From contig NZ_JAVDYB010000001.1 in assembly GCF_031458235.1 (NCBI RefSeq), forward strand, positions 2,749,001 to 2,813,000: 64,000 nt of DNA, written 5' to 3'. Source of the stretch: Catenuloplanes atrovinosus (lineage in GTDB: Bacteria; Actinomycetota; Actinomycetes; Mycobacteriales; Micromonosporaceae). The notes beneath the pieces were generated by a model. The model saw only the letters and a list, made by a program, of their open reading frames with translations. It was not told where the DNA came from and did no database searches. Below are positions 1 through 64,000 of the stretch, in pieces. Position numbers and translations under genes: made by a program. Each line of letters starts with the position of its first letter. Position 1 is the first letter of the stretch.

Positions 1-157
1 CCGCGGCAGTGCACACAGCCTAGCGCAACCGTCCCCAACTCCACACGCGCCCCCTCCCCACCGGCTATGACCCCGCCAGGATTACCCGGGCGGCGACCGG
101 CCGGGCCACGATGGCGGCGACCTACTCACTGCCGTCCATCGATATAAGGAGTTCGCC

Positions 158-1030
158 GTGGCCCGTAAGCACCGGCGCCTGACGGTCGCCGCCGTCCTGG
201 CGGCCGTCCTCACCGTCGCCAGTCAGGTCGCCGCCGCACCGGCGCGGGCGGCCAACCCGTATGAGCGCGGACCCGCGCCGAGCACCGCCGGTATCGAGGC
301 CGCGACCGGGCCGTTCGCGATCGCGCGGGTCACGGTGGCGCGGTCCGGCGTGACCGGGTTCGGCGGGGGGACGATCTACTACCCGACCAGCACGGCCGAG
401 GGTACGTTCGGCGCGGTCGCGATCTCGCCGGGGTTCACGGCGAGCCAGTCGTCGGTGGCGTGGCTGGGGCCGCGGCTGGCGTCGCAGGGGTTCGTGGTGA
501 TCACGATCGACACGCTGTCGACGGTCGATCAGCCGGCCGGCCGGGGTGCGCAGCTGCTGGCGGGGCTGGACTACCTGACCCGGACCAGCACGGTGCGTAC
601 CCGGATCGACGCCACCCGGCTCGGGGTGATGGGGCACTCGATGGGTGGCGGCGGGAGCCTGTCGGCGTCGGTGAGCCGGCCGTCGCTGCAGGCGGCGATC
701 CCGCTGGCGCCGTGGCACACCACGAAGTCGTGGTCGTCCGACCGGGTGCCGACGCTGATCATCGGGGCGGAGAGTGACACGGTCGCGCCGGTCGCGTCAC
801 ACGCGGAGCCGTTCTACACGAGCCTGCCGGCGACGCTCGACAAGGCGTACCTGGAGCTCAACAACGCCTCGCACTCCGCGCCGACCTCGACGAACGTGAC
901 CGTGGCGAAGTACAGCATCTCGTGGCTCAAGCGGTTCATCGACAACGACACCCGGTACGAGCAGTTTCTGTGCCCGGCGCCGTCCGGGGCCGCGATCGAG
1001 GAGTACCGGGACACCTGCCCGCACTCCTGA
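158..1030 (+). CDS. Secreted cutinase / polyester hydrolase (PET-hydrolase-like)
   Basis: A 290-residue exported serine hydrolase. An Arg-rich signal peptide ends near residue 32. The alpha/beta-hydrolase fold carries GHSMGGGG with nucleophile Ser161, Asp207 in AESDTVAP and His239 in NASHSAP. Phe93 (GFTA) and Met162 would form the oxyanion hole, and Trp186 (APWH) is the aromatic clamp known in Thermobifida cutinases. The only cysteines, Cys272 and Cys287, match the conserved C-terminal disulfide; the extra disulfide of Ideonella PETase is absent. The GTG start follows AAGGA by 7 bases. The family hydrolyses cutin and synthetic polyesters outside the cell; whether this protein acts on PET is not shown. 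A strong terminator follows. Confidence 0.93.
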
Positions 1031-1038
1031 GCACGCAC

Positions 1039-1072
1039 AAGGCGCCTCCCGCGTCGTCGCGGGAGGCGCCTT
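1039..1072. terminator. Hairpin terminator after the cutinase gene
   Basis: A perfect 15-bp stem (1039-1053 with 1058-1072) closes a 4-base loop just after the cutinase stop. It lies between convergent genes and can serve both. Confidence 0.85.
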
Positions 1073-1101
1073 CGTGTCTGATGTGTGGGCGGGCGCGCCG
1101 G

Positions 1102-1380
1102 TCAGAGCGCGCGACGGCCGCGACGGCCACCCACGCCGGCGACGATCGCGACACCGATGGCGGCGAACGCGACCTGGAAGATCAGCTCCCACCAGTCGAA
1201 GCCGTTGGTGTCCGCGACACCGGCGAAGCGGGCCAGCGCCGTGCCGAGCAGCGCGGCGACGACGCCGATGACCAGCGTCAGCCACAGCGGGATGTTCTGC
1301 CGGCCGGGCACGACGAGGCGACCCAGCGCACCGATGATGAGGCCGACGATCAGTGCGACGATGATGCCCATGAGGGTCAC
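1102..1380 (-). CDS. GlsB/YeaQ/YmgE family stress-response membrane protein
   Basis: A 92-residue membrane protein with three hydrophobic segments (about residues 4-24, 32-52 and 66-86), the Gly-rich first helix typical of the family, and a basic tail GRRGRRAL. The GTG start is chosen because GGAG lies 6 bases upstream; a longer in-frame reading to the left has biased composition and no recognisable domain. Members of this family are found in general stress regulons, but their exact role is unknown. The gene converges on the cutinase gene and shares its terminator. Confidence 0.9.
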   Translation of the reverse strand: MTLMGIIVALIVGLIIGALGRLVVPGRQNIPLWLTLVIGVVAALLGTALARFAGVADTNGFDWWELIFQVAFAAIGVAIVAGVGGRRGRRAL

Positions 1381-2020
1381 GGTGCTCTCCTTTGACCAAT
1401 CCAATGGTCCCGGGGCGGCTCGGGGGGTCGAGTCGCGCTCTCTATCCGGTGACCGGGGGTGCCGGTCGACGAGAGGATTCCCGCCTCCGCCGGATTTCAA
1501 TCCCCTGGTGACGGACAACCCACTACAACGTTTAGGTGACGTGCCACAAAAGCCGAGAACACGTACAAAACCGCTTTTCCCGCTTCCGGCCCGGTCCGGT
1601 CCGCACGCTCCCGCGGGCCAACCTCGCGGCGTCTCCGCCGCCGCTCCGCCCCCGCATCGGAGCCGGTCCCCGGGTGGTCCCGAAACCGCCGCGACCCCCG
1701 CCGCGCAGCTTTCCCCGCCGCGACCAGCGTCCCGGCGGGCGACCACCCCGCAGCGCGCCGCCGACGCAGCCCGCGCGCGACGGATCACGGGCTGACGCGC
1801 TGCCCGCGCCGCGGCCGTCGCAACTGGCCAGGGGCGCTGGACTCGGCGGCCGGACGCGGCATTGATCATCGGCTACGGATTCCGGGGGCGACCCTCACGG
1901 TTTCCTCATATTCGTCTGCTTGAATCCTGATATGACGCTGATCAGCCCAGCCTTCGCCGGTGCGTCCCCCGGCCTTCCGGCCCTCGCCGGGCCCGTCCCC
2001 ACCGGCACGCGGGTGACGCG
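1381..2020. other. Intergenic region without a recognisable gene
   Basis: About 640 bases between divergent genes. The left part is an ordinary leader for the YeaQ-like gene. The middle (1600-1860) is very GC-rich and its open frames have shadow-like composition. The right part (about 1890-1940) is AT-richer and could hold the promoter of the peptidase-like gene. No RNA gene or repeat was seen. Confidence 0.5.
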
Positions 2021-3289
2021 ATGAGGGCGCGCCTGGCCGCCGCGGTCGCCGCCGGCCTCTGTCTCTCCGCTCTCCCCGCCGTCGAGCGGGCGTCCGCCGG
2101 CGAGCCGGCCGGGTGCTTCGACTCGGCACTGCCGCTGACCGCCGAGGAGCAGCGGCTCGCACGGGGAGCGGATCCGGTCGGCCCACGGCTGGTCCGCGCG
2201 GGCGGGTTCGCCGAACTCGTCGCGGAGTTCCGGGCGACGCTGTGCGCGACCGAGTCGATGCCGGCGGCCGGCACCGCCGTCACACGGGCCGGCCAGCGGC
2301 TGTGGCAGGCCGCGGTCGACCGTGCGCAGGGACGGGCGCCGGGGACGGGCACGCTCGACGAGCTCGACGACCGGCCGCTGTACTGGGCCCGGCTGCAGCT
2401 GAGCAGCGCGGTGCGGCAGTGGGACCCCGGCTTCGGCGTGAACCGGCCGCAGCTGCTGACCGCGCTCCAGCACGCGTCGCGCGGAGTCGGGGCCACCGGC
2501 CCGGCCCCGGCGGGTGTCCCGCGCGCCCTGATCAGCGGGTTCGACCCGTTCGGGTTCGACGGTGATCTGCGGCTGTCGAACCCGTCCGGTGCGGCGGCGC
2601 TGCGGCTCGACGGGCAGATCGTGGACACCGCCGACGGGCCCGTCGCGGTGGAGGCGGTCGTCTTCCCGGTGACGTGGGCGGGCTTCGACGACGGCATCGT
2701 CGAGGCCGCGTTCGGCCCGGCCCTGTCGGCACCGGACCGGCGGCCGGACGTCCTGATGACGATCAGCCAGGGCGCCGGGTTCACCATCGAGCGCTGGGCC
2801 GCCGGATGGCGCGGCGGCCAGCCGGACAACAACGGCGCCGGCGCCGAGGGTCCCGTCCCGGCCGCCGCCGGATGGCCGGCGAGCACGGCGACGCTGATCG
2901 AGACGACCCTGCCGGTCAGCCGCATGCTCGCGGCCGGCACCGGACCGCGCGAGGTCTACTACAGCCGGTTCTACTGCTACTGGCCCGCCGGTACGGCACC
3001 GGGCAGCGGCCCGACCGACTGCCGCGACGACGGCGCCCCACCGCTGCCGGGGGAGACCGGCGAGATGGGCAGCGGCGGCAACTTCCTCTCCAACGAGAGC
3101 ATGTTCCGCGCGAACCGCCTGCGCATCGGTCTCGGCGCCACCGGCGTGCTCGGCGGTCACCTGCACATACCACCGGGATCGGGCCCGGCGGATCCCGATG
3201 CGCTCTCCGACCCGGCGTCCGACGCCGACCGGCGCGCCATCGTGGCGCAGACCACGGCGCTGCTGGCGGCGGCCGCGACGTCCCGGTGA
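2021..3289 (+). CDS. Secreted pyroglutamyl-peptidase-like (C15) protein with Cys-to-Ser change
   Basis: A 422-residue exported protein with a signal peptide ending near residue 26 (SAG), a helical region of about 140 residues, then a C15-like domain. The domain shows GFDPFG (173-178), LSNPSG (185-190), a Glu in FTIERWA (Glu257) and His382 in HLHIP, matching C15 pyroglutamyl peptidases. Where that family has its nucleophilic Cys (pattern VCN), this protein reads FLSN with Ser357. Cytosolic C15 enzymes are about 215 residues and unexported, so export plus the long N-terminal region set this one apart. It may be a serine variant, a binding protein or an inactive homologue. Confidence 0.8.
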   Translation: MRARLAAAVAAGLCLSALPAVERASAGEPAGCFDSALPLTAEEQRLARGADPVGPRLVRAGGFAELVAEFRATLCATESMPAAGTAVTRAGQRLWQAAVDRAQGRAPGTGTLDELDDRPLYWARLQLSSAVRQWDPGFGVNRPQLLTALQHASRGVGATGPAPAGVPRALISGFDPFGFDGDLRLSNPSGAAALRLDGQIVDTADGPVAVEAVVFPVTWAGFDDGIVEAAFGPALSAPDRRPDVLMTISQGAGFTIERWAAGWRGGQPDNNGAGAEGPVPAAAGWPASTATLIETTLPVSRMLAAGTGPREVYYSRFYCYWPAGTAPGSGPTDCRDDGAPPLPGETGEMGSGGNFLSNESMFRANRLRIGLGATGVLGGHLHIPPGSGPADPDALSDPASDADRRAIVAQTTALLAAAATSR

Positions 3290-3362
3290 CGGCCATTGTT
3301 CTCATTTTTGCGCCACCGCGCGCGATGAAGGGTGGAGGTGATTCAGGCGGGGGGGTACGGCC

Positions 3363-5231
3363 GTGGCCGGCAGACGCAGGTCGGAGATCCGGTACGCCGG
3401 GCTGCCCGAGGTGGCCGCCGGTGGCGTGGGTGATGCCCGGCGGGTGCTGTTCCGCCTGATGAGCGTGTACGCCGTGGTGTGCTGGCTGGCGCTGCTGCCG
3501 GGCTGGCTGGACGACGGGCACCCGGCGATCGTCGTGGTGGCCGTGGTGGTCACCGCGGTGGCCGTGGTCCTCTCACGTGCCCGCGTGCTTCCCCAGCCGG
3601 TCGCGCACGCCCTGCTCGGTGGCGTGCCGCTGTGCACCGCGGCGCTGACCGCGGCCGCGGGTGGTGGCGTCATCAGCGCCGCGTTCGCGTTCCTGGCGCT
3701 GTTCGTCACGGTGTACGCGGCCATGTTCTTCAGCCGCCGGGCGCTGACGGTGCACCTGACGTGGAGCGTGGTCGCCTCCGGCGGCGCGCTGACCGCGACC
3801 AGCGTCGGTGACCCGCACAACGGCTACTACGTGCTCGTGCTGGCGATCACCCTGACGGCCACCGGCCTGCTGCTGTCCGGCCTGGTCCGCACGGTGTGGC
3901 ACACCGCCACCCACGACCCGGTGACCGGGCTGCTCAACGAGTCGGGCCTGCGCGCCGCGATCCTGGCGCGGCCGGCCGACGGCACGGTGCTGGTCTGCGA
4001 CATCGACGACTTCAGCCACGTCAACGACGCGCTCGGCCGGGACAACGGCGACGTGCTGCTGCGTGCCGTCGCCGCGGACCTGAGCCGGACGTGGCCCCGG
4101 GCCGCCGCCGCGCGGATCGGCGCGGACGTGTTCGCCGCCTGGCTGCCCACGACGCGGGACGCCGGCGCTCTCGCGCGGCAGCTCGTCGGCCTGCACGGCC
4201 CGTACCCGGCCGGCGGGATCGACGTGGACGTCACGCTCACCGCGGGGCTCGCGCACACCGACGGCAGCGCGCCCGCGGAACTGCTGCGCCGGGCCGCCGT
4301 CGCGCTCGCGGCGGCCAAGCACGACGCCCGCCCGTGGCACGTGTGGACCGCCGAGGACGACCGCACCCGCCGCGACGACCTCGCGCTGCAGGCCGAGCTG
4401 CGTGAGGCGATCACCCGCGGCGAACTGGTCGTGCACTACCAGCCGCAGGTGGACCGGCACCACCACCGCATCGTCGGCGCCGAGGCGCTGGTGCGCTGGC
4501 AGCACCCGCGCCGCGGCCTGCTCGGCCCGGGAGCGTTCCTGCCCGGCGCCGAGCGCACACCCCTGATCGTCGACATCACCGAACAGGTGCTCGCCGACGC
4601 GACCGGCCAGGCGGCGCGCTGGCGGGCGGCGGGCACCCCGATCCCGGTGTCGGTCAACGTGTCCGCGCGCTCCCTGACCGATGACGGGCTACCCGAGCGG
4701 ATCGCCGCGCATCTCGCCCGCGCCGGGCTGCCGGCACCGCTGCTGACGATCGAGATCACCGAGACCGCGATCGTGGCGCAGCCCGCGCACGCGCGCCGGC
4801 TCCTGCAGGCCGTCCGCGACCTCGGCGTGCGGGTCAGCATCGACGACTTCGGCACCGGCCACACCAGTCTCGCGCTCCTCGCCGACCTGCCGATCGACGA
4901 GATCAAACTGGACCGGCGCTTCGTCGCCGCCGCCCTGAGCCAGCCGAGCGCGACCGCCATCGCCGTCACCGTCGCCGACCTGGCCGATCGCCTGCACCTG
5001 CACGCCGTCGCCGAGGGCGTCGAGGACGAGGCGGTCAGCGCGCTGATGGACTCGATCGGCTTCGACGCCCAGCAGGGTTACCACCACGCCCGCCCGCAAC
5101 CCGCCGACACCGTCGGCGAGCTGCTGGCGTCGTCCGCTGCCGCCCCCGGGCGCACTGAGGGCGCGCTGAGGGCGCACGGACCGGCGTGGCCGCAGATCGG
5201 CGTCGACGCCGGCCCGGCGGTCAGCTGGTGA
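3363..5231 (+). CDS. Membrane GGDEF-EAL protein, probable cyclic-di-GMP phosphodiesterase
   Basis: A 622-residue protein. Roughly residues 30-180 contain about six hydrophobic segments. A GGDEF-like domain follows, but its signature reads GADVF (about 253-257), so cyclase activity is unlikely. The EAL domain (about 350-600) looks intact: EAL at 374-376, ITETAI, IDDFGTG with Asp494/Asp495, and AEGVED. The likely output is hydrolysis of c-di-GMP, with the degenerate GGDEF as a possible GTP sensor. The GTG start is the first in-frame start after a stop. A GGAGGTGAT element lies about 20 bases upstream, unusually far. The 3' end overlaps the convergent SDR gene by 11 bases. Confidence 0.88.
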   Translation: MAGRRRSEIRYAGLPEVAAGGVGDARRVLFRLMSVYAVVCWLALLPGWLDDGHPAIVVVAVVVTAVAVVLSRARVLPQPVAHALLGGVPLCTAALTAAAGGGVISAAFAFLALFVTVYAAMFFSRRALTVHLTWSVVASGGALTATSVGDPHNGYYVLVLAITLTATGLLLSGLVRTVWHTATHDPVTGLLNESGLRAAILARPADGTVLVCDIDDFSHVNDALGRDNGDVLLRAVAADLSRTWPRAAAARIGADVFAAWLPTTRDAGALARQLVGLHGPYPAGGIDVDVTLTAGLAHTDGSAPAELLRRAAVALAAAKHDARPWHVWTAEDDRTRRDDLALQAELREAITRGELVVHYQPQVDRHHHRIVGAEALVRWQHPRRGLLGPGAFLPGAERTPLIVDITEQVLADATGQAARWRAAGTPIPVSVNVSARSLTDDGLPERIAAHLARAGLPAPLLTIEITETAIVAQPAHARRLLQAVRDLGVRVSIDDFGTGHTSLALLADLPIDEIKLDRRFVAAALSQPSATAIAVTVADLADRLHLHAVAEGVEDEAVSALMDSIGFDAQQGYHHARPQPADTVGELLASSAAAPGRTEGALRAHGPAWPQIGVDAGPAVSW

Positions 5232-5964
5232 AGCCGCCGTCCACGTTGAGGGTCGCCCCGGTGATGTAGCGGCCGTCCGGGCCGGCGAGGAACGCGACCG
5301 TGGCGGCCACATCGGCCGGTGCCGCGTAGTGGCCGAGCGCGGTGAACCCCTTGATGGTGCCCGCGTCCGGCCCGTCCGCCGGGTTCAGCTCGGTGTCGGT
5401 CGGCCCCGGGTTCACCAGGTTCACCGTGATCGCCCGGCCGCCGAGTTCGCGGCCGAGGGCCTTGGTGAGGCCGGTCAGGGCGGTCTTGCTCATCGCGTAC
5501 AGCGAGAAGCCGGGGAACACGGCGCGCTCGGCCATGTTGCTGCCGATGTTGATGATCCGACCGCCGGCCGGCAGGTGGCGCACCGCGGCCTGCGAGGCGA
5601 CGAACGGGGCGCGGACGTTGACCGCGACGGTCTCCTCGAACTCGGCCAGGCTCAGCCGCTCGATCGGCCCGAGCAGGAAGGCGCCGGCGTTGTTGACCAG
5701 GACGTCCAACCGGCCCAGCTCGCCGAAGGCCCGGTCGACCGCGGCGGTCACCGCGGCCGGGTCGGCGCTGTCCGCCCGGATGGCGATCGCCCGCCGCCCG
5801 GCGGCCTTGATCTGGTCCACCACGTCGTCGGCGCGCCGCTGATCGTGCCGGAACGTGAGCGCCACGTCGGCGCCCGCCCCGGCCAGGCGCAGCGCCACCG
5901 CGGCGCCGATGCCACGGCTCCCGCCGGTCACCAGCGCCACCTTGTCGTCGAGTGCGTTATCCAT
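5221..5964 (-). CDS. SDR family NAD(P)-dependent oxidoreductase
   Basis: A 247-residue classical short-chain dehydrogenase. TGGSRGIG near the N-terminus binds the cofactor; NNAG, a Ser in NIGSN and YAMSK supply the catalytic set. The sequence ends in the common GGFTS tail. The ATG is chosen because similarity to SDRs starts directly after it. Substrate unknown; the closest look is to 3-oxoacyl-ACP reductase-type and aldehyde/alcohol oxidoreductases. It diverges from a MmyB-type regulator about 420 bases away, an arrangement in which the regulator often controls the oxidoreductase. Confidence 0.88.
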   Translation of the reverse strand: MDNALDDKVALVTGGSRGIGAAVALRLAGAGADVALTFRHDQRRADDVVDQIKAAGRRAIAIRADSADPAAVTAAVDRAFGELGRLDVLVNNAGAFLLGPIERLSLAEFEETVAVNVRAPFVASQAAVRHLPAGGRIINIGSNMAERAVFPGFSLYAMSKTALTGLTKALGRELGGRAITVNLVNPGPTDTELNPADGPDAGTIKGFTALGHYAAPADVAATVAFLAGPDGRYITGATLNVDGGFTS

Positions 5965-6087
5965 GACGGACAGCGTCGTCGATGCCGGCTTCGCCGTCTG
6001 GCGGTGATCGGACGTCGCGTTCCCGGCGGGTCCGCACTCCGGGGGCACGCCCCCACCCGCGTCCGTCGCCCGGGTCGGCATCCACCG

Positions 6088-6246
6088 CACGAGGCGGCCC
6101 GTGCGGCGGCGACCACGCCCGCCGCGCTGCTCGGCATCGCCGGCCGGACCGGCTCGGTACGGCCGGGCAAGGCCGCCGGCCTCGTGGTGCTGAACGCCGG
6201 CCTTCGGGTCGACGCCGCGCAACGCGTAGCGCAGCAGGTGCTTGTC
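6088..6246 (+). pseudogene. C-terminal remnant of a NagA-like amidohydrolase
   Basis: This stretch reads HEAARAAATTPAALLGIAG then RTGSVRPGKAAGLVVLN, the closing motif of N-acetylglucosamine-6-phosphate deacetylase and related amidohydrolases (TTPA..LG..DR.GSI.PG..ADLVVLD). No metal-binding N-terminal part is present upstream, and the open frame there has no family resemblance. It looks like a decayed gene end between the SDR and the regulator. Confidence 0.55.
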
Positions 6247-6383
6247 GGCGACGGCCGCGGTCGTCGCGGGTGACCGCCGTCCCGGTCGGCACGTCGCGGT
6301 CGGAGGCGCGCCGGTCGCGGAACGGCCGCGACGGTCCCGGTGCCCCGGCCACCCGCCCGGACCCCGCCAGGCACACTTGGGCC

Positions 6384-7238
6384 GTGGAACGTCAGGAGTT
6401 CGGCGCCGCGGTGCGCCAGTTACGGGAGAGCACGACCCCCGCGGCTGTCGGGCTGTCGGTCGGGCGCCGGCGGGTGCCGGGTCTGCGGCGGGAGGAGCTC
6501 GGCGACCTGGCGGGGATGTCCGCCGACTACGTGCGCCGGCTGGAGCAGGGGCGCAGTCATCCGTCGGCCGGGGTGGTCAACGCCATCGCCCGGGCGTTGC
6601 GGATCGGGCGGGCCGACTACGAGCGGCTCTGCGCGCTGGCCGGGTACGCCGCCGCGGACGGGCAGGTGCCGGACGACGTCGGGCCGGGCGCGATGCGGCT
6701 GCTGGAGCGGTTCACGGACACGCCCATGTTCGTCTCCGACGCGGCGATGAACCTGATCGCCGTGAACAGTGCGTTCCTCGCCCTGGGGCACTGGAAGCTG
6801 ACCGGCGACCCGTGGGACTGGAACGTCGCCTGGCGCACGTTCTGCGACCCGTTCGACGGTTTCAAGCAGTCCGTGGCCGACGCGACCGACCACGAGTCGA
6901 TCCTCGTCGCCCGGCTGAGGGGCGCGTTGCTGCGCTACCCGGCGGACACGTCGCTCGCCGCGCTGGTGGACGAACTGCGCAGCCGGAGCCGCATGTTCGA
7001 CACCCTGTGGCGCACGCCGCGACCGGTGACGGCGTACGAGAGCAGCGCCGCGTTCGTCCACCCGGACGGCGAGTCGGTCACGCTGGTCGGCAGCCTGCTC
7101 GCCATCCCGGGCGACGATCTGGCGGCGCTGATGCTCACCGCGGCGCCGGGCTCGCACGACGCGGCGCGGCTCGCCGAACTCGTCGAGGGAGCCGGGGAAC
7201 CGGCGATCATCAGGGTGGGCCGGCCCGGCCCAGGATAA
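6384..7238 (+). CDS. MmyB-type XRE family transcriptional regulator
   Basis: A 284-residue regulator. Residues about 8-75 form a helix-turn-helix with the marker RRRVPGLRREEL and the recognition region SADYVRRLEQGR. The rest matches the MmyB-like ligand-binding domain (MFVSDAAMNLIAVN, ALGHW). The GTG is chosen because similarity begins there; no ribosome site precedes it, so it may be leaderless. It diverges from the SDR and is followed on the same strand by a quinone oxidoreductase and an esterase. Such regulators usually repress a neighbouring redox enzyme; the ligand is unknown. Confidence 0.88.
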   Translation: MERQEFGAAVRQLRESTTPAAVGLSVGRRRVPGLRREELGDLAGMSADYVRRLEQGRSHPSAGVVNAIARALRIGRADYERLCALAGYAAADGQVPDDVGPGAMRLLERFTDTPMFVSDAAMNLIAVNSAFLALGHWKLTGDPWDWNVAWRTFCDPFDGFKQSVADATDHESILVARLRGALLRYPADTSLAALVDELRSRSRMFDTLWRTPRPVTAYESSAAFVHPDGESVTLVGSLLAIPGDDLAALMLTAAPGSHDAARLAELVEGAGEPAIIRVGRPGPG

Positions 7239-7306
7239 CCGCGCCAGCTCCTGCGATCTTGAGTGACGTCGCCGGCAAGACGGCACTCACGGAAGCAGGT
7301 TCAGCG

Positions 7307-8245
7307 ATGAAGGCAGTGCGTTTTCACGAGTTCGGCGGTCCGGACGTCCTCCGGTACGAGGACGCCGAGCAGCCGGTTCCCGGCGCCGGTCAGGTCCGGA
7401 TCCGGGTGGCCGCGACCTCGTTCAACGGTGTCGACGGCAACATCCGCGCCGGCTACATGCAGGGCCCGATCCCGGTCCGGCTGCCGCACACGCCCGGCAT
7501 CGACGTCGCGGGCACGGTCGACGCGGTCGGCGACGGCGTGGACGAGGTCGCGGTCGGCGACCGGGTCATCGGCTTCCTGCCGATGACGGGACCCGGTGCG
7601 GCCGCGGAGTACGTGATCGCGCCGGCCGACATCCTGACCGGGGCGCCGAAGAACATCCCGCTGGCCGACGCGGCGGCGCTGCCGCTGGTGGGCCTGACCG
7701 CGTGGCAGGCGCTGTTCGACCACGGGAAGGTGACCGCCGGTCAGCGCGTGCTGATCAACGGCGCCGGCGGGGCGGTCGGCGGATACGCCGTGCAACTGGC
7801 CGCGGAGATCGGCGCGCGGGTGATCGCCACGGCCAGCCCGCGCAGCGCGGAGCGGGTCAGGGCCGCGGGCGCGGACGAGGTGATCGACCACACCACCACT
7901 GACGTGATCGCGGCGGTGACCGAGCCGGTCGACCTGGTGCTCAACCTGGCGCCGGTCGCGCCGGAGCAGTTGGCCGCGCTGGTCACGCTGATCCGCGACG
8001 GCGGCGCCCTGGTCAACACCACCGTGTGGATGCCCGCACCGTCCGACGAGGCGCGCGGCGTACGCGGCATCGACCTGTTCGTCCGCAGCGACGCCGACCA
8101 GCTCGCCGACCTGGCCGCCCGGGTCAGCACCGGTGAGCTGCGCGTCGAGGTGGCCGAGCGGGTGGCGCTGGCCGATCTGCCCGCGCTGCACGCCCGGGCC
8201 GGCGCCGGCGAGCTGCCCGGCAAGACCGTCGTCCTCGCGTCCTGA
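7307..8245 (+). CDS. NADP-dependent quinone oxidoreductase-type alcohol dehydrogenase
   Basis: A 312-residue zinc-independent MDR-family enzyme. The GroES-like N-terminal half starts MKAVRFHEFGGPDVL, and the Rossmann half has INGAGGAVGGYAVQLA for NADP(H). There is no structural-zinc Cys cluster, as in quinone oxidoreductases. ATG at 7307 follows a purine-rich GGAAGCAGG. An esterase gene follows after 22 bases, so the two are probably cotranscribed, and the upstream MmyB regulator is a likely controller. Confidence 0.9.
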   Translation: MKAVRFHEFGGPDVLRYEDAEQPVPGAGQVRIRVAATSFNGVDGNIRAGYMQGPIPVRLPHTPGIDVAGTVDAVGDGVDEVAVGDRVIGFLPMTGPGAAAEYVIAPADILTGAPKNIPLADAAALPLVGLTAWQALFDHGKVTAGQRVLINGAGGAVGGYAVQLAAEIGARVIATASPRSAERVRAAGADEVIDHTTTDVIAAVTEPVDLVLNLAPVAPEQLAALVTLIRDGGALVNTTVWMPAPSDEARGVRGIDLFVRSDADQLADLAARVSTGELRVEVAERVALADLPALHARAGAGELPGKTVVLAS

Positions 8246-8267
8246 CACCCGGTAAGGAGAAACGGTC

Positions 8268-9206
8268 ATGACTCTGTCCCTGGATCCCGAGATCGCCGCG
8301 GCGCTGGCCCCGATGGCCGGTGTGACGCCACCCGTGGTGGGTGACGTCGAGGGCCGTCGTGCCTTCTGGGAACCGGTCATCGGCGCCGCCGGCGCCGCCC
8401 AGCCGATGCCGGCCGACGTCACGATGACCGACCACACCGTGACCGCCGACGACGGGGCGCACATCACCGTGCGCTGGTACGTCAAGGACGGCGCGACGCC
8501 GGGCCCGGCCGCGATCTTCCTCCACGGCGGCGGGTACATCTTCGGCCACATCGACCTGTTCGACGGACCGGTCGCCCGGTACGTGTCGGCCTCCGGCGTG
8601 CCGATGCTGTCGGTGGAATACCGGCGCGCACCCGAGTTCCCGTTCCCGACGCCGCTCGAGGACGGCTACGCCGCACTGCGCTGGCTGCACGACCGCGCTC
8701 CCGAGCTGGGCGTGGACCGCGACCGGATCGCGGTGATGGGCGACAGCGCCGGCGGCGGCATGGCGGCGGCGCTGACGATCCTGACCCGGGAGCGCGGCGG
8801 CCCGAGGATCGCCCGCCAGTTGCTGATCATGCCGATGCTCGACGACCGCACCGTCACCCCCGACCCGCACGTCGAGCCGTACGCGCTGTGGTCCTACGAC
8901 GACAGCCGCACCGCGTGGCCGGCGTTGCTCGGCGACGCCGCCGGCGGGCCCGGCGTCCCGCCCACCGCCGCGCCGGCCCGGCTCGATGACGCGACCGGCC
9001 TGCCGCCGGCCTACATCGAGGTGGGCCAGTTGGACGTCTTCCGCGACGAGGACCTCGCCTACGCGGGGAAACTCAGCCGCGCCGGCGTCCCGGTCGAGTT
9101 CCACCTGCACCCCGGCGCCCCGCACGAGTTCGACTCGATCGCCTTCACGTCCGACGTCGCCCGGCGCGCCATCGCCGACCGCGTCCGCGTCCTGAAGTCG
9201 CTCTGA
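8268..9206 (+). CDS. Alpha/beta hydrolase of the hormone-sensitive-lipase group
   Basis: A 312-residue cytoplasmic esterase. It has the oxyanion motif HGGGY (86-90), the nucleophile elbow GDSAGG with Ser160, Asp256 in GQLDVFRDED and His286 in PGAPHEFD. This is the usual HSL/arylesterase set, acting on short acyl esters. No signal peptide. The ATG follows AAGGAGA by 7 bases. It is probably the second gene of an operon with the quinone oxidoreductase. A perfect terminator hairpin follows. Confidence 0.92.
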   Translation: MTLSLDPEIAAALAPMAGVTPPVVGDVEGRRAFWEPVIGAAGAAQPMPADVTMTDHTVTADDGAHITVRWYVKDGATPGPAAIFLHGGGYIFGHIDLFDGPVARYVSASGVPMLSVEYRRAPEFPFPTPLEDGYAALRWLHDRAPELGVDRDRIAVMGDSAGGGMAAALTILTRERGGPRIARQLLIMPMLDDRTVTPDPHVEPYALWSYDDSRTAWPALLGDAAGGPGVPPTAAPARLDDATGLPPAYIEVGQLDVFRDEDLAYAGKLSRAGVPVEFHLHPGAPHEFDSIAFTSDVARRAIADRVRVLKSL

Positions 9207-9214
9207 GCCGTCGT

Positions 9215-9249
9215 GGGGTGCGAGCGCGCTCACCCCGCGCTCGCACCCC
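9215..9249. terminator. Hairpin terminator after the esterase
   Basis: A perfect 14-bp stem (9215-9228 with 9236-9249) with a 7-base loop, 8 bases after the stop codon. Confidence 0.85.
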
Positions 9250-9434
9250 GGGCCGATCATCCCGTTCGACAGAACCCGAATCGTCTCGCCCGTCGCGGTC
9301 GCGCCGCCCTCGGCGCGCGCGGGACTGACCCGGTAGTAGCCGGGCGCGGCCTGCGCAGGGATCACGATCGTGCTGACCGGGCGCTCCGCCGGCGGGCCGG
9401 CCGGGATTGTGACGGTCGCCCATGTGACCGGAAG
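9250..9434 (-). pseudogene. Probable remnant of an exported protein domain
   Basis: Reading leftward the frame gives LPVTWATVTIPAGPPAERP and then APGYYRVSPARAEGG, a strand-rich pattern unlike the Arg/Gly-rich shadows elsewhere. It has no start and runs into the terminator. It may be the end of a lost secreted protein; no family could be named. Confidence 0.3.
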
Positions 9435-9474
9435 CCGATCGTGGCCGGTGGGGGAGACCGGTCATCCTTAGGGG

Positions 9475-11268
9475 ATGACCGCCGCCATCAGCATCAGCGC
9501 ACTGGGACCGTTACGTGTCTGGCGGGACGGGGTGCCGCAGGCGGTCGGGTCGCCGCAGCAGCAGGCGCTGCTGGTCGCGCTGCTGATCCGGGACGGGCGG
9601 GCCGCGTCCATGGACGACCTGGTCGCGGCCGTCTGGGGGGATGACCTGCCGGACACCGCGGTCGCGACCGCGCGCACCTACATCTACCGGCTGCGGCGGC
9701 TGTTCGACGGCACCGTCGTCTCCATCGACACCCTGGGCCGGGGGTACGCGCTGAGCACCGGCCGGGCGACGGTCGACGTGACCGCGTTCCAGGCGGGCGT
9801 GGCCGAGGCGCACGAGCGGATGCGCGCCGGTGACGCGCCCGGCGCGGCCGAGCTGGTGTCCGGCGCGCTGGCGCTGTGGGAGGGCGAGGCGCTCGCCGGC
9901 GTTCCGGGACGGGCCGCGGAGCGGGCCCGGGTGCGGCTGGAGGACACCCGGGTCGCGGCGGAGGAACTGCTGTTCACGGCGCGGCTGGAGACGTCCGGCG
10001 CGAGCGCGGAGGAACTGGCCCGGCTGACCGAGCTGGTCGAGACGTACCCGCTGCGGGAGGGTTTCCGGGCGCTGCTGATGCTCGCGCTCTACCGGCGCGG
10101 GCGGCAGGCGGAGGCGCTGGAGCTGTATCAGCGCGGGCGGGCGCTGCTGCGCGACGAATTGGCGCTCGATCCCGGTCCGGCGCTGCGCGACATGCAGCGG
10201 CGCATCCTGCGCTCCGACCCGGCGCTGCTTGCCGCCGAGGCCGGTACGGGCCCGACGTACCTCCCGGCCGATCTGCCGGATTTCACCGGCCGGGTCGCGG
10301 AGCTGGCCGTGATCACCGGCGCGCTGGTGCCGGGCGCGACCGTCGGGATCACCGCGCTGCCCGGGTTCGGCCGGACCAGCACGGCGGTGCACGTGGCGCA
10401 CCTGCTCGCGGGCGAGTTCCCGGACGGCCGCCTCTACGCGGACCTGGCCGCGCCGGACAGCCTCGCCGAGACACTGCTGACCTGGTCGCGGCTGTTCGGC
10501 GTGGCCGGCGCGCTGCCCGCGACCGTGACCGGCCGGGCCACGCTGCTGCGCACCGCGGCCGCCGGCCGCCGTCCGCTGATCGTGCTCGACGACGTCGAGG
10601 ACCCGGCCGACGTCGCGGTGGTGCGGTCCGCGCTGCCGCACGCGGCGCTGCTGCTCACGTCGCGGCGGCGGCACCACCGGCTGGCCGGCACCGCCTGGGT
10701 GACGCTCGGCGGGCTGGCCGACGACGAGTCGATGCGGCTGTTCGAGCACATCGCGGGCGCGGCCCGGGTGGCGTCCGACCCCGGCTGGGTGCGCGACGCG
10801 ATCGCCGCGATCGACGGCGCGCCGCTCTCGGTCCGGCTGGCCGCGGAACGGGTCGCGCGCCGCCCGCACCGGACCGTGCGGTCGCTGGTCGAGGAGCTCA
10901 CCTCCGAGTTGCACGACCCGTACGCGCCGCTGCACGACGACTGCGTGATCGCGGAGGCGCCGATGGTCCGCGCCTACCGGCTGCTGCGCCCACAGGCCGC
11001 CCGCACGCTGCGGTTCCTGACCGCGACGGACGCCTGCGCCGCGACCGTGCCGGAGGTGGCCGCGATGCTGTGCACCACGGAGAACAACGCGCTGACCGCG
11101 CTGGACTCGCTGGTCGACCTGCACCTGGTGGCGGACGGCGCGGACGGCCGGTACCGGATCACCGACCCGATGGTGCAGGCGGTGGCGCGGCGCATGCTGC
11201 ACGAGATCGACGGCCGGGACGAGATCGAGGCCGCGGTGCGGCGCGCGTTCACCCCGTCGCGCGTGTGA
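9475..11268 (+). CDS. SARP/AfsR-type regulator with BTAD and NB-ARC-like domain
   Basis: A 597-residue regulator. Residues about 5-95 are an OmpR-like winged helix, about 102-246 the BTAD all-helical domain, and about 270-540 an NB-ARC-like STAND module. The P-loop reads ALPGFGRTS (294-302), so the usual Lys is Arg300; Walker B looks like LIVLDDVED. No C-terminal TPR array follows. SARPs activate secondary-metabolite or local operons. The ATG directly follows TTAGGGG, so it may be leaderless. It lies upstream of a BBE-type flavoprotein gene, a possible target. Confidence 0.87.
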   Translation: MTAAISISALGPLRVWRDGVPQAVGSPQQQALLVALLIRDGRAASMDDLVAAVWGDDLPDTAVATARTYIYRLRRLFDGTVVSIDTLGRGYALSTGRATVDVTAFQAGVAEAHERMRAGDAPGAAELVSGALALWEGEALAGVPGRAAERARVRLEDTRVAAEELLFTARLETSGASAEELARLTELVETYPLREGFRALLMLALYRRGRQAEALELYQRGRALLRDELALDPGPALRDMQRRILRSDPALLAAEAGTGPTYLPADLPDFTGRVAELAVITGALVPGATVGITALPGFGRTSTAVHVAHLLAGEFPDGRLYADLAAPDSLAETLLTWSRLFGVAGALPATVTGRATLLRTAAAGRRPLIVLDDVEDPADVAVVRSALPHAALLLTSRRRHHRLAGTAWVTLGGLADDESMRLFEHIAGAARVASDPGWVRDAIAAIDGAPLSVRLAAERVARRPHRTVRSLVEELTSELHDPYAPLHDDCVIAEAPMVRAYRLLRPQAARTLRFLTATDACAATVPEVAAMLCTTENNALTALDSLVDLHLVADGADGRYRITDPMVQAVARRMLHEIDGRDEIEAAVRRAFTPSRV

Positions 11269-11373
11269 CGTCTACGCGCCGCCTAGCGCGCGTCCATCGT
11301 TCTGCGATCATCGCGGGGTCTCATCGGATCCGGGCCCGGCACGCCGCCGGGCCGCCGTGACGAGGAGACGACG

Positions 11374-12744
11374 ATGAGCACCGACATCCTGGCCGCACAG
11401 GTCACCGGCCCGGTCCTGACGCCGGGCGACGCCGGGTACGAGGAGGAGACCGCGACCTGGAACCTGGCGATGATCGGCCGCCCGGCGGTGGTGGTCGGCG
11501 CGACTTCCACCGCGGACGTGCGGGCCGCCGTCCGCTACGCCGCCGAGCGGGACCTGCCGATCGCGGTCAGCGCGACCGGCCACGGGCAGGCGATGCCGGC
11601 CGACGGCGCGCTGCTGATCAACCTGCGCCGGATGAACGACATCACGATCGACGCGGACGCCGGCACCGCCACGGTCGGCGCCGCCGTCGAGATGCAGGCG
11701 CTGGTCGACGCGGCCGCCAAGGCCGGGCTGGCGCCGCTGGCCGGCTCGTCGCCGAACGTGGGCGTGGTCGGCTACGTGCTCGGCGGCGGGCTCAGCTCCA
11801 CACTCGGGCGTACCCACGGCTGGGCCGCCGACCACGTGCGCGCCGCCGAGATCGTGACCGCGGACGGCGCGCTGCGGCAGGTGACCGCGACGGCCGAGCC
11901 GGACCTGTTCTGGGCGATCCGCGGCGGCAAGGGCAACTTCGGCGTGGTCACGTCGCTGACCATCGGGCTGGTCCCGGTCACCCGGCTCTACGGCGGCGGG
12001 ATCTTCTTCGACGGCGCGGACGCCCGCCCGGTGCTGGACGCGTTCCGCCGCCTGGTCGCGGGCGCGCCGGAGTCGCTGACCGCGTCCGTGGCGTTCCTGC
12101 GGCTACCGCCGCTGCCGTTCGTGCCGGAGCCGCTGCGGGGGCGGCTGAGCGTGCACGTGCGGATCGCGTACCTGGGTGCCGCCGAGGAGGGCGAGCGCCT
12201 GGTCGCGGACGTGCGCGCGGCCGCCACGCCGATCATCGACGCGGTGGCGGAGATGCCGTACACCGCGTTCGCCATGATCCACGCGGACCCGGTCGACCCG
12301 ATCCCGGCCTACGAGTCCTCCGTGCTGCTGCGCGACTTCCCGGCCGAGGCCGCGGACGCGCTGCTCGCCGCGGCCGGGCCGGGCGTGGACACGCCGGTGC
12401 TGATGATCGAGGTACGGCAGCTCGGCGGCGCGCTGGCCCGCGACCCGCAGGTGCCGTCCGCGGTCGGCAACCGCGACGCGGCGTTCCAGCTGTTCCTCGG
12501 CGCCGCCGGCGCGCCCGGCATGGAGGAGCCGCTGCGCGAGCCGCTGTTCGCGCCGCTCCGGGCGCTCGCACCGTGGGCCTCCGGACGCCGCCAGGTCAAC
12601 TTCCTCAGCGGGTACGACCGGGACGCCGCCGACATCGGCCCGGCCTACGAGCCGCGGGCGTGGGAGCGCCTGCGCGCGATCAAGGCCGCGGCCGACCCGC
12701 GCAACCTGTTCCGGGTCAACCACAACATCCCGCCACGGGACTGA
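11374..12744 (+). CDS. FAD-binding oxidoreductase (PCMH / berberine-bridge type)
   Basis: A 456-residue flavoprotein. The PCMH FAD-binding domain spans about 35-205, with ATGHGQAMP where His70 is the expected 8-alpha-histidyl flavin link. The second, cysteinyl link of bicovalent enzymes is missing (the region reads GSSPNVGVVGYVLGGG). The C-terminus FRVNHNIPP is the BBE signature. Substrates in this group are sugars or secondary metabolites. ATG follows GGAGACGACG. No signal peptide was seen. It sits just downstream of a SARP regulator. Confidence 0.9.
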   Translation: MSTDILAAQVTGPVLTPGDAGYEEETATWNLAMIGRPAVVVGATSTADVRAAVRYAAERDLPIAVSATGHGQAMPADGALLINLRRMNDITIDADAGTATVGAAVEMQALVDAAAKAGLAPLAGSSPNVGVVGYVLGGGLSSTLGRTHGWAADHVRAAEIVTADGALRQVTATAEPDLFWAIRGGKGNFGVVTSLTIGLVPVTRLYGGGIFFDGADARPVLDAFRRLVAGAPESLTASVAFLRLPPLPFVPEPLRGRLSVHVRIAYLGAAEEGERLVADVRAAATPIIDAVAEMPYTAFAMIHADPVDPIPAYESSVLLRDFPAEAADALLAAAGPGVDTPVLMIEVRQLGGALARDPQVPSAVGNRDAAFQLFLGAAGAPGMEEPLREPLFAPLRALAPWASGRRQVNFLSGYDRDAADIGPAYEPRAWERLRAIKAAADPRNLFRVNHNIPPRD

Positions 12745-12752
12745 TCGCCCGC

Positions 12753-12808
12753 CTCCACCCGCGGGTGGAGACCGGCCGCCGCCTCCGTCCACGGGCGGAG
12801 GCGGCGGC
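12753..12808. terminator. Two consecutive hairpins after the flavoprotein gene
   Basis: A palindrome at 12753-12770 (8-bp arms) is followed by a 13-bp perfect stem (12775-12787 with 12796-12808). Position and strength fit a terminator. Confidence 0.8.
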
Positions 12809-12855
12809 ACCGTGGCCGGGGCCGGGCGACCGGCGACGTGCCCACCATTCCCGGT

Positions 12856-13497
12856 ATGCCCTCACCGCTTCGTGACCGCGGCCGGTTCACCGCCCTGGCG
12901 GCGGTGCTCGGCAGCGCCTTCGGGGCGCTCAACGTCGCCTACACCGACGACCGGGGCCTGAATCCTGGCGGCGCTGATGTTCCCGGCGCTGATCGTCCGG
13001 GTCGGGCACAGCTTCACCGTGGTGCTGCTGCACCTGTCCGGCGCGCGGCTGATCCTCGATTCGTCACCGGCCGACGCCGCCGGCGCGCTGCGGCAGGCGA
13101 TGGCCCGGGGCGCACGCGGTCCTCGCCGGAGTCCGCTCCCAGCGCGGGGCGGGCGAGTCCCGCCGCTCCGCCGAGCGGCTGCTCCGCACCACCTGGTGCA
13201 CCGCGCTGTCCCCGGCCATCACCGGCCTGGCCACCGCGACCGGCCGGCCCGGCCTCCAGGCCGTGCTGTGGCCGGCCGGCTCGGTGTTCGTGATCGGGCT
13301 GGTCACCATCGCCGAGGGCGCGGCCCGCCGAACACGCTGCACTACACGCTCGGTTCGTGGCCGGCGCCGGCGCGCTCTTCTCCGACCGCCCGGGCCTGTA
13401 CGCCACCCTCGCCGTCACCGCGGGCGGCGGATACGCGGTCGCGGCCGTCCTGGAACGCCGCCGCCTCGCCGTGGCCCCGGCGCGGCCCGGCGGCTGA
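12856..13497 (+). pseudogene. Frameshifted integral membrane protein gene
   Basis: Coherent membrane-protein sequence is spread over three frames. The first frame gives FTALAAVLGSAFGALNVAY. After a shift near 12960 comes LAALMFPALIVRVGHSFTVV and LSGARLILDSSPADAAGALR. After another near 13105 comes WPAGSVFVIGLVTIAEGAAR. A last shift near 13330 leads to FVAGAGALFSDRPGLYATL and the stop at 13497. Joined, these make a protein of about 210 residues with several membrane segments. At least three indels argue for decay rather than one read error. Family not recognised. Confidence 0.65.
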
Positions 13498-13503
13498 TCC
13501 GGA

Positions 13504-15162
13504 TCAGCCGTCACCCAGGGTGATCTTGAAGATCCGCTCGTCGCTGTTGCGCGGGACGCTGTCCTTGTCGCCCCTGGTGCTGGTGGTCAGCCACAGCCCG
13601 CCGTCGACGGCCGGCTCGACGGTGCGCAGCCGCCCGTAGGTTCCGGCGTAGTACTGCGCGATCCCGGTGAGGCGGTCGCCGTCGATCACCGCGCGGTACA
13701 GCCGGGTGCCGCGCAGGCAGGCGATGTAGAGCACGTCCCGGACGATCGCGATGCCGCTGCACGATGCCGACGCGACGGGGTACGTCAGCACCGGCGCGAT
13801 GAAGCCCGGCGTGCCGCAGGCGTCGCCGATCGTGCCCTCGCAGGCCGGCCAGCCGTAGTTGCCGCCCTTGACCACCAGGTTGGTCTCGTCCTGCACGCTG
13901 TTGCCGAACTCCTGCATCCACAGCCGGCCGCGCGAGTCGAAGGCCAGGCCCTGCGGGTTGCGGTGCCCGTAGCTCCAGACGTAGCTGCCGGGGAAGGGGT
14001 TGTCCTCCGGAACGGCGCCGTCCGGGTGCAGCCGGAGTATCTTCCCGCCCAGGTTGGCCAGGTCCTGCGCCTGGTCGGGGTCCTGGCCGTCGCCGGTGGC
14101 CGCGTAGAGTGCGCCGTCCGGGCCGAACCGCAGCCGCCCGCCGTTGTGGTACTTGTTGCGCGGAATCCCGGTCACCAGCGTCTCCAGCGACTCGGTGCGC
14201 AGCGTGCCGTCGTACCGGAGGCGGACGATGCGGTTGTCCGTCTCCGTGGTGTGGTAGACGTACAGCCAGCGGTCGGTCTCGAAGGTGGGGGAGATGGCCA
14301 GCCCCAGCACCCCGCCCTCGCCGTCCGTGCCCGCCGCCTCCGGGATCGTGCCGATGCCGTGCTTGCCCGTGCCGTCCGCCGCCATCGCCTGGACGGTGAA
14401 CAGGTCGCGCTGCGCGTAGAGCACCGTGCCGTCCGGCAGTTGCACCAGGCCCCACGGCAGGTCCCGCTCGGTCGTCACCTGGGTGATGCCGCACACGGCG
14501 GCGCACGAGCTGCCGGTGCGGACCCGGGCCGGTCCGCCGGGCGCCGAGGCGTTGCCCTGCGCGTCGCGCGCGATCACCGTGTACGTGTGATCGGCGTCGG
14601 CGGCCAGCCCGACGTCGGTGAACGTGGTGTCCGGCGGGCTGGCGGCCGAGCCGGTCAGCCGGCCGGCCGTGACGCCGTCGCGCACCACGTCGTAGCCGGT
14701 GACGGCGACGTCGTCGGTGGCCGCCTCCCATCGCAGGGTCACCTCGGTGCCGGCGGCGGTCGCGGTGAGCCCGGACGGGACGCTCGGTGCGGTGGTGTCC
14801 TCCGCGCAGAACGGCGGCGTGACCGACACCGTGCGGCTGGCCTGGGAGACGTTGCCGGCGGCGTCCCGGGCGTTGACGTAGAAACCCCAGCGCACGCCGG
14901 CGACCACCCCGACCGTGGCCGTGCGCACGTCCGCGGTGGTCGAGCCGATCGCCTGGCCGTCGTGGTAGAGGTCGTAGAACGCGACGCCGGTGTCGTCGGT
15001 GGCCGCCTCCCAGCTCAACGTGACGGTGGCGCAGGTGAGGTCACCGGCGGTCAGCCCGGTCGGCGCGGTCGGCGGCTGGGTGTCCGGTGCGGCCGCCGCG
15101 GTGAGGCCGGCCAGCACGGCGGCGGCGGTGGACGCGGCGAGCAGCGCGCGCGGTGACGACAT
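13504..15162 (-). CDS. Secreted sugar dehydrogenase (GSDH-type) with two N-terminal Fn3 domains
   Basis: A 552-residue exported protein. After a signal peptide (to about residue 25) come two fibronectin type III repeats (about 30-117 and 125-217, each with LxWEAATDD), then a six-bladed propeller of the glucose/sorbosone dehydrogenase family (about 222-548) with ERDLPWGLVQLPDG, GGVLGLAISP and YGHRNPQGLAFD. Such domains oxidise sugars using PQQ, though many actinobacterial members are uncharacterised. The gene starts 24 bases after the SMP-30 lactonase gene, so both are likely cotranscribed: a dehydrogenase making an aldonolactone and a lactonase opening it. The inference is from neighbourhood only. 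Confidence 0.85.
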   Translation of the reverse strand: MSSPRALLAASTAAAVLAGLTAAAAPDTQPPTAPTGLTAGDLTCATVTLSWEAATDDTGVAFYDLYHDGQAIGSTTADVRTATVGVVAGVRWGFYVNARDAAGNVSQASRTVSVTPPFCAEDTTAPSVPSGLTATAAGTEVTLRWEAATDDVAVTGYDVVRDGVTAGRLTGSAASPPDTTFTDVGLAADADHTYTVIARDAQGNASAPGGPARVRTGSSCAAVCGITQVTTERDLPWGLVQLPDGTVLYAQRDLFTVQAMAADGTGKHGIGTIPEAAGTDGEGGVLGLAISPTFETDRWLYVYHTTETDNRIVRLRYDGTLRTESLETLVTGIPRNKYHNGGRLRFGPDGALYAATGDGQDPDQAQDLANLGGKILRLHPDGAVPEDNPFPGSYVWSYGHRNPQGLAFDSRGRLWMQEFGNSVQDETNLVVKGGNYGWPACEGTIGDACGTPGFIAPVLTYPVASASCSGIAIVRDVLYIACLRGTRLYRAVIDGDRLTGIAQYYAGTYGRLRTVEPAVDGGLWLTTSTRGDKDSVPRNSDERIFKITLGDG

Positions 15163-15186
15163 GTGTTCCCCTTCGGCGGTGGCGGT

Positions 15187-16191
15187 TCAGTGCGGGTTGC
15201 CGGGCACGCCGAGGCGCACGCCGTAGAGGCCGGAGTCGCCCGTGCGCCCGGAGGTGACGAACAGCGTGCGCCGGTCCGGGCCGCCGAAGGCGACGTTCGT
15301 GGTCCCCGAGCCGGAGGCGATCGTGCCGAGCGGTTCGCCGGCCGGGCTGAAGACGTGGACGAGGCCGTCCGCGCCGGAGGCCCAGTAGACGTTGCCGGCG
15401 CAGTCGACCGTGGCGCCGTCCGGCCCGGCGACGGTGGCGAAGAGCGTGCGGGTGCCGGTGCTGCCGTCCTCGCGTACCGGATAGCTGTAGATCTTGTTCT
15501 CGCCGTAGGCGCCGACGTAGAGCGTGCCGCCGTCCGGGGACAGGGCGATGCCGTTCGGCTGCCGCAGGCCGTCGTCGACCAGCGACACCGTCCCGTCCGC
15601 CACCCGGAACACGCCGGTGCGGCCCCGCATCCCGTCCGGCCGTGCGCCGCGCTGGAAGTCGGGGTCGGTGAAGTAGGCGACGCCGTCGGAGCGGACGGTC
15701 ACGTCGTTGGGCGAGTTGAACGCCGCGCCGAGGTGGTCACCGGCGACGGTCTCGCGGGAGGCGTCGGCGAGCCGGTAGCGGGAGAGGCTGCGCCGGTCGT
15801 GGGTGGCGGCGAGGATCGACAGGCCGTCCGGGGACAGGGCCAGCCCGTTGCTGCCGGAGTCCGCGATCACCGTCTCCACGCCGGTGGCGCCCGGCGTGTA
15901 CGCCAGGATCGTCGACGGCTGCACCCGCTGCGGCCCGGCCGGCGCGGCCATGTCCGACATCAGCAGCCGGCCCTGGTCGGCGATCCACACCGGCCCCTCG
16001 AGGAAGTGGCGCCCGCCGAACAGGCGGGTGGCGGTGGTGGCCGGCGAGGACAGCGGCGGACCGTACCCGCCGTCGGCCGGGCAGACGCCGGGTGCTGTGC
16101 CGGGCGGCGGCTCGGCGGCGTGCGCGACCGGCGTGGCCGCGCCCGCCACGAGCAGCAGACCGGCCGCGACCAGTGCACTCCGCGGGTTCAT
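15187..16191 (-). CDS. Secreted SMP-30/gluconolactonase/LRE family protein
   Basis: A 334-residue exported beta-propeller. The signal peptide ends around AHA (residue 25). Family motifs include FLEGPVW near the first blade (metal-ligand Glu), SPNDVTVRSDG, GLRQPNGIALSPDG and a late GPDGATVDCAGN(V)YW. The family hydrolyses sugar lactones with a divalent metal. It is the first gene of a pair with the Fn3-sugar dehydrogenase. It starts 44 bases after the MaoC gene on the same strand, with an inverted repeat in the gap that could end the upstream operon or control this one. Confidence 0.87.
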   Translation of the reverse strand: MNPRSALVAAGLLLVAGAATPVAHAAEPPPGTAPGVCPADGGYGPPLSSPATTATRLFGGRHFLEGPVWIADQGRLLMSDMAAPAGPQRVQPSTILAYTPGATGVETVIADSGSNGLALSPDGLSILAATHDRRSLSRYRLADASRETVAGDHLGAAFNSPNDVTVRSDGVAYFTDPDFQRGARPDGMRGRTGVFRVADGTVSLVDDGLRQPNGIALSPDGGTLYVGAYGENKIYSYPVREDGSTGTRTLFATVAGPDGATVDCAGNVYWASGADGLVHVFSPAGEPLGTIASGSGTTNVAFGGPDRRTLFVTSGRTGDSGLYGVRLGVPGNPH

Positions 16192-16210
16192 CCACTTCCC
16201 TCCCGAACCA

Positions 16211-16235
16211 ATACATCGACGGATGTCGATTGTAT
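16211..16235. promoter_or_regulatory. Inverted repeat upstream of the SMP-30 gene
   Basis: ATACATCGAC at 16211-16220 pairs with GTCGATTGTAT at 16225-16235 apart from one extra base, around a 4-base spacer. It sits between the MaoC stop and the lactonase start and is AT-richer than its surroundings, fitting an operator for the lactonase-dehydrogenase pair. Confidence 0.5.
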
Positions 16236-16696
16236 CAGCCCGGGTAGTACCGGTAGACGGCCTCGGCCACCACCGCCGGCTTGGTGGCGCCCTCGCGCTG
16301 CACGGTCATCGCCACGGTCAGCTCGACGCCGCCGCCGGCCACCTCGCGGGCGTGCAGCACCGACGCGTGCAGCCGCACCTTCGACCCGGCCGGGACCGGG
16401 GACGGGAAGCGCACCCGGTTCAGCCCGTAGTTCACCGCCATCCCCGCGCCCTCGATGCTCAGCAGCGACGTCCACAGCGGGATGACCAGCGCCAGGGTCA
16501 GGTAGCCGTGCGCGATCGTGCCGCCGAACGGGCCGGCCGCCGCCCGTGCCGGGTCGACGTGGATCCACTGGTGGTCGCCGGTGGCGTCGGCGAACGTGTC
16601 GATCCGCTCCTGGGGGACCTCGATCCAGTCGCTGTGCCCGAGGTCGAGCCCGGTGGTCGCGGCGAGCTCACCGAGCCCGCGGACGGTGGCGGTCAT
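16235..16696 (-). CDS. MaoC family hydratase
   Basis: A 153-residue single hotdog domain. The hydratase-2 motif ATGDHQWIHVDPARA supplies the Asp and His that add water to a trans-2-enoyl-CoA, and FGGTIAHGYLTLAL follows as in (R)-specific enoyl-CoA hydratases. It is the last gene of the transporter-catabolic operon and overlaps the acyl-CoA ligase gene by ATGA. It probably hydrates an enoyl-CoA intermediate formed after ligation. The substrate cannot be told from the sequence. Confidence 0.9.
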   Translation of the reverse strand: MTATVRGLGELAATTGLDLGHSDWIEVPQERIDTFADATGDHQWIHVDPARAAAGPFGGTIAHGYLTLALVIPLWTSLLSIEGAGMAVNYGLNRVRFPSPVPAGSKVRLHASVLHAREVAGGGVELTVAMTVQREGATKPAVVAEAVYRYYPG

Positions 16697-18183
16697 GCTT
16701 CCCTCCGATCGGAGACGGGTGCGCGCAGTCGCGCCTTGACGACCTTGCCGGAGCCGGTACGCGGCAGCGCCCCGACGAACACGACGGACTTCGGGATCTT
16801 GTAGCGGGCGATCCGGCCGTCCAGGAAGGCCAGCAGCTCCGCCGCCTCCACCGCCACCCCCTGAGCGGGCACCACGAACGCGCGGCCCACCTCGCCCCAG
16901 CGCTCGTCCGGCACGCCGATCACCGCGCACTCGGCGACCGCCGGATGATCCAGCAGCGCGGCCTCCACCTCGGCCGGATAGATGTTCTCCCCGCCCGAGA
17001 TGATCAGATCCTTGGCCCGGCCGCGGACGTAGACGAACCCGTCCGCGTCGGTGACCGCGAGGTCGCCGGTGCGCAGCCAGCCGTCCTCGCCGAGCGCGGC
17101 GCGGGTCTCCGCGGGTAGCCGCCAGTACCCGGCCATCACGGACGGGCCCTGCACCAGGATCTCGCCGGTCTCGCCGGGCGCGGCGTCCTCGCCGCCGGGC
17201 GTGACCACGCGGACGTCGCCGAAGAACACCGGCGTCCCGGCCGAGCCCGCCTTGCGCACGCTCTCCGGCGCGCGCAGGAACAGCGCGCCGGGGGAGCACT
17301 CGGTCATCCCGTACCCCTGGAGGAAGGTCAGCCCTCGGCGCTGGTAGGCCGCGATCAGCGGTTCCGGGACCGGTGCGCCGCCGCACAGCATCGAGCGGAC
17401 CGAACCGAGGTCGGCGGTGCCGAACCGGGGCGAGCGGGCGATCGCCAGGAACATCGCCGGCACGCCGAACAGGCAGGTGACCCGGTGCGTGGCGATCAGG
17501 TCCAGCGTCGCCTCCGGGTCGAACCCGCCGGTCAGCACGCAGGCGCCGCCCTTGAGGAAGGTGGGCAGCACGGTCTGGTTCAGCGCGGCGACGTGGAACA
17601 TCGGCGCGCTGACCAGCGTGACCTCGTCGCTGGTCAGGTCGACGTCGATGAGCAGGTTCACGCAGTTCCAGGAGACGTTGGCGTGCGTGAGCATGGCGCC
17701 CTTGGGCCGTCCGGTGGTGCCCGAGGTATACATGATCATGCAGGTCTCGGAGTCGGCCACCCGCACGTCCACCGGCGCGGAGTCCGTCGTGGACTCGCCG
17801 GCCAGCCGCACCGGCCGCGCGGCGGCGCGCAGCCGGGTCACCGTGGGCTCGCAGGCGGGCGACCACAGCAGCACCCGCGCGCCGCAGTCGTCGAGGATGT
17901 AGTCCAGCTCCGGCGCGGCCAGCCGCGTGTTGAGCGGCACGAACACCGCGCCGAGCAGGCCGGTGGCGAACAGCGCGTCCAGGAACGCGGGATGGTTCGG
18001 CCCGAGGTACGCGACCCGGTCACCGTGGCCCACGCCCAGCCCGGCCAGCCGATGGGCGAGCGCGTTCGCCCGCGCGGCCACCTCGCCGTAGGTGTGCGAC
18101 CGCCCCTCGTGGATCAGCGCCACCCGGTCCGGCGCCATCCGGGCCCGGCGCGCCGCCCACGATCCCACGCCCTCGTTACGCAT
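16693..18183 (-). CDS. Acyl-CoA ligase (AMP-binding)
   Basis: A 496-residue adenylate-forming enzyme. The phosphate-binding loop YTSGTTGRPKG lies at 152-162, GYGMTECSPG mid-protein, and the C-terminal lid has RTGSGKVVKARL with the catalytic Lys. It should convert an imported carboxylic acid to its CoA thioester using ATP. It overlaps the amidohydrolase gene upstream by 8 bases and MaoC downstream by 4, so it is part of one translated unit with the importer genes. Confidence 0.93.
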   Translation of the reverse strand: MRNEGVGSWAARRARMAPDRVALIHEGRSHTYGEVAARANALAHRLAGLGVGHGDRVAYLGPNHPAFLDALFATGLLGAVFVPLNTRLAAPELDYILDDCGARVLLWSPACEPTVTRLRAAARPVRLAGESTTDSAPVDVRVADSETCMIMYTSGTTGRPKGAMLTHANVSWNCVNLLIDVDLTSDEVTLVSAPMFHVAALNQTVLPTFLKGGACVLTGGFDPEATLDLIATHRVTCLFGVPAMFLAIARSPRFGTADLGSVRSMLCGGAPVPEPLIAAYQRRGLTFLQGYGMTECSPGALFLRAPESVRKAGSAGTPVFFGDVRVVTPGGEDAAPGETGEILVQGPSVMAGYWRLPAETRAALGEDGWLRTGDLAVTDADGFVYVRGRAKDLIISGGENIYPAEVEAALLDHPAVAECAVIGVPDERWGEVGRAFVVPAQGVAVEAAELLAFLDGRIARYKIPKSVVFVGALPRTGSGKVVKARLRAPVSDRREA

Positions 18184-19069
18184 CGGGCGGCCGATCGAGG
18201 CCGAGCAGCCGGGCCGCGTTGTCGCGGAGTATCCGCGGGCGTACCTCCGGCTTGATGTCGAGCGCGGCGAAGTCGGCCAGCCACCGGTCCGGCGTCAGCA
18301 CCGGGAAGTCCGAGCCGAACAGCACCCGGTCGGACAGCAGCGTGTTCGCGTAGCGGACCAGCTGCGGCGGGAAGTACTTCGGCGACCAGCCGGACAGATC
18401 GATGTGGACGGTCGGCTTGTGGGTGGCGACGGCCAGCGCCTCGTCCTGCCACGGGAACGACGGGTGCGCGATCACGATCCGCAGGCCCGGGAAGTCGGCG
18501 GCCACGTCGTCCAGGTCCAGCGGGTTCGCGTACCGCAGCCTGATCCCGGACCCGCCCGGCGTGCCGGCGCCGATCCCGGTCTGCCCGCTGTGGAACAGCG
18601 CGATCGCGCCGAGCGCCTCGAGCTCCTCGTACAGCGGGTACGCCATCCGGTCGTTGACCGCGAACGCCTGCAGGCTCGGGTGGAACTTGAAGCCGCGCAC
18701 CCCGTACCGCTCGACCAGCGCGCGGGCCCGGCGCACCGCCGCCCGCCCGCGCCACGGGTCGACGCTGCCGAACGGGATCAGCGCGTCCGCGTGCCCGGCG
18801 CACGCGTCGGCGATCTCCTCGCTGGAGATCGGCGGGTGCCCGGTGGCGGTCTCCGCGTCCACGGTGAACACGACCGCCGCCATCCGCCGCTCCCGGTAGT
18901 AGGCGGCGATCTCGTCCACGCCCGGCTTCCGCGCCTCACCGGTCACCTTGAAGTACCTCGCCGAGGCCGCCATCAGCTGGTCCGGCAGCGACGGGTGCCC
19001 ATCCGCGGACACCTCGACGTGCACGTGCATGTCGATGGCGGACAGCCCGTCCAGCGCCGGCCCGGTCAT
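18176..19069 (-). CDS. Amidohydrolase family protein (ACMSD-like metal-dependent hydrolase)
   Basis: A 297-residue TIM-barrel protein of the amidohydrolase-2 group. IDMHVHV near residue 14 gives the HxH metal ligands, GFKFHPS and IAHPSFPW supply further His, and LFGSDFPV carries the conserved Asp. The family includes decarboxylases such as ACMSD and 2,3-dihydroxybenzoate decarboxylase as well as hydrolases, so the reaction is uncertain. Its start overlaps the SDR stop by ATGA. In this operon it may decarboxylate or open a ring of the imported acid. Confidence 0.85.
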   Translation of the reverse strand: MTGPALDGLSAIDMHVHVEVSADGHPSLPDQLMAASARYFKVTGEARKPGVDEIAAYYRERRMAAVVFTVDAETATGHPPISSEEIADACAGHADALIPFGSVDPWRGRAAVRRARALVERYGVRGFKFHPSLQAFAVNDRMAYPLYEELEALGAIALFHSGQTGIGAGTPGGSGIRLRYANPLDLDDVAADFPGLRIVIAHPSFPWQDEALAVATHKPTVHIDLSGWSPKYFPPQLVRYANTLLSDRVLFGSDFPVLTPDRWLADFAALDIKPEVRPRILRDNAARLLGLDRPPDA

Positions 19070-19977
19070 GCCGGCGGCTCGGCGGGCAGCGGGATCCCGA
19101 CCGGCTGCGCGGCCGGGGCGAACATCGGCTGCCACACGCCGGCGATCCCGTCGGCGTCCCAGCCGCCCGTCCGGTAGGCGGCCACGGTCTCCGCCGGGTG
19201 CGTCCAGAGCGTCAGCCGGTCGCCGCCGATCCCGATCGCCTGCCCGGTGATCTCGCCCGAGGCGGCGGAGGCGAGGAAGACGACCAGCCCGGCCGCGTCC
19301 TCGGCGGTGCCGAACCCGGCGCCGGCCCGCAGGTGGTCCGGCAACGGAACGCCCCGCTCCCGCCAGGCCGTCACGTGCGGGGCGAAGGCCGGGATGGTCG
19401 CGGTCATCGCGGTCGCCGCGACCGGCACCACCGCGTTGACGGTGATCCGGTCGCGGGCGCACTCCAGCGCCCAGGTGCGCATCATCCCGACGATCGCCGC
19501 CTTCGCCGCCGCGTAGCCGGTCTGCCCCGGGTTGCCGCGCTGCCCCGCCGGGGAACCGACCGTGATGATCCGGCCGCCGTCGCCCTGCGCCCGCAGCTGC
19601 CGCACGGCGGCCCGCACACAGGTGAACGTGCCGCGCAGGTGCACCGCGACGACCTCGTCGAACTGGTCGTCGGTCAGCTTCCACAGGATTCGGTCGCGCA
19701 GCACCCCCGCGTTGGTGACCAGCGCGTCCAGCCGGCCGAACGCGGCCACCGCCCGCTTCACCAGCGCGTCGGCCACGTCACTCGGGCCCACCGCGCCGGG
19801 CTCGGCCACCGCCCGGCCACCGGCCGCCTCCACGGCCGCGACCGCCTCGGCCGCGCTCGCCTCGTCGACGTCGTTGACCACGACCGCCGCGCCGGCCGCG
19901 CCGAGCGCCCGCGCGTAGGCCAGGCCGAGCCCGCGCCCGGCGCCGGTCACGATCGCCACCCTGCCGCTCAGATTCAC
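19066..19977 (-). CDS. SDR family oxidoreductase of the catabolic operon
   Basis: A 303-residue short-chain dehydrogenase with TGAGRGLG, TNAGV and YAAAK. The extended C-terminus (about 240-303) resembles the hydroxyacyl-CoA dehydrogenase subgroup of multifunctional beta-oxidation proteins. The start is GTG inside a GTGA overlap with livM; a GGGGGAA sequence precedes it. With MaoC it could make a hydratase-dehydrogenase pair. Confidence 0.87.
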   Translation of the reverse strand: MNLSGRVAIVTGAGRGLGLAYARALGAAGAAVVVNDVDEASAAEAVAAVEAAGGRAVAEPGAVGPSDVADALVKRAVAAFGRLDALVTNAGVLRDRILWKLTDDQFDEVVAVHLRGTFTCVRAAVRQLRAQGDGGRIITVGSPAGQRGNPGQTGYAAAKAAIVGMMRTWALECARDRITVNAVVPVAATAMTATIPAFAPHVTAWRERGVPLPDHLRAGAGFGTAEDAAGLVVFLASAASGEITGQAIGIGGDRLTLWTHPAETVAAYRTGGWDADGIAGVWQPMFAPAAQPVGIPLPAEPPA

Positions 19978-20924
19978 CGTTTCCCCCTGCCGAGAACACT
20001 GTGGATGGACGGGACGATGCCGCGCGGGAGGTAGAGGACCGCGACGACGAGCACCAGGCCGTAGACGGCGTAGGAGAGCACGGCCGGTGCGTAGCCGGGC
20101 ATGCCGGGCTGCGTGCCGAGCGCGGTCAGCGCCTGCACCAGCAGGGTGATCACGGTGGCGCCGACCAGCGGGCCCGCGATGGTGCCCAGGCCGCCGACGG
20201 CCGCCATCACCACGTACTCGATGGACAGCAGCACCGGGAACGAGCCGGGCGACAGATAGCCGAGGTAGAACGCGTAGACGCCGCCGGCCAGCCCGGCGAA
20301 CGCGGCGGAGAGCGCGAAGACCGCCAGCCGGTACCGGCCGACCGGCACCCCGCATGCGGCCGCCGCGGCCTCCCCGGTCGCGGCGGCGCGCATGGCCCGG
20401 CCGACCCGGGAGACGACGACGTTGCGGTAGATCAGCACCACCGACGCCAGCACGGCCAGCGCCAGGTAGGCGTAGCCGCGGTCGTCGCGCAGCTCGGCGC
20501 CGCCGGCCGAGAAGCGCGGGATGCCCTGCAGGCCGATCGCGCCGCCGGCCCACTCGCCGCGGCTGAGCAGGCCGAGCAGGATCAGCTGCATGGCCAGCGT
20601 GGCGAAGGCGAGGTGGTGCCCGCGCAGGCGCAGCAGCGGCGCGCCGACCAGCAGCGCGGCGGCGGCGGCGACCAGCGGCGCGGCCAGCAGCCCCACCAGC
20701 GGCGGCAGCCCGTGGACGGCGAGCAGGCCGGCGGCGTACGCCCCGATGGCGTAGAACGACGCCTGGCCGAGCGACACCTGCCCGGCGTACCCCATCAGCA
20801 TCGAGACGCCGACCGCGACCGCGGCGGTCAGCGCGAGCAGCACGTAGACCGCGAGGTGCCGCTCCGGCAGCAGCAGCGGCGCGGCCAGCGCCAGCAGCCC
20901 GGCGGCGATCCAGATCGTCCTCAC
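19974..20924 (-). CDS. livM: Branched-chain-type ABC transporter permease LivM
   Basis: A 316-residue inner-membrane permease with about nine hydrophobic segments and the family marker GYAGQVSLGQASFYAIGAYA near residue 48. The GTG start overlaps the livH stop. It pairs with LivH for substrate passage. In operons also carrying CoA ligases and beta-oxidation genes, this transporter class often imports aromatic or alicyclic acids rather than amino acids. Confidence 0.92.
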   Translation of the reverse strand: MRTIWIAAGLLALAAPLLLPERHLAVYVLLALTAAVAVGVSMLMGYAGQVSLGQASFYAIGAYAAGLLAVHGLPPLVGLLAAPLVAAAAALLVGAPLLRLRGHHLAFATLAMQLILLGLLSRGEWAGGAIGLQGIPRFSAGGAELRDDRGYAYLALAVLASVVLIYRNVVVSRVGRAMRAAATGEAAAAACGVPVGRYRLAVFALSAAFAGLAGGVYAFYLGYLSPGSFPVLLSIEYVVMAAVGGLGTIAGPLVGATVITLLVQALTALGTQPGMPGYAPAVLSYAVYGLVLVVAVLYLPRGIVPSIHSVLGRGKR

Positions 20925-21781
20925 GCGGTCGCCTCCTGGGCCGGCGGGGTGCGCACACCCTGCGCGATCATCACGGTCAGCAGCACCACCAGGGCCACCT
21001 CCAGCCGGTACGCACCGCCGCCGTACCCCGCCACGACGGTCTGCGCCACCCCGAGCAGCAATCCACCGGCCAGCGCCGCGCCCGGCCGGGTCAGCCCGCC
21101 GAGCACCGCCGCCGCGAAGCCGTTGACGATCAGCGCGACGTCGCTGTCGAACGTCACCTGCTGCACCGGCGTGGTGAGCACGCCGGCCAGCCCGCCCAGC
21201 GCGCCGCCGAGCGCGAAGGACAGCAGCCCCATGCGGCGCACGTCGATCCCGACCACCCGGGCGGCGTACGGGTTCGACGCGCACGCCGACAGCGCCTTGC
21301 CGAGATCGGTGCGGGCGAAGAAGACGGCCAGCGCCGCGAAGACCGGCCCGGTGACCGCGACGATCAGCAGGTAGTGGGTGGGCACCCGGGCACCGGCGAT
21401 CTCCACCGCGCCGCCGAGCCCGGGGAAGGACCGCGGCTGGTCGCCCCAGATCAGGATCTCCACGGCGTACGCGAGCAGGCCCAGCCCGAGCGTGACGATC
21501 AGCGAGGCGCCCGGCGCGGTGCCGGGACGGCCGATCGCCGCGACGCCGACCAGCAGGCCCGCTCCCGCCCCCGCCACCACCCCGAGCGTCTCCGCGGCGC
21601 CGTGCGGGAGTCCGGCGGACAACAGCGACGCGGTCAGCATCGCGGCCAGCACGGCGAACCCGCCCTGCGCGAAGTCGACCACCCGGGTCACCCGGTAGGT
21701 CACCACCAGGCCGCTGCCGACCAGCGCGAACCCGGCGCCGATGCCGAGCCCGGTGACCAGGTAGCCGATCAGCTCCGTCAC
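20921..21781 (-). CDS. livH: Branched-chain-type ABC transporter permease LivH
   Basis: A 286-residue permease with about eight membrane segments and the LivH pattern GSGLVVTYRVTRVVDFAQGG, LGKALSACASNPYAARVVGI and GFAAAVLGG. The GTG start overlaps the livF stop by GTGA, and its own stop overlaps livM. Same complex as LivM, LivF and LivG. Confidence 0.92.
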   Translation of the reverse strand: MTELIGYLVTGLGIGAGFALVGSGLVVTYRVTRVVDFAQGGFAVLAAMLTASLLSAGLPHGAAETLGVVAGAGAGLLVGVAAIGRPGTAPGASLIVTLGLGLLAYAVEILIWGDQPRSFPGLGGAVEIAGARVPTHYLLIVAVTGPVFAALAVFFARTDLGKALSACASNPYAARVVGIDVRRMGLLSFALGGALGGLAGVLTTPVQQVTFDSDVALIVNGFAAAVLGGLTRPGAALAGGLLLGVAQTVVAGYGGGAYRLEVALVVLLTVMIAQGVRTPPAQEATA

Positions 21782-22446
21782 GGCTCCACCGCCACGTGCC
21801 CGCCCAGGTAGGCGGCCACCACGCGCGGGTCCGCCGCCAGCCCGGCGGCGTCTCCGGAGAGCACGACGCGGCCCGCCTCCAGCACGTAGCCGCGGTCGCA
21901 GAGGTCCAGCGCGAGGCGGGCGTTCTGCTCGATCAGCAGCAGCGCCACGCGCAGCGTGCGCAGGTGACCGACGATCTCCTCGACCACGAGCGGGGCCAGC
22001 CCCAGGCTCAGCTCGTCGATGATCAGTACGTCCGGCCGGGCCATCAGCGCGCGGCCGATCGCCACCAGCTGCTGCTGGCCGCCGGAGAGCGTGCCGGCGC
22101 GCCGCCGCCGCAGCTCGGCCAGGGCCGGGAACAGCCGGTAGATCGCGGTGGTGTCGCGGCCCCGGCGGCCGTTGCGCCAGCCGCCGAGGCGGAGGTTGTC
22201 GTCGACGCTCAGGTCGCCCCACACCTCGCGGCCCTCCGGCACCTGCGCCAGCCGGCCGTGCGCGGTGACCGTGCCGGCGGCCGGCCGGACCAGGCCGGAG
22301 GCCGCACGGACCAGCGTGGTCTTGCCGGCGCCGTTCGCGCCGATCAGCGCGACCCGCTCCCCGGCGGCCACGCTCAGCGAGACGCCGTCCAGCGCGGTCG
22401 CGCCCGCGTACCGCACGGTCAGGTCGCGCACCTCCAGCACGGTCAT
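21778..22446 (-). CDS. livF: Branched-chain-type ABC transporter ATPase LivF
   Basis: A 222-residue ABC ATPase: Walker A GANGAGKT (36-43), signature LSGGQQQ, Walker B VLIIDELSLGLAP, and the switch His replaced by Gln in LLIEQNARLAL, as is usual in LivF. The ATG overlaps by ATGA the stop of the third small reading frame in the tandem repeat that separates it from livG. That repeat also ends in a GGAGGG element just before this start. Confidence 0.92.
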   Translation of the reverse strand: MTVLEVRDLTVRYAGATALDGVSLSVAAGERVALIGANGAGKTTLVRAASGLVRPAAGTVTAHGRLAQVPEGREVWGDLSVDDNLRLGGWRNGRRGRDTTAIYRLFPALAELRRRRAGTLSGGQQQLVAIGRALMARPDVLIIDELSLGLAPLVVEEIVGHLRTLRVALLLIEQNARLALDLCDRGYVLEAGRVVLSGDAAGLAADPRVVAAYLGGHVAVEP

Positions 22447-22520
22447 GCCGGACCGCCCTCCATGCCGCGGTGTCCGTGTGGTCGGCGCTGAGCTGATGAT
22501 TCGTTCGCAGGCTCGCTCAT
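22443..22520 (-). CDS. Small reading frame 3 of the tandem relay (25 aa)
   Basis: Encodes MSEPANESSAQRRPHG followed by HRGMEGGPA. The start overlaps the stop of small frame 2 and the stop overlaps the livF start, both as ATGA. It differs from its sisters at two residues. Its last part holds GGAGGG upstream of the livF ATG. Function unknown; it may be a translation-coupling leader. Confidence 0.6.
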   Translation of the reverse strand: MSEPANESSAQRRPHGHRGMEGGPA

Positions 22521-22666
22521 GCCGGACCGCCCCCTATGCCGCGGTGTCCGTGTGGTCGGCGCTGAGCTGATGATTCGTTCGCAAGCTCACTCATGCCGGA
22601 CCGCCCCCCATGCCGCGGTGTCCGTGTGGTCGGCGCTGAGCCGATGATTCGTTCGCAAGCTCACTC
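22445..22666 (-). repeat. Three tandem 74-bp units between livG and livF
   Basis: Units at 22445-22518, 22519-22592 and 22593-22666 are about 95% identical and exactly 74 bases each. On the minus strand each contains a 25-codon frame from ATG to TGA. Because 26 codons minus the 4-base overlap equals 74, the stop of one unit and the start of the next always form ATGA. A related unit lies at 48601-48681. No inverted repeats or target duplications typical of an insertion sequence were seen. Confidence 0.95.
22517..22594 (-). CDS. Small reading frame 2 of the tandem relay (25 aa)
   Basis: Encodes MSELANESSAQRRPHG followed by HRGIGGGPA. It overlaps both neighbouring small frames by ATGA. It differs from frame 1 by a single residue (Met to Ile) and a synonymous Ser codon. 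Basic, His-containing, without a membrane segment. Function unknown. Confidence 0.6.
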   Translation of the reverse strand: MSELANESSAQRRPHGHRGIGGGPA

Positions 22667-22668
22667 AT
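22591..22668 (-). CDS. Small reading frame 1 of the tandem relay (25 aa)
   Basis: Encodes MSELANESSAQRRPHG followed by HRGMGGGPA. Its ATG overlaps the livG stop and its stop overlaps frame 2. It is the first of three chained frames that carry ribosomes from livG to livF. A purine-rich GGGGGCGG stands near its end, ahead of the next start. Confidence 0.6.
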   Translation of the reverse strand: MSELANESSAQRRPHGHRGMGGGPA

Positions 22669-23438
22669 GCGGCGGCCCGCCCCAGGTAGGCGCCGATCAC
22701 GCCCGGGTCGGCGCGGACCTCGGCCGGGCGGCCGTCGGCGATGACCCGGCCCAGGTCGAGCACGGTGATCCGGTCGGCCAGCCGCATCACGAACGCGACG
22801 TCGTGCTCGACCAGCAGGATGGTGAGCCCCTCGGACCGCAGCCCGGCCACCAGCTCCGCCAGCCGCTCCCGTTCGGCGGCCCGCAGCCCGGAGGCGGGCT
22901 CGTCGAGCAGCAGCAGCCGGGGCCGCCCGCACAGCGCGCGGGCCAGTTGCAGCGCGCGTTGCCGGCCGAGCGGCAGTTCGCGAGCGGGCCGGCCGGCCCA
23001 CTCGGCCAGGCCGGTGCGGGCCAGGCAGTCGGCGGCGCGCTCCCGGATCAGCCGCTCCTGCCGGTGGTGGGCGGGCAGCCGCAGCGCCGCGGCCAGGAAA
23101 CCGGCGCTGGTGGTGGCGTGCGCGCCGACCATCACGTTCTCCAGCGCGGTCAGGTCCGCGAAGATCCGGGCGGCCTGGAACACCACGGCCACCCCGAGCC
23201 CGGCGCGGCGGTGCGGCGGCAGCCGGTCGATGCGCCGGCCGTCCAGCCGTACCGTGCCGGCGTCCGCGGTGAGCTGGCCACCGATCAGCGCGAACAGCGT
23301 GGACTTGCCGGCGCCGTTCGGGCCGATGACCGCGCGCAGCTCACCGGGGGCCACGGTCAGGCCGGCGTCGCGCACGGCGTAGACGCCGCCGAACGCGCGG
23401 GCGAGGCCGGCGACCTCCAGCGTGGCGCCGGCCGTCAT
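22665..23438 (-). CDS. livG: Branched-chain-type ABC transporter ATPase LivG
   Basis: A 257-residue ABC ATPase: Walker A GPNGAGKS, a signature region that reads LPLGRQRALQLA instead of LSGGQ (Gly-rich part altered), Walker B RLLLLDEPASGL and switch His in LLVEHDVAFV. The altered signature is typical of some LivG proteins but the loss of the Ser-Gly-Gly triplet deserves attention. The start overlaps the binding-protein stop as TGATG. Its stop leads into the tandem small frames rather than directly into livF. Confidence 0.9.
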   Translation of the reverse strand: MTAGATLEVAGLARAFGGVYAVRDAGLTVAPGELRAVIGPNGAGKSTLFALIGGQLTADAGTVRLDGRRIDRLPPHRRAGLGVAVVFQAARIFADLTALENVMVGAHATTSAGFLAAALRLPAHHRQERLIRERAADCLARTGLAEWAGRPARELPLGRQRALQLARALCGRPRLLLLDEPASGLRAAERERLAELVAGLRSEGLTILLVEHDVAFVMRLADRITVLDLGRVIADGRPAEVRADPGVIGAYLGRAAA

Positions 23439-24622
23439 CACCGGCCACCGATCGCGGCCAGCCGGGCCGCCGAATACTCGGTGGGTACGAACGCGCCGCC
23501 GCGCACCGTGCTGATCGCGATGTACTCCGTGGTGAGTCCGCTGTGGTCGGTCGCGGAGTAGCGGTAGGTGCCGTTCGGCGTGGTGAGCGTGAGGCCCTCC
23601 AGCGCGTCCCGCACCCGCTGCCGGTCGGTGCCGCCGGCCTTCTCGATGGCGGCGGCGAGCAGTTGCACGCCGCTCCACCCGTCCTGGGCGAACTGCGGCG
23701 GCGGATAGCCGTGCGCCGCGGTGAAGGCGGTGGTCAGCTCGTCGACCGCGGTCTTCTGCTCGCCGGCGGGCAGCGCCGCACCGGCCACGCCGATCGAGTG
23801 CGCGATGGTCACGCCCTCGGCCGCCGGGCCGGCCGGGTCGAGGAACAGCTTGCTGGCCTGCGCGCCGGTGAGCACCAGCGGGATGTCCAGGCCGGCGGTG
23901 GCGTACTGCTTGGTGAGCGCGACCGCCGGCGCGCCGGTGGCCCAGACCATCAGCGCCTGCGCGTCGGAGGAACGCACGTGGCTGAAGACGGCGCCGAACT
24001 CGGTCGCGCCGGTCTGGAACTCCTCGGTGGGGGCCAGGCGCACGCCGTACTCGCCGGATGCGCGCTGAAGGCCGTTGAAACCGGCGGCGGCGTAGCTGCT
24101 GCGGCTGTCGTACGCGACCGCGACGCGGGTGACGCCGGTGGCCTGGAAGTACTCCAGCGCGGCCCGGGCGTAGGTCGCGGAGGTGGCCGGCACGACGAAG
24201 ACGTACGGGTGGACCGGGCTCACCTGCTCGTCGGCCGGAGTGAGCGAGACGTACGGGATCTCCTCGCGGTCGACCAGCGGGATGACCGCGAGCGCGGAGT
24301 TGGAGAACGGGGAGCCGATGATCGCGTCCGAGTCGCCCTTGAGCTCGTTGAAGGCCAGCACGGACTGGTCGGGGGCGCTCTTGTCGTCGCGGACGGTCAG
24401 CTCGATGCGGCGTCCGCCGATGCCGCCGGCGGCGTTGATCCGGTCGACGGCGAGCGCGACGGACTTCTGGTTCTCGCTGCCGAGCGGCGAGTAGTTGCCG
24501 GTCAGCGACACGATCTGGCCGATCCGGATGGGATCGTCGCCGCCGCCGGGATCGGTGGAGCCGCAACCGGCGGCCGTGATGGCCAGGGCGAGGGTGGTGA
24601 GGAGCGGCACGGTGTTGCGCAC
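23438..24622 (-). CDS. ABC transporter substrate-binding lipoprotein (Leu/Ile/Val-type fold)
   Basis: A 394-residue lipoprotein. The GTG start is chosen because GGAGG lies 5 bases upstream and the lipoprotein signal starts there (MRNTVPLLTTLALAITAAGC, lipobox Cys near residue 20). The mature part has the type I periplasmic fold with IRIGQIVSLTGNYSPLG and AVDRINAAGGIGG. It is the first gene of the operon, as usual for systems needing excess binding protein. The ligand is probably an aromatic or alicyclic acid, inferred from the catabolic genes downstream. Confidence 0.9.
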   Translation of the reverse strand: MRNTVPLLTTLALAITAAGCGSTDPGGGDDPIRIGQIVSLTGNYSPLGSENQKSVALAVDRINAAGGIGGRRIELTVRDDKSAPDQSVLAFNELKGDSDAIIGSPFSNSALAVIPLVDREEIPYVSLTPADEQVSPVHPYVFVVPATSATYARAALEYFQATGVTRVAVAYDSRSSYAAAGFNGLQRASGEYGVRLAPTEEFQTGATEFGAVFSHVRSSDAQALMVWATGAPAVALTKQYATAGLDIPLVLTGAQASKLFLDPAGPAAEGVTIAHSIGVAGAALPAGEQKTAVDELTTAFTAAHGYPPPQFAQDGWSGVQLLAAAIEKAGGTDRQRVRDALEGLTLTTPNGTYRYSATDHSGLTTEYIAISTVRGGAFVPTEYSAARLAAIGGR

Positions 24623-24652
24623 GGGTTCCTCCCGGGGCTCGTTACGGGAGCG

Positions 24653-24679
24653 TTTCATCGAAGCTAGGCTCATCGATGA
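24653..24679. promoter_or_regulatory. Candidate PaaX operator
   Basis: In the 96-base divergent gap lie TTCATCGAA (24653-24661) and the perfect palindrome TCATCGATGA (24670-24679), sharing TCATCGA. Two related sites between regulator and operon suggest a binding region for the PaaX-type protein. Confidence 0.45.
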
Positions 24680-24718
24680 CGGCCGTCAAGAATCTGCCCA
24701 ACATCGGAGGCGTGCCCG

Positions 24719-25525
24719 GTGACCGCTCCACAGCTGCGCCCGCAGAACCTGCTGCTCATGCTCCTCGGCGACTTCGTGCTGGACCGGGAGGTGTGCGTCT
24801 TCTCCGGCAGCGTGATCGAGGCGCTCGACCGGCTCGGCGTCTCGGAGCACGCCGCCCGCTCCACGCTGACCCGGATGGCCGCCCGCGATCTGCTGCGCCG
24901 CCGCCGGCACGGCCGCCGGATGTACTTCGGCCTGACCGCCCGGTCCACGGCGGTGCTGCGGGACGGCCGCACCCGGATCTGGCGGACCGGCGCGGTCGAC
25001 GAGGACTGGGACGGCACCTGGACGCTGCTCTGCTTCTCGCTGCCCGAGGCGTGGCAGCGGCAGCGGCACGACCTGCGGTCCCGGCTCGCCTGGGCCGGAT
25101 TCGGGCCGCTGCAGGGCGGGTTGTGGATCGCGCCGGGCCCGGCCGCCACGGCGGACATCGTGGCCGGGCTGGGCCTGACCGCGCACGTGCGGGTCTTCCG
25201 GGCCCGCGCGGACGAGCTGACCGACCTGCCGGCGATGATCGGCGACGCCTGGGACCTGCCGGGGCTGGCCGCGCGGTACGAGTCGTTCCTCGCCCGGTGG
25301 GAGACGGCCCGGCCGGACGACGCGTTCGCCGCGCGGCTGCGGCTGGTCGCCGAGTGGCACGACACCATCCGGTACGACCCGCGGCTGCCGGTGGAGCATC
25401 TGCCCCAGGACTGGCCGGGCGTGCGGGCGCAGAAGGTGTTCCGCGAGCTGGCGCCGGCCCTCGAGGCCCCGGCCCGGGCGGTCGCGGCCGGGCTGCTGGA
25501 CCTGCGTCCTGACCCGGGCGCGTGA
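24719..25525 (+). CDS. PaaX family transcriptional regulator
   Basis: A 268-residue regulator with an N-terminal winged helix (RPQNLLLMLLGDFVLDRE, then GVSEHAARSTLTRMAARDLL) and the PaaX central and C-terminal domains (DEDWDGTWTLLCFSLPE, FGPLQGGLWIAPG). PaaX proteins repress catabolic operons and are released by aryl-CoA thioesters. GTG follows GGAGG by 8 bases. It diverges from the transporter/CoA-ligase operon, so its effector is plausibly the CoA ester that operon makes. Confidence 0.9.
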   Translation: MTAPQLRPQNLLLMLLGDFVLDREVCVFSGSVIEALDRLGVSEHAARSTLTRMAARDLLRRRRHGRRMYFGLTARSTAVLRDGRTRIWRTGAVDEDWDGTWTLLCFSLPEAWQRQRHDLRSRLAWAGFGPLQGGLWIAPGPAATADIVAGLGLTAHVRVFRARADELTDLPAMIGDAWDLPGLAARYESFLARWETARPDDAFAARLRLVAEWHDTIRYDPRLPVEHLPQDWPGVRAQKVFRELAPALEAPARAVAAGLLDLRPDPGA

Positions 25526-25557
25526 CCGGCCGGCGACCGGTCACGCGCCGGGCCGCA

Positions 25558-26874
25558 TCAGGCGAGGGCGCAGGACGCGCCGTTGAGCGCGAACGCGGCG
25601 GGCCGGCCGGCGTCGCCGGTGTGGGTGGCCTGGAACCCGATGCTGGTCGAGGCGCCCGGCGGCAGCGCGGCGTTGTGCGCGACGTTGCCGGCGGTCACCT
25701 GCCCGGCGGCCGGGCTGTAGGTGGCGTTCCAGCCGGACGTGATGGTCTGGCCGGCGGGCAGCGCGAATGCCAGCGTCCAGCCGTTGATCGCGGTGGCGGC
25801 GGTGTTGGTGATCGTGATGCTCGCGGTCAGCCCGCCGGTCCAGGCGTTCACGGCGTAGCCCACCGCGCAGCCGCCGGCCGGTGCCGGGCTGGACGTCGCC
25901 GGGGGCGTGGGCCCGGTCGGGGTCGGCGTCGTGCCGGTCAGGCCGAAGAACGCGACGGCCTGCGCCGCCATGCCGGTCGACGGCAGGCTGTGCCCGGCGC
26001 CGGCGATGCTGTACGCCTCGACCTGCACGGTTCCGGAGGCGTCGGCGTACCGCCGGCGGTTCCAGCCGTTCTGCGGGGTGTCGGTGGACGTCGGGGTCTG
26101 GCTGAGCCCGAACACGTTGGTCCACTGCTCGATCGACTCGTTGAGCAGCGAATACGGCACCAGGGTGTCGTTGGTGCCGTGCCAGAGCTGGATCCGCGGG
26201 CGCGGCCCGGAGTAGCCCGGGTACGCCTGCCGCACCGCGTCGCCCCACTGCTGCGGCGTGCGGTTCATCGCGCCGCCGGTGCACTGGCTGGCGCCGGGCG
26301 GATAGTCGGCCGCGTTCGCGAAGCAGTTGAACGGCACGCCCATGAACGACGCGCCGGCCTTGAACACGTCCGGGTAGACCGCCAGCATGTGCTGGGTCAT
26401 CATGCCGCCGGACGAGCTGCCGGTGGCGTAGACCCGGTTCGGGTCGCCGCCGTGCTGCCGCTGCACATAGTTGACCATCGAGACGATCGAGACCGGATCG
26501 CTGCCCCCGCCGCGCCGCTTGGCCGCGGCCGACCAGGTGTCGAAGCAGTTGCCGAAGCCGGCCTGCTGGGTCGCGGTGGGGTAGATGACGATGAAGCCCA
26601 GCTGGTCGGCGAGCCGGGCGAACTCGCTGCCGGAGTAGAACCCCGGGCCGGAGCCGCCGCAGCCGTGCATGGCGACCACGATCGCCGGGTTGGCCGGGCG
26701 ACGGTCCGGCACGTAGAGGTGCATGCGCATGCCGCCGGGGTTGTCGCCGAAGCCGGTGACCTCCTGTAGCGAGGCGGCCTCGGCCGGGCTGGTCAGCGCC
26801 GGGGAGACGATGGCCAGGAGCCCGGCGGCGAGGGCGACCGCCAGGCCGCCGAGCCTGGTGCGTGCGGTTCTCAC
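25558..26874 (-). CDS. Secreted esterase (PHB-depolymerase/CE1 type) with C-terminal CBM2
   Basis: A 438-residue exported enzyme. The start chosen is GTG with GAGGAG 7 bases upstream, placing MRTARTRLGGLAVALAAG at the head of a signal peptide; earlier in-frame ATGs lack a site. The catalytic domain has MHGCGGSGPGF, the elbow GSSSGGMM, WHGTNDTLVPY with the Asp and AGAGHSLP with the His. A Pro/Thr linker (TPTPTGPTPPATSSPAPAG) leads to a family 2 carbohydrate-binding module bounded by two cysteines. The module points to plant polysaccharide, so an acetylxylan or feruloyl esterase is more likely than PHB breakdown. Confidence 0.9.
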   Translation of the reverse strand: MRTARTRLGGLAVALAAGLLAIVSPALTSPAEAASLQEVTGFGDNPGGMRMHLYVPDRRPANPAIVVAMHGCGGSGPGFYSGSEFARLADQLGFIVIYPTATQQAGFGNCFDTWSAAAKRRGGGSDPVSIVSMVNYVQRQHGGDPNRVYATGSSSGGMMTQHMLAVYPDVFKAGASFMGVPFNCFANAADYPPGASQCTGGAMNRTPQQWGDAVRQAYPGYSGPRPRIQLWHGTNDTLVPYSLLNESIEQWTNVFGLSQTPTSTDTPQNGWNRRRYADASGTVQVEAYSIAGAGHSLPSTGMAAQAVAFFGLTGTTPTPTGPTPPATSSPAPAGGCAVGYAVNAWTGGLTASITITNTAATAINGWTLAFALPAGQTITSGWNATYSPAAGQVTAGNVAHNAALPPGASTSIGFQATHTGDAGRPAAFALNGASCALA

Positions 26875-26902
26875 GATGTGACTCCTCGGGTCCGAGGTCA
26901 TG

Positions 26903-26924
26903 CATTGATAGGTGTCTATCAATG
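26903..26924. promoter_or_regulatory. Palindromic operator upstream of the esterase
   Basis: CATTGATAG (26903-26911) and CTATCAATG (26916-26924) are perfect 9-bp inverted arms around GTGT. The site is AT-rich in a GC-rich context and lies about 30 bases upstream of the chosen start, fitting a repressor site. Confidence 0.65.
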
Positions 26925-26983
26925 TCCTCGGCGTCCCGAAAAGTGTCAAGTAAGCGGTCGCGGCCGGCCGGCGGCGGACGCGG

Positions 26984-27046
26984 CTCGGCCCGGTGACGGC
27001 TCCCCGCAGCGTGCGTGCGATGGGGCGGGAGCCGTACCGGGCCGAG
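26984..27046. terminator. Long hairpin downstream of the DUF4360 gene
   Basis: About 20 bp pair (26984-27004 with 27027-27046, one extra base) around a 22-base loop. It is some 190 bases beyond the stop of the leftward DUF4360 gene and upstream of the esterase promoter. A weaker 7-bp hairpin lies closer to the stop. Nothing else recognisable fills 26925-27234. Confidence 0.65.
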
Positions 27047-27234
27047 TGACCGGGTGATCCCCGGGTGGGGCCGACGGCGTCGACGCGGGCGGTGAAGGGC
27101 CGTCCGGAGTCGAGGCGTGGCGACGGGTACGTGTACGTACCGCGGTCGTGTTCCGCGAATGGGTTATCGGTGACGGGCGGTGGCGAGGGTCGCGCGAGTG
27201 GCCGGCGATCCTCGCCACTGTCGTGCCGGTTGTG

Positions 27235-27879
27235 TCAGGGGCAGCGCTTCCATGCGAAATGGTACGTGGTGGCGATGCTGCCGTCGGTGGAGTCCATTGT
27301 CAGGAAGCTGGTGGTCGTCGAGGTGCCTTTCGAGACCCGCAGCTCGGTGTTGATGTTGAGGTTGCGCAGTTCGCCGCAGGGGTGCCAGACGACCGCGGCG
27401 ATCGGGACCTCGTCGCTGGCGATCCAGTTGTCGTCGAAAGGCGCGGCGATGGGGTGGTTGGTGAAGGTGCCCTGAGTCATGCCCTGGAAGTAGTAGTTGG
27501 CTCGCTGGGAGGCGACCGCACCGGTCTGGAGCAGGCCGTATCCGCGGTAGTCCACCTTGGTGATGGCGAAGCTGAAGCCCTGCGGCACGTGCACCAGCAC
27601 GTTGAGCTGGCAGTTCTTGCGGCCCTCGGTGCTGGCGATGCCCGGGCCCGCCTGGGCCAGGTAATCGCTGTAGATCGCGGTGAAGGCGGTGTTGTCCGGC
27701 GAGACCGCGACGTCCGCCGAACCGGGTCGGCAGCCGGAACCGGCCATCGCGACGAGGTCGATGACCATCTTGTCGGCCGGTGGATCCTCCAGGATGTTCC
27801 CGGCGGACGCGGGCGAGGCGGCGATCAGTGAGGACGCGATCAACGCCAGTACGGTTCCGGCTTGCAGCAGTTTACGCAT
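27235..27879 (-). CDS. DUF4360 family secreted protein (copy 1)
   Basis: A 214-residue exported protein. The ATG is chosen because GGAGGGAG lies 5 bases upstream and a signal peptide follows (ending ASPASA). Conserved features are MAGSGCRPGSADVAVSPD, GRKNCQL, ANYYFQG and NLNINTELRVS, with four cysteines (GSGC, KNCQ, HPCG and the C-terminal RC) likely forming two disulfides. Function of this family is unknown. It is divergently arranged with a clear paralogue at 28323, and has its own promoter and terminator. Confidence 0.87.
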   Translation of the reverse strand: MRKLLQAGTVLALIASSLIAASPASAGNILEDPPADKMVIDLVAMAGSGCRPGSADVAVSPDNTAFTAIYSDYLAQAGPGIASTEGRKNCQLNVLVHVPQGFSFAITKVDYRGYGLLQTGAVASQRANYYFQGMTQGTFTNHPIAAPFDDNWIASDEVPIAAVVWHPCGELRNLNINTELRVSKGTSTTTSFLTMDSTDGSIATTYHFAWKRCP

Positions 27880-28322
27880 GGAACTCCCTCCGATGTGAAC
27901 GACAGAGCGCGCGCGGCACAACGGTAAAGGGAACATAGATGGCGGTCAATGTCTTGGGCGTCTGGTCGCATTGTTCAGTAATTGGGTGGCATCACCAACG
28001 TGCGGTGAATCGGCATGCCCGCTCTTTTCCCCTAATTAGGACAAAGAGCGCCGCCAATCTGGTGCAATGCTCGCCAATTGACCCGATACGTACGGTGTCG
28101 ATCAGTTCTGCGTCACCATACATCGGTTTCTCAAGCATCGATCAGAGCCAATGGTTGCGCCGGAGGTCCCGTGGGGCATACATTCTCAAGCGGCAACCGG
28201 CCGGAGCGGTCACGGACCCCATCATAAGAATCTTGACGGGGGCGGAGCGAGGTGGGCCGGATTGGCAATGAGGCATCCGCGAGGCACCGGTTGAGATTGG
28301 AATAGGTCAAGAGAGGAATGCA
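27880..28322. other. AT-richer divergent intergenic region between the DUF4360 genes
   Basis: About 440 bases with clearly lower GC than the window. It holds the leftward promoter listed separately. No coding frame with family resemblance was found. The rightward gene has GAGAGGA 5 bases before its ATG. The length and composition suggest regulator binding. Confidence 0.5.
27921..27949 (-). promoter_or_regulatory. Promoter of DUF4360 copy 1
   Basis: On the minus strand TTGACC (27949-27944) and TACCGT (27926-27921) are separated by 17 bases, about 40 bases ahead of the start codon. Confidence 0.55.
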
Positions 28323-28976
28323 ATGAAACGAAACCCCGCCGGCGCGAGACACGCGGTTATCATCGCACTCGGCACGGTTCTCGCCCTGCCGCTGTCCGCG
28401 CCGGCGCGCGCGGACGGCGACGAAACGGCTGCCGCCGTCCCGGACGGTAACGTCACCGTCGAGGTGGTGGCCGCCAGCGGTTCGGGCTGCTCGCCCGGCA
28501 CGGCGTCGGTCGTCGCCAAGCCCGACAAGTCCGGCTTCCGGATCAGGTACTACGACTTCGTGGCGTACGCCGGTGGCGGCGCCGCCGTGGCCGAGCGTCG
28601 CAAGAACTGCCAGATCGGTGTCCTCGTCACGGTGCCGGCGGGGTGGACCTTCGCGGTCGCGGAGGCGGAGTACCGTGGCCGCGCCCGGCTCCAGCCCGGC
28701 GCCACGGGCCTGCAGCGCACCAACTACTACTGGCAGGGTTCGTCGGACAACAGCAGCACCGAGGACACGTTCTACGGTCCGCTCGGCGGCTACTGGTCCA
28801 CCAGGGACGTGGCCCCGGTGCTGGTGTACCGGCCCTGTGCGACACAGCGGGTGCTGAACATCAACACCGAGCTGCGGGTGGACGCGGGCGCGTCGGGCTA
28901 CTACAGCAGCATGTCGATGAACTCGAGCGAGGGCGACGTCGACACCCTGTTCAACTTCACCTGGACGCAGTGCTGA
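28323..28976 (+). CDS. DUF4360 family secreted protein (copy 2)
   Basis: A 217-residue exported paralogue of the protein at 27235. The signal peptide ends near APARA. Shared features: AASGSGCSPGTASVVAKPD, ERRKNCQIGV, TNYYWQG and LNINTELRVD, and the same four cysteine positions including the C-terminal residue. The two differ widely elsewhere, so the duplication is old. Function unknown; the fixed disulfides and export suggest a cell-surface or extracellular role. Confidence 0.87.
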   Translation: MKRNPAGARHAVIIALGTVLALPLSAPARADGDETAAAVPDGNVTVEVVAASGSGCSPGTASVVAKPDKSGFRIRYYDFVAYAGGGAAVAERRKNCQIGVLVTVPAGWTFAVAEAEYRGRARLQPGATGLQRTNYYWQGSSDNSSTEDTFYGPLGGYWSTRDVAPVLVYRPCATQRVLNINTELRVDAGASGYYSSMSMNSSEGDVDTLFNFTWTQC

Positions 28977-29003
28977 GGCCGTACCGGCGCTGCTCGTGTC
29001 GCG

Positions 29004-29035
29004 ATCGCGGAGGGTTCCACGGAACCTTCCGCGAT
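29004..29035. terminator. Bidirectional hairpin between DUF4360 copy 2 and the LacI gene
   Basis: About 15 bp pair with one mismatch (29004-29018 against 29021-29035), with a very short loop, between convergent stops. Confidence 0.75.
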
Positions 29036-29056
29036 TGTTCGCGCGCGGGCGCCTGA

Positions 29057-30091
29057 CTACACGGGACCGGTGGACCGGCGGGTGATCAGCGTGGGGGAGA
29101 GCCTCACCTGGGCGGCCGGCCGGGCGGGGTCGGCGACGCGGTCCAGCAGCAGCCGGGCCGCGTTCACGCCGATCTGGTGGCCGGCCTGGTCGACGGTGGT
29201 CAGCGAGATCGGGCCGAACGCGGCGAACGTGGTGTTGTCGTAGCCGGCGACGGAGATGTCCGCGGGCGCGGACAGGCCGGCCTCGGCGAGCGCGTCGAGC
29301 ACGCCCATGGCGACGATGTCGGCGCCGGCGAAGATGGCGGTCGGCCGCTCCGGCCGGGCGAGCAGTTCCTGTGCGCCGAGGTAGCCGCCCCGCTGGGTGT
29401 ACGTGGTGGAGGCGACGTCGATGTGCTCGCCGAGACCGTGGGCGTGCATGGCCCGGCGGTAACCGTCGGCGCGGATGGCGTTGGGCATCTCGGTGAGCCG
29501 GACCGGGTCCTTCTCCAGGTGTTCGATGTGGGCGATCCGCCGGTGGCCGAGCGCGGCGAGGTGGGCGACCACCAGGCCGGCGCCGGTGAGGTCGTCGTCG
29601 GCGACCGTGTCGTGAACGGCGGAGCGGCCGTGCCGGCCGACCACCACGGTGGGCACGGTCCGGGCGATGCGCTCCAGGCGCGGGCCCGAACTCAGCGGCG
29701 CGATCAGGATGACGCCGTCCATGTTGCGGTCGATCATGGCGTCGGTGACCCGGGCCTCGGCCGGCTCGTCGTTGCCGGCCGAGGCGATCAGCACCTGGTA
29801 GTCGGTGCCGCCGAGCTCGGCCTCCACGCCGTCGAGCACGTCGGCGAAGAACGGGTTGCGCAGGTCCGGCAGCATCACGCCGATCGTGTAGGTCCGCCCG
29901 CGCAGCCCGCGGGCCGCGGCGGACGGCCGGTAGCCGAGCTCCTCGATCGCGGCCCGCACCCTGGCCTGCATCTCGGGACTGGCCCCGTACGCCCTGCGCA
30001 GCACCTTGGACACGGCGGTGGTGGACACCCCGGCATGCCGCGCCACGTCGACGATGGTGACCCGGCGGCCGGGACCCGGACCGTGCGGCAT
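29057..30091 (-). CDS. LacI family transcriptional repressor of the rhamnoside operon
   Basis: A 344-residue LacI-type protein. Residues 9-56 form the helix-turn-helix and hinge (VTIVDVARHAGVSTTAVSKV, then YRPSAAARGLRG), followed by the two-lobed sugar-binding domain (IGVMLPDLRNPFFADVLDGV, GYDNTTFAAFGPISLTTVDQ). ATG follows AAGGAGGGCGG. It diverges from the permease genes, and two matching AACGTT-centred sites lie in the shared control region, one just upstream of this gene. It probably represses the operon and itself until a rhamnose-containing sugar binds. Confidence 0.92.
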   Translation of the reverse strand: MPHGPGPGRRVTIVDVARHAGVSTTAVSKVLRRAYGASPEMQARVRAAIEELGYRPSAAARGLRGRTYTIGVMLPDLRNPFFADVLDGVEAELGGTDYQVLIASAGNDEPAEARVTDAMIDRNMDGVILIAPLSSGPRLERIARTVPTVVVGRHGRSAVHDTVADDDLTGAGLVVAHLAALGHRRIAHIEHLEKDPVRLTEMPNAIRADGYRRAMHAHGLGEHIDVASTTYTQRGGYLGAQELLARPERPTAIFAGADIVAMGVLDALAEAGLSAPADISVAGYDNTTFAAFGPISLTTVDQAGHQIGVNAARLLLDRVADPARPAAQVRLSPTLITRRSTGPV

Positions 30092-30105
30092 CCGCCCTCC
30101 TTGGC

Positions 30106-30121
30106 TGGGAAACGTTGCCCA
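30106..30121. promoter_or_regulatory. LacI-type operator 1
   Basis: TGGGAAACGTTGCCCA is nearly palindromic around the CG step typical of LacI-family sites. It stands 15 bases upstream of the repressor start, implying autoregulation. Confidence 0.75.
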
Positions 30122-30162
30122 CTATACGGGCTTGATCGAGAAGCTTGATGGCTGGCCATCTC

Positions 30163-30191
30163 TTGACGGGTCTCGCCATCCGCTCTTAAGG
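30163..30191 (+). promoter_or_regulatory. Promoter of the rhamnoside transport operon
   Basis: TTGACG (30163-30168) and TTAAGG (30186-30191) are spaced 17 bases apart, just upstream of operator 2, which would cover the transcription start. Confidence 0.6.
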
Positions 30192-30205
30192 TCGGCGAAA
30201 CACGA

Positions 30206-30221
30206 TGGAAAACGTTACCCG
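30206..30221. promoter_or_regulatory. LacI-type operator 2
   Basis: TGGAAAACGTTACCCG matches operator 1 in 12 of 16 positions and keeps the AACGTT core. It lies directly after the -10 element and about 100 bases from operator 1, so looping between both sites is possible. Confidence 0.75.
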
Positions 30222-30321
30222 CGCCATACCGGCCTTCGGCGCGTGGCACCCCCTGTTCGCGTCCGTGTCCGAGGGTTCGCTCGACCGGCGCGGTGAAACG
30301 ATTCAGCAAAGCGGGTACCCA

Positions 30322-31212
30322 GTGAGACTCGATGTGCAAGGACGCCGTCACGCGCCGCCCTGGTGGTTCACGCTCCCGGCTCTGCTGCTGTTCGCCTTCG
30401 TGGTGCTGCTGCCCAGCGCCCGCGGGCTGCACTACGCCGTCACCGACTGGGACGGCCTGAACCCTGACTTCACCGTCGTCGGCCTGGACAACTTCACCGC
30501 CATGGCCGACGACCCGGACGCGTTCGGCGCGGTCCGGCACACGCTGGTGGTCGCGGTCGCGATCACGGTGCTCCAGAACGGCCTCGGGCTGCTGCTCGCG
30601 CTGGGCGTCAACTCCGCGATCAAAAGCCGCGACGTGCTGCGCGTGCTGCTCTTCGCGCCCGCGATGATCGCGCAGATCGTCACCGCGTACCTGTGGCGCA
30701 ACCTCCTCGGCCCGGACGGCGCGGTCAACAGCGCGCTCGGCGCCATCGGGCTCGGCGGGCTGCGGCGGGACTGGCTCGGCGACCCGGACCTGGCGCTGTG
30801 GATGATCGTGCTGGTCGTGGTCTGGCAGTACGCCGGCTACTCCATGGTGATCTTCCTGGCCGGGCTGCAGTCCGTGCCGAAGGAGATCTACGAGGCGGCC
30901 GCGATCGACGGCACCGGGCCGGTCCGCCGCTTCTGGTCGATCATCCGGCCGCTGCTGGCGCCGGCGCTCACCATCAACCTGATGCTGTCGATCATCGGTG
31001 GCCTCAAACTCTTCGACCAGGTGTACGCGATGACCGGCGGCGGGCCCGGCCACGCCACCGACACGATCTCCACACTGATCTACAAGGAGGCGTTCACGCT
31101 CGGCGAGTTCGGCTACAGCATCGCGCTCGCGGTGGTGCTCACCGTGATCGTCGCGGTCGCGTCCGGCGCGCAGTACACGGTGCTGTCCCGTGGCGAGCGG
31201 GCCGCGTCGTGA
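30322..31212 (+). CDS. Carbohydrate ABC transporter permease (first subunit)
   Basis: A 296-residue permease of the CUT1 class with six membrane segments and the coupling motif EAAAIDGTGPVRRFWSIIRP. The GTG at 30322 is chosen because an upstream in-frame ATG lies inside operator 2, directly after the promoter. It overlaps the second permease gene by GTGA. No ATPase gene is present; in many actinomycetes a shared MsiK-type ATPase serves such systems. With the GH78 enzyme it probably imports rhamnosides or rhamnose oligomers. Confidence 0.9.
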   Translation: MRLDVQGRRHAPPWWFTLPALLLFAFVVLLPSARGLHYAVTDWDGLNPDFTVVGLDNFTAMADDPDAFGAVRHTLVVAVAITVLQNGLGLLLALGVNSAIKSRDVLRVLLFAPAMIAQIVTAYLWRNLLGPDGAVNSALGAIGLGGLRRDWLGDPDLALWMIVLVVVWQYAGYSMVIFLAGLQSVPKEIYEAAAIDGTGPVRRFWSIIRPLLAPALTINLMLSIIGGLKLFDQVYAMTGGGPGHATDTISTLIYKEAFTLGEFGYSIALAVVLTVIVAVASGAQYTVLSRGERAAS

Positions 31213-32030
31213 ACCGCTACTCACCCCGTACCCTCGCGCTCGAAGTGGTCATGATCGCGGTCGCGGCCGTGTTCGCCTTTCCGGTGTACGTGCTGGTCAA
31301 CCTGGCCGTGCGGGCGCCGTCGGACACGTCGTCGCCGATCGCCCCGACGAGTTCCCCGACGCTCGGCAACTTCGCCGGGGCGTGGCGGGAGGCCGGGCTG
31401 GGCGGCGCCCTGATCAACAGCGTGGTGGTGACCGCAGCCAGCGTGCTGATCGTCCTGGTCGTGTCGTCGCTGGCCGCCTACCCGCTGGCCCGGTCCGCCG
31501 CGCGGTGGTCCCGCGGCACGTTCCTGCTGATCATGCTGGGGCTGGTGCTGCCGTTCCAGCTCGCGTCGCTGCCGCTCTACCAGACCGTGCGCGACCTCGG
31601 GCTGCTCGGCTCGGTCTGGTCGCTGGTGCTGTTCTACTCCGGGCTGCAGGTGCCGTTCACGACGTTCCTCTACGTCGGGTTCCTGCGCGCGCTGCCGCGC
31701 GACTTCGAGGACGCGGCGCAGCTCGACGGCGCCACGCCGCTGAGCACCTACCGGTACGTGATCCTGCCGATGCTCAAGCCGATCACGGTCACCGCGCTGG
31801 TGCTGAACGCGGTCAGCGTCTGGAACGACTTCTTCACCCCGCTGCTGTACCTGTCCGGCAGCACGCAGCAGACCGTGCCGGTCGCGATCGCCGGCTTCGT
31901 CGGCCAGTACGTCTCCGACTGGAACCTCATCTTCGCCGCGCTGCTGATCAGCATCGTGCCCGTGCTCGCGGTCTACCTGGCCCTGCAGCGCCACATCATC
32001 AACGGATTCGCCGGAGGGCTCAAGGGATGA
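31209..32030 (+). CDS. Carbohydrate ABC transporter permease (second subunit)
   Basis: A 273-residue CUT1 permease with six membrane segments and the motif EDAAQLDGATPLSTYRYVIL. The GTG start overlaps the preceding stop. It forms a heterodimer with the first permease. An 88-base gap without a terminator leads to the binding-protein gene. Confidence 0.91.
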   Translation: MNRYSPRTLALEVVMIAVAAVFAFPVYVLVNLAVRAPSDTSSPIAPTSSPTLGNFAGAWREAGLGGALINSVVVTAASVLIVLVVSSLAAYPLARSAARWSRGTFLLIMLGLVLPFQLASLPLYQTVRDLGLLGSVWSLVLFYSGLQVPFTTFLYVGFLRALPRDFEDAAQLDGATPLSTYRYVILPMLKPITVTALVLNAVSVWNDFFTPLLYLSGSTQQTVPVAIAGFVGQYVSDWNLIFAALLISIVPVLAVYLALQRHIINGFAGGLKG

Positions 32031-32118
32031 CCGTCCACGGCCCACGGAACCGGCCGCCGGCGGGGCCACCGTCCGGCCGCTACACGCTCACCGCACTCGC
32101 TCCGTCGTGGGAGAGACC

Positions 32119-33378
32119 ATGAAGTCACGCACCGCGCTCATCGCCGCGTTCGCGGCCGTCACCATGACCGTCACCGCGTGCAACGGCGGCACCAACGCCG
32201 CCGCCGAGGGTGACGGCACGACCCTGACCATCGCGTCGGTCGACCAGGGCTCGATCGAGAAGGTCGTCGACGCGTTCAAGGCCGCCAACCCGGGCGTCAC
32301 CGTCAACCTGACCACCTCCGGCGCCGACCAGTACCAGCAGCAGATCCGCACCCAGCTCGCCTCCGGCACCGCGCCGGACGTGATGACCGTGTGGCCGGGC
32401 AACGGCAACCCGGGCGCCACCTACGTGATCGCCAAGCCCGGCTACCTGCTCGACCTGTCCGGCCAGCCGTGGGCCGCCCGCCTGCCGGACGCGTTCCAGC
32501 GGGTCGCGCAGTACGAGGGGAGGACGTACAACGCGGTGTTCGGGCTCAACGGCATCGGCGCGGTCTACAACGACCGGGCGCTGAGGGACTCCGGGCTGAC
32601 CGCGCCGGGCACCTGGACCGAGCTGCTCGCCTTCTGCCGCGCGGCCGACGGGAGGGGCACGCCCGCGTTCGCGCTCGGCATCCAGGACAACTGGGTCACC
32701 CAGCTCGTGCTGTACGCGCTCGCGGCCACCGTCGTCTACGGCGCCGACCCCGGCTTCGACGCCAAGTTGCAGGCCGGCCGGGCCACGTTCGCGAACTCGG
32801 CGTGGACCACGGCGATGGCGAAGTACCGCCAGCTGGCGGACGCGGGCTGCTTCCAGGACAACCCGCTCGGCACCTCCTACGAGGCCAGTCAGACGCTGGC
32901 CGCGACCGGGAAGACGCTCGGCATCATCCAGGGCAACTGGATCATCAGCCTGCTCAAGCGGAAGGACCCGGCCGGTACGTACACGATGAGGGCACTTCCG
33001 GCCACCGACGACCCGGCCTCGTTCGTGATGCCGGCCGCGGCCGGTGCCGGGTACGGCGTGAACGCCAAGGCGAAGAACCGGGACCTGGCGCTGCGGTTCA
33101 TCACGTTCGTCATGTCGCCGGAGGGCATGAAGCTGTTCACCGAGACACAGGGCAGCCTGCCCACGCTGCCGGACGCCGGCACCGCGGTCGACCCCGGCCT
33201 GGCCGAGCTGCAGACGTTCGTGCGCGAGGACCGGACCGTGCCGTTCATGGACCAGCTCTGGCCGAACGCGAAGGTGCAGCAGACCATGCTCAGCGGCCTC
33301 CAGGAGGTCTTCAGCGACCAGGCCACCCCGGCCGACGTGCTCACCGATATGGACACCGACTACAAGGCGGGATCATGA
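32119..33378 (+). CDS. Sugar-binding ABC transporter lipoprotein
   Basis: A 419-residue extracellular solute-binding protein. The ATG is chosen so that MKSRTALIAAFAAVTMTVTA leads to the lipobox Cys; GGAGAG stands just upstream. The mature part follows the type 1 CUT pattern (LTIASVDQGSIEKVVDAFKA, SGTAPDVMTVWPGNG, TQGSLPTLPDAG). It delivers sugar to the two permeases upstream. The stop overlaps the rhamnosidase start by ATGA, tying uptake and hydrolysis together. Confidence 0.9.
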   Translation: MKSRTALIAAFAAVTMTVTACNGGTNAAAEGDGTTLTIASVDQGSIEKVVDAFKAANPGVTVNLTTSGADQYQQQIRTQLASGTAPDVMTVWPGNGNPGATYVIAKPGYLLDLSGQPWAARLPDAFQRVAQYEGRTYNAVFGLNGIGAVYNDRALRDSGLTAPGTWTELLAFCRAADGRGTPAFALGIQDNWVTQLVLYALAATVVYGADPGFDAKLQAGRATFANSAWTTAMAKYRQLADAGCFQDNPLGTSYEASQTLAATGKTLGIIQGNWIISLLKRKDPAGTYTMRALPATDDPASFVMPAAAGAGYGVNAKAKNRDLALRFITFVMSPEGMKLFTETQGSLPTLPDAGTAVDPGLAELQTFVREDRTVPFMDQLWPNAKVQQTMLSGLQEVFSDQATPADVLTDMDTDYKAGS

Positions 33379-36300
33379 AACGACGTACGGCACTCGGACT
33401 GTCCCTCGCCGTCCCCTCCGCATCCGTGCTGACCGCGGCGCCCGCGCTCGCCGGCGACCCGGGCGTGCGCGTCGTCTCCCTCCGGGTCGACGGCCGCGGC
33501 GACGCCCCGCTCGGCCTCGACAATCCGCACCCGGTCCTGAGCTGGCAATTCGCGGAGACCACGTCGGTGGCGGCGGACCGGCAGACCGCCTACCAGATCC
33601 GGGTCCACGACGCCGCCCGCGACCGGCTGCTCTGGGACTCCGGCCGGGTCGACTCGCCGGTCCAGTCCGGCGTCCGCTACGGCGGCCCGCCGCTCGTCTC
33701 CCGGCAGCGGCTGCGCTGGCAGGTGCGCGCCTGGGACGCCGGCCGCCGGGCCACCGACTGGAGCCGCCCGTCCACCTGGGAGACCGGCCTGCCGCGCCAG
33801 GAGGACTGGGGCGACGCCCGCTGGATCGAATATCCGGGCCGCACCGAGAACCAGCCGATGCCGATCTTCGCCCGCCCGTTCGGCGTCGACCCGCGCCGCA
33901 CCGTCACCCGGGCCCGGCTCTACCTGTCCGGCGTCGGCATGCACCTGGCCGGCCTCAACGGGCGCACGCTCTCCGACGAGGTGCTGGCGCCCGGCTACGC
34001 CAACTACCAGCTCTCCAGCGAGTACCGGGTCTACGACGTCGCCGGTCACCTGCGCAAGGGCGCCAACACCGTGGCGGTGCGGCTGGGTAACGGACCCGCC
34101 TACGTGCGGCGTAGCGTCACCAACCCGGCGGCGGGGCGCACCGCGCCGTACGCGTGGTGGCAGAGCCAGCTCAAGGGCAGCGGCACGCTGACCGGCGACG
34201 CCGACGCCGGCGCCACCACGGTCACGCTGAGCGCGGTCACCGGCTACCACGTCGGCGGCACCATCAACGTGGACACCGGCGACGGCGGCGACAACCTCGA
34301 ATCCCGGGTCATCACCGCGATCGGCGCGGACAGCGTCACGTTCACGCCCGGCCTGTCGAAACCGCACCCGGCCGGCGCCGCGGTCACCGGCTCCGGCAAC
34401 AACGTCGCCGCCAGCGACGCCAGCGCCGGGGCCGCGGTCACGCCCCGGTTCATCGCGCGCCTGGAGATCACCTACGCGGACGGCCGGGAGACCGTGATCG
34501 TGTCGGACCGCGAGTGGCGCACCGCCCTCGGCCCGCTGATCACCGACGCCTGGTACTCGGGCTCCGACGTCGACGCCCGCCGCGAGCAGCCCGGCTGGGA
34601 CCGGCCCGGATCGGACCTGTCCGCGACCGCGACCCGGCGCGACGGCACCGCGACCGGGTGGATCGCCGCCGGGATCGCGCCGCCGCCGAACCTGGCCACC
34701 AGGCTGGTCGCGCGGACCGCGCCGCCGGTCCGGATCGCCGGCCGGTACGCCCCGGTCTCGATCACCAATCCGGCGCCCGGCACCTGGGTGTTCGACCTCG
34801 GGCAGAACATCGCCGGGTTCCCGCTGCTCACACTCCGGGGCGGCGTGCCGGCCGGCACCACGATCCGCATGTCACCGGCGGAGTCGCTCGCCGCGGACGG
34901 CACGGTGGACCAGGCGTCGCTCAAGGGCGGCGGGGGCAGCCGCGGCACCGACCTGTTCAACACCTACACCACCGCCGGCCTGCGCGGCGGGGAGAGCTGG
35001 CGGCCGGACTTCACCTACTTCGGCATGCAGTGGGTGCAGGTCACCGGGCTGCCGGAGGGGTACGTGCCGGACCGGAACACGATCACCGGCCTGCGCGTGC
35101 AGGCGGACACGCCGGTCGCGGGCGAGGTGACCACGTCGAACGCGCGGGTCAACCGGATCCACCGGATGGCCTGGTACTCGTTCGCCGGCAACATGATGAG
35201 CGTCTTCACCGACTGCCCGGGCCGGGAGAAGCTGTCGTACCCGGCGGACTACACCATGCCGATGGGCGCCATCCATCGCGACTTCGACCTGTCGGCCTAT
35301 CTGCGCACGCACGAGCGGCACCTGGCCGAGGGGCAGTCGGTGGCGGACACCCCGATGTTCGGCAACGTGGCGCTGAAGACGCCGGTCTACGACTGGGGCT
35401 ACTCCGGGCGCTTCGGCGACGAGATCAACTGGGGCAACGCGATCATCCTGGTGCCGGGCTTCCTGCGGCAGCTGTACGGCGACACGTCCACGGCGGCCCG
35501 CTACTACGAGCCGATGGTGCGGTTCGCGGACTACATCGCGCGGCAGAAGGCGTCCGGGCACATCGTGGACGCCGCGCTCGCCGACTGGGTCTCCGCGGAG
35601 CAGACCTCAGGGCGGATCACCGGCACCTGGGGCTACTACCTGATGATCAAGGAGCTGGCCGAGTTGGCCCGGCTGACCGGGCACCCCGCCGACGCGGAGC
35701 ACTACATGGCGCTGGCCGCGCACATCCGGACCGCGTTCCACGCCGCGTTCTACAACACCACGCTGCGCCGGTACACCGCGGACGGCGACGCGGGCACGGC
35801 CGGCGCCACCCAGGCCGCGCAGGCGCTCGCGCTCGACGCCGGGCTGGTGCCGGACGGCGAGCGGCAGGCCGTGCTCGACGCGCTGGTGGAACTGGTCTAC
35901 GCGTTCCACCCCGAGGGCGACGGGCCGCACCTCAGCGGTGGCACGATCGGCATGGCGCCGATCGTGCGGGCGCTCTCCGCCGGCGGCCGCGACGACGTGC
36001 TCTGGGACCTCATCCAGGAGGACGAGCAGCCCGGCTACGGCTACTTCATGCGGCCCACGGTCGCGAACCCGGGCGGCATGACCACGATCGGCGAGCGGTG
36101 GAACCGCGGCGACTCGAAGAACCACATGATCCTCGCCCAGATCGAGGAGTGGTTCCACGCCGGGCTGGCCGGCATCCGGGCCGCCGAGGGCACGGTCGCG
36201 TACCGCGACCTGGTCGTCCAGCCCAAGATCGTCGGTGACCTCACGCACGTGAAGGGGCACTACAGCACGCCGCAGGGCACGGCCCGCGCGGAGTGGAGGC

Positions 36301-36482
36301 GGGACGGCGACCGGCTGCGCCTGACCGTCACCGTCCCGCCGAACAGCACCGCCCAGGTCTGGGTGCCCACGCTCGGCGGCCGGGTGACCGGCGCGCCGCG
36401 GCGCGCGCGGTTCCTGCGGATCGACGGCGGCTACGCGGTCCATCAGGTGCCGTCCGGCACGTACACCTTCACCACCCGGTGA
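33375..36482 (+). CDS. Secreted alpha-L-rhamnosidase, GH78
   Basis: A 1035-residue exported enzyme with a Tat-like leader (MKRRTALGLSLAVPS). Order: Ig-like rhamnosidase N domain (about 28-135), beta-sandwich domains, the (alpha/alpha)6 catalytic barrel (about 560-940) and a C-terminal beta domain. DCPGREKLSY gives the conserved acidic cluster with Glu618, and IGERWNRGD carries the second catalytic Glu907. An extra segment of about 80 residues (about 268-350, TTVTLSAVTGYHVGGTINVD) interrupts a beta-sandwich domain. It should release terminal rhamnose outside the cell; products go to the transporter in the same operon. A terminator follows directly. Confidence 0.92.
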   Translation: MKRRTALGLSLAVPSASVLTAAPALAGDPGVRVVSLRVDGRGDAPLGLDNPHPVLSWQFAETTSVAADRQTAYQIRVHDAARDRLLWDSGRVDSPVQSGVRYGGPPLVSRQRLRWQVRAWDAGRRATDWSRPSTWETGLPRQEDWGDARWIEYPGRTENQPMPIFARPFGVDPRRTVTRARLYLSGVGMHLAGLNGRTLSDEVLAPGYANYQLSSEYRVYDVAGHLRKGANTVAVRLGNGPAYVRRSVTNPAAGRTAPYAWWQSQLKGSGTLTGDADAGATTVTLSAVTGYHVGGTINVDTGDGGDNLESRVITAIGADSVTFTPGLSKPHPAGAAVTGSGNNVAASDASAGAAVTPRFIARLEITYADGRETVIVSDREWRTALGPLITDAWYSGSDVDARREQPGWDRPGSDLSATATRRDGTATGWIAAGIAPPPNLATRLVARTAPPVRIAGRYAPVSITNPAPGTWVFDLGQNIAGFPLLTLRGGVPAGTTIRMSPAESLAADGTVDQASLKGGGGSRGTDLFNTYTTAGLRGGESWRPDFTYFGMQWVQVTGLPEGYVPDRNTITGLRVQADTPVAGEVTTSNARVNRIHRMAWYSFAGNMMSVFTDCPGREKLSYPADYTMPMGAIHRDFDLSAYLRTHERHLAEGQSVADTPMFGNVALKTPVYDWGYSGRFGDEINWGNAIILVPGFLRQLYGDTSTAARYYEPMVRFADYIARQKASGHIVDAALADWVSAEQTSGRITGTWGYYLMIKELAELARLTGHPADAEHYMALAAHIRTAFHAAFYNTTLRRYTADGDAGTAGATQAAQALALDAGLVPDGERQAVLDALVELVYAFHPEGDGPHLSGGTIGMAPIVRALSAGGRDDVLWDLIQEDEQPGYGYFMRPTVANPGGMTTIGERWNRGDSKNHMILAQIEEWFHAGLAGIRAAEGTVAYRDLVVQPKIVGDLTHVKGHYSTPQGTARAEWRRDGDRLRLTVTVPPNSTAQVWVPTLGGRVTGAPRRARFLRIDGGYAVHQVPSGTYTFTTR

Positions 36483-36487
36483 CCCGT

Positions 36488-36523
36488 GCGCGGCAGGCCG
36501 GTGACGCCACCGGCCTGCCGCGC
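36488..36523. terminator. Terminator of the rhamnoside operon
   Basis: A perfect 16-bp stem (36488-36503 with 36508-36523) with a 4-base loop, 6 bases after the GH78 stop. The rest of the gap to 36694 shows only a possible frameshifted remnant on the minus strand. Confidence 0.9.
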
Positions 36524-36694
36524 CCCGGCGGGCGGCAGGACGACCGCCAGGATCGGCGGTCACGCGGGCACACCACGGCGACGGTGCGGCCGGGATATCC
36601 GATGACCGCCTGGTGGTAGTCCGGCGTCACCCCGCCGATGCGTAGCAGACCTGACGGAACATCCGCAGGTCCCACCCGGGTACGGGGTGCGGGG

Positions 36695-37180
36695 TCAACG
36701 CCGGCCGAGCCAGTCGTGCAGCGCCGTGAAGTCCGCCGCGGTCAGGCCGGTGGAGGGGTCGATGCGGCGCAGGAGCGCGGGCTCGGGGTGATGGGCGGCG
36801 ACCCACCGCCGGTCGGTGTCGGTGATCTCGTCGTCGAGCCAGACGAACGAGCGCCCGGTGGCGTGCCGTACCAGGGACGTCGTCTTCCAGTGCAGGCCGG
36901 ATGAGGGCTCGTCGCCGTCCGGCCACTCGACGACCGGTAGCTCGGGCAGGCCGAGGCGCGGAGCGATGATCTCGTTGGCGTCGGCACCCCACGTCGTCGC
37001 CCAGATCAGCGGGCAATCCAGTGCCAGGAGCCGGCGCCCGTCCGCCGGATCCAGCCGGTCCAGCAGCGGGTTGCCGCCGCCGTCCGCGGCCGTGCCCGGG
37101 ACGGGCCGCGCCCTGAACGGGATCAGCGGCCCGTCGACGTCGAGGAAGACCAGCGGGCGGCCATCGTGGAGCGCCGGCAC
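36695..37180 (-). CDS. HAD-like domain protein
   Basis: A 161-residue cytoplasmic protein. FLDVDGPLIPF near residue 12 carries the HAD nucleophile Asp and the second Asp; IWATTWGADAN holds the conserved Thr/Ser region and FVWLDDEITDTD the late acidic pair. This pattern is common in small actinobacterial HAD proteins of unknown substrate. The start is GTG, with no clear ribosome site. It seems monocistronic. Confidence 0.78.
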   Translation of the reverse strand: MPALHDGRPLVFLDVDGPLIPFRARPVPGTAADGGGNPLLDRLDPADGRRLLALDCPLIWATTWGADANEIIAPRLGLPELPVVEWPDGDEPSSGLHWKTTSLVRHATGRSFVWLDDEITDTDRRWVAAHHPEPALLRRIDPSTGLTAADFTALHDWLGRR

Positions 37181-37338
37181 GCGTGCATCGTACCGGCGGC
37201 CGGCGCAGCCGCTGGACCGCGGCACTCCGGTTCGCCGGTGAGCGGCCGCGCAGGCGATGGTGGTGGCGATGTCGGGTCGCCGCCGAGTCCGGTGGGCGGG
37301 GCCGAGGTGCCGGTCGCCGGGCCGGACGATGACGCCGG

Positions 37339-37689
37339 CTAGTGGAACGTGTTGGTCTGGGTGTTGTGGTCGCCGACCTGCACGCCCTTGGCCTCCCGCG
37401 CGTCGACCTGGTACTTGCCGGTCAGGTCGAGCAGCCGCCGGGCGGCGGCCACGACCTGCTCGTCGCCGGCCGCGCCCGAGGAGGTGAGGGCGTCGCCGAG
37501 CCGGGCCTGCCAGACGCCGGGCTCGGTCTCGTCGGCCTCCAGTGCCGGCACCGCCCGATCGCCGAGGCGGCGCCGCAGCAGATCCTTCAGACCCGCGTAC
37601 GCGTCGCGCACCGTGTCCGACGCGGTCTGCGTCAGGCCCGCGCCCGCCCCGGCGGCCAACGCCGCCGCGATCAGCTCGATCGCTGTCAT
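37339..37689 (-). CDS. Small protein with C-terminal RHIM-like amyloid motif
   Basis: A 116-residue protein. Residues about 1-95 are helical (IELIAAALAAGAGAG, then a charged region with LKDLLRRRLGD). The C-terminus KGVQVGDHNTQTNTFH (101-116) has the core V-Q-V-G followed by N-x-x-N, as in RHIM-like prion-forming motifs known from bacterial amyloid signalling. In such systems the motif links a small effector to an NLR-type sensor. No second copy of the motif was found in this window. ATG follows GGGAG by 8 bases. Function is inferred from the motif only. Confidence 0.65.
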   Translation of the reverse strand: MTAIELIAAALAAGAGAGLTQTASDTVRDAYAGLKDLLRRRLGDRAVPALEADETEPGVWQARLGDALTSSGAAGDEQVVAAARRLLDLTGKYQVDAREAKGVQVGDHNTQTNTFH

Positions 37690-37983
37690 GATCCGCTCCC
37701 GTCGATCCGCGATAGACCATTGTGGCGGATGGGCGCGAGCCCCACCCACGCCGGCGGCGTGCCCGGGGTGATGGGGGCGGGTCGCGCCGCCGGATGCCGA
37801 TGGCGCCGGGCGAACGGCGACGCCCGGCACTGCGCGAACCGCTCCCGGACCTGCCCGCGGCGGCGGACGCGCGGTGGACTCGCCGGCCGTGCTGGACGTC
37901 GGCGACCTGTTCACAGCTCCGCCGTGGCCTCGGCCGGGACGGCAGCCGGACCGGCGGCTGCACCACCGCACGCCGCCCCCGCG

Positions 37984-38892
37984 TCACGTACCCACGATGA
38001 TCTTGCCCTTCGCGTGGCCGCGCGCGAGATACGTCAGGCCGCCGGCGGCGTCCGCCAGCGGGAGCCGCCGGTCCACCAGCACGCGCAGGCCGTCGTCGAG
38101 CAGCGTGACCACCGTGCCGAGGCGGGCGGCGTCCGACTCGTGGAAGACGAACGCGGCACGGACCCCGCGCGACGCGGCCCGCTCGGCGTCCGGCGGCGCC
38201 GGCACCGCCACGAGCAGCCCGCCCGGCACGAGCACGTCGAGTGCCTGCTCCCCGGCCCGCCCGCCGACGGTGTCGATGACGACGTCGACACCCCGGACCC
38301 GCGCGGCGAGCGGCCCCGCGGTGTAGTCGATCACCTCGTCCGCGCCCAGTTCCTCGGCGATGGCCAGGCCCGCGGGCGAGGCGGTGGCGATGACGTGGGC
38401 ACCCAGCCGGTGCGCGAGCTGCACCGCGAAGCTGCCCACGCCGCCGGCCGCGCCCTGCACCAGGACACGCTGCCCGGGCCGGACCGCGGCGACCTCGGTG
38501 AGCGCCTGCCACGCCGTCGCCGCCGCGGTGGCCGCGCCGGCGGCGGTGCTCAGCGGGACCGAGGCCGGCGCCGGGACCAGCTGGTCCGCCGGGACGGCGG
38601 CCAGCTCCGCGAGCGCGCCGCCGGCCCGCGGGTCGAGCCGGGCGACGACCCGGTCGCCGGCCGCCCAGCCGTGGCCGGCGCGCGCGACCACGCCGGCGAT
38701 GTCGGTTCCCAGCGTGTACGGAAACCGGACGGGAAAGAACTCCCGCAGGTGCCCGGCGGCCATTTTCAGGTCGAGCGGGTTGAGCGCCGCGCCCGAGACC
38801 TGCACCGGCACCTCGCCGTCTCCGGGTACGGGTTCGGCCACGTCGGCGAGGCGCGGCGGGTCGCCGTAGTCGCTGATGAGCAGAGCTTTCAC
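37984..38892 (-). CDS. NADP-dependent oxidoreductase (quinone reductase type)
   Basis: A 302-residue MDR enzyme. The GroES-like half begins MKALLISDYGDPPRLADVAE and has LGTDIAGVV; the Rossmann half has VQGAAGGVGSFAVQLA. No zinc-binding Cys cluster. The start is GTG with GGGAG 8 bases upstream. It diverges from a MmyB regulator whose promoter overlaps a 29-bp palindrome, so the regulator probably controls it. It repeats the arrangement seen at 6384-8245, with only moderate sequence similarity. Confidence 0.9.
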   Translation of the reverse strand: MKALLISDYGDPPRLADVAEPVPGDGEVPVQVSGAALNPLDLKMAAGHLREFFPVRFPYTLGTDIAGVVARAGHGWAAGDRVVARLDPRAGGALAELAAVPADQLVPAPASVPLSTAAGAATAAATAWQALTEVAAVRPGQRVLVQGAAGGVGSFAVQLAHRLGAHVIATASPAGLAIAEELGADEVIDYTAGPLAARVRGVDVVIDTVGGRAGEQALDVLVPGGLLVAVPAPPDAERAASRGVRAAFVFHESDAARLGTVVTLLDDGLRVLVDRRLPLADAAGGLTYLARGHAKGKIIVGT

Positions 38893-38982
38893 TGAGACAC
38901 TCCCAATCCGGCGGTACGTGATTCATCCGAACCGTTCCGCGCCGCCGGCCGGGTGACCAGGCGGCGTTCGTACCGGCGACGG

Positions 38983-39011
38983 CGAGCCTGGTGACGGCGT
39001 CACCTGGCTCG
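38983..39011. promoter_or_regulatory. 29-bp palindrome between oxidoreductase and MmyB regulator
   Basis: Arms of 14 bp (38983-38996 and 38998-39011) with one mismatch flank a single central base. The right arm overlaps the presumed -35 region of the regulator gene, fitting an autorepressor site that also faces the divergent oxidoreductase. Confidence 0.65.
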
Positions 39012-39034
39012 CGGCGTGCTCCGGCGGCGATACT
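39005..39034 (+). promoter_or_regulatory. Probable promoter of the second MmyB regulator
   Basis: TGGCTC and GATACT spaced 18 bases apart, with GATACT ending 6 bases before the ATG, which suggests a leaderless transcript. Confidence 0.4.
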
Positions 39035-39040
39035 CGGCGG

Positions 39041-39898
39041 ATGGACCTCGCAGCGCTCGGTGGATTCCTCAAGTCGCGTCGTGACCGGCTGAGCCCGAGC
39101 GACCTCGGCCTGCACCCGACGTCGCGCCGCCGGGTCCCCGGGCTGCGCCGCGACGAGGTGGCGAACCTGGCCGGCGCGTCCGTCGACTACTACGTCCAGC
39201 TCGAACAGGGCCGCGGCGCGCAGCCGTCCGAGCAGATGCTGGCGGCGCTGGCCCGCGCGCTGCGGCTGACCCTGGACGAGCGCCACCACCTCTACCACCT
39301 GGCCGGACGGCCGCTGCCGCCGTCCGGCGGGGGCGGCGCGCACGTGCACCCCGGCATGCTGGAGCTGCTGGACCGGCTGGACACGACGCCCGCCCAGATC
39401 ATCAGCGACCTGAGCGTCACGCTGGCCCAGAACCGGCTCGCCGCCGCGCTGCTCGGCCCGCCCACGGCGGCGACCGGCATCCGCGCCAGCTTCATCCACC
39501 GGTGGTTCACCGATCCGTCGGCACGCGACCTCTACCACCCCGACGAACACGACCACCAATCGTCCGTGTTCGTCGCGGACATCCGCGCCGTGTCCGCGCG
39601 GCGGGGCCCGGACGAGTTCGTGACCGCGCTCATCCGATCACTGCTGCGGGACAGCGACGAATTCCGCCGCCTGTGGGCGCGGCATCACGTCGCCATTCGC
39701 CGCGCCGACCGCAAACGCCTCCTGCACCCGCTGATCGGCGAAGTCGAACTGAACTGCACGAGCCTGCTCAGCGAGGACGGCACTCAGCGCCTGCTCTGGT
39801 TCACCCCACCCCCGGGCACCCCGTCCGTCGAACGCCTGGAACTGCTGAACGTGATCGGCGCCTTCCAGATCTCCGGCACCGGCGACGCGACCCGCTGA
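39041..39898 (+). CDS. MmyB-type XRE family transcriptional regulator (second)
   Basis: A 285-residue regulator. The helix-turn-helix (about 5-75) shows RRRVPGLRRDEVANLAGAS and VDYYVQLEQGRGAQPS; the MmyB-like ligand domain follows (PAQIISDLSVTLAQN, ALLGPP). The ATG fits a leaderless start. It diverges from the quinone reductase at 37984 and probably regulates it through the palindrome between them. Confidence 0.89.
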   Translation: MDLAALGGFLKSRRDRLSPSDLGLHPTSRRRVPGLRRDEVANLAGASVDYYVQLEQGRGAQPSEQMLAALARALRLTLDERHHLYHLAGRPLPPSGGGGAHVHPGMLELLDRLDTTPAQIISDLSVTLAQNRLAAALLGPPTAATGIRASFIHRWFTDPSARDLYHPDEHDHQSSVFVADIRAVSARRGPDEFVTALIRSLLRDSDEFRRLWARHHVAIRRADRKRLLHPLIGEVELNCTSLLSEDGTQRLLWFTPPPGTPSVERLELLNVIGAFQISGTGDATR

Positions 39899-39945
39899 CG
39901 GTCCGGCACCCACGGCGGCTCTCCCGCGGTGGGGGCGGCGACACA

Positions 39946-40677
39946 TCACCGCCCGCAGCCGATGAACCGGCGATCTCCGGACCATCCGGCGTTCACCCAG
40001 GTCTCGCGCGGGGCCGGGGTGAGTCCGGGCATGACCGGGGTCAGCTTCGCCAGCAGCCACTCGGCGAACCGGGCCGCGCCCTGCGGGCAGGTGTGCACGC
40101 CGTCGCTGCTGCGGCCCTCCGGCGTGAACTCCCCGCCCCACACCTCGCCCGCGTCGAGCAGCCGGGTCCGGCCGCCGGACGCGTCCGCCGCCGCGCGGGC
40201 CGAGTCCCGGGTCCGGTGCAGCTCGTCCAGGTGCGGCGCGTGGAAGTCGTCCGCGCGGATCGGCGGCATGGTGACGATGACGAGCGTGGCGCCGGCGTCG
40301 GCGACCGTGGCCGACAACCGCGTGTACGCGTCGGTCTGCTCCCGCGCGGTGCCCCAGTCGTACGTGGTGATCTGGTAGACGACCACGGTCGGGGCGGCCT
40401 GCTCGATCGTCGCGGGCAGCGCCTCCCAGGCGGCGGACGCGTTCGGCCCGACCACGTTGCCGCCGCCCTCGGTCGCGGCGGACCAGAAGCGGACGCCGGA
40501 GACGGCGAACGCCTCGGTCAGCGCCGCGGCCTGGCCGGCCGCGACCGAGTCGCCGAGCAGCAGCACGCCGCCGGCCGGCGACCCGCCACCGGCCGGCGGT
40601 CCGGGCTCCGGGTCCCGCGCGTCACAGGCGGTGGTGAGCAGGAGCAGGCCGAGCGCGATGCCGATGCGTGTTCTCAT
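39946..40677 (-). CDS. SGNH/GDSL-type hydrolase lipoprotein
   Basis: A 243-residue lipoprotein. The ATG is chosen so that MRTRIGIALGLLLLTTAC forms the lipoprotein signal. LLLGDSVAAG gives the nucleophile Ser, VVVYQITTYDW the block II/III region, and SSDGVHTC the Asp and His near the C-terminus. The group deacylates or deesterifies cell-envelope or carbohydrate substrates; the substrate is not evident. It diverges from the two-component system at 40790. Confidence 0.82.
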   Translation of the reverse strand: MRTRIGIALGLLLLTTACDARDPEPGPPAGGGSPAGGVLLLGDSVAAGQAAALTEAFAVSGVRFWSAATEGGGNVVGPNASAAWEALPATIEQAAPTVVVYQITTYDWGTAREQTDAYTRLSATVADAGATLVIVTMPPIRADDFHAPHLDELHRTRDSARAAADASGGRTRLLDAGEVWGGEFTPEGRSSDGVHTCPQGAARFAEWLLAKLTPVMPGLTPAPRETWVNAGWSGDRRFIGCGR

Positions 40678-40789
40678 GCCGAACGACGATGCCGCCACCG
40701 CGTCGCGTCCGGCCCGCCGTCGTGTCGCAGGTGTGTCGCAACGCCCCCGCGGCGTGGGCGGGCCGCGGGCCGGGCCGGATACTCGTGGG

Positions 40790-41470
40790 GTGGTGGCGAT
40801 ACTGCTGATCGAGGACGATCCGCTGGTCCGGCGCGGCCTCGAGCTGGCGCTGTCCCGGCACGGCTACGACATGCGCACGGCCGGCACCGGGCGGGACGGC
40901 CTGCGCGCGCTCGACGCGGACGTGCCCGACCTGGTGCTGCTCGACCTGATGCTGCCCGACCTGGACGGCCTGGAGGTGTGCCGCCGGATCCGGGCCGGCG
41001 GCGACCTGCCGGTGATCATGCTGACCGCGCGCGGCGACGACCTGGACGTGGTCGGCGGGCTGGAGGCGGGCGCGGACGACTACGTGGTCAAACCGGCCCG
41101 CCCGGCCGTGCTGGACGCGCGCATCCGCGCGGTGCTCCGCCGCAGCGCCGGCGACCCGGACGGCATCCGCACCCACCGTGACCTGCGCATCGACACGACC
41201 GCGCTGACCGTGTCCCGGCGCGGCGAGCCGGTCACGCTGACGCCCACGGAGATGCGCCTGCTGCTCACGCTGTCCGCCAGCCCGGGCCGGGTGTTCAGCC
41301 GGCAGCGGCTGCTGGAGGACGTGTGGGAGCACGACTACCTCGGCGACTCGCGGCTGGTCGACAACTGCGTGCAGCGGCTCCGCGCGAAGATCGAGACCGA
41401 TCCGGCCGCGCCGGAGTTCGTGCAGACCGTCCGCGGTTTCGGCTACCGGTTCGGGCCGGTCCAGGGATGA
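40790..41470 (+). CDS. OmpR-family response regulator
   Basis: A 226-residue regulator. The receiver has Glu8-Asp9-Asp10 (LLIEDD), phosphoacceptor Asp52 (VLLDLMLPD), a Thr in MLTARGDD and Lys in VVKPA. The OmpR winged helix ends in VRGFGYRFG. Two adjacent GTG codons could start it; the first (40790) is taken because GATACT ends 6 bases before it, fitting a leaderless start. It overlaps the kinase gene by ATGA. Confidence 0.92.
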   Translation: MVAILLIEDDPLVRRGLELALSRHGYDMRTAGTGRDGLRALDADVPDLVLLDLMLPDLDGLEVCRRIRAGGDLPVIMLTARGDDLDVVGGLEAGADDYVVKPARPAVLDARIRAVLRRSAGDPDGIRTHRDLRIDTTALTVSRRGEPVTLTPTEMRLLLTLSASPGRVFSRQRLLEDVWEHDYLGDSRLVDNCVQRLRAKIETDPAAPEFVQTVRGFGYRFGPVQG

Positions 41471-42825
41471 CCGGCCTGCGCGCGCGGCTGCTGGTCGCGT
41501 TCGTGGCGGTGACCGTGCTCGGCGCGGCCGCCGCGGCCTGGGCCAGCGCGTCCGCCGCCGGCACCGCGCTGGTCTCGGCCGCGCAGGAGCAGCTCACGGC
41601 CGCGCTCGCGGGACAGATCGGCGCGGTCGCGCCGGAGCTGACCTACCCACCCGACCAGGCGAGCCTGGACCGGCTGCGGGTGGCGGCCGGCCCGGACACG
41701 CTGGTCACCTTCGCGGGACTGCGCGCCGCGGACGGCGCCATCACCACCTTCGACCTCGGCGCGGTACGCACGGCCGCGCGCGACGGGAACCGCCTGGTCG
41801 CCCAGCGGGTCGACGCGGACGGCCGGCCCTGGCTGCTGATCGCCACGCCGGTCGTGATCACCGCGCTGGACGGCACCCGTACCCCGTCTGGCATCGAGGT
41901 CTACGCGGCCCGCGACCTGACCGCGGTCGACCGGCAGGTGGACGGCCTCACCCGGTCCGCGGCGCGCACGGCCGCGCTCGCGCTGCCGCTCGCGGTCCTG
42001 CTGGCGCTGGCCGCGGCCGGCAGCGTGCTGCGCCCGGTGCGCGGCCTGCGCGACACCGCCCGCCGGCTGGCCGCCGGCGACCTGGACGCCCGCGCCGTGC
42101 CGCGCGGCCGGGACGAGCTGACCGACCTCACCGTGACGATCAACGAGATGGCCGAGTCGCTGGCCCGCATGCAGGCGGACGCGCGCCGGTTCGCCGCGGA
42201 CGCCTCGCACGAGCTGCGCACGCCGCTGGCGACGCTGGCCGCGGTGGTCGACGTGCTGGAGTCGGCCACCGCGGACCTGGAGCCGGACGCGCGCGAGTCC
42301 GCGCGGATGGCGATCACCGAGGTGGGCCGGCTCACCCGCCTGGTCGAGGACCTGGTGGAGGTGTCCCGCTTCGACGCCGGCACCGCGCGCCTGCGCGTCG
42401 AGGAGGCCGATCTCGTGGGTACGATCCGGGACTGCCTGCGCGCCCGGGGCTGGACCTCCCAGGTCACCCTGGACGCGCCCGCGGAGCTGCGGATGCCCCT
42501 GGACCGCCGCCGGGTGGACGTGATCGTGGCCAACCTGGCCGGCAACGCGCTGCGGCACGGCGGCCCGCCGGTGCGGGTGCGGGTCGCGGCCACGCCGGCC
42601 GAGGCGCTGGTGGAGGTGACCGACGGCGGGCCCGGCCTGCCCCCGGAGGTGCTCCCGCACGTGTTCGCGCGCTTCTGGAAACGCGATCCGGCCCGCGCCC
42701 GTACCCCCGGAAGTGGTCTGGGCCTGTCCATCGCCCGGGAGAACGCGCGCCTGCACGGCGGCGACCTCACCGCGGACGCGGACGCCCGGTTCGTGCTGCG
42801 GCTGCCGCGGGCGGTGCGGTCGTGA
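41467..42825 (+). CDS. Sensor histidine kinase
   Basis: A 452-residue membrane kinase. Membrane segments at about 8-30 and 168-188 flank an extracytoplasmic sensor; HAMP follows (about 185-240), then the dimerisation domain with His248 in ASHELRTPLATL. The ATPase has NLAGNALRHG, DGGPGLPPE and GSGLGLSIA. Partner of the upstream response regulator, with overlaps on both sides (ATGA before, GTGA after). Confidence 0.93.
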   Translation: MTGLRARLLVAFVAVTVLGAAAAAWASASAAGTALVSAAQEQLTAALAGQIGAVAPELTYPPDQASLDRLRVAAGPDTLVTFAGLRAADGAITTFDLGAVRTAARDGNRLVAQRVDADGRPWLLIATPVVITALDGTRTPSGIEVYAARDLTAVDRQVDGLTRSAARTAALALPLAVLLALAAAGSVLRPVRGLRDTARRLAAGDLDARAVPRGRDELTDLTVTINEMAESLARMQADARRFAADASHELRTPLATLAAVVDVLESATADLEPDARESARMAITEVGRLTRLVEDLVEVSRFDAGTARLRVEEADLVGTIRDCLRARGWTSQVTLDAPAELRMPLDRRRVDVIVANLAGNALRHGGPPVRVRVAATPAEALVEVTDGGPGLPPEVLPHVFARFWKRDPARARTPGSGLGLSIARENARLHGGDLTADADARFVLRLPRAVRS

Positions 42826-43304
42826 GGAGACGGTGCCTGGCGCTCGCGCTGACGCTGCTGGTGGCGGGCTGCGGGGTGCGGCCGTCCGGCCCGGCCGGCA
42901 TGGGCGAGGCGCCGACCGGCGTCGCGTCCGGCGTGACGCTGTACTTCGTCGACGCGCGGGGGCGGCTGACGCCGCGGCTGCACGACACCGGCCGGCTCGG
43001 CACCGTCGCGGAGGCGCTGGAGCTGCTGCTCGGCGCGTCCGCGACCGTGGGGGACGGGCTGCACTCGGAGATCGAGATCAGCGGCGCGACCCGGGTGGTG
43101 ACCACGGCCGAGCCCGGCCTGATCCACCTGCGGCTGCCGCTGGCCGACTACGAGGTGACGCCGCTCGGCATCGACCAGATCGTGTGCACCGCGCTCGGCG
43201 TGGCGGTGCAGCGCGGCGAATCCCGCGCCACCCGGGTCCGGCTGCTGCTCACCCGGTCCACCCCGGAGTTGGAGGGCGACCGGTCCTGCCCGCTGATCGG
43301 CTGA
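42822..43304 (+). CDS. GerMN-like lipoprotein encoded with the two-component system
   Basis: A 160-residue lipoprotein: MRRRCLALALTLLVAGCGV with lipobox Cys17, then a region resembling a GerMN domain (GVTLYFVDARGRLTPRLH, VAEALELLLG, IDQIVCTALG). The order response regulator-kinase-lipoprotein and the fold recall MtrA-MtrB-LpqB, in which the lipoprotein modulates the sensor. It is far shorter than LpqB and lacks its propeller. The GTG start overlaps the kinase stop. Confidence 0.78.
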   Translation: MRRRCLALALTLLVAGCGVRPSGPAGMGEAPTGVASGVTLYFVDARGRLTPRLHDTGRLGTVAEALELLLGASATVGDGLHSEIEISGATRVVTTAEPGLIHLRLPLADYEVTPLGIDQIVCTALGVAVQRGESRATRVRLLLTRSTPELEGDRSCPLIG

Positions 43305-43324
43305 GACGCCCGGTCCCGGTCCCG

Positions 43325-43476
43325 CCGTGGACGGCACGCCGAGGCGCTGCTGCGCGAAATCGACCCGGAAACGTACGGCGATCCCTACGCTTTCTGGCAG
43401 GCGATCGTCTCCGCCATCACGGACGGGGACTTCGGCCGGCGCGGTCCGGACCGATACGACAACGGGAGCACGGTTC
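43325..43476 (+). pseudogene. Possible gene remnant upstream of the VOC gene
   Basis: One frame reads HAEALLREIDPETYGDPYAF and continues WQAIVSAITDGDFGRRGPDR, with natural amino-acid composition unlike a shadow. There is no start, and the frame continues into the VOC gene out of phase. Family not recognised. Confidence 0.25.
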
Positions 43477-43917
43477 ATGTCCTATGTGCGACGCTTCGAC
43501 CACGTCGGCATCACGGTCGCGGATATCGACGCCGTCACCGCCTTCTTCGTGGCGCTCGGCCTCGAGGTCGAGGGCAGGACGTTCGTCGAGGGCGAGTTCC
43601 TCGAGACGGTCTGCGGCATCCCCGGCTCGCGCACCGAGATCGTCATGCTGAAGGCGCCGGACGACGGCACCCGGCTGGAGCTGTCCCGGTTCGTCCGGCC
43701 CGACTTCGTGCCCGGCTCGCCGGCCGCGATGGCGAACGAACTGGGCCTGCGGAACGTCTCCTTCGAGGTCGCCGACCTGCGCGCCGCCGTCGAGTGGGCG
43801 GCGGGTCAGGGCTACGGCCTGGTCGGCGGCATCGGCGAGTACGAGAACACGTTCCGGATGGCCTACGTCCGCGGGCCGGAGGGGATCATCGTCTCGCTGG
43901 CCGAGCGGATCGGCTGA
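43477..43917 (+). CDS. VOC family (glyoxalase/dioxygenase superfamily) protein
   Basis: A 146-residue protein of two beta-alpha-beta-beta-beta units. FDHVGITVADIDAVTAFF carries the first metal-type His, TRLELSRF the Glu, and RMAYVRGPEGIIVSLAE the closing motif. Members include lyases, isomerases and resistance proteins; the role is unknown. The ATG follows GGGAG by 8 bases. It converges with the beta-propeller gene 9 bases later. Confidence 0.85.
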   Translation: MSYVRRFDHVGITVADIDAVTAFFVALGLEVEGRTFVEGEFLETVCGIPGSRTEIVMLKAPDDGTRLELSRFVRPDFVPGSPAAMANELGLRNVSFEVADLRAAVEWAAGQGYGLVGGIGEYENTFRMAYVRGPEGIIVSLAERIG

Positions 43918-43926
43918 CGCCGGCCG

Positions 43927-45477
43927 TCACGGGACGGTCACGGCCACGTTGTCGAAGGCGGCGTGCCCGGTCGACGCGGTCGTCTGCATGCCGACGTAGC
44001 TCGCCGCCGGGGCGAGCGACTCGTCCGTGACCGAGGCGACCAGCGTGCCGCCGTCGTACAGCGAGATCGTCGACCCGCTCACCACCAGGCGCAGCCGGTA
44101 CGTGGTCCCGGCGTGGATCTCCGAGGCCGCGCCGACCCCGGTGAGCTTGGTGTTGGTGCCGTCGACCAGCTTGCCGATCGCGTACCTGTTCCCCCAGGAG
44201 GCGATCCCGGCGTAGTAGTAGTTCCCGCGGTCGGTGTACCGGGCCATCAGCACGTTGTCGCGGTCGCCGGGGGCCACGTCCATCGGGGTGATCTCGGCGG
44301 CGACCGTGTAGTTGCGGGCGGCGATCCGCCGGTTGCCCTGCAGCGTCTGCGGATGCCCGGCGGGCGCGTTGCCCAGCGCGTGGGCGCGCCCGTTGCGCAC
44401 CTCGAAGGACGCGCCGTTCGGGATGTGCGGGCCCTGCGTCATCGTCCACTTCGACGGGTCGACGATCGGCAGGCCGCGGCTCCACCGTGCCAGGTTGATG
44501 GTCTCGTTCCAGCCGGGGCGGTGGTTCTTCACGTTGTACCAGACCCAGTCGGTGCCGCCGACGTTCACCACGTACTGCCGGTAGATCATGCTGTCCTCGA
44601 CGCCGCCGGCCACGCCGAGGTCGAGCGTCATCGCGGACCGGTCGAGCGTCCAGCGGACACCGTCGCGCGAGGTCAGCCGGCCGCCACGGGACGGGTAGTC
44701 GGCCTGCCAGCCGACCACCACCATCTGGTACGACCCGTCCGGCATCATCCGCACGTTGGGCCCGCCGATGCCGAGGCTGGCCCAGCCACCGTCGTTCATC
44801 GGGCTGATCAGCGGGTTGCTCGGCGACTTGGTCCACGGCCCGCGCGGGTCGGTGGCGGTGGCCAGGCAGATGAACTCCGGCTCGCCGCCCGCCGAGGCGA
44901 TCCGGCCGGCGGTGTACCACATCTTCCAGAGCCGCTGCCGCTCGTCGTACAGCAGCGAGGAGTTGTAGATGTAGTCGTCCTCCCACTCCGCGGTCGGCAC
45001 CACGATCGGCCCGAACTTCGTCCACGGGCCGGCCGGGTCGGTCGCCTCGGCGTAGTGGATGCGGCCCACGCCGCCGGCGTCCACGCCGAAGTACGACATG
45101 TGGTAGACGCCGTCGCGGTAGACCACGCTGGGCACGGTGAGCGCGTTGCTCTCGGTGGGCAGCGTCGGCGCGACCACCGGGTCCGGGTGCTTCGTCCAGG
45201 CGACCCCGTCCGCGCTGTACGCGTAGCCGACGTTGCCGATCGAGCCGTACCACATCTTGAACCTCGGCCCGCCGCCCTGGCCGACGATGATCGACGGGTC
45301 CTGCATCAGGCTGGTCTCCCACGGCAGGGACTGGGCCAGCACGACCCCCTGCCGATCCCACCCGGCCACCGTGCCGAAGGAGTCGCTGAACACCGTGACG
45401 GGCCGCGCCGCGGCGGGCGCCGGCGCGGCGGTCACGAACACCAGGGCCGCCGCGACGACGGGCACGGAAAATCTCAT
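43927..45477 (-). CDS. Secreted five-bladed-propeller glycoside hydrolase-like protein with C-terminal lectin-like domain
   Basis: A 516-residue exported protein. After the signal peptide (ending APAAA) residues about 45-345 form repeated strands with MQDPSIIVGQGGGPRFKMWY, VPSVVYRDGVYHMSYFG and GGPNVRMMPDGSYQMVVVGW, the style of GH43/GH32/GH130 propellers. Residues about 350-516 look like a beta-sandwich of the DUF1080/LamG kind (RNYTVAAEITPMD, YYAGIASWGN). Acidic residues in the first and middle blades could be catalytic but cannot be assigned. A 15-bp palindrome (45516-45530) stands 39 bases upstream. Confidence 0.78.
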   Translation of the reverse strand: MRFSVPVVAAALVFVTAAPAPAAARPVTVFSDSFGTVAGWDRQGVVLAQSLPWETSLMQDPSIIVGQGGGPRFKMWYGSIGNVGYAYSADGVAWTKHPDPVVAPTLPTESNALTVPSVVYRDGVYHMSYFGVDAGGVGRIHYAEATDPAGPWTKFGPIVVPTAEWEDDYIYNSSLLYDERQRLWKMWYTAGRIASAGGEPEFICLATATDPRGPWTKSPSNPLISPMNDGGWASLGIGGPNVRMMPDGSYQMVVVGWQADYPSRGGRLTSRDGVRWTLDRSAMTLDLGVAGGVEDSMIYRQYVVNVGGTDWVWYNVKNHRPGWNETINLARWSRGLPIVDPSKWTMTQGPHIPNGASFEVRNGRAHALGNAPAGHPQTLQGNRRIAARNYTVAAEITPMDVAPGDRDNVLMARYTDRGNYYYAGIASWGNRYAIGKLVDGTNTKLTGVGAASEIHAGTTYRLRLVVSGSTISLYDGGTLVASVTDESLAPAASYVGMQTTASTGHAAFDNVAVTVP

Positions 45478-45515
45478 CGCTCACTCCGATCGCGCGGTCC
45501 ACCGACAGCCACCGA

Positions 45516-45530
45516 CGACGATCATCGTCG
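45516..45530. promoter_or_regulatory. Palindrome upstream of the propeller glycosidase
   Basis: CGACGAT and ATCGTCG are perfect 7-bp arms around one base, placed 39 bases before the start codon; a candidate repressor site. Confidence 0.35.
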
Positions 45531-45714
45531 ATGCGACGCCGATTCGGCAACAGCCCACCGGGGCGGTGCGGCCGGCGTGCCGCCGGCTGATCGAGCGGCG
45601 GTGGACCGGTGCTCGTGGGCCCGGGTCCTTCGGCGTTTCCCGCCGTGGGTGTCACCTGGTGTGCCCCGGGACCGTCGTTCCGGTGGAGCGAGACGAAGAC
45701 TTCGGGAGGTGGCT

Positions 45715-46458
45715 GTGCACTGTCGCGCAGGGCAGGCCCTGGTGGCGTTGGTGTTGTCGGTGTCGCTGGCGGGGTGTGGGGTGATACCGGGGTTCGGGTC
45801 GTCGGGGAAAAAGGCGATTCCGGACAATCAGGTTCCGCAGAACGGGGACGGGGACTTCGAGGCGGCGCCGGGGGTGCGGGACGTGATCGGGGAGGGGCGG
45901 ATCATGGTCAGGTACCGGGTGGAGGTGGAGACCGGGATCGACTGGGGTGAACTGCCGCCGTGGACGGCGGAGCGGTTCGCGGAGGCGGTCGACGAGGTGT
46001 TCGCGGATCCGCGCGGCTGGGCGGCGTCGGCCGCGGCGCCGATCACGGAGCCGGAGCACGGGATGTCCGGGGAGTCGTGGCAGTTCCAGCGGGTCGGTGA
46101 CGACGAGCACGTGACGTTGCGGCTGGCCACGCCGGCCACGGTGGACGCGCAGTGCGCGCGGGCCGGGGTGGACACGGAGGGCGTGTACTCGTGCCGGTTC
46201 CAGAACACGATCATGGTGAACCTGAAGCGGTGGCTGCAGGGGGCGGACCCGGCGCCGTCGGTGCAGTCGTACCGTGCCGGGGTGATCAACCACGAGGTGG
46301 GGCACTTCCTCGGGTTCGCCCACCAGGGGTGCCCGGGTAGGGGGCGGCCGGCTCCGGTGATGATGCAGCAGACCATCGCGCTCGACGGGTGCCGGCCGAA
46401 CGAGTGGCCGTTCAGCGAGGACGGCGAGTTCATCACCGGTACGTGGCAGGACTCCTGA
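45715..46458 (+). CDS. DUF3152 lipoprotein with metzincin-type zinc motif
   Basis: A 247-residue lipoprotein. GTG at 45715 follows GGGAGG by 5 bases and opens MHCRAGQALVALVLSVSLAG with the lipobox Cys next. The mature part matches DUF3152 (VRYRVEVETGIDWGE, WTAERFAEAVDEVFADPRGW). HEVGHFLGFAH (193-203) is a full HExxHxxGxxH zinc-binding motif and PVMMQQT just after resembles the Met-turn of metzincins. A surface-anchored metalloprotease is likely, although the family is poorly studied. Confidence 0.85.
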   Translation: MHCRAGQALVALVLSVSLAGCGVIPGFGSSGKKAIPDNQVPQNGDGDFEAAPGVRDVIGEGRIMVRYRVEVETGIDWGELPPWTAERFAEAVDEVFADPRGWAASAAAPITEPEHGMSGESWQFQRVGDDEHVTLRLATPATVDAQCARAGVDTEGVYSCRFQNTIMVNLKRWLQGADPAPSVQSYRAGVINHEVGHFLGFAHQGCPGRGRPAPVMMQQTIALDGCRPNEWPFSEDGEFITGTWQDS

Positions 46459-46500
46459 CGCCGGCGAGCGATCATCGTCGATGGGCTCTACCGTGGGGCC

Positions 46501-46755
46501 ATGGCTGTTCAGATTCTGGCCGGTGCCGCGATGGTCGCCGCGCTCGGCCTCCCCGGCGTGGCGGCCGGCGAACCGCAGACGTTCGTCGGCGAGGGTTCCA
46601 GCAGCTTCGGGCTCGCCTACGTGTACGCGCGGGCGGACGCGCTGAGGCAGGCGGGCTGGGCCGGTTACACGTCCGCGGAGTGCGTCGAGACGGACAGCGA
46701 CGTCTCCCCGGGCGGCGACTTCGCCACCGTGTGGTTCGAGTGCGTCCACCCGTGA
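46501..46755 (+). CDS. Small secreted hypothetical protein
   Basis: An 84-residue exported protein with a short signal peptide ending near VAAG. The mature part is about 60 residues with two cysteines (SAECVE and FECVHP) that may pair. TACCGT ends 6 bases before the ATG, so a leaderless start is likely. Family not recognised. Confidence 0.65.
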   Translation: MAVQILAGAAMVAALGLPGVAAGEPQTFVGEGSSSFGLAYVYARADALRQAGWAGYTSAECVETDSDVSPGGDFATVWFECVHP

Positions 46756-46833
46756 GCGCCTGATTCGACCAGGTTTGACGGGGTTGGTACGGGGCACGCG
46801 CGCCGGGCGGATCGTCGAACAGCGAGGTGCCCC

Positions 46834-48297
46834 ATGGTTGATCACTCCCGTGTTCCGGTGCTGGAGGCGTTGCAGGAGTTCCGGCGGCGTGGCGACACGG
46901 TGTTCGGGCCGCCCGCCCACAAACAGGGCCGGGGCGCCGACCCGCGCGTGATCGACATCGTCGGCGCCGGCGTGTTCGCCTCCGACGTGCTGTCGCTCAA
47001 CGGGCTCGACGACCGCCGCCAGTCCCAGGGCGTGATCGAGCGCGCGCAGGAGCTGATGGCGGACGCGGTCGGCGCCGACCACGCGTTCTTCTCCACCTGC
47101 GGCAGTTCGCTGTCCGTGAAGACCGCGATGATCTCCGTGGCCGGGCCCGGCGAGAAGCTGCTGGTCTCGCGCAACGCCCACAAGTCCGTGATCGCCGCCT
47201 TGATCATCAGTGGGGTGGAGCCGGTCTGGGTGCACCCCCACTTCGACACCGGCTGGCAACTGGCCCACCCGCCGGAGCCGGACGACGTGCGCGCCGCGTT
47301 CCGCGCGCATCCCGACGCCGCGGGCATGCTGCTGATCACGCCCACCGACTGGGGCTCGTGCGCGGACATCGCCGGGGTCGCGCGCGTCTGCCACGAGCAC
47401 GGGGTGCCGCTGATCGTGGACGAGGCGTGGGGCGCGCACCTGCCGTTCCACCCGGACCTGCCGCAGTGGGGCATGAACGCCGGCGCGGACCTGGTGGTCA
47501 CCAGCGTGCACAAGATGGGCGGCGCGATCGAACAGTCCTCGGTCTTCCACCTCCGCGGCGACCTGGTCGACCCCACGGTGCTCAAGCAGCGCGAGGACCT
47601 GCTCGGCACGACCAGCTCGTCGTCGCTGGCGTACGCGACGCTCGACGGCTGGCGCCGGCACATGGTCGAGCAGGGCGAACGGCTGCTGGACGAGGCGCTG
47701 GGCCGGGCCGCGCGGGTCCGGGACGCGATCGGCGCGATGGACCCGCTGCGCCTGATGGGCGAGGACGTCGTCGGTACCGGCGGCACCGCGGAACTGGACC
47801 CGCTGCGGCTGACGATCGACGTGCGCGGGCTCGGGATCAGCGGATACCAGGCCGCGGAGTGGTTGCGCGCGGCGTGCCACGTCGACCTCGGCTCCGCCGA
47901 CCAGTGCCACCTGGGCGGGCAGATCAGCTACGCCGATGACGACGACACGGAGAAGCGGCTGGTCGAGAGCGTGCAGCGGCTGGTCGACGAGTGCGGCGAC
48001 CTCGAGTCGCGGCCCCAGGCCGACCTGCCGCCGCCGCGCACGCTCGAACTCGAGAGCGTCATGACGCCGCGCGACGCGTTCTTCGGCCGGACCGAACAGG
48101 TGCCGGTGGAGCGGGCCGCCGGGCGCATCGCCGCGGAGATGCTCAGTCCGTACCCGCCCGGCGTCCCGGTCCTGGTCCCCGGGGAGCTGATCAACTCCTC
48201 CGCGCTGGACTACCTGACCAGCGGCGTGCGGGCGGGCATGCTCATCCCCGACGCGGCGGACCCCACCATGGCCTCGGTACGCGTGGTCGCCGGCTGA
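46834..48297 (+). CDS. Orn/Lys/Arg decarboxylase-type PLP enzyme
   Basis: A 487-residue fold-type I PLP protein. FGPPAHKQGRG near the N-terminus, FFSTCGSSLSVKTAM, PLIVDEAWGAH (cofactor Asp) and SVHKMGGAIEQSS with Lys227 as Schiff-base residue match the decarboxylase family. The C-terminal domain has AAGRIAAEMLSPYPPGVPVL. It would decarboxylate lysine, ornithine or arginine to a polyamine; the choice is not clear. ATG follows GAGG by about 6 bases. It is apparently monocistronic and converges on a small hypothetical gene. Confidence 0.9.
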   Translation: MVDHSRVPVLEALQEFRRRGDTVFGPPAHKQGRGADPRVIDIVGAGVFASDVLSLNGLDDRRQSQGVIERAQELMADAVGADHAFFSTCGSSLSVKTAMISVAGPGEKLLVSRNAHKSVIAALIISGVEPVWVHPHFDTGWQLAHPPEPDDVRAAFRAHPDAAGMLLITPTDWGSCADIAGVARVCHEHGVPLIVDEAWGAHLPFHPDLPQWGMNAGADLVVTSVHKMGGAIEQSSVFHLRGDLVDPTVLKQREDLLGTTSSSSLAYATLDGWRRHMVEQGERLLDEALGRAARVRDAIGAMDPLRLMGEDVVGTGGTAELDPLRLTIDVRGLGISGYQAAEWLRAACHVDLGSADQCHLGGQISYADDDDTEKRLVESVQRLVDECGDLESRPQADLPPPRTLELESVMTPRDAFFGRTEQVPVERAAGRIAAEMLSPYPPGVPVLVPGELINSSALDYLTSGVRAGMLIPDAADPTMASVRVVAG

Positions 48298-48304
48298 GCG
48301 CCGG

Positions 48305-48604
48305 TCAGGCGCGCCCGGCCGTGCCGGGCGGCGGGTCGGCGACCAGGTTGCCGGTGTCGTCGACCAGGCCGGGCGCCATGCTGCCGCCGTGCGCCTCCCG
48401 CGGGTCCGGCTCGTCGGCCTCCCGCGCCTCCCCGGCCCGCTCGGCCGCCCGGCGCCTGGCGTGCGCGGCGGCCACGCTCGCCGGGCCGGCGGTGCCGCCC
48501 GTGGTGGTCATCATCCCGGGCGTGCGCGTGGGGCCGCCGTTGCGCAGTTCGTCCAGGTCGGTGCCGCGATCGACCGTACTCTTCGTCTGGTTCTCGTCGC
48601 TCAT
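48305..48604 (-). CDS. Hypothetical hydrophilic protein preceded by the small relay frame
   Basis: A 99-residue charged, probably disordered protein (MSDENQTKSTVDRGTDLDEL, AAAHARRRAAERAGEAREAD). No domain recognised. Its ATG overlaps by ATGA the stop of a 26-codon frame related to the tandem frames between livG and livF, with GGAG upstream supplied by that frame. Its stop lies 8 bases from the convergent decarboxylase stop. Confidence 0.65.
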   Translation of the reverse strand: MSDENQTKSTVDRGTDLDELRNGGPTRTPGMMTTTGGTAGPASVAAAHARRRAAERAGEAREADEPDPREAHGGSMAPGLVDDTGNLVADPPPGTAGRA

Positions 48605-48681
48605 GCCGGATCTCCGTTCCCGCTGCGGCGTCCATGTGGCCGGCGCTCAGCCGACGATGATGCGCGCGCAAGCTCGCTCAT
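48601..48681 (-). CDS. Dispersed copy of the relay small reading frame (26 aa)
   Basis: Encodes MSELARASSSAERRPHG followed by RRSGNGDPA, clearly related to the frames at 22443-22668. Differences include synonymous changes and one inserted codon (an extra Ser), while the ATG, the RRPHG core, the PA-stop end and the ATGA junction are kept. An in-frame ATG 22 codons further upstream (48747) could extend it to 48 residues. Function unknown. Confidence 0.55.
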   Translation of the reverse strand: MSELARASSSAERRPHGRRSGNGDPA

Positions 48682-48830
48682 GCGGCTCGGGATGCCCGGC
48701 TGGGAGCCGCCCAAACGGCCGGCCGGAATCTCGCGGTCCCGGGTCATGCCCCCGGGGTGCGCCGGAGCTACCGCCGCTGACCCGCCCGCTCGTCGAGACG
48801 TGGTGGCCGGAGCTCCACTAATCTCGTACC

Positions 48831-49616
48831 GTGTTCGCGCACGAGATCGGTTCCGGGACCCCGGTGGTGCTGCTGCACGGGTTCGGTCTGGACCACCGGA
48901 GCCTGCTCCCGCTGGAGCCGGCGTTCGAGCGCGCGGGACCGTGGCGGCGGATCTACCTCGACCTCCCCGGCGCGACCGGGACGCGGGCGGCGGGGGTGAA
49001 CGGCACGCAACAGGTCGCCGACGCGGTGGTCGACGAGATCCGCGCGCGGCTCGGCGACGAGCCGTTCGCGGTGCTGGGCGGCTCGTTCGGCGGGATGATC
49101 GCCCGCTACGTCGCGCACGAGTGCCGGCCGCGGGTGCTCGGGCTCGCCACCGTGGCCGGGGTCTTCGTCGCCGCGCACGCCGGCCGGACCGTGCCGCCCC
49201 GCGCGGTGCTGAGGGAGGAACCCGAGATCGTGCCGCTCCTCGGCGCGGCGGTGGACGCGTACCGGGAGGACGCCGTGGTGGAGTCCGTGGCGGACGCGCA
49301 CGGGTTCCTGCGGTACCTGCTGCCCGGCCTGGACGGCGCCGACCAGCGCGCGCTGGCCCGCATCGCGGAGCGCTACTCCCTCGACCGCGAACCCGAGGAC
49401 GCGCACCCGGAGCCGTTCCGGCACCCGACGCTGCACGTCACCGGCCGGCAGGACCACGTGGTCGGATACTCCGACGCGTGGCGCCGGATCGAGCACTACC
49501 CGCGCGCGTCGTTCGCCGCGCTCGACGCGGCCGGCCACAACCTGCTGTTCGAGCAGCGCGAACTGTGCTGCGCGCTGGTCGGCGACTGGCTGGCGCGAAT
49601 CCGGCGGGCCGGCTGA
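48831..49616 (+). CDS. Alpha/beta hydrolase
   Basis: A 261-residue cytoplasmic hydrolase. VVLLHGFGLDHRSL is the oxyanion region, LGGSFGGMIA the elbow with nucleophile Ser, TGRQDHVVGY carries the Asp and AAGHNLLFEQ the His. Short-chain esters, lactones or C-C bonds are possible substrates. TAATCT ends 6 bases before the GTG, fitting a leaderless start. Confidence 0.88.
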   Translation: MFAHEIGSGTPVVLLHGFGLDHRSLLPLEPAFERAGPWRRIYLDLPGATGTRAAGVNGTQQVADAVVDEIRARLGDEPFAVLGGSFGGMIARYVAHECRPRVLGLATVAGVFVAAHAGRTVPPRAVLREEPEIVPLLGAAVDAYREDAVVESVADAHGFLRYLLPGLDGADQRALARIAERYSLDREPEDAHPEPFRHPTLHVTGRQDHVVGYSDAWRRIEHYPRASFAALDAAGHNLLFEQRELCCALVGDWLARIRRAG

Positions 49617-49713
49617 CCGGCCGCGTCGATTCCGGCCGATTCACCGTTGGACCCGGGTGGCCGTCGTGGCAGATTGTGCTCTCATGGGCGGAACGACGAT
49701 CGCGAGGCGGTAG

Positions 49714-52700
49714 ATGCTCCGCGTGCCGGGATTTCTGTGCCGGGTGCTCGGCGGCGACGGCGTGCCGTGCGGCACCGGGTTCCAGGTCGCCCCGCACCTG
49801 GTGGTGACGGCCTGGCACGTCCTGCGGGACGCCGGCGGCGACCGGGCCGGCGCGCGGCTGAGCGTGGACGCGCTGCACGGCGGTGTGCCGCCGGCCGCGG
49901 CGGAGGTGATCGCCGGCGACCCCGGCCGTGACCTGGCGGTGCTGCGGCGGGACGAGCCGTTGCCGGACACGGTGGCCGGGCTCGTGCACACCGGCGCGGT
50001 CGAGCCGCTCACCCCGGTGCTGGTCACCGGCGTCTCCACGATCGACGACCCCGGGCACGTCTACCGGCACCTGGACGCGACCGGCAGCTGGCAGGGCGGC
50101 ACCGTCCGGGACACGGACGTCCGGCTCGGCCGGTTCACCTCGGCGGGCGTGGTCCCCGGGATGAGCGGCGCACCGGTGTTGCGGCTCGCGGACCGTACCG
50201 TGGTGGGGGTCGTCTCCGCCCGGTACAACAGCGCCGACGGCTGGCTGCGGGACTCCGTGTGGGCGGCCCGGACCGAGGATCTCGCCGCGCTGCTGGACGG
50301 GCTCCCGGGGATCGGCGTCGGCCGTCGGCTGCTGGTGGCCGACCGGGTGAGCACGGTGCTGGCCGTCCGGGCGCCCGGCGCCGGCGCGCTGGTGGCCGGC
50401 GCCGCGACGGCCGAGGTCGGCGTGCACGAGGCGGCGCTGGAGGCCGCGACCGTGCTGACCGCGCTGGACGACTCCTGCCGCGGCGTGGGCCACCTCGGTG
50501 ACCTGGTCGAGTCGCTGGTCACCCGGGTGGAACGCGACGGTCGGCACGACCGGCACGCCGTCGGCGACCTCCGGGCCAGGCTCCGCCGGCACGGCCTCGA
50601 CCCGCGGGTGCTGTTCCCCGCCATGGCCCAGCACGAGGAGGCGCTGCGGCGCTGGGCGGCGGGCGGGCCGGCGGCGGGCCCGCTGGCCTCGCTGGCGGTC
50701 GTGCTCGCGCACGAGGTGACCACCGACGTGTTCGCCGGGCTGTCGGCCACCTGCCGCCGGTACCTGCGCGAGGCGCTGTTCCGCGTCGACTCGGCCGGCT
50801 GCGCCGCGTTCCTGGACGCGCTGGCCGCGGTCCTGCCGCCGCTGCGGTCCCCGTCGACCGAGGCGGTGCTGGTCCGGCCCGGGAACGAGCCGGTGCCGGT
50901 GGAGGCCGCCCGGCGTAGCGAACTGGCCTCCGTCGCCGCGCAGCTGTGCCGGCTGCCCGACCCCGACCCGTACGTCGCCGGCCGCGCCGAGCCGGTGTCC
51001 GTCGTCGCCGCGGCCGTGCGCCGCCGGATCGCCGGTCACGGGTCCGCGACGGCCTTCCTGTCCGGCCAGCCGGGCGTGGGTACGTCCACGGTCGCCGTCG
51101 AGGCGGCCCGGCTGCTCGCCCCGGACTTCGCCGGCGGCGTCGTCTACCTCGACCTGCACGGGCTGGTCGCGGGCGTGCGCCGGGAACTGTCCACCATGGT
51201 CCGGCTGATCTCCGAGGCGCTGCGGCTGGACCTGAGCGTGGAGACCATGGACGACACCCAGCGGGCCGCCGCGCTCCTGGCCCAGCTGCGCGACCGCGGC
51301 GTCCTGCTGGTCTTGGACAACGCGCGCGACGCCGGGCACGTGGCGCCGCTGGCCCGGGCACCGCGCGGCTGCGCCGTGATCGTCACCGCGCGCGACCGGG
51401 TGCAGAGCTTCGCGGACCCCGGCCTGGTGTTCCGGGCGGAGCCGCTCGCCCGGGAGGACTCGGTGCGGGTGCTGGCCGCCTGCGACGAGTCGCGCGCGGA
51501 CCGGGCGGACCTGCTGCACCGCATCGCGTTCCTCTGCGCCGACGTCCCGCTCGCGCTGCGCATGATCGGCGCGAGGATGGCCAGCCGGCCCGACCTCCCG
51601 CTGGAGTACGTGCTGCAGACGCTGGAGCAGGAGACCACGCGGCTCGACTACCTGGACGCCGGCGACCGCGCCGTGCGGGCCGCGATCCGGCTCAGCTACG
51701 ACAACCTGGACGTCGCCGCGCGGCGGGTGTTCCGCCTGGTCGCGGCCGCACCGGGCAGCGCCACCACCGGCGCGGAGCTGGGCCACTGCCTGGGCGAGAG
51801 CGCGCTGACGCAGGAGCTGCTGCTGAACCGCCTGGTGGACCGCAGCCTCGCGGAACAGGTCACCGTCCGGTCGCCGTCCGCGAGCCTGGTCGCCACGGTC
51901 AACCTGTTCGACCTGGTCCTGCTCTTCGCCCGGGAGCGGCTGGCCGAGGAGGAGCCCGAGGAACTGGTACGCGACTTCCGGCACCGGGCGCTCGGCTATC
52001 TGCGGGACCGCCTGGCCGAGATCGTCCGCCTGGACCGCCCGCCCGTGATGCCCGGCGAGCTCGACCCGTCCCGGTTCCACGCCGCGGCCCGGCTGGCCGA
52101 GGAGGGGGAGTGGTTCGACCTCGCCACCGAGCTGGCCGGGGACCTGTCGATGCTGCACGACTCCCGCGGCGAACTGGACGGCGTGGTGGCCGTCAACGAC
52201 CTGCGCGTGCGCCTTCACCTGCGCCGCGGCGTGCCCGGCGACGCGGTGGCGGCGTGCCTGGCCAACGCCACCGCGCTGCGCGCGCACGACGTGACGCGCG
52301 CGGCCGGGTGCGCCCGCCTGGCCGTCCGCATCGCCCAGGAGCACGGCCTGGTCGCCCGCGCGGGCGAGGCCGAGTTCACGCTGAGCGTGCTGCTGTGGGA
52401 GTCCGGCGACCTCACCGGTGCGCTGGCGGCCGGTGAGCGGTCCGCGTCGGTGCTCACCGCCGCCGGCCGGGAGGCGGCCGTGATCCCGGTCGCGATCAAC
52501 AACTGCCGGCTGGCGCGTGAGCTGCGGGACGCCACGCGCACGTCATCCTGGGCCCGCCGCGCCGACGGGCTGGCCGGCCGGGTGCGGGACCGGGGACTCC
52601 AGGCGTCGGCCGCGTTCGAGCTGAACCGCGCCCAGCACGACGCCGGGGAACTGGCGGCGGCGATCGCGTCCGCGCGCCGCGCCGAGGCGCTCTACCGCGC

Positions 52701-53271
52701 CGAGGAGAACTGGTTCAACGCGGCGGTGACGTGCGAGAACGGCGCGCTCTCCGCGGAGGACAGCGGCGACGTCGCGCTCGCGCGGCAGTGGCGCGCCACG
52801 GCGGTCGAGCACTGGCGGCGCTGCGGGAACCTGCCCCGCCTGCTGCGGGCGCTGGTCGACCTCAGCGCGCTGCACGTGCGGGTGACGGAGTACGAGCCGG
52901 CCGACGACGCGCTGGCCGGCGCGATCCGGGCGATCCGCGACGAGCCCGGCACCGCGCTGCCGCCGCTCCTCGAATCCGAGATCCTCGCCCGCCACGCCGC
53001 GGTGCGGCTGTTCACCGGCACCGGGGCGGACCGTCACGGTACGGACCTCGCCGCCCCCGCCGCCGCGGACGGCACCGGCGACGCCGAGCTGGAGCGCCTG
53101 CGCGCGGTGCTGAGCCGGTTCCACGCCGGCGCGCTGAGCATCGACGACGCCCGGCAGCAGGTGCTGACCGTGCTGCGGACGGAGACCCGCCACGGCCCGG
53201 AGATGGCCCGGCCCTGGCTGCACGACGACCTCGGCGCGGAGCTCGCGCCACGCGAGCTGAAGCCGGGATGA
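49714..53271 (+). CDS. Trypsin-like peptidase, NB-ARC-type ATPase and TPR repeat protein
   Basis: A 1185-residue multidomain protein. Residues 1-190 form a trypsin-like domain with His35 (TAWHVL), Asp73 (RDLAVL) and Ser151 (GMSGAP). A helical linker region follows (about 200-420). A STAND/NB-ARC module spans about 425-720: GQPGVGTST (451-459), Walker B LLVLDN (531-536) and VPLAL (611-615). The P-loop Lys is Thr457. The rest (about 740-1110) is a TPR-like helical repeat array. Such peptidase-STAND-repeat proteins resemble bacterial NLRs used in phage defence or self-recognition, where the sensor activates the protease. The cytoplasmic role here is inferred. No neighbouring defence gene is evident. 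Confidence 0.87.
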   Translation: MLRVPGFLCRVLGGDGVPCGTGFQVAPHLVVTAWHVLRDAGGDRAGARLSVDALHGGVPPAAAEVIAGDPGRDLAVLRRDEPLPDTVAGLVHTGAVEPLTPVLVTGVSTIDDPGHVYRHLDATGSWQGGTVRDTDVRLGRFTSAGVVPGMSGAPVLRLADRTVVGVVSARYNSADGWLRDSVWAARTEDLAALLDGLPGIGVGRRLLVADRVSTVLAVRAPGAGALVAGAATAEVGVHEAALEAATVLTALDDSCRGVGHLGDLVESLVTRVERDGRHDRHAVGDLRARLRRHGLDPRVLFPAMAQHEEALRRWAAGGPAAGPLASLAVVLAHEVTTDVFAGLSATCRRYLREALFRVDSAGCAAFLDALAAVLPPLRSPSTEAVLVRPGNEPVPVEAARRSELASVAAQLCRLPDPDPYVAGRAEPVSVVAAAVRRRIAGHGSATAFLSGQPGVGTSTVAVEAARLLAPDFAGGVVYLDLHGLVAGVRRELSTMVRLISEALRLDLSVETMDDTQRAAALLAQLRDRGVLLVLDNARDAGHVAPLARAPRGCAVIVTARDRVQSFADPGLVFRAEPLAREDSVRVLAACDESRADRADLLHRIAFLCADVPLALRMIGARMASRPDLPLEYVLQTLEQETTRLDYLDAGDRAVRAAIRLSYDNLDVAARRVFRLVAAAPGSATTGAELGHCLGESALTQELLLNRLVDRSLAEQVTVRSPSASLVATVNLFDLVLLFARERLAEEEPEELVRDFRHRALGYLRDRLAEIVRLDRPPVMPGELDPSRFHAAARLAEEGEWFDLATELAGDLSMLHDSRGELDGVVAVNDLRVRLHLRRGVPGDAVAACLANATALRAHDVTRAAGCARLAVRIAQEHGLVARAGEAEFTLSVLLWESGDLTGALAAGERSASVLTAAGREAAVIPVAINNCRLARELRDATRTSSWARRADGLAGRVRDRGLQASAAFELNRAQHDAGELAAAIASARRAEALYRAEENWFNAAVTCENGALSAEDSGDVALARQWRATAVEHWRRCGNLPRLLRALVDLSALHVRVTEYEPADDALAGAIRAIRDEPGTALPPLLESEILARHAAVRLFTGTGADRHGTDLAAPAAADGTGDAELERLRAVLSRFHAGALSIDDARQQVLTVLRTETRHGPEMARPWLHDDLGAELAPRELKPG

Positions 53272-53365
53272 AACCGGTCCGAAGCCGCCCGATGGTCCGA
53301 TGAGGACTGTGGCCGGGCGCGGCGGGCGCCGTGCCCGGGATGATCCCTATCGGACAGGAGACGGA

Positions 53366-53827
53366 ATGCGAACGATGATGCGACGCCTCGGCGCCGGTGC
53401 GGCCGCCGCTACGGTGGCGGCCGCGCTCGCCGTGGCGGGGACCGGCGCCCCGGCCTCGGCGACCGCGGCGGAGTGCTCCGGGGGTGCGAACGGTTTCATC
53501 GACATCCCAGACACGCTGCGCGGCTCCCAGGTCTACGCGGTCGATCTGGGCGGCGGCGCCACGTCGCGGCTGTACGTCGGCACCGTGTCCGGCGCGCAGC
53601 GCACCTGGGCGATGATCGACGGGACTACGTACCCGGGTGATCGGGTGTGGATGGACTGGACGCAGAACGGCGGCGCGACCTGGCTGCAGTGCGGCCCGTT
53701 CCAGATCACCGCGCCCGGCCAGACCAAGACGACCGCGGCCAAGCGGACCAGCTCCAGCACGAGCTGGCGGGTGCGCGCCTGCGGCGCCTTCAGTGGCGGC
53801 CCGGTGCGGTGCGGGGCCTGGTGGTGA
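53366..53827 (+). CDS. Small secreted protein
   Basis: A 153-residue exported protein. The ATG with GGAG 7 bases upstream is preferred over an earlier in-frame start because the signal peptide (MRTMMRRLGAG, ending APASA) begins there. The mature part has four cysteines (AECSGG, LQCGPF, RACGAF and VRCGAW) and a strand-rich middle. Family not recognised. A perfect terminator follows. Confidence 0.72.
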   Translation: MRTMMRRLGAGAAAATVAAALAVAGTGAPASATAAECSGGANGFIDIPDTLRGSQVYAVDLGGGATSRLYVGTVSGAQRTWAMIDGTTYPGDRVWMDWTQNGGATWLQCGPFQITAPGQTKTTAAKRTSSSTSWRVRACGAFSGGPVRCGAWW

Positions 53828-53846
53828 GGCCCTGACCCGCGGCGTC

Positions 53847-53877
53847 CCGCCGGTCGGGCGTCACGCCCGACCGGCGG
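53847..53877. terminator. Terminator after the small secreted protein gene
   Basis: A perfect 14-bp stem (53847-53860 with 53864-53877) with a 3-base loop, 20 bases after the stop. Confidence 0.85.
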
Positions 53878-53959
53878 TGGCCGTCGCGCGGCGGCGGGCG
53901 GCGGCCGTGATGGCCTCCTCGGGCGTGCGGAGCCGCCGGCCGAGCACGCGGCGCGCCGG

Positions 53960-54370
53960 TCAGGCCGGCGGTGCGAACGGCTCGTAGCAGTCGAACGTCT
54001 CGTGCGCGAGCACCCGCCCGTCGTCCACGGTGAGCAGCGCCGCGACGTGCGCGACCAGCTCCTGCCCGGCCCGGAACGGCCCCGCGTCCGCGCCGACCAC
54101 GCCGCGCCAGGTCGCGCGCACGGCCGCGCGCGGCCCGTCCGAGAGCACCTCGTGCACCTCGAAGACCTGCTCGCGCAGCAGCGCCTTGCCGGACCGGAAC
54201 CCGGCGACGGTGGCCTCCAGATCCCGCACGGCACCGGCCGGAACCAGCGCGTTCGGATGCTCGGTCACCCGCACCCCGGGCGAGAGCAGCGCCCGCAGCT
54301 CGTCCTCGGTCGAGGACAGGTCGGACACGACGGCGTAGTAGCGGCGCACGACGGACTCCACGGTTGCCAT
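53960..54370 (-). CDS. NTF2-like (SnoaL-type) protein
   Basis: A 136-residue protein of the cone-shaped NTF2 fold: VESVVRRYYAVVSDLSSTED, an early VRVTEHPNAL strand, FEVHEVLSDGPRAAVRATW and the final VLAHETFDCYEPF. The ATG at 54370 is taken as similarity starts there. Members are isomerases, cyclases or binding proteins. It diverges from the MarR-type gene across a perfect 18-bp palindrome and is probably repressed by it. Confidence 0.83.
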   Translation of the reverse strand: MATVESVVRRYYAVVSDLSSTEDELRALLSPGVRVTEHPNALVPAGAVRDLEATVAGFRSGKALLREQVFEVHEVLSDGPRAAVRATWRGVVGADAGPFRAGQELVAHVAALLTVDDGRVLAHETFDCYEPFAPPA

Positions 54371-54382
54371 GGCGCCGAGATT

Positions 54383-54400
54383 ACACAACCATGGTTGTGT
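54383..54400. promoter_or_regulatory. Perfect 18-bp palindrome, probable MarR operator
   Basis: ACACAACCATGGTTGTGT is its own reverse complement and lies 13 bases from the NTF2-like start and 29 bases from the MarR-type start, where it would control both genes. Confidence 0.75.
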
Positions 54401-54428
54401 GTTGGAAGACGCTGCTCCCGAACTCGAC

Positions 54429-54881
54429 ATGTCCTCCGCGTTCACGCTGCTCGGCGACGCCGTCACCCGCCGCGTGCTGCGCGCCCTGGACGGCACCGGG
54501 CTCCGCCCCGCGCACGGCTACCTGATCCAGCGCCTGCTCACCGGCCCGGCCACCGCCACCGAGATCGCCGACCACCTCGGCATCAGCCAGCAGGCCGTCT
54601 CCAAGGCCCTCAACGAACTGCTGACCCTGGGGTACGTCGCCCCCGCCACCACCGGCGACCGCCGCCGGCGCCCGATGGCCCTCACCCCGGCCGGCCACCA
54701 CGCCATCGACACCGCCCGCGCCGAACGCGCCCGCATCGACGCCCGGCTCCGCGCCGCCCTCGGCCCCGGCACCTTCGAGACCACCATGGCCGCGCTCCAC
54801 ACCGCGCTCGACGCCCTCGACCTCACCGACCGCATCCGCCACCGCGCCGCCCAGCCCCCGGACGACACCCTCGCCGGCTGA
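54429..54881 (+). CDS. MarR-type winged-helix regulator
   Basis: A 150-residue regulator with a winged helix (LIQRLLTGPATATEIADHLG, then SQQAVSKALNELLTLGYV, wing GDRRRRPMALTPAG) and flanking dimerisation helices. The ATG at 54429 is preferred; a GTG at 54399 would begin within the operator. It probably represses itself and the divergent NTF2-like gene. Confidence 0.85.
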   Translation: MSSAFTLLGDAVTRRVLRALDGTGLRPAHGYLIQRLLTGPATATEIADHLGISQQAVSKALNELLTLGYVAPATTGDRRRRPMALTPAGHHAIDTARAERARIDARLRAALGPGTFETTMAALHTALDALDLTDRIRHRAAQPPDDTLAG

Positions 54882-54901
54882 CGCCGCGGCGGGACGCGCG
54901 G

Positions 54902-57900
54902 TCAGGCGCAGGCGAGGCGGGCGGCCGCCCAGTCGGCGTGGTCGCTGCCGTTGCCGTTGCCCGCGTCGGTGACACGCAGGTCGAGCTGGCGGGCGCCGGT
55001 GATGTCGACGTCGAGGCGAACGGCGGCGGCGGCGCCGGTCACGACGCCGCTGCGGGCGCGGAGCGTGCCGTCGGCCCAGACCTCGAACTCGACGGAGCCG
55101 GAGGCCTCGTCGTCGACGCCGACGTCGGAGCGGAAGCGGGTGCAGGTGCCGCCGAGGTCGACCAGCACGCTGGAGTACGCGTGCGCGCCGAGGCCCTTCT
55201 CGTACCGTACGCCGCCGATGGTCATCGGGTTTCCGTCGGTGGCGCCCTGCTCGCCGTTGCTGCGGTCCCGCTCCACCGGGCCCCAGCCGTTGGCCTGCTC
55301 CACATAGGGACGGTCGCTCAGCCACGCGTAGCCGGCCGGCAGCGGCGCCTCGACGGCGGCGGCCGCGGTGACCGTGGTGCGGTAACCGGCTGCCGTGCCG
55401 GACGTGACCGAGGCGGTCAGGTCGTAGCGGCCCACGTCCGTGTCCGCCGGCGGCGTCACGGTGAACGTGGCCGTCTCCGGGCCGCCGGTGGCGACCGGGC
55501 CGAGGTCGGCGCGCGCGGGCTCGACGGTCCAGCCCGGCGGCACGGCGAGATCGACCGCGGCGCTGGTCAGGCCGCCGGCGCACCGCGGCGAGACCGTGAC
55601 GTCGACCCGTTCCGGCGTGCCGGCGGTGACCCGGCCGTCGGTGGTGGCGGTGACGTCCGGGGCGCACGGGGCCGCGACGTCGGAGTCCGGGACGCCACCG
55701 GCCCTGATCTCGTCCCGGGTGAGCGGGCGCAGCACCAGCTCGTGCGAGTACGGCTCGGCCGGCGACAGCTTGAACGGGTCGAGGACCGAGTTCGGCGTCT
55801 CGCCCATGCCGGTCTCGCCCGCCTCCGCGTGCAGCGTCACCCAGTCGCGGTTGCGCACCAGCGGAAGCTGGTGGTCGTACTCGGCGCGGTCCAGGTCGTC
55901 GTACGGGGTCACGCTCACGTCCCGGGCGCCGCCGACGAGCAGCCCGGCGCGGCCGTCGTGCAGGCTGGCCCAGCGCGTGTCGGTGTGGTTGCCGTAGGCC
56001 TGCGGGCGGGAGTAGCGCACGTACTCCCGCTCCACGGTGCTGCGGTAGACGCCGAGCCGCGCGCCGCTGCGCCGGTCGTTGTAGGACTCGTGCGGCCCGC
56101 GGCCGTAGTACGCGAAGCTCTGCATCTCGTCCGGCAGCCGCAGCGACACCCCGACCCTCGGCAGGTACGGCAGCTCGCCGACGCGGCCGCCGGTCGCGGC
56201 CACGTTCTGGGTGAGCGTGATCGTGCCGTTGCGGTCGACCCGGTACCGCATGGTCTGGTCGAACGAGATGCCGGTCCCGGCGACCGTGCTGCGCACCTCG
56301 ACCACCACCGCGTCCGCCTCGGTGCGCGTCCGCACGTCGTCGATCGTGGTGCGCAGCCGGTCGAGGCCCAGCTCGTGCCAGATCCGCCGGTCGTCGGTGC
56401 CCCAGTCGTACGTCTCGTTGCTGGTCGGCGGCCGGTACACGTCCAGCGTGGGCGGGCCGGCGATCAGCTCCCGCCCGTCCGCGCGCATCGAGGTGAGCGC
56501 GCCCGACTCGAACCGGTACGCGAAGCCGGGACCGGAGACGGTGAGCGTGTCGCCCCGGGTGGCCAGCGCGGGCGCGCCGCGCGCCGGTGCGGGCAGGATG
56601 CCCGGGACCGCGCGCCCGCCGACGGAGAACTGGTCGTAGCCGACCGTCCAGCCGCGCCGCGCCCACGGCAGGTCGCGCGTGGTGACGGCGGTCAGGTTCA
56701 GCAACCGCTCCCGGTCGCCCGGGTTCGGCGGTGGCGCGCCGAGGTCCAGCTCGACGGTCTCGCCGGGCTTCAGCCGCAGCGTCCGGCTGCCGGAGCGGAG
56801 CGTGCGGGCCTGCTCCGCCACGTTCCAGTCCAGCCGCAGCTCGTACGCGCCGGCCTGCTGCTCGTTGTGCACCCGCACCCGGCCGCGCGCCGCGTCGACG
56901 GCGGTGAACCGGATCGGCGCCTGCGCCCAGGCCATCTCCGCGGTCTCCGGCTGCACGTAGCGGTCGGAGCCGACCAGGCCGTCCGTGCCGGACAGGCTGA
57001 TGCCGAGACTCAGGAAATCACCCTTCGGCTGGTACGTGTCGAAGTTCAGCGCCAGCACCGCCCGCTCGGCCGGGTCGCCGGCCAGCTCCGCCGGGGTCAG
57101 CGCCCGCCCGTAGATCCGCGCGTCGTCGATCAGGCCGCGGCCGAGCCGTACGCTCCACAGGTCGTTGTCCTGCTGGGTCTCCGCGTTGCGGCCCAGGTTC
57201 ACCTCGAACAGGCCGGGATCGACCGCACCGGTACGCGGGACGGCGGCCACCTCGGCGCCGTCGATGTAGAGCCGCAGCGCCGCGCCGTCGTAGACGCCGC
57301 TGACCCGGTGCCAGGCGCCGTACCAGCCGGCCGGCACGTCCGCGGTGACGGTGGCCCAGCCGCCGGCGTCGACGCCGAACTCGAGCGTGTCCGCGTCGCG
57401 CAGCTGCAGCGCGTAGCCCTGCCCCTTGGTCAGGATCGGGAAGCTGCCGGACCACTCGCCCGGGTGCACCCACGCGTCCAGCGTCAGCGGGCCGGTCAGG
57501 TCGAGCCGGCGGTCGCGGAAGACGTCCACGAAGTCGTCCAGGCCGGACAGTGACACGGCCTGGCCGCGCCGGCCGGCGACCGGCTCGGGCTTGCCGACCA
57601 GGAACGTCTGGATCCGGTTCGCGGACGAGTCCGGCGTGAGGATCAGCGGCTGGCGCAGGTTCTGGTCGGCCCAGTCCCAGATGAAGCCGCCCTGCATCTG
57701 CGGGTTGCGGCGGGCGAGCGCCCAGAACTGGTCGAAGTTGCCCAGCCCGTTGCCCATCGCGTGCGCGTACTCGCCCATCACCACCGGCTTGGTGGACGCG
57801 TTGACCCGGTTCTCCAGCCGGGCCGGCGTGGGGTAGCGGGGGCCGTCCACGTCCGCGAACGGCGCGTCGCCGTCCGGATTGTTCGACTGGTGGTAGAGCA

Positions 57901-59491
57901 GCCGGGTCGGCTCGTTCGCGTCCGCCCACGCGGCCATCGCGTAGTGCGCGGCGCCGAGCCCGGCCTCGTTGCCGGTGTCCCAGAAGATCACGCTGGGGTG
58001 GTTCTTGTCCCGCGCCACCATCGCCTGGAACCGGTCGGCGAACGCGGCCTGCCACTCGGGCCGGTCGGCCAGGCAGTTCGACGGGCAGTTCTCGCGGGAG
58101 TGCGTCTCGATGTCGACCTCGTCGTCCACCCACAGGCCGTACCGGTCGGCCAGCCGGTACAGGTACGGGTCGGACGGATAGTGCGAGGTGCGTACCGCGT
58201 TCAGGTGCAGCCGCTTCATCAGGAACACGTCGTCGCGCTGGCGCCGCGGCGTGTTGTAGCGGCCGGTGTCCGGGTCCGTCTCCGCCCGGTTGGTGCCCTT
58301 GATCAGGATGCGTTCCCCGTTGACCAGGATCTGCCGGTCGCGCACCTCGATCTCGCGGAAGCCGACCGGCTGCGCCGTGGTGTGCAGCACCGTGCCGCCC
58401 GGGCCGAGCAGTTCCAGCACGAGCGCGTACAGGGTGGGCTCCTCGGCGCTCCACGTCGCCGGCGCGGTGACCGGCATGGTGAGCGTGACCCGGCCGGTGC
58501 CGGCCGGCTGCCGGGCCGTGGTCACCGCCCGGTTGCGCGGGTCGAGCAGGGTGGCGCGGACCGCGAACTCGCCCGGCGCGCCGGCCACGTCGACCCGGGC
58601 GGTCAGCGTGGCGTCGCGGTAGGCCGCGTCCAGGTCCGTGGTGAGGTACGCGTCCTGGAGCCGGGTCTGCGCGGTGCGGTACAGCCACACGTCGCGGAAG
58701 ATGCCGCTGTACCGCCACTGGTCGACGTCCTCGAGGTAGGAGCCGGAGCTCCAGCGGTGCACCTGCACGGCGATCTGGTTGCGCCCCGGCCGCAGCCGCT
58801 CGGTGACGTCGAACTCGGCCGGCGTGTAGCCGCCCTGGTCGTACCCGACGTAGCCGCCGTTGACCCAGACCAGGTACGCGCTGGTCACACCCTCGAAGCG
58901 GAGGAACACCCGGTCGCCGTCCCAGTCCGCCGGAAGGTCGATCGTCCGGACGTACGCCCCGGTGGGGTTGAGGTCCCGCGGCACCCGCGGCGGGTCGTCC
59001 GGGAACTCCTCCGGGATGTTGCGGAACATCGGGTGGTCGATGAAGTTGGACTGCCAGGTGTGCGGCACGGTCGCCACCGGCCACCCGGACGCGTCGAACC
59101 CGTCCGTGCGGAACGCGGCCGGCACGTCTTGCGGCCGCTCGTGGATCTTGAGCCGCCATTCACCGTTGAGCGGGAGGACGTGCGGGTTGCGGGCGGTCCG
59201 GTCGGTCAGGTCCGCGACCGCGGCGCGCGCGTCCGCGTACGGCCGCAGATCCGAGTGCGGCGGCTGCTGCCCCTCGCCGGTCAGCTCCGGGTTCTCCAGG
59301 TAGCGGTACAGCTCGTCCACGGTCTTCGGCCCGCCCGCCGGGTCCACGGCCACGGTCGCCGGCGTCGCGGTCCAGGCCTCGGGCGGCGAGTCCGGCCGGG
59401 CGGCCGAGGCGGCGGCCGGCTCCAGCACGACCGCGACCGCGAGCGCGAAGGCGACAGCGCGGCGACGCCGCGTCCCGAACGTACGAGGCAT
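54902..59491 (-). CDS. Secreted GH2 beta-galactosidase with inserted LamG and C-terminal NPCBM
   Basis: A 1529-residue exported enzyme with a Tat-like leader (RTFGTRRRRAVAFALAVAVV). Order: sugar-binding sandwich (about 95-290), Ig-like domain (to about 395), TIM barrel (about 400-620) with acid/base Glu509 in GNEAG and nucleophile Glu574 in GEYAHAMGN, a LamG-like domain (about 630-815) interrupting the loop after WDWADQ, the beta-galactosidase small domain (about 950-1250), a NEW3-type domain and an NPCBM domain (about 1395-1529). ATG follows AGGAG by 7 bases. It releases galactose outside the cell. Controlled by its own promoter with a palindrome at the start site. Confidence 0.92.
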   Translation of the reverse strand: MPRTFGTRRRRAVAFALAVAVVLEPAAASAARPDSPPEAWTATPATVAVDPAGGPKTVDELYRYLENPELTGEGQQPPHSDLRPYADARAAVADLTDRTARNPHVLPLNGEWRLKIHERPQDVPAAFRTDGFDASGWPVATVPHTWQSNFIDHPMFRNIPEEFPDDPPRVPRDLNPTGAYVRTIDLPADWDGDRVFLRFEGVTSAYLVWVNGGYVGYDQGGYTPAEFDVTERLRPGRNQIAVQVHRWSSGSYLEDVDQWRYSGIFRDVWLYRTAQTRLQDAYLTTDLDAAYRDATLTARVDVAGAPGEFAVRATLLDPRNRAVTTARQPAGTGRVTLTMPVTAPATWSAEEPTLYALVLELLGPGGTVLHTTAQPVGFREIEVRDRQILVNGERILIKGTNRAETDPDTGRYNTPRRQRDDVFLMKRLHLNAVRTSHYPSDPYLYRLADRYGLWVDDEVDIETHSRENCPSNCLADRPEWQAAFADRFQAMVARDKNHPSVIFWDTGNEAGLGAAHYAMAAWADANEPTRLLYHQSNNPDGDAPFADVDGPRYPTPARLENRVNASTKPVVMGEYAHAMGNGLGNFDQFWALARRNPQMQGGFIWDWADQNLRQPLILTPDSSANRIQTFLVGKPEPVAGRRGQAVSLSGLDDFVDVFRDRRLDLTGPLTLDAWVHPGEWSGSFPILTKGQGYALQLRDADTLEFGVDAGGWATVTADVPAGWYGAWHRVSGVYDGAALRLYIDGAEVAAVPRTGAVDPGLFEVNLGRNAETQQDNDLWSVRLGRGLIDDARIYGRALTPAELAGDPAERAVLALNFDTYQPKGDFLSLGISLSGTDGLVGSDRYVQPETAEMAWAQAPIRFTAVDAARGRVRVHNEQQAGAYELRLDWNVAEQARTLRSGSRTLRLKPGETVELDLGAPPPNPGDRERLLNLTAVTTRDLPWARRGWTVGYDQFSVGGRAVPGILPAPARGAPALATRGDTLTVSGPGFAYRFESGALTSMRADGRELIAGPPTLDVYRPPTSNETYDWGTDDRRIWHELGLDRLRTTIDDVRTRTEADAVVVEVRSTVAGTGISFDQTMRYRVDRNGTITLTQNVAATGGRVGELPYLPRVGVSLRLPDEMQSFAYYGRGPHESYNDRRSGARLGVYRSTVEREYVRYSRPQAYGNHTDTRWASLHDGRAGLLVGGARDVSVTPYDDLDRAEYDHQLPLVRNRDWVTLHAEAGETGMGETPNSVLDPFKLSPAEPYSHELVLRPLTRDEIRAGGVPDSDVAAPCAPDVTATTDGRVTAGTPERVDVTVSPRCAGGLTSAAVDLAVPPGWTVEPARADLGPVATGGPETATFTVTPPADTDVGRYDLTASVTSGTAAGYRTTVTAAAAVEAPLPAGYAWLSDRPYVEQANGWGPVERDRSNGEQGATDGNPMTIGGVRYEKGLGAHAYSSVLVDLGGTCTRFRSDVGVDDEASGSVEFEVWADGTLRARSGVVTGAAAAVRLDVDITGARQLDLRVTDAGNGNGSDHADWAAARLACA

Positions 59492-59521
59492 CGTCCCGCT
59501 CCTATGTGGTTGGCGGCGCGT

Positions 59522-59533
59522 TATCGAGCGATA
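59522..59533. promoter_or_regulatory. Palindrome at the GH2 transcription start
   Basis: TATCGAGCGATA has perfect 5-bp arms around AG and lies just after the presumed -10 element, a typical repressor position. Confidence 0.45.
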
Positions 59534-59536
59534 TGC

Positions 59537-59565
59537 ATGTTTGTACGCCTTCGCCCACCTGTCAA
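59537..59565 (-). promoter_or_regulatory. Promoter of the GH2 gene
   Basis: On the minus strand a consensus TTGACA (59565-59560) is followed after 17 bases by AAACAT (59542-59537), about 45 bases ahead of the ATG. Confidence 0.5.
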
Positions 59566-59610
59566 CGCCCACCCCACCCCACCGCGCGCGACCGGGCCGC
59601 CCGAAGTGGC

Positions 59611-60018
59611 TCAGCCGCGCAGGGCCCGGGCCGCGGTGGACGACGTCGCCGCCAGCTCGGCCCGCGCGGGCAGCAGCACCGTGGCCACGCCGAGCGCGTC
59701 GTTCATCAGCGCGAGGTCGCGCTCCCGCCGCCAGTCGGCCGCGTTCCGCACGCCGCGGACGATCACCTCGCCGCCGTGCCGCCGGCAGTAGTCGGCGGTC
59801 AGCCCGTGCCAGGCGACCACCGACACGTCGTCCCATCCGGCCGGCAGCAGCCGCTCGATCTCCCTCGCCCGCGCCGCGGCGGGACTGCCGGGCCGCTTGT
59901 CGTCGTTCACCGCGACCAGGACGGTGACGCGGCCGAACATCCGGCGCGCCCGGCCGGCCACGTCGAGATGTCCCGGCGTGAACGGATCGAAGGTTCCCGG
60001 ATAGACCGCGTGCGGCAT
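59611..60018 (-). CDS. CoaD-like nucleotidyltransferase (short paralogue)
   Basis: A 135-residue adenylyltransferase-fold protein. AVYPGTFDPFTPGHLD holds the TxGH nucleotide motif, and GGEVIVRGVRNAADWRRERD corresponds to the family's RG.R....E...A region. Typical CoaD is about 160 residues; the C-terminal ISSS-type ATP-binding part is reduced to AATSSTAARALRG. A second role beyond CoA synthesis is likely. It follows the cupin gene after 9 bases and has no ribosome site of its own, so it is probably translated by coupling. Confidence 0.78.
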   Translation of the reverse strand: MPHAVYPGTFDPFTPGHLDVAGRARRMFGRVTVLVAVNDDKRPGSPAAARAREIERLLPAGWDDVSVVAWHGLTADYCRRHGGEVIVRGVRNAADWRRERDLALMNDALGVATVLLPARAELAATSSTAARALRG

Positions 60019-60027
60019 CGGGTCAGA

Positions 60028-60459
60028 CTAGGCCGTGGCCGGGCCGCGCCACTCCAGGTGGGACACGTTGACCACGATCGCCTCCTGGGTGGTGCGGGAG
60101 ATGACCACGACGGCCTCGGTGCCCGGGTCGGGGTTCTCCTCCCGGTGCGGGACCCACGGCGGCACGTAGACGTAGTCGCCCGGGCCGGTGTCGATGCGGA
60201 TCTCGCCCCGCTCCGGGTCCAGGAACACGAACGACGGGTGGCCGCTGACCACGTAGATCGCGGTCTCCGACTCGCCGTGGTGGTGGTTGCCGGAGGACGT
60301 GTGCGCGGCCACGTGGGTCTGGCCCATCCACAGGTTCCGGCTGCCCACGGTCTTGCCGCTGATCGCCTCGACGCGCCGCATGCCGGAGGTCTGCGCCGTG
60401 TCGCCGCTCAGGCCCGCCGCGGCGACGTGATGCAGCCGCTGGTGAAAGGGGTCGCTCAT
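60028..60459 (-). CDS. Cupin domain protein
   Basis: A 143-residue single cupin. SSGNHHHGESETAIYVVSG gives the first metal motif (His, His, Glu) and VYVPPWVPHREENPDP the second His. The ATG is taken where similarity starts. A putative LysR box lies 43 bases upstream in the divergent gap toward the flavin reductase, so it may share that control. First gene of a pair with the CoaD-like gene. Confidence 0.85.
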   Translation of the reverse strand: MSDPFHQRLHHVAAAGLSGDTAQTSGMRRVEAISGKTVGSRNLWMGQTHVAAHTSSGNHHHGESETAIYVVSGHPSFVFLDPERGEIRIDTGPGDYVYVPPWVPHREENPDPGTEAVVVISRTTQEAIVVNVSHLEWRGPATA

Positions 60460-60501
60460 GGTCGTGATCGTGATACGCGGCGTGGCCCGTGTCAATCCAA
60501 A

Positions 60502-60519
60502 CCTATCGGGTTACTAGGA
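60502..60519. promoter_or_regulatory. Putative LysR box upstream of the flavin reductase
   Basis: CCTATCGGGTTACTAGGA has CCTA-N9-TAGG symmetry (a T-N11-A element) and matches the site at 62395 in 16 of 18 positions. Confidence 0.65.
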
Positions 60520-60670
60520 TTTGGGACGGCGGTTGACGCCGGCCAGGGACCGCGCGCACCGTCGTAGGAAGGAACCCGGCATCGCGTTGACCTCGGGAGT
60601 CGTGCGACCGGCGCAGCGGCAGCGACGCCGCTGCCCTCAATGTTGCATCGAACGTGCTTGGAGGCATGTC

Positions 60671-61159
60671 ATGACCGTGGCCGTCGCTCCCGATCTCTTC
60701 CGCCGGCTTCTGCGCCGGCACGCCGCGGCCGTCGTGGTGATCACCGCGCCCGGCACCGGCTTCACCGCGACGTCGTTCACCTCGGTCTCGCTGGACCCGC
60801 CGCTGGTCTCGTTCTGCCTGGCCCGCAGCGCCTCGGCGTGGCCGGCCGTGGCGGAGGCCGCGACCGTGGCCGTGCACGTGCTGGGCCGCGAACAGGAGCA
60901 GATCGCCCGCACGTTCGCCACCAGCGGCATCGACCGGCTGGCCGCGCACGGCCAGTGGCACCCCGGTCCCGACGGCGTCCCGCTGCTGGACGACGTCCTC
61001 GCCCGGCTCGTCTGCCGCGTCGTCGACCGTGTCCCGGCCGGCGACCACACCATCGTGCTGGCCAGCCCGCTCGACGGCGAACACCGCGCCGACGAGGCGG
61101 AAACCCCCCTGCTCTACCACGCCGGCCGGTACTCCTCCGTCCACCCCCGACTCCGCTAG
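60671..61159 (+). CDS. Flavin reductase family protein
   Basis: A 162-residue FMN-binding split-barrel protein: LFRRLLRRHAAAVVVITAPG, TGFTATSFTSVSLDPPLVSF and HTIVLASPLDG near the C-terminus. It supplies reduced flavin to a two-component monooxygenase, most likely the LLM enzyme at 62714. The ATG follows GGAGG by 7 bases. In the same frame upstream stands CPQCC, a Cys-codon cluster that may be part of a leader. Confidence 0.87.
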   Translation: MTVAVAPDLFRRLLRRHAAAVVVITAPGTGFTATSFTSVSLDPPLVSFCLARSASAWPAVAEAATVAVHVLGREQEQIARTFATSGIDRLAAHGQWHPGPDGVPLLDDVLARLVCRVVDRVPAGDHTIVLASPLDGEHRADEAETPLLYHAGRYSSVHPRLR

Positions 61160-61356
61160 AAGGCCAACCCCTCCGGCGTGGCTGGATGCCGCATGCCGCC
61201 GCGGGCAAACCTCGTCGCGGGCGCCGACTCCGCCGGCGCTCCGCTGCGTTCGCGGCGTCGGAGCCGGTACCCGCGTGGCTGGGCAGGACCACGCGGCCGC
61301 CGCCGGCGGTCCGGGGTCGCTCGGCGCGCCCGGGGCGTGGATGGTGGCGGCTCGCG

Positions 61357-61412
61357 GCGCGGCCACCCGTGTGCGGGTGGCGTTCCCGGCGGGAACGCCA
61401 GGTGGCCGCGCC
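61357..61412. terminator. Nested hairpin between convergent flavin reductase and LysR genes
   Basis: An outer perfect 12-bp stem (61357-61368 with 61401-61412) encloses a 9-bp hairpin (61379-61387 with 61391-61399). A competing 7-bp pairing is possible. The rest of 61160-61538 shows no gene. Confidence 0.5.
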
Positions 61413-61538
61413 GCTCTGGCTCGCCCGGCCCCGTGCGGGACCGGCGGGCGGGAGCGCCGGCGGCGACCGGCGCCCGAGGGAACGGGCGGGCCCCCGGTCA
61501 CGCCGGAAACGGGAGGGGAGTCCTGCGAACGGGCGGCG

Positions 61539-62393
61539 TCAGCGGTCCGGGTGGAGCAGGCCGATCAGGGCTGACACCGCGCCGTCGGTGATGTCGGCGG
61601 GAAGGCCGCGGCGGGACCAGACGGAGAGCGGGATCGGCATCGGGGGCGGCAGTTCGTCGCGTGCGGTCAGGCCGTCCAGGGGCTGGCCGAGCGTGGCCAT
61701 CAGGGCGACGCCGAGGCCGGCGCGGACGGCGGCCTGAACGCCGGCGAGGTGCGCGGCCTCCGCGCCGATCTCGGCGGGCAGGCCGTGCGCGGCGAGCGTC
61801 TCCAGGGCGCGGCTGCGCAGCGCGCACGGGTCATCGAAGGCCACCAGGCGGATCGGGACGCCCGCGGCGGGCGGGAGCCATCCGGGAGAGGAGTACCAGG
61901 TCAGATGCAGTTGCCCGACGGTACGGGCGTCGGCGTCGCCGGCCGGGCCGAGCAGCAGGGCGAGGTCGATCCGGCCGTCCTGCAGCGCGGCGCGCAGTTG
62001 CTGGCCGCGGTCGATGCGGAAGCGGATGTGGTGGTCCGGGAACGTGGCGGACAGCGCGGTGCTCAGCGCGGGCAGCAGTTGCGCGGCCGCGTGCTCGGTC
62101 GAGCCGATGGTCAGCGCACGCTCCACCTCGACGCCGAACGCGCGGAGCGTCTCGTCGTGCAGCGCGAGGATGCGGCGGGCGCGGGCGAGCAGTTCCTCGC
62201 CGTCCGCAGTGAACCGGGAGCCGCGGCCGTCGCGCTCGATCAGCGAGCGGCCGAGCGCGGTCTCCAGGCGGCGCACGTGCTGGCTCACCGCGGACTGGGT
62301 GAGGTGCAGCGACGTCGCGGCGCGCTGGAAGCCGCCGCAGTCGGCCACGGCGACGAAGCTGCGCAGCGGTGCGATGCCCAAGATCTGACCCAT
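61539..62393 (-). CDS. LysR family transcriptional regulator
   Basis: A 284-residue LysR protein. The ATG at 62393 starts MGQILGIAPLRSFVAVADCG, and the helix-turn-helix reads FQRAATSLHLTQSAVSQHVR. The co-inducer domain follows (ALTIGSTEHAAAQLLPALST, DLALLLGPAG). A putative LysR box overlaps the ribosome site, implying autoregulation. It sits between the flavin reductase and the LLM monooxygenase, and sites near both suggest it controls the sulfur-related set. Confidence 0.88.
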   Translation of the reverse strand: MGQILGIAPLRSFVAVADCGGFQRAATSLHLTQSAVSQHVRRLETALGRSLIERDGRGSRFTADGEELLARARRILALHDETLRAFGVEVERALTIGSTEHAAAQLLPALSTALSATFPDHHIRFRIDRGQQLRAALQDGRIDLALLLGPAGDADARTVGQLHLTWYSSPGWLPPAAGVPIRLVAFDDPCALRSRALETLAAHGLPAEIGAEAAHLAGVQAAVRAGLGVALMATLGQPLDGLTARDELPPPMPIPLSVWSRRGLPADITDGAVSALIGLLHPDR

Positions 62394-62394
62394 G

Positions 62395-62412
62395 CCTACC
62401 AGGTTACTAGGA
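62395..62412. promoter_or_regulatory. Putative LysR box at the LysR start
   Basis: CCTACCAGGTTACTAGGA shows the same CCTA-N9-TAGG symmetry as the site at 60502. It is 1 base from the LysR ATG on one side and about 80 bases upstream of the leader peptide on the other. Confidence 0.65.
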
Positions 62413-62491
62413 ATTAGATCAGGTGCCGTAATGTCTCCCATCACGATCTCTCGTTGGACACGCTCCGGCGGGGCCCGAATACTCGTTCGCA

Positions 62492-62572
62492 TGAGCCGCG
62501 GACAGAGGGTCGATCTGACCACCCGCCGCTGTGTCGACTACGGACGCAGCGCGGCCTCGCTCTGTCGTTGAG
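62492..62572 (+). CDS. Cys-containing leader peptide upstream of the LLM monooxygenase
   Basis: A 26-codon frame ending TTRRCVDYGRSAASLCR. It fits the actinobacterial leader-peptide pattern with RRxVD...R..S..C that precedes many sulfur-metabolism genes. Two Cys codons, one of them next to last, would make ribosome stalling sensitive to cysteine supply. Downstream hairpins could act as attenuator. The function is inferred from the pattern and context. Confidence 0.65.
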
Positions 62573-62579
62573 CATCGCT

Positions 62580-62684
62580 CGACCGATGCCGCCCGAGAGG
62601 CATCCCGCTCACTCACTCGCCCCGGCAGGGTAGCCGGGCGCTCAGCCGACTCTCCCGCACCGGCACGCCCGCGATCGGGCGTGC
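62580..62684 (+). promoter_or_regulatory. Possible attenuator hairpins between leader and monooxygenase
   Basis: GATGCC/GGCATC, then CCCGGC/GCCGGG, then a perfect 9-bp stem (62663-62671 with 62676-62684, loop CGAT) occur between the leader stop and the ribosome site GAAAGG of the LLM gene. Confidence 0.45.
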
Positions 62685-62713
62685 GGTGTCGCGCACCCAT
62701 GAAAGGCATCACC

Positions 62714-64000
62714 ATGACTCGCAGGACCCTGAAGCTGGGGGCCGTCCTCGTCGGCGTCGGCGGCCCCGGCCAGCACCACACCTGGCTCAGCCCGGAGATC
62801 CCCGGCGACGCCAGCGTGGACATCCGCTGGTACATCGCACGTGCCCGGCAGGCCGAGGCCGCGTTCTTCGACCACGTGTTCATCGTGGACAGCCAGTTCA
62901 TCACGCCGGACTCGCCGCACCACTACCTGAACCGGCTCGAGCCGCTCACGCTGCTGTCCGCGGTCGCGGTGCACACCACCCACATCGGGCTGGTCGGCAC
63001 GCTCACCACCAGCTACAACGACCCGTTCAACGTGGCGCGCCGGCTGGCGTCGCTGGACCTGATCAGCGGCGGCCGGGCCGGGTGGAACGTGGTCGCGACC
63101 GGCGACGGTGGCACCGCCGGCAACTACGGGCGCGAGGAGCACTACGACTACGCCGAACGGTACGGCCGCGCGCTGGAGCACGTCCGCGTGGTGCAGGGGC
63201 TGTGGAACTCGTACGAGGAGGACGCGTTCCCGCGGGACAAGGAGGCGGGCGTCTTCTTCGACCCCGCCAAGCTGCACGCGCTGCACCACGTCGGCGAGCA
63301 CTTCTCCGTGGTGGGTCCGCTCAACATCGAGCGATCGCCGCAGGGTCAGCCCGTCATCTTCCAGGCGGGCGACTCCGACGAGGGCCGCGATCTGGGCGCC
63401 GAGATCGCCGACGCGATCTTCACCCACGCGCGCACGATCGAGCAGGGCGTGGCGTTCGCCCGGGACATCCGGGCCCGCGCGGCCGCGAAGGGGCGGGACC
63501 CGGAGCGGATTCTGATCGTGCCGGGGTTCAGCCCGATCATCGCGGACACCGACGAGGAGGCGCGCGCGGCCGAGGCGGCGATCGCCGGCGGCAAGGACTT
63601 CCACCGCGCGCTGAGGGAACTGGGCCGGCCGTTCGGCTGGCACGACTTCACGCGGTACGACCTGGACGCGCCGTTCCCGGAGCTGGGCGACCTGGGCGAC
63701 CGCAGCTTCCGCACCCAGGCCGCAGCGATCAAGAAACTGGCCCGGGACAACGGCCTCACGCTGCGGCAGGTCGTGCAGTCCACGATCGACGGCCGGCGGT
63801 CGCCGTTCGTCGGCTCGGCGCGCACGGTCGCGGACGAGATCCAGCGCTGGTTCGAGGCGGGTGCGCTGGACGGGCTCAACGTCATGGTGACGGTGCCGAG
63901 CGAGTTCGCCCGGTTCACCGACGAGGTCCTGCCGATCCTGCGCGAGCGCGGCGTGGCCCGCACCGGGTACGACGCCACCACCCTGCGCGGCAACCTCGGC
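62714..64000 (+). CDS. LLM-class flavin-dependent monooxygenase (NtaA/SnaA/DszA type), cut by window end
   Basis: 429 codons are visible with no stop; the family is about 440-460 residues, so only the end is missing. Features include MTRRTLKLGAVLVGVGGPGQ, GRAGWNVVATGDGGTAGNYG, QAGDSDEGRDLGAEIADAIF and VGSARTVADEIQRW. The enzyme uses FMNH2 from a separate reductase to oxygenate a substrate, often a sulfur- or nitrogen-containing compound. ATG follows GAAAGG by 7 bases. It is preceded by a Cys-containing leader peptide, which argues for organosulfur use. Confidence 0.88.
   Translation, partial: MTRRTLKLGAVLVGVGGPGQHHTWLSPEIPGDASVDIRWYIARARQAEAAFFDHVFIVDSQFITPDSPHHYLNRLEPLTLLSAVAVHTTHIGLVGTLTTSYNDPFNVARRLASLDLISGGRAGWNVVATGDGGTAGNYGREEHYDYAERYGRALEHVRVVQGLWNSYEEDAFPRDKEAGVFFDPAKLHALHHVGEHFSVVGPLNIERSPQGQPVIFQAGDSDEGRDLGAEIADAIFTHARTIEQGVAFARDIRARAAAKGRDPERILIVPGFSPIIADTDEEARAAEAAIAGGKDFHRALRELGRPFGWHDFTRYDLDAPFPELGDLGDRSFRTQAAAIKKLARDNGLTLRQVVQSTIDGRRSPFVGSARTVADEIQRWFEAGALDGLNVMVTVPSEFARFTDEVLPILRERGVARTGYDATTLRGNLG

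Follow-up and report, generated by a model that had tools for sequence, protein, structure and literature searches.

An array of 74-nt units between livG-like and livF-like genes of Catenuloplanes atrovinosus is probably a MIRU-like insertion element through which translation can pass

The tandem array that separates a livG-like from a livF-like gene in Catenuloplanes atrovinosus is probably a copy, amplified locally in tandem, of a dispersed, MIRU-like insertion element that is kept transparent to translation. The kind of element is known from mycobacteria as MIRU; the present family seems to be new, as do the two modes by which it would pass a ribosome. The window (the whole stretch of DNA analysed, 64,000 nt) contains, on the minus strand between the two genes, three 74-nt units, each with a 25-codon reading frame, that are chained by ATGA overlaps (Table 1). 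The ATG of every unit overlaps the preceding stop as ATGA and is preceded by a purine-rich stretch. Tandem Repeats Finder (TRF) reported a period of 74, 3.2 copies, 94% matches and a score of 422, the top of its 32 rows for the window. These values and the ORF coordinates bear out the original prediction of three 74-bp, 25-codon units leading from livG to livF through ATGA junctions, and the purine-rich element that it placed ahead of each ATG proved to be Shine-Dalgarno-like by anti-Shine-Dalgarno (anti-SD) pairing. A second, single copy of the element in the window has an ORF that ends in an ATGA overlapping the start of a 99-aa ORF (48604-48305). This copy is the usual unit plus 3 bases, so that the frame is kept.

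Table 1. The array, its flanking genes and the second element copy (window positions)
Feature	Position	Strand	Remarks
Upstream gene, LivG-like ABC ATPase, BCA_ABC_TP_C domain	22665..23438	-	Best NCBIfam model LivG, below cut-off
Unit 1, 74 nt	22595..22668	-	ORF 22591-22668 (25 codons + TGA); ATG overlaps livG-like stop
Unit 2, 74 nt	22521..22594	-	ORF 22517-22594 (25 codons + TGA)
Unit 3, 74 nt	22447..22520	-	ORF 22443-22520 (25 codons + TGA); TGA overlaps livF-like ATG
Downstream gene, LivF-like ABC ATPase	21778..22446	-	Best NCBIfam model LivF, below cut-off
Second, single element copy, 77 nt	48605..48681	-	Sequence-model match 49.5 bits, E 2.7e-14

The possibility that the array is an isolated oddity of the liv operon was ruled out by genome-wide BLAST, pattern and model matches. 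The 8.9-Mb, single-contig genome holds at least 154 matches to the sequence model of the element (a lower bound, with 150 candidates scored). BLAST, with scores for the best 40 of its 116 candidates, gave at least 55 matches. When up to 3 mismatches were allowed, a 32-nt core pattern occurred at 141 places and its reversed control at none, so the array is not a product of chance. For further analysis, 40 loci with flanks were picked by BLAST, containing 42 arrays with 125 units; a second set of 29 further places consisted of 28 among the model matches listed outside the first loci and the second copy in the window. Arrays contain from 1 to 7 units. Core matches were found in 26 of 354 genomes of the family, comprising all five of this genus, two of g39, 18 of g4 and one of g59 (genus labels are inferred: g39 is Amorphoplanes and g4 Micromonospora, and genome G001 is Catenuloplanes japonicus), and one core copy was also present in Pseudonocardia endophytica. 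Across genera, the 5′ core is kept as nucleotides. Two arrays about 3 kb apart, L028 and L039, carry a nearly identical 75-nt fused unit, which suggests local copying; the gene after L028 encodes a TIGR02678/DUF2398 protein and that after L039 an AAA/helicase-like protein.

Element copies lie at ATGA or GTGA starts, mostly where a coding-like upstream frame stops in the overlapping TGA. Because an ORF of at least 80 aa, present upstream of 32 of the 42 arrays, also occurs at 278 of 1074 control sites, we replaced this simple count by a GC3 criterion. A frame was taken as coding-like if it was open over 80 codons and had the highest GC3 of the frames, at a value of at least 0.85. The TGA that overlaps the start of the first unit closes such a frame in 29/42 arrays, compared with 69/1074 other ATGA/GTGA sites in the same loci. 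At the further places, where GC3 alone was used, the best GC3 frame (≥0.85) was at the upstream TGA in 23/29. On the downstream side, following the overlaps or in-frame fusions from unit to unit leads into the best-GC3 frame in 40/42 arrays (L015 being a near tie) and 27/29 further places. Copies that ignore the reading frame or lie away from start codons had been named in advance as a possible refutation and were few: L027 and a partial copy in L035 in the first set, and L236, with its 73-nt unit, and L237 among the further places. Irregular arrays were L015, L042, L013 and L238. A Pfam family was assigned to 34 of the 39 downstream proteins scanned, which are of many kinds, including ribonuclease III, serine hydroxymethyltransferase, acetyl-CoA carboxylase and NADH dehydrogenase chain 6, and have no evident common function. 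The proposal of a modular translation relay is thus supported in that the design appears able to pass ribosomes, judging by the downstream frames and by the Shine-Dalgarno-like stretch kept at re-starts (below); a device specific to liv is not supported, since the downstream genes have many functions. Control of the LivF:LivG ratio, which the original prediction gave as an alternative, would be a hypothetical regulatory role.

Two simpler measures of passage discriminated poorly. A final ORF of 90 codons, observed in 39/42 arrays, was uninformative as a control for the relay, because off-frame ORFs are long in GC-rich DNA (85-99% pass after random changes). The gene's own stop was reached in 41/42 arrays and in 34/34 with Pfam support. 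Here, however, the chains had themselves supplied the gene frames, and 51-99% of randomly changed arrays also pass by this measure. Simulated arrays reached the gene stop in 82% after one insertion, 51% after one deletion and 83% after five substitutions. Because most simulated changed arrays still pass, the passage of a given array is weak evidence, and we therefore relied on GC3 frames and on a neutral-substitution null.

Under this null, in which substitutions were matched to the divergence of each array from the consensus and arrays were taken as independent and as descending directly from one consensus, frame 0 was expected to be open in 27.4 of 36 arrays. It was open in all 36 (those of the 42 with a 74-nt unit bounded by DTGA), and 5 of 50000 simulations did as well. 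The counts of open arrays for frames 1 and 2 were 30 and 17, respectively. The open frames would suit functional small proteins of about 25 aa, a reading that we nevertheless consider very improbable, as the reading frame of the core differs between genera and the codon positions are poorly differentiated. The core also contains some of the rarest codons of the host. Among units with a start, the core lies in frame 0 in 119/119 of those from this genome (77/77), its congeners (32/32) and g39 (10/10), and in frame 2 in 15/15 of those from Micromonospora (10 loci in 8 genomes). Mean entropy differs little by codon position (0.50, 0.52 and 0.67 for codons 2-22), and unit GC at the three positions is 0.73, 0.67 and 0.66, the last compared with 0.96 for GC3 in host genes. 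Near-equal diversity at the codon positions and the other core frame in Micromonospora rule out the peptide as the conserved product, and the pattern MSEL...RRPHG, which the original prediction proposed to search for, is not the feature that is kept. What is conserved seems to be ribosome passage rather than the peptide.

The unit periods fall into two modes. Among 83 internal periods, 42 were 74 nt and 33 were 75 nt, with three of 73, two of 72 and one each of 71, 68 and 64; modulo 3, 44 leave a remainder of 2 (relay), 35 of 0 (in-frame fusion) and four of 1. In 29 of the 33 period-75 steps the following unit has no ATG. Of the 13 arrays involved, ten still end in a stop that overlaps the downstream start and three run on in frame. 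In L037 (3015-6107), four fused units and a xanthine dehydrogenase-like gene form a single open frame, so that the units may be a repeat extension of its N-terminus.

The two modes differ in the stretch ahead of the unit start. Pairing energies were calculated with what we take to be the anti-SD sequence, and 12 other units, including fused units with the ATG kept (L025 and L038), were set apart from the classes compared. Mean pairing was -8.9 kcal/mol at internal ATGA/GTGA re-starts (n = 42), -8.1 at terminal ones (n = 37, a class that leaves out the terminal units of five arrays with no DTGA end) and -3.4 at fused internal units (n = 29), with a background of -3.7. Pairing reached -6 kcal/mol in 38/42, 31/37 and 5/29, respectively, and in 20% of the background. 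The contrast was significant when evaluated per array (p = 6e-5 and 9e-5), indicating that the Shine-Dalgarno-like stretch is kept ahead of ATGA re-starts and falls to background level in units joined by in-frame fusion. In a paired comparison within nine fused arrays, the terminal stretch was the stronger in six and the weaker in L022, L028 and L039. When units were delimited without regard to frame, lengths of 2 mod 3 were found in 21/33 congener, 20/22 other-genus and 59/79 own units, and many of the remainder appeared by eye to be boundaries misplaced at an internal or upstream GTGA. In the delimitation used for the frame comparison between genera, in which a length of 2 mod 3 is given by construction and carries no weight, the first stop lies within the DTGA overlap in 60/77 own, 26/32 congener, 10/10 g39 and 14/15 g4 units.

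Comparison with congeners revealed empty sites. Three congeners, G002, G003 and G004, have a livG/livF junction that could be located, in each case a bare ATGA; in G001 the junction was not identified. The first array of L020 is absent from all four congeners, and at its second array three of four have no unit, while the fourth, G001, carries another insert. L024, where the C. atrovinosus genome has six fused units, is a bare junction in G001 and has single open-frame units of 77, 62 and 65 nt in G002, G003 and G004, respectively. This presence and absence fits insertion. Arrays of the length seen in the C. atrovinosus genome were found in none of the congeners at the junctions examined, which speaks against a reading of the arrays as expression dials, in which unit number or rare codons would set the ribosome supply to the downstream gene under selection. 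The variation from 1 to 7 units agrees with such dials, as do five core codons that are rare in 30 host genes (CTT, TCA, GCT, CGA and CCA, each at most 1.2 per 1000), and longer tandem repeats upstream of Mtb-fpg1 are reported to accompany higher mRNA (PMC2734929). Nevertheless, the downstream genes share no evident function and the Micromonospora core, being in another frame, has other codons; we consider dials unlikely.

The nucleotide-level conservation of the 5′ core is left unexplained by transparency to translation, and could reflect a DNA or RNA signal, such as an internal promoter, a structured RNA or a protein site, with the open frame as a by-product of operon location. The mycobacterial senX3-regX3 region with its MIRUs is reported to drive separate regX3 expression (PMC4213456). 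Here, no sigma-70-like promoter or terminator was detected in 22300-22800 and no Rfam match was obtained. A structured RNA with a covarying helix found no support, with two-sided change in 0/5 predicted pairs among 40 sequences and folding no better than shuffles in 4/4 stretches. A signal of this sort would also not explain why fused units have lost their Shine-Dalgarno-like stretch, and we regard it as quite improbable.

The favoured reading, an insertion element kept transparent to translation, could operate as follows. Ribosomes that finish the upstream gene would re-initiate at unit after unit and finally at the downstream gene; with such stepwise re-starts the insert would be transparent to translation and thus tolerated in operons, which may be why the element survives there. 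Units would be amplified by recombination or slippage. With a length change of +1, the relay would become an in-frame fusion, and the internal Shine-Dalgarno-like stretches would then decay. REP-type elements are moved by a Y1 transposase, and we rejected an element of that type, since a search for Y1_Tnp, the only mobility enzyme sought, found it in 0/5 genomes of the genus (positive controls were found in 5/14). A wider view, which is conceivable but on balance doubtful, is that of an actinobacterial family of insertion elements selected for ribosome transit itself. Its core would be read in different frames by genus, its units would pass the ribosome through their length and ends, with ATGA re-starts in units of 2 mod 3 and in-frame fusion in those of 0 mod 3, the Shine-Dalgarno-like stretch would be kept only where a re-start needs it, and the MIRUs of mycobacteria would represent a further branch of this design.

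If the favoured reading is true, MIRU-type elements extend beyond mycobacteria, and the relays, fusions and empty sites, with 1 to 7 units, form a natural series for how far ATGA re-initiation chains in bacteria. This would bear on translational coupling and on the survival of small mobile DNA within operons. Annotation calls for caution, since in these genomes a small protein or an N-terminal extension of the MSELASESSAQRRP type is likely to be element sequence.

For a comparison at the sequence level, mycobacterial units were collected with a search pattern that we take to represent MIRUs; it occurs in 8 of 397 genomes, which belong to a single genus, probably Mycobacterium. Most of the units retrieved have a purine-rich stretch and ATGA at their end. 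No significant similarity to these units was seen for the window unit (1050 of 2000 shuffles were as good), and for a Micromonospora unit 434 of 2000 shuffles were as good. Two 77-nt units of C. japonicus showed a weak likeness (16 and 13 of 2000), and a profile of 77/80-nt units scored one mycobacterial unit at a non-significant E of 6.4. Four C. japonicus loci (L183, L185, L188 and L189) have 77-nt units with GGAGCGAAGCGGAGGAG before the ATGA in the 3′ half, nearer to the mycobacterial MIRU-like units than window units are. In L115 (1500-1632, inferred Mycobacterium), an array with a 51-nt period (0 mod 3) has no ATG, and AGGT replaces ATGA; judged from sequence, it may be a counterpart of the in-frame fused mode.

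The original prediction knew of no described system of this kind, which was wrong. According to a review (PMC12548453), MIRUs seem to be mobile; their insertion at a start codon leaves an ORF of the unit coupled to the gene at -4 nt, and this coupling likely limits their effect on the gene. They are reported as units of 40-100 bp at 41 places in H37Rv (PMC2734929), and units of 77 and 53 bp are described (PMC4213456). Among the entries listed from open-licence literature, queried mostly without a family or genus name, there was no report of such repeats in Micromonosporaceae. Enterobacterial RU elements, compared by description (PMC2759123), are also small dispersed intergenic repeats with reported ORFs, but are MITE-like and of 127, 168 and 103 bp, compared with 74 nt for the window unit. 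The likeness to MIRUs extends further: the window family consists of short dispersed units, single or in tandem, of 74/75 nt and thus within 40-100 bp, located at start codons, where the ORF of the unit is coupled to the gene with a spacing of -4 nt, and with bare junctions in congeners. The MIRU lengths of 77 and 53 bp (PMC4213456), like 74, 77 and 80, are all 2 mod 3. In contrast to MIRUs, the window family resides in Micromonosporaceae and has an in-frame fused 75-nt form in which internal starts and Shine-Dalgarno-like stretches are lost. By analogy, the window element works like a MIRU and has the same design.
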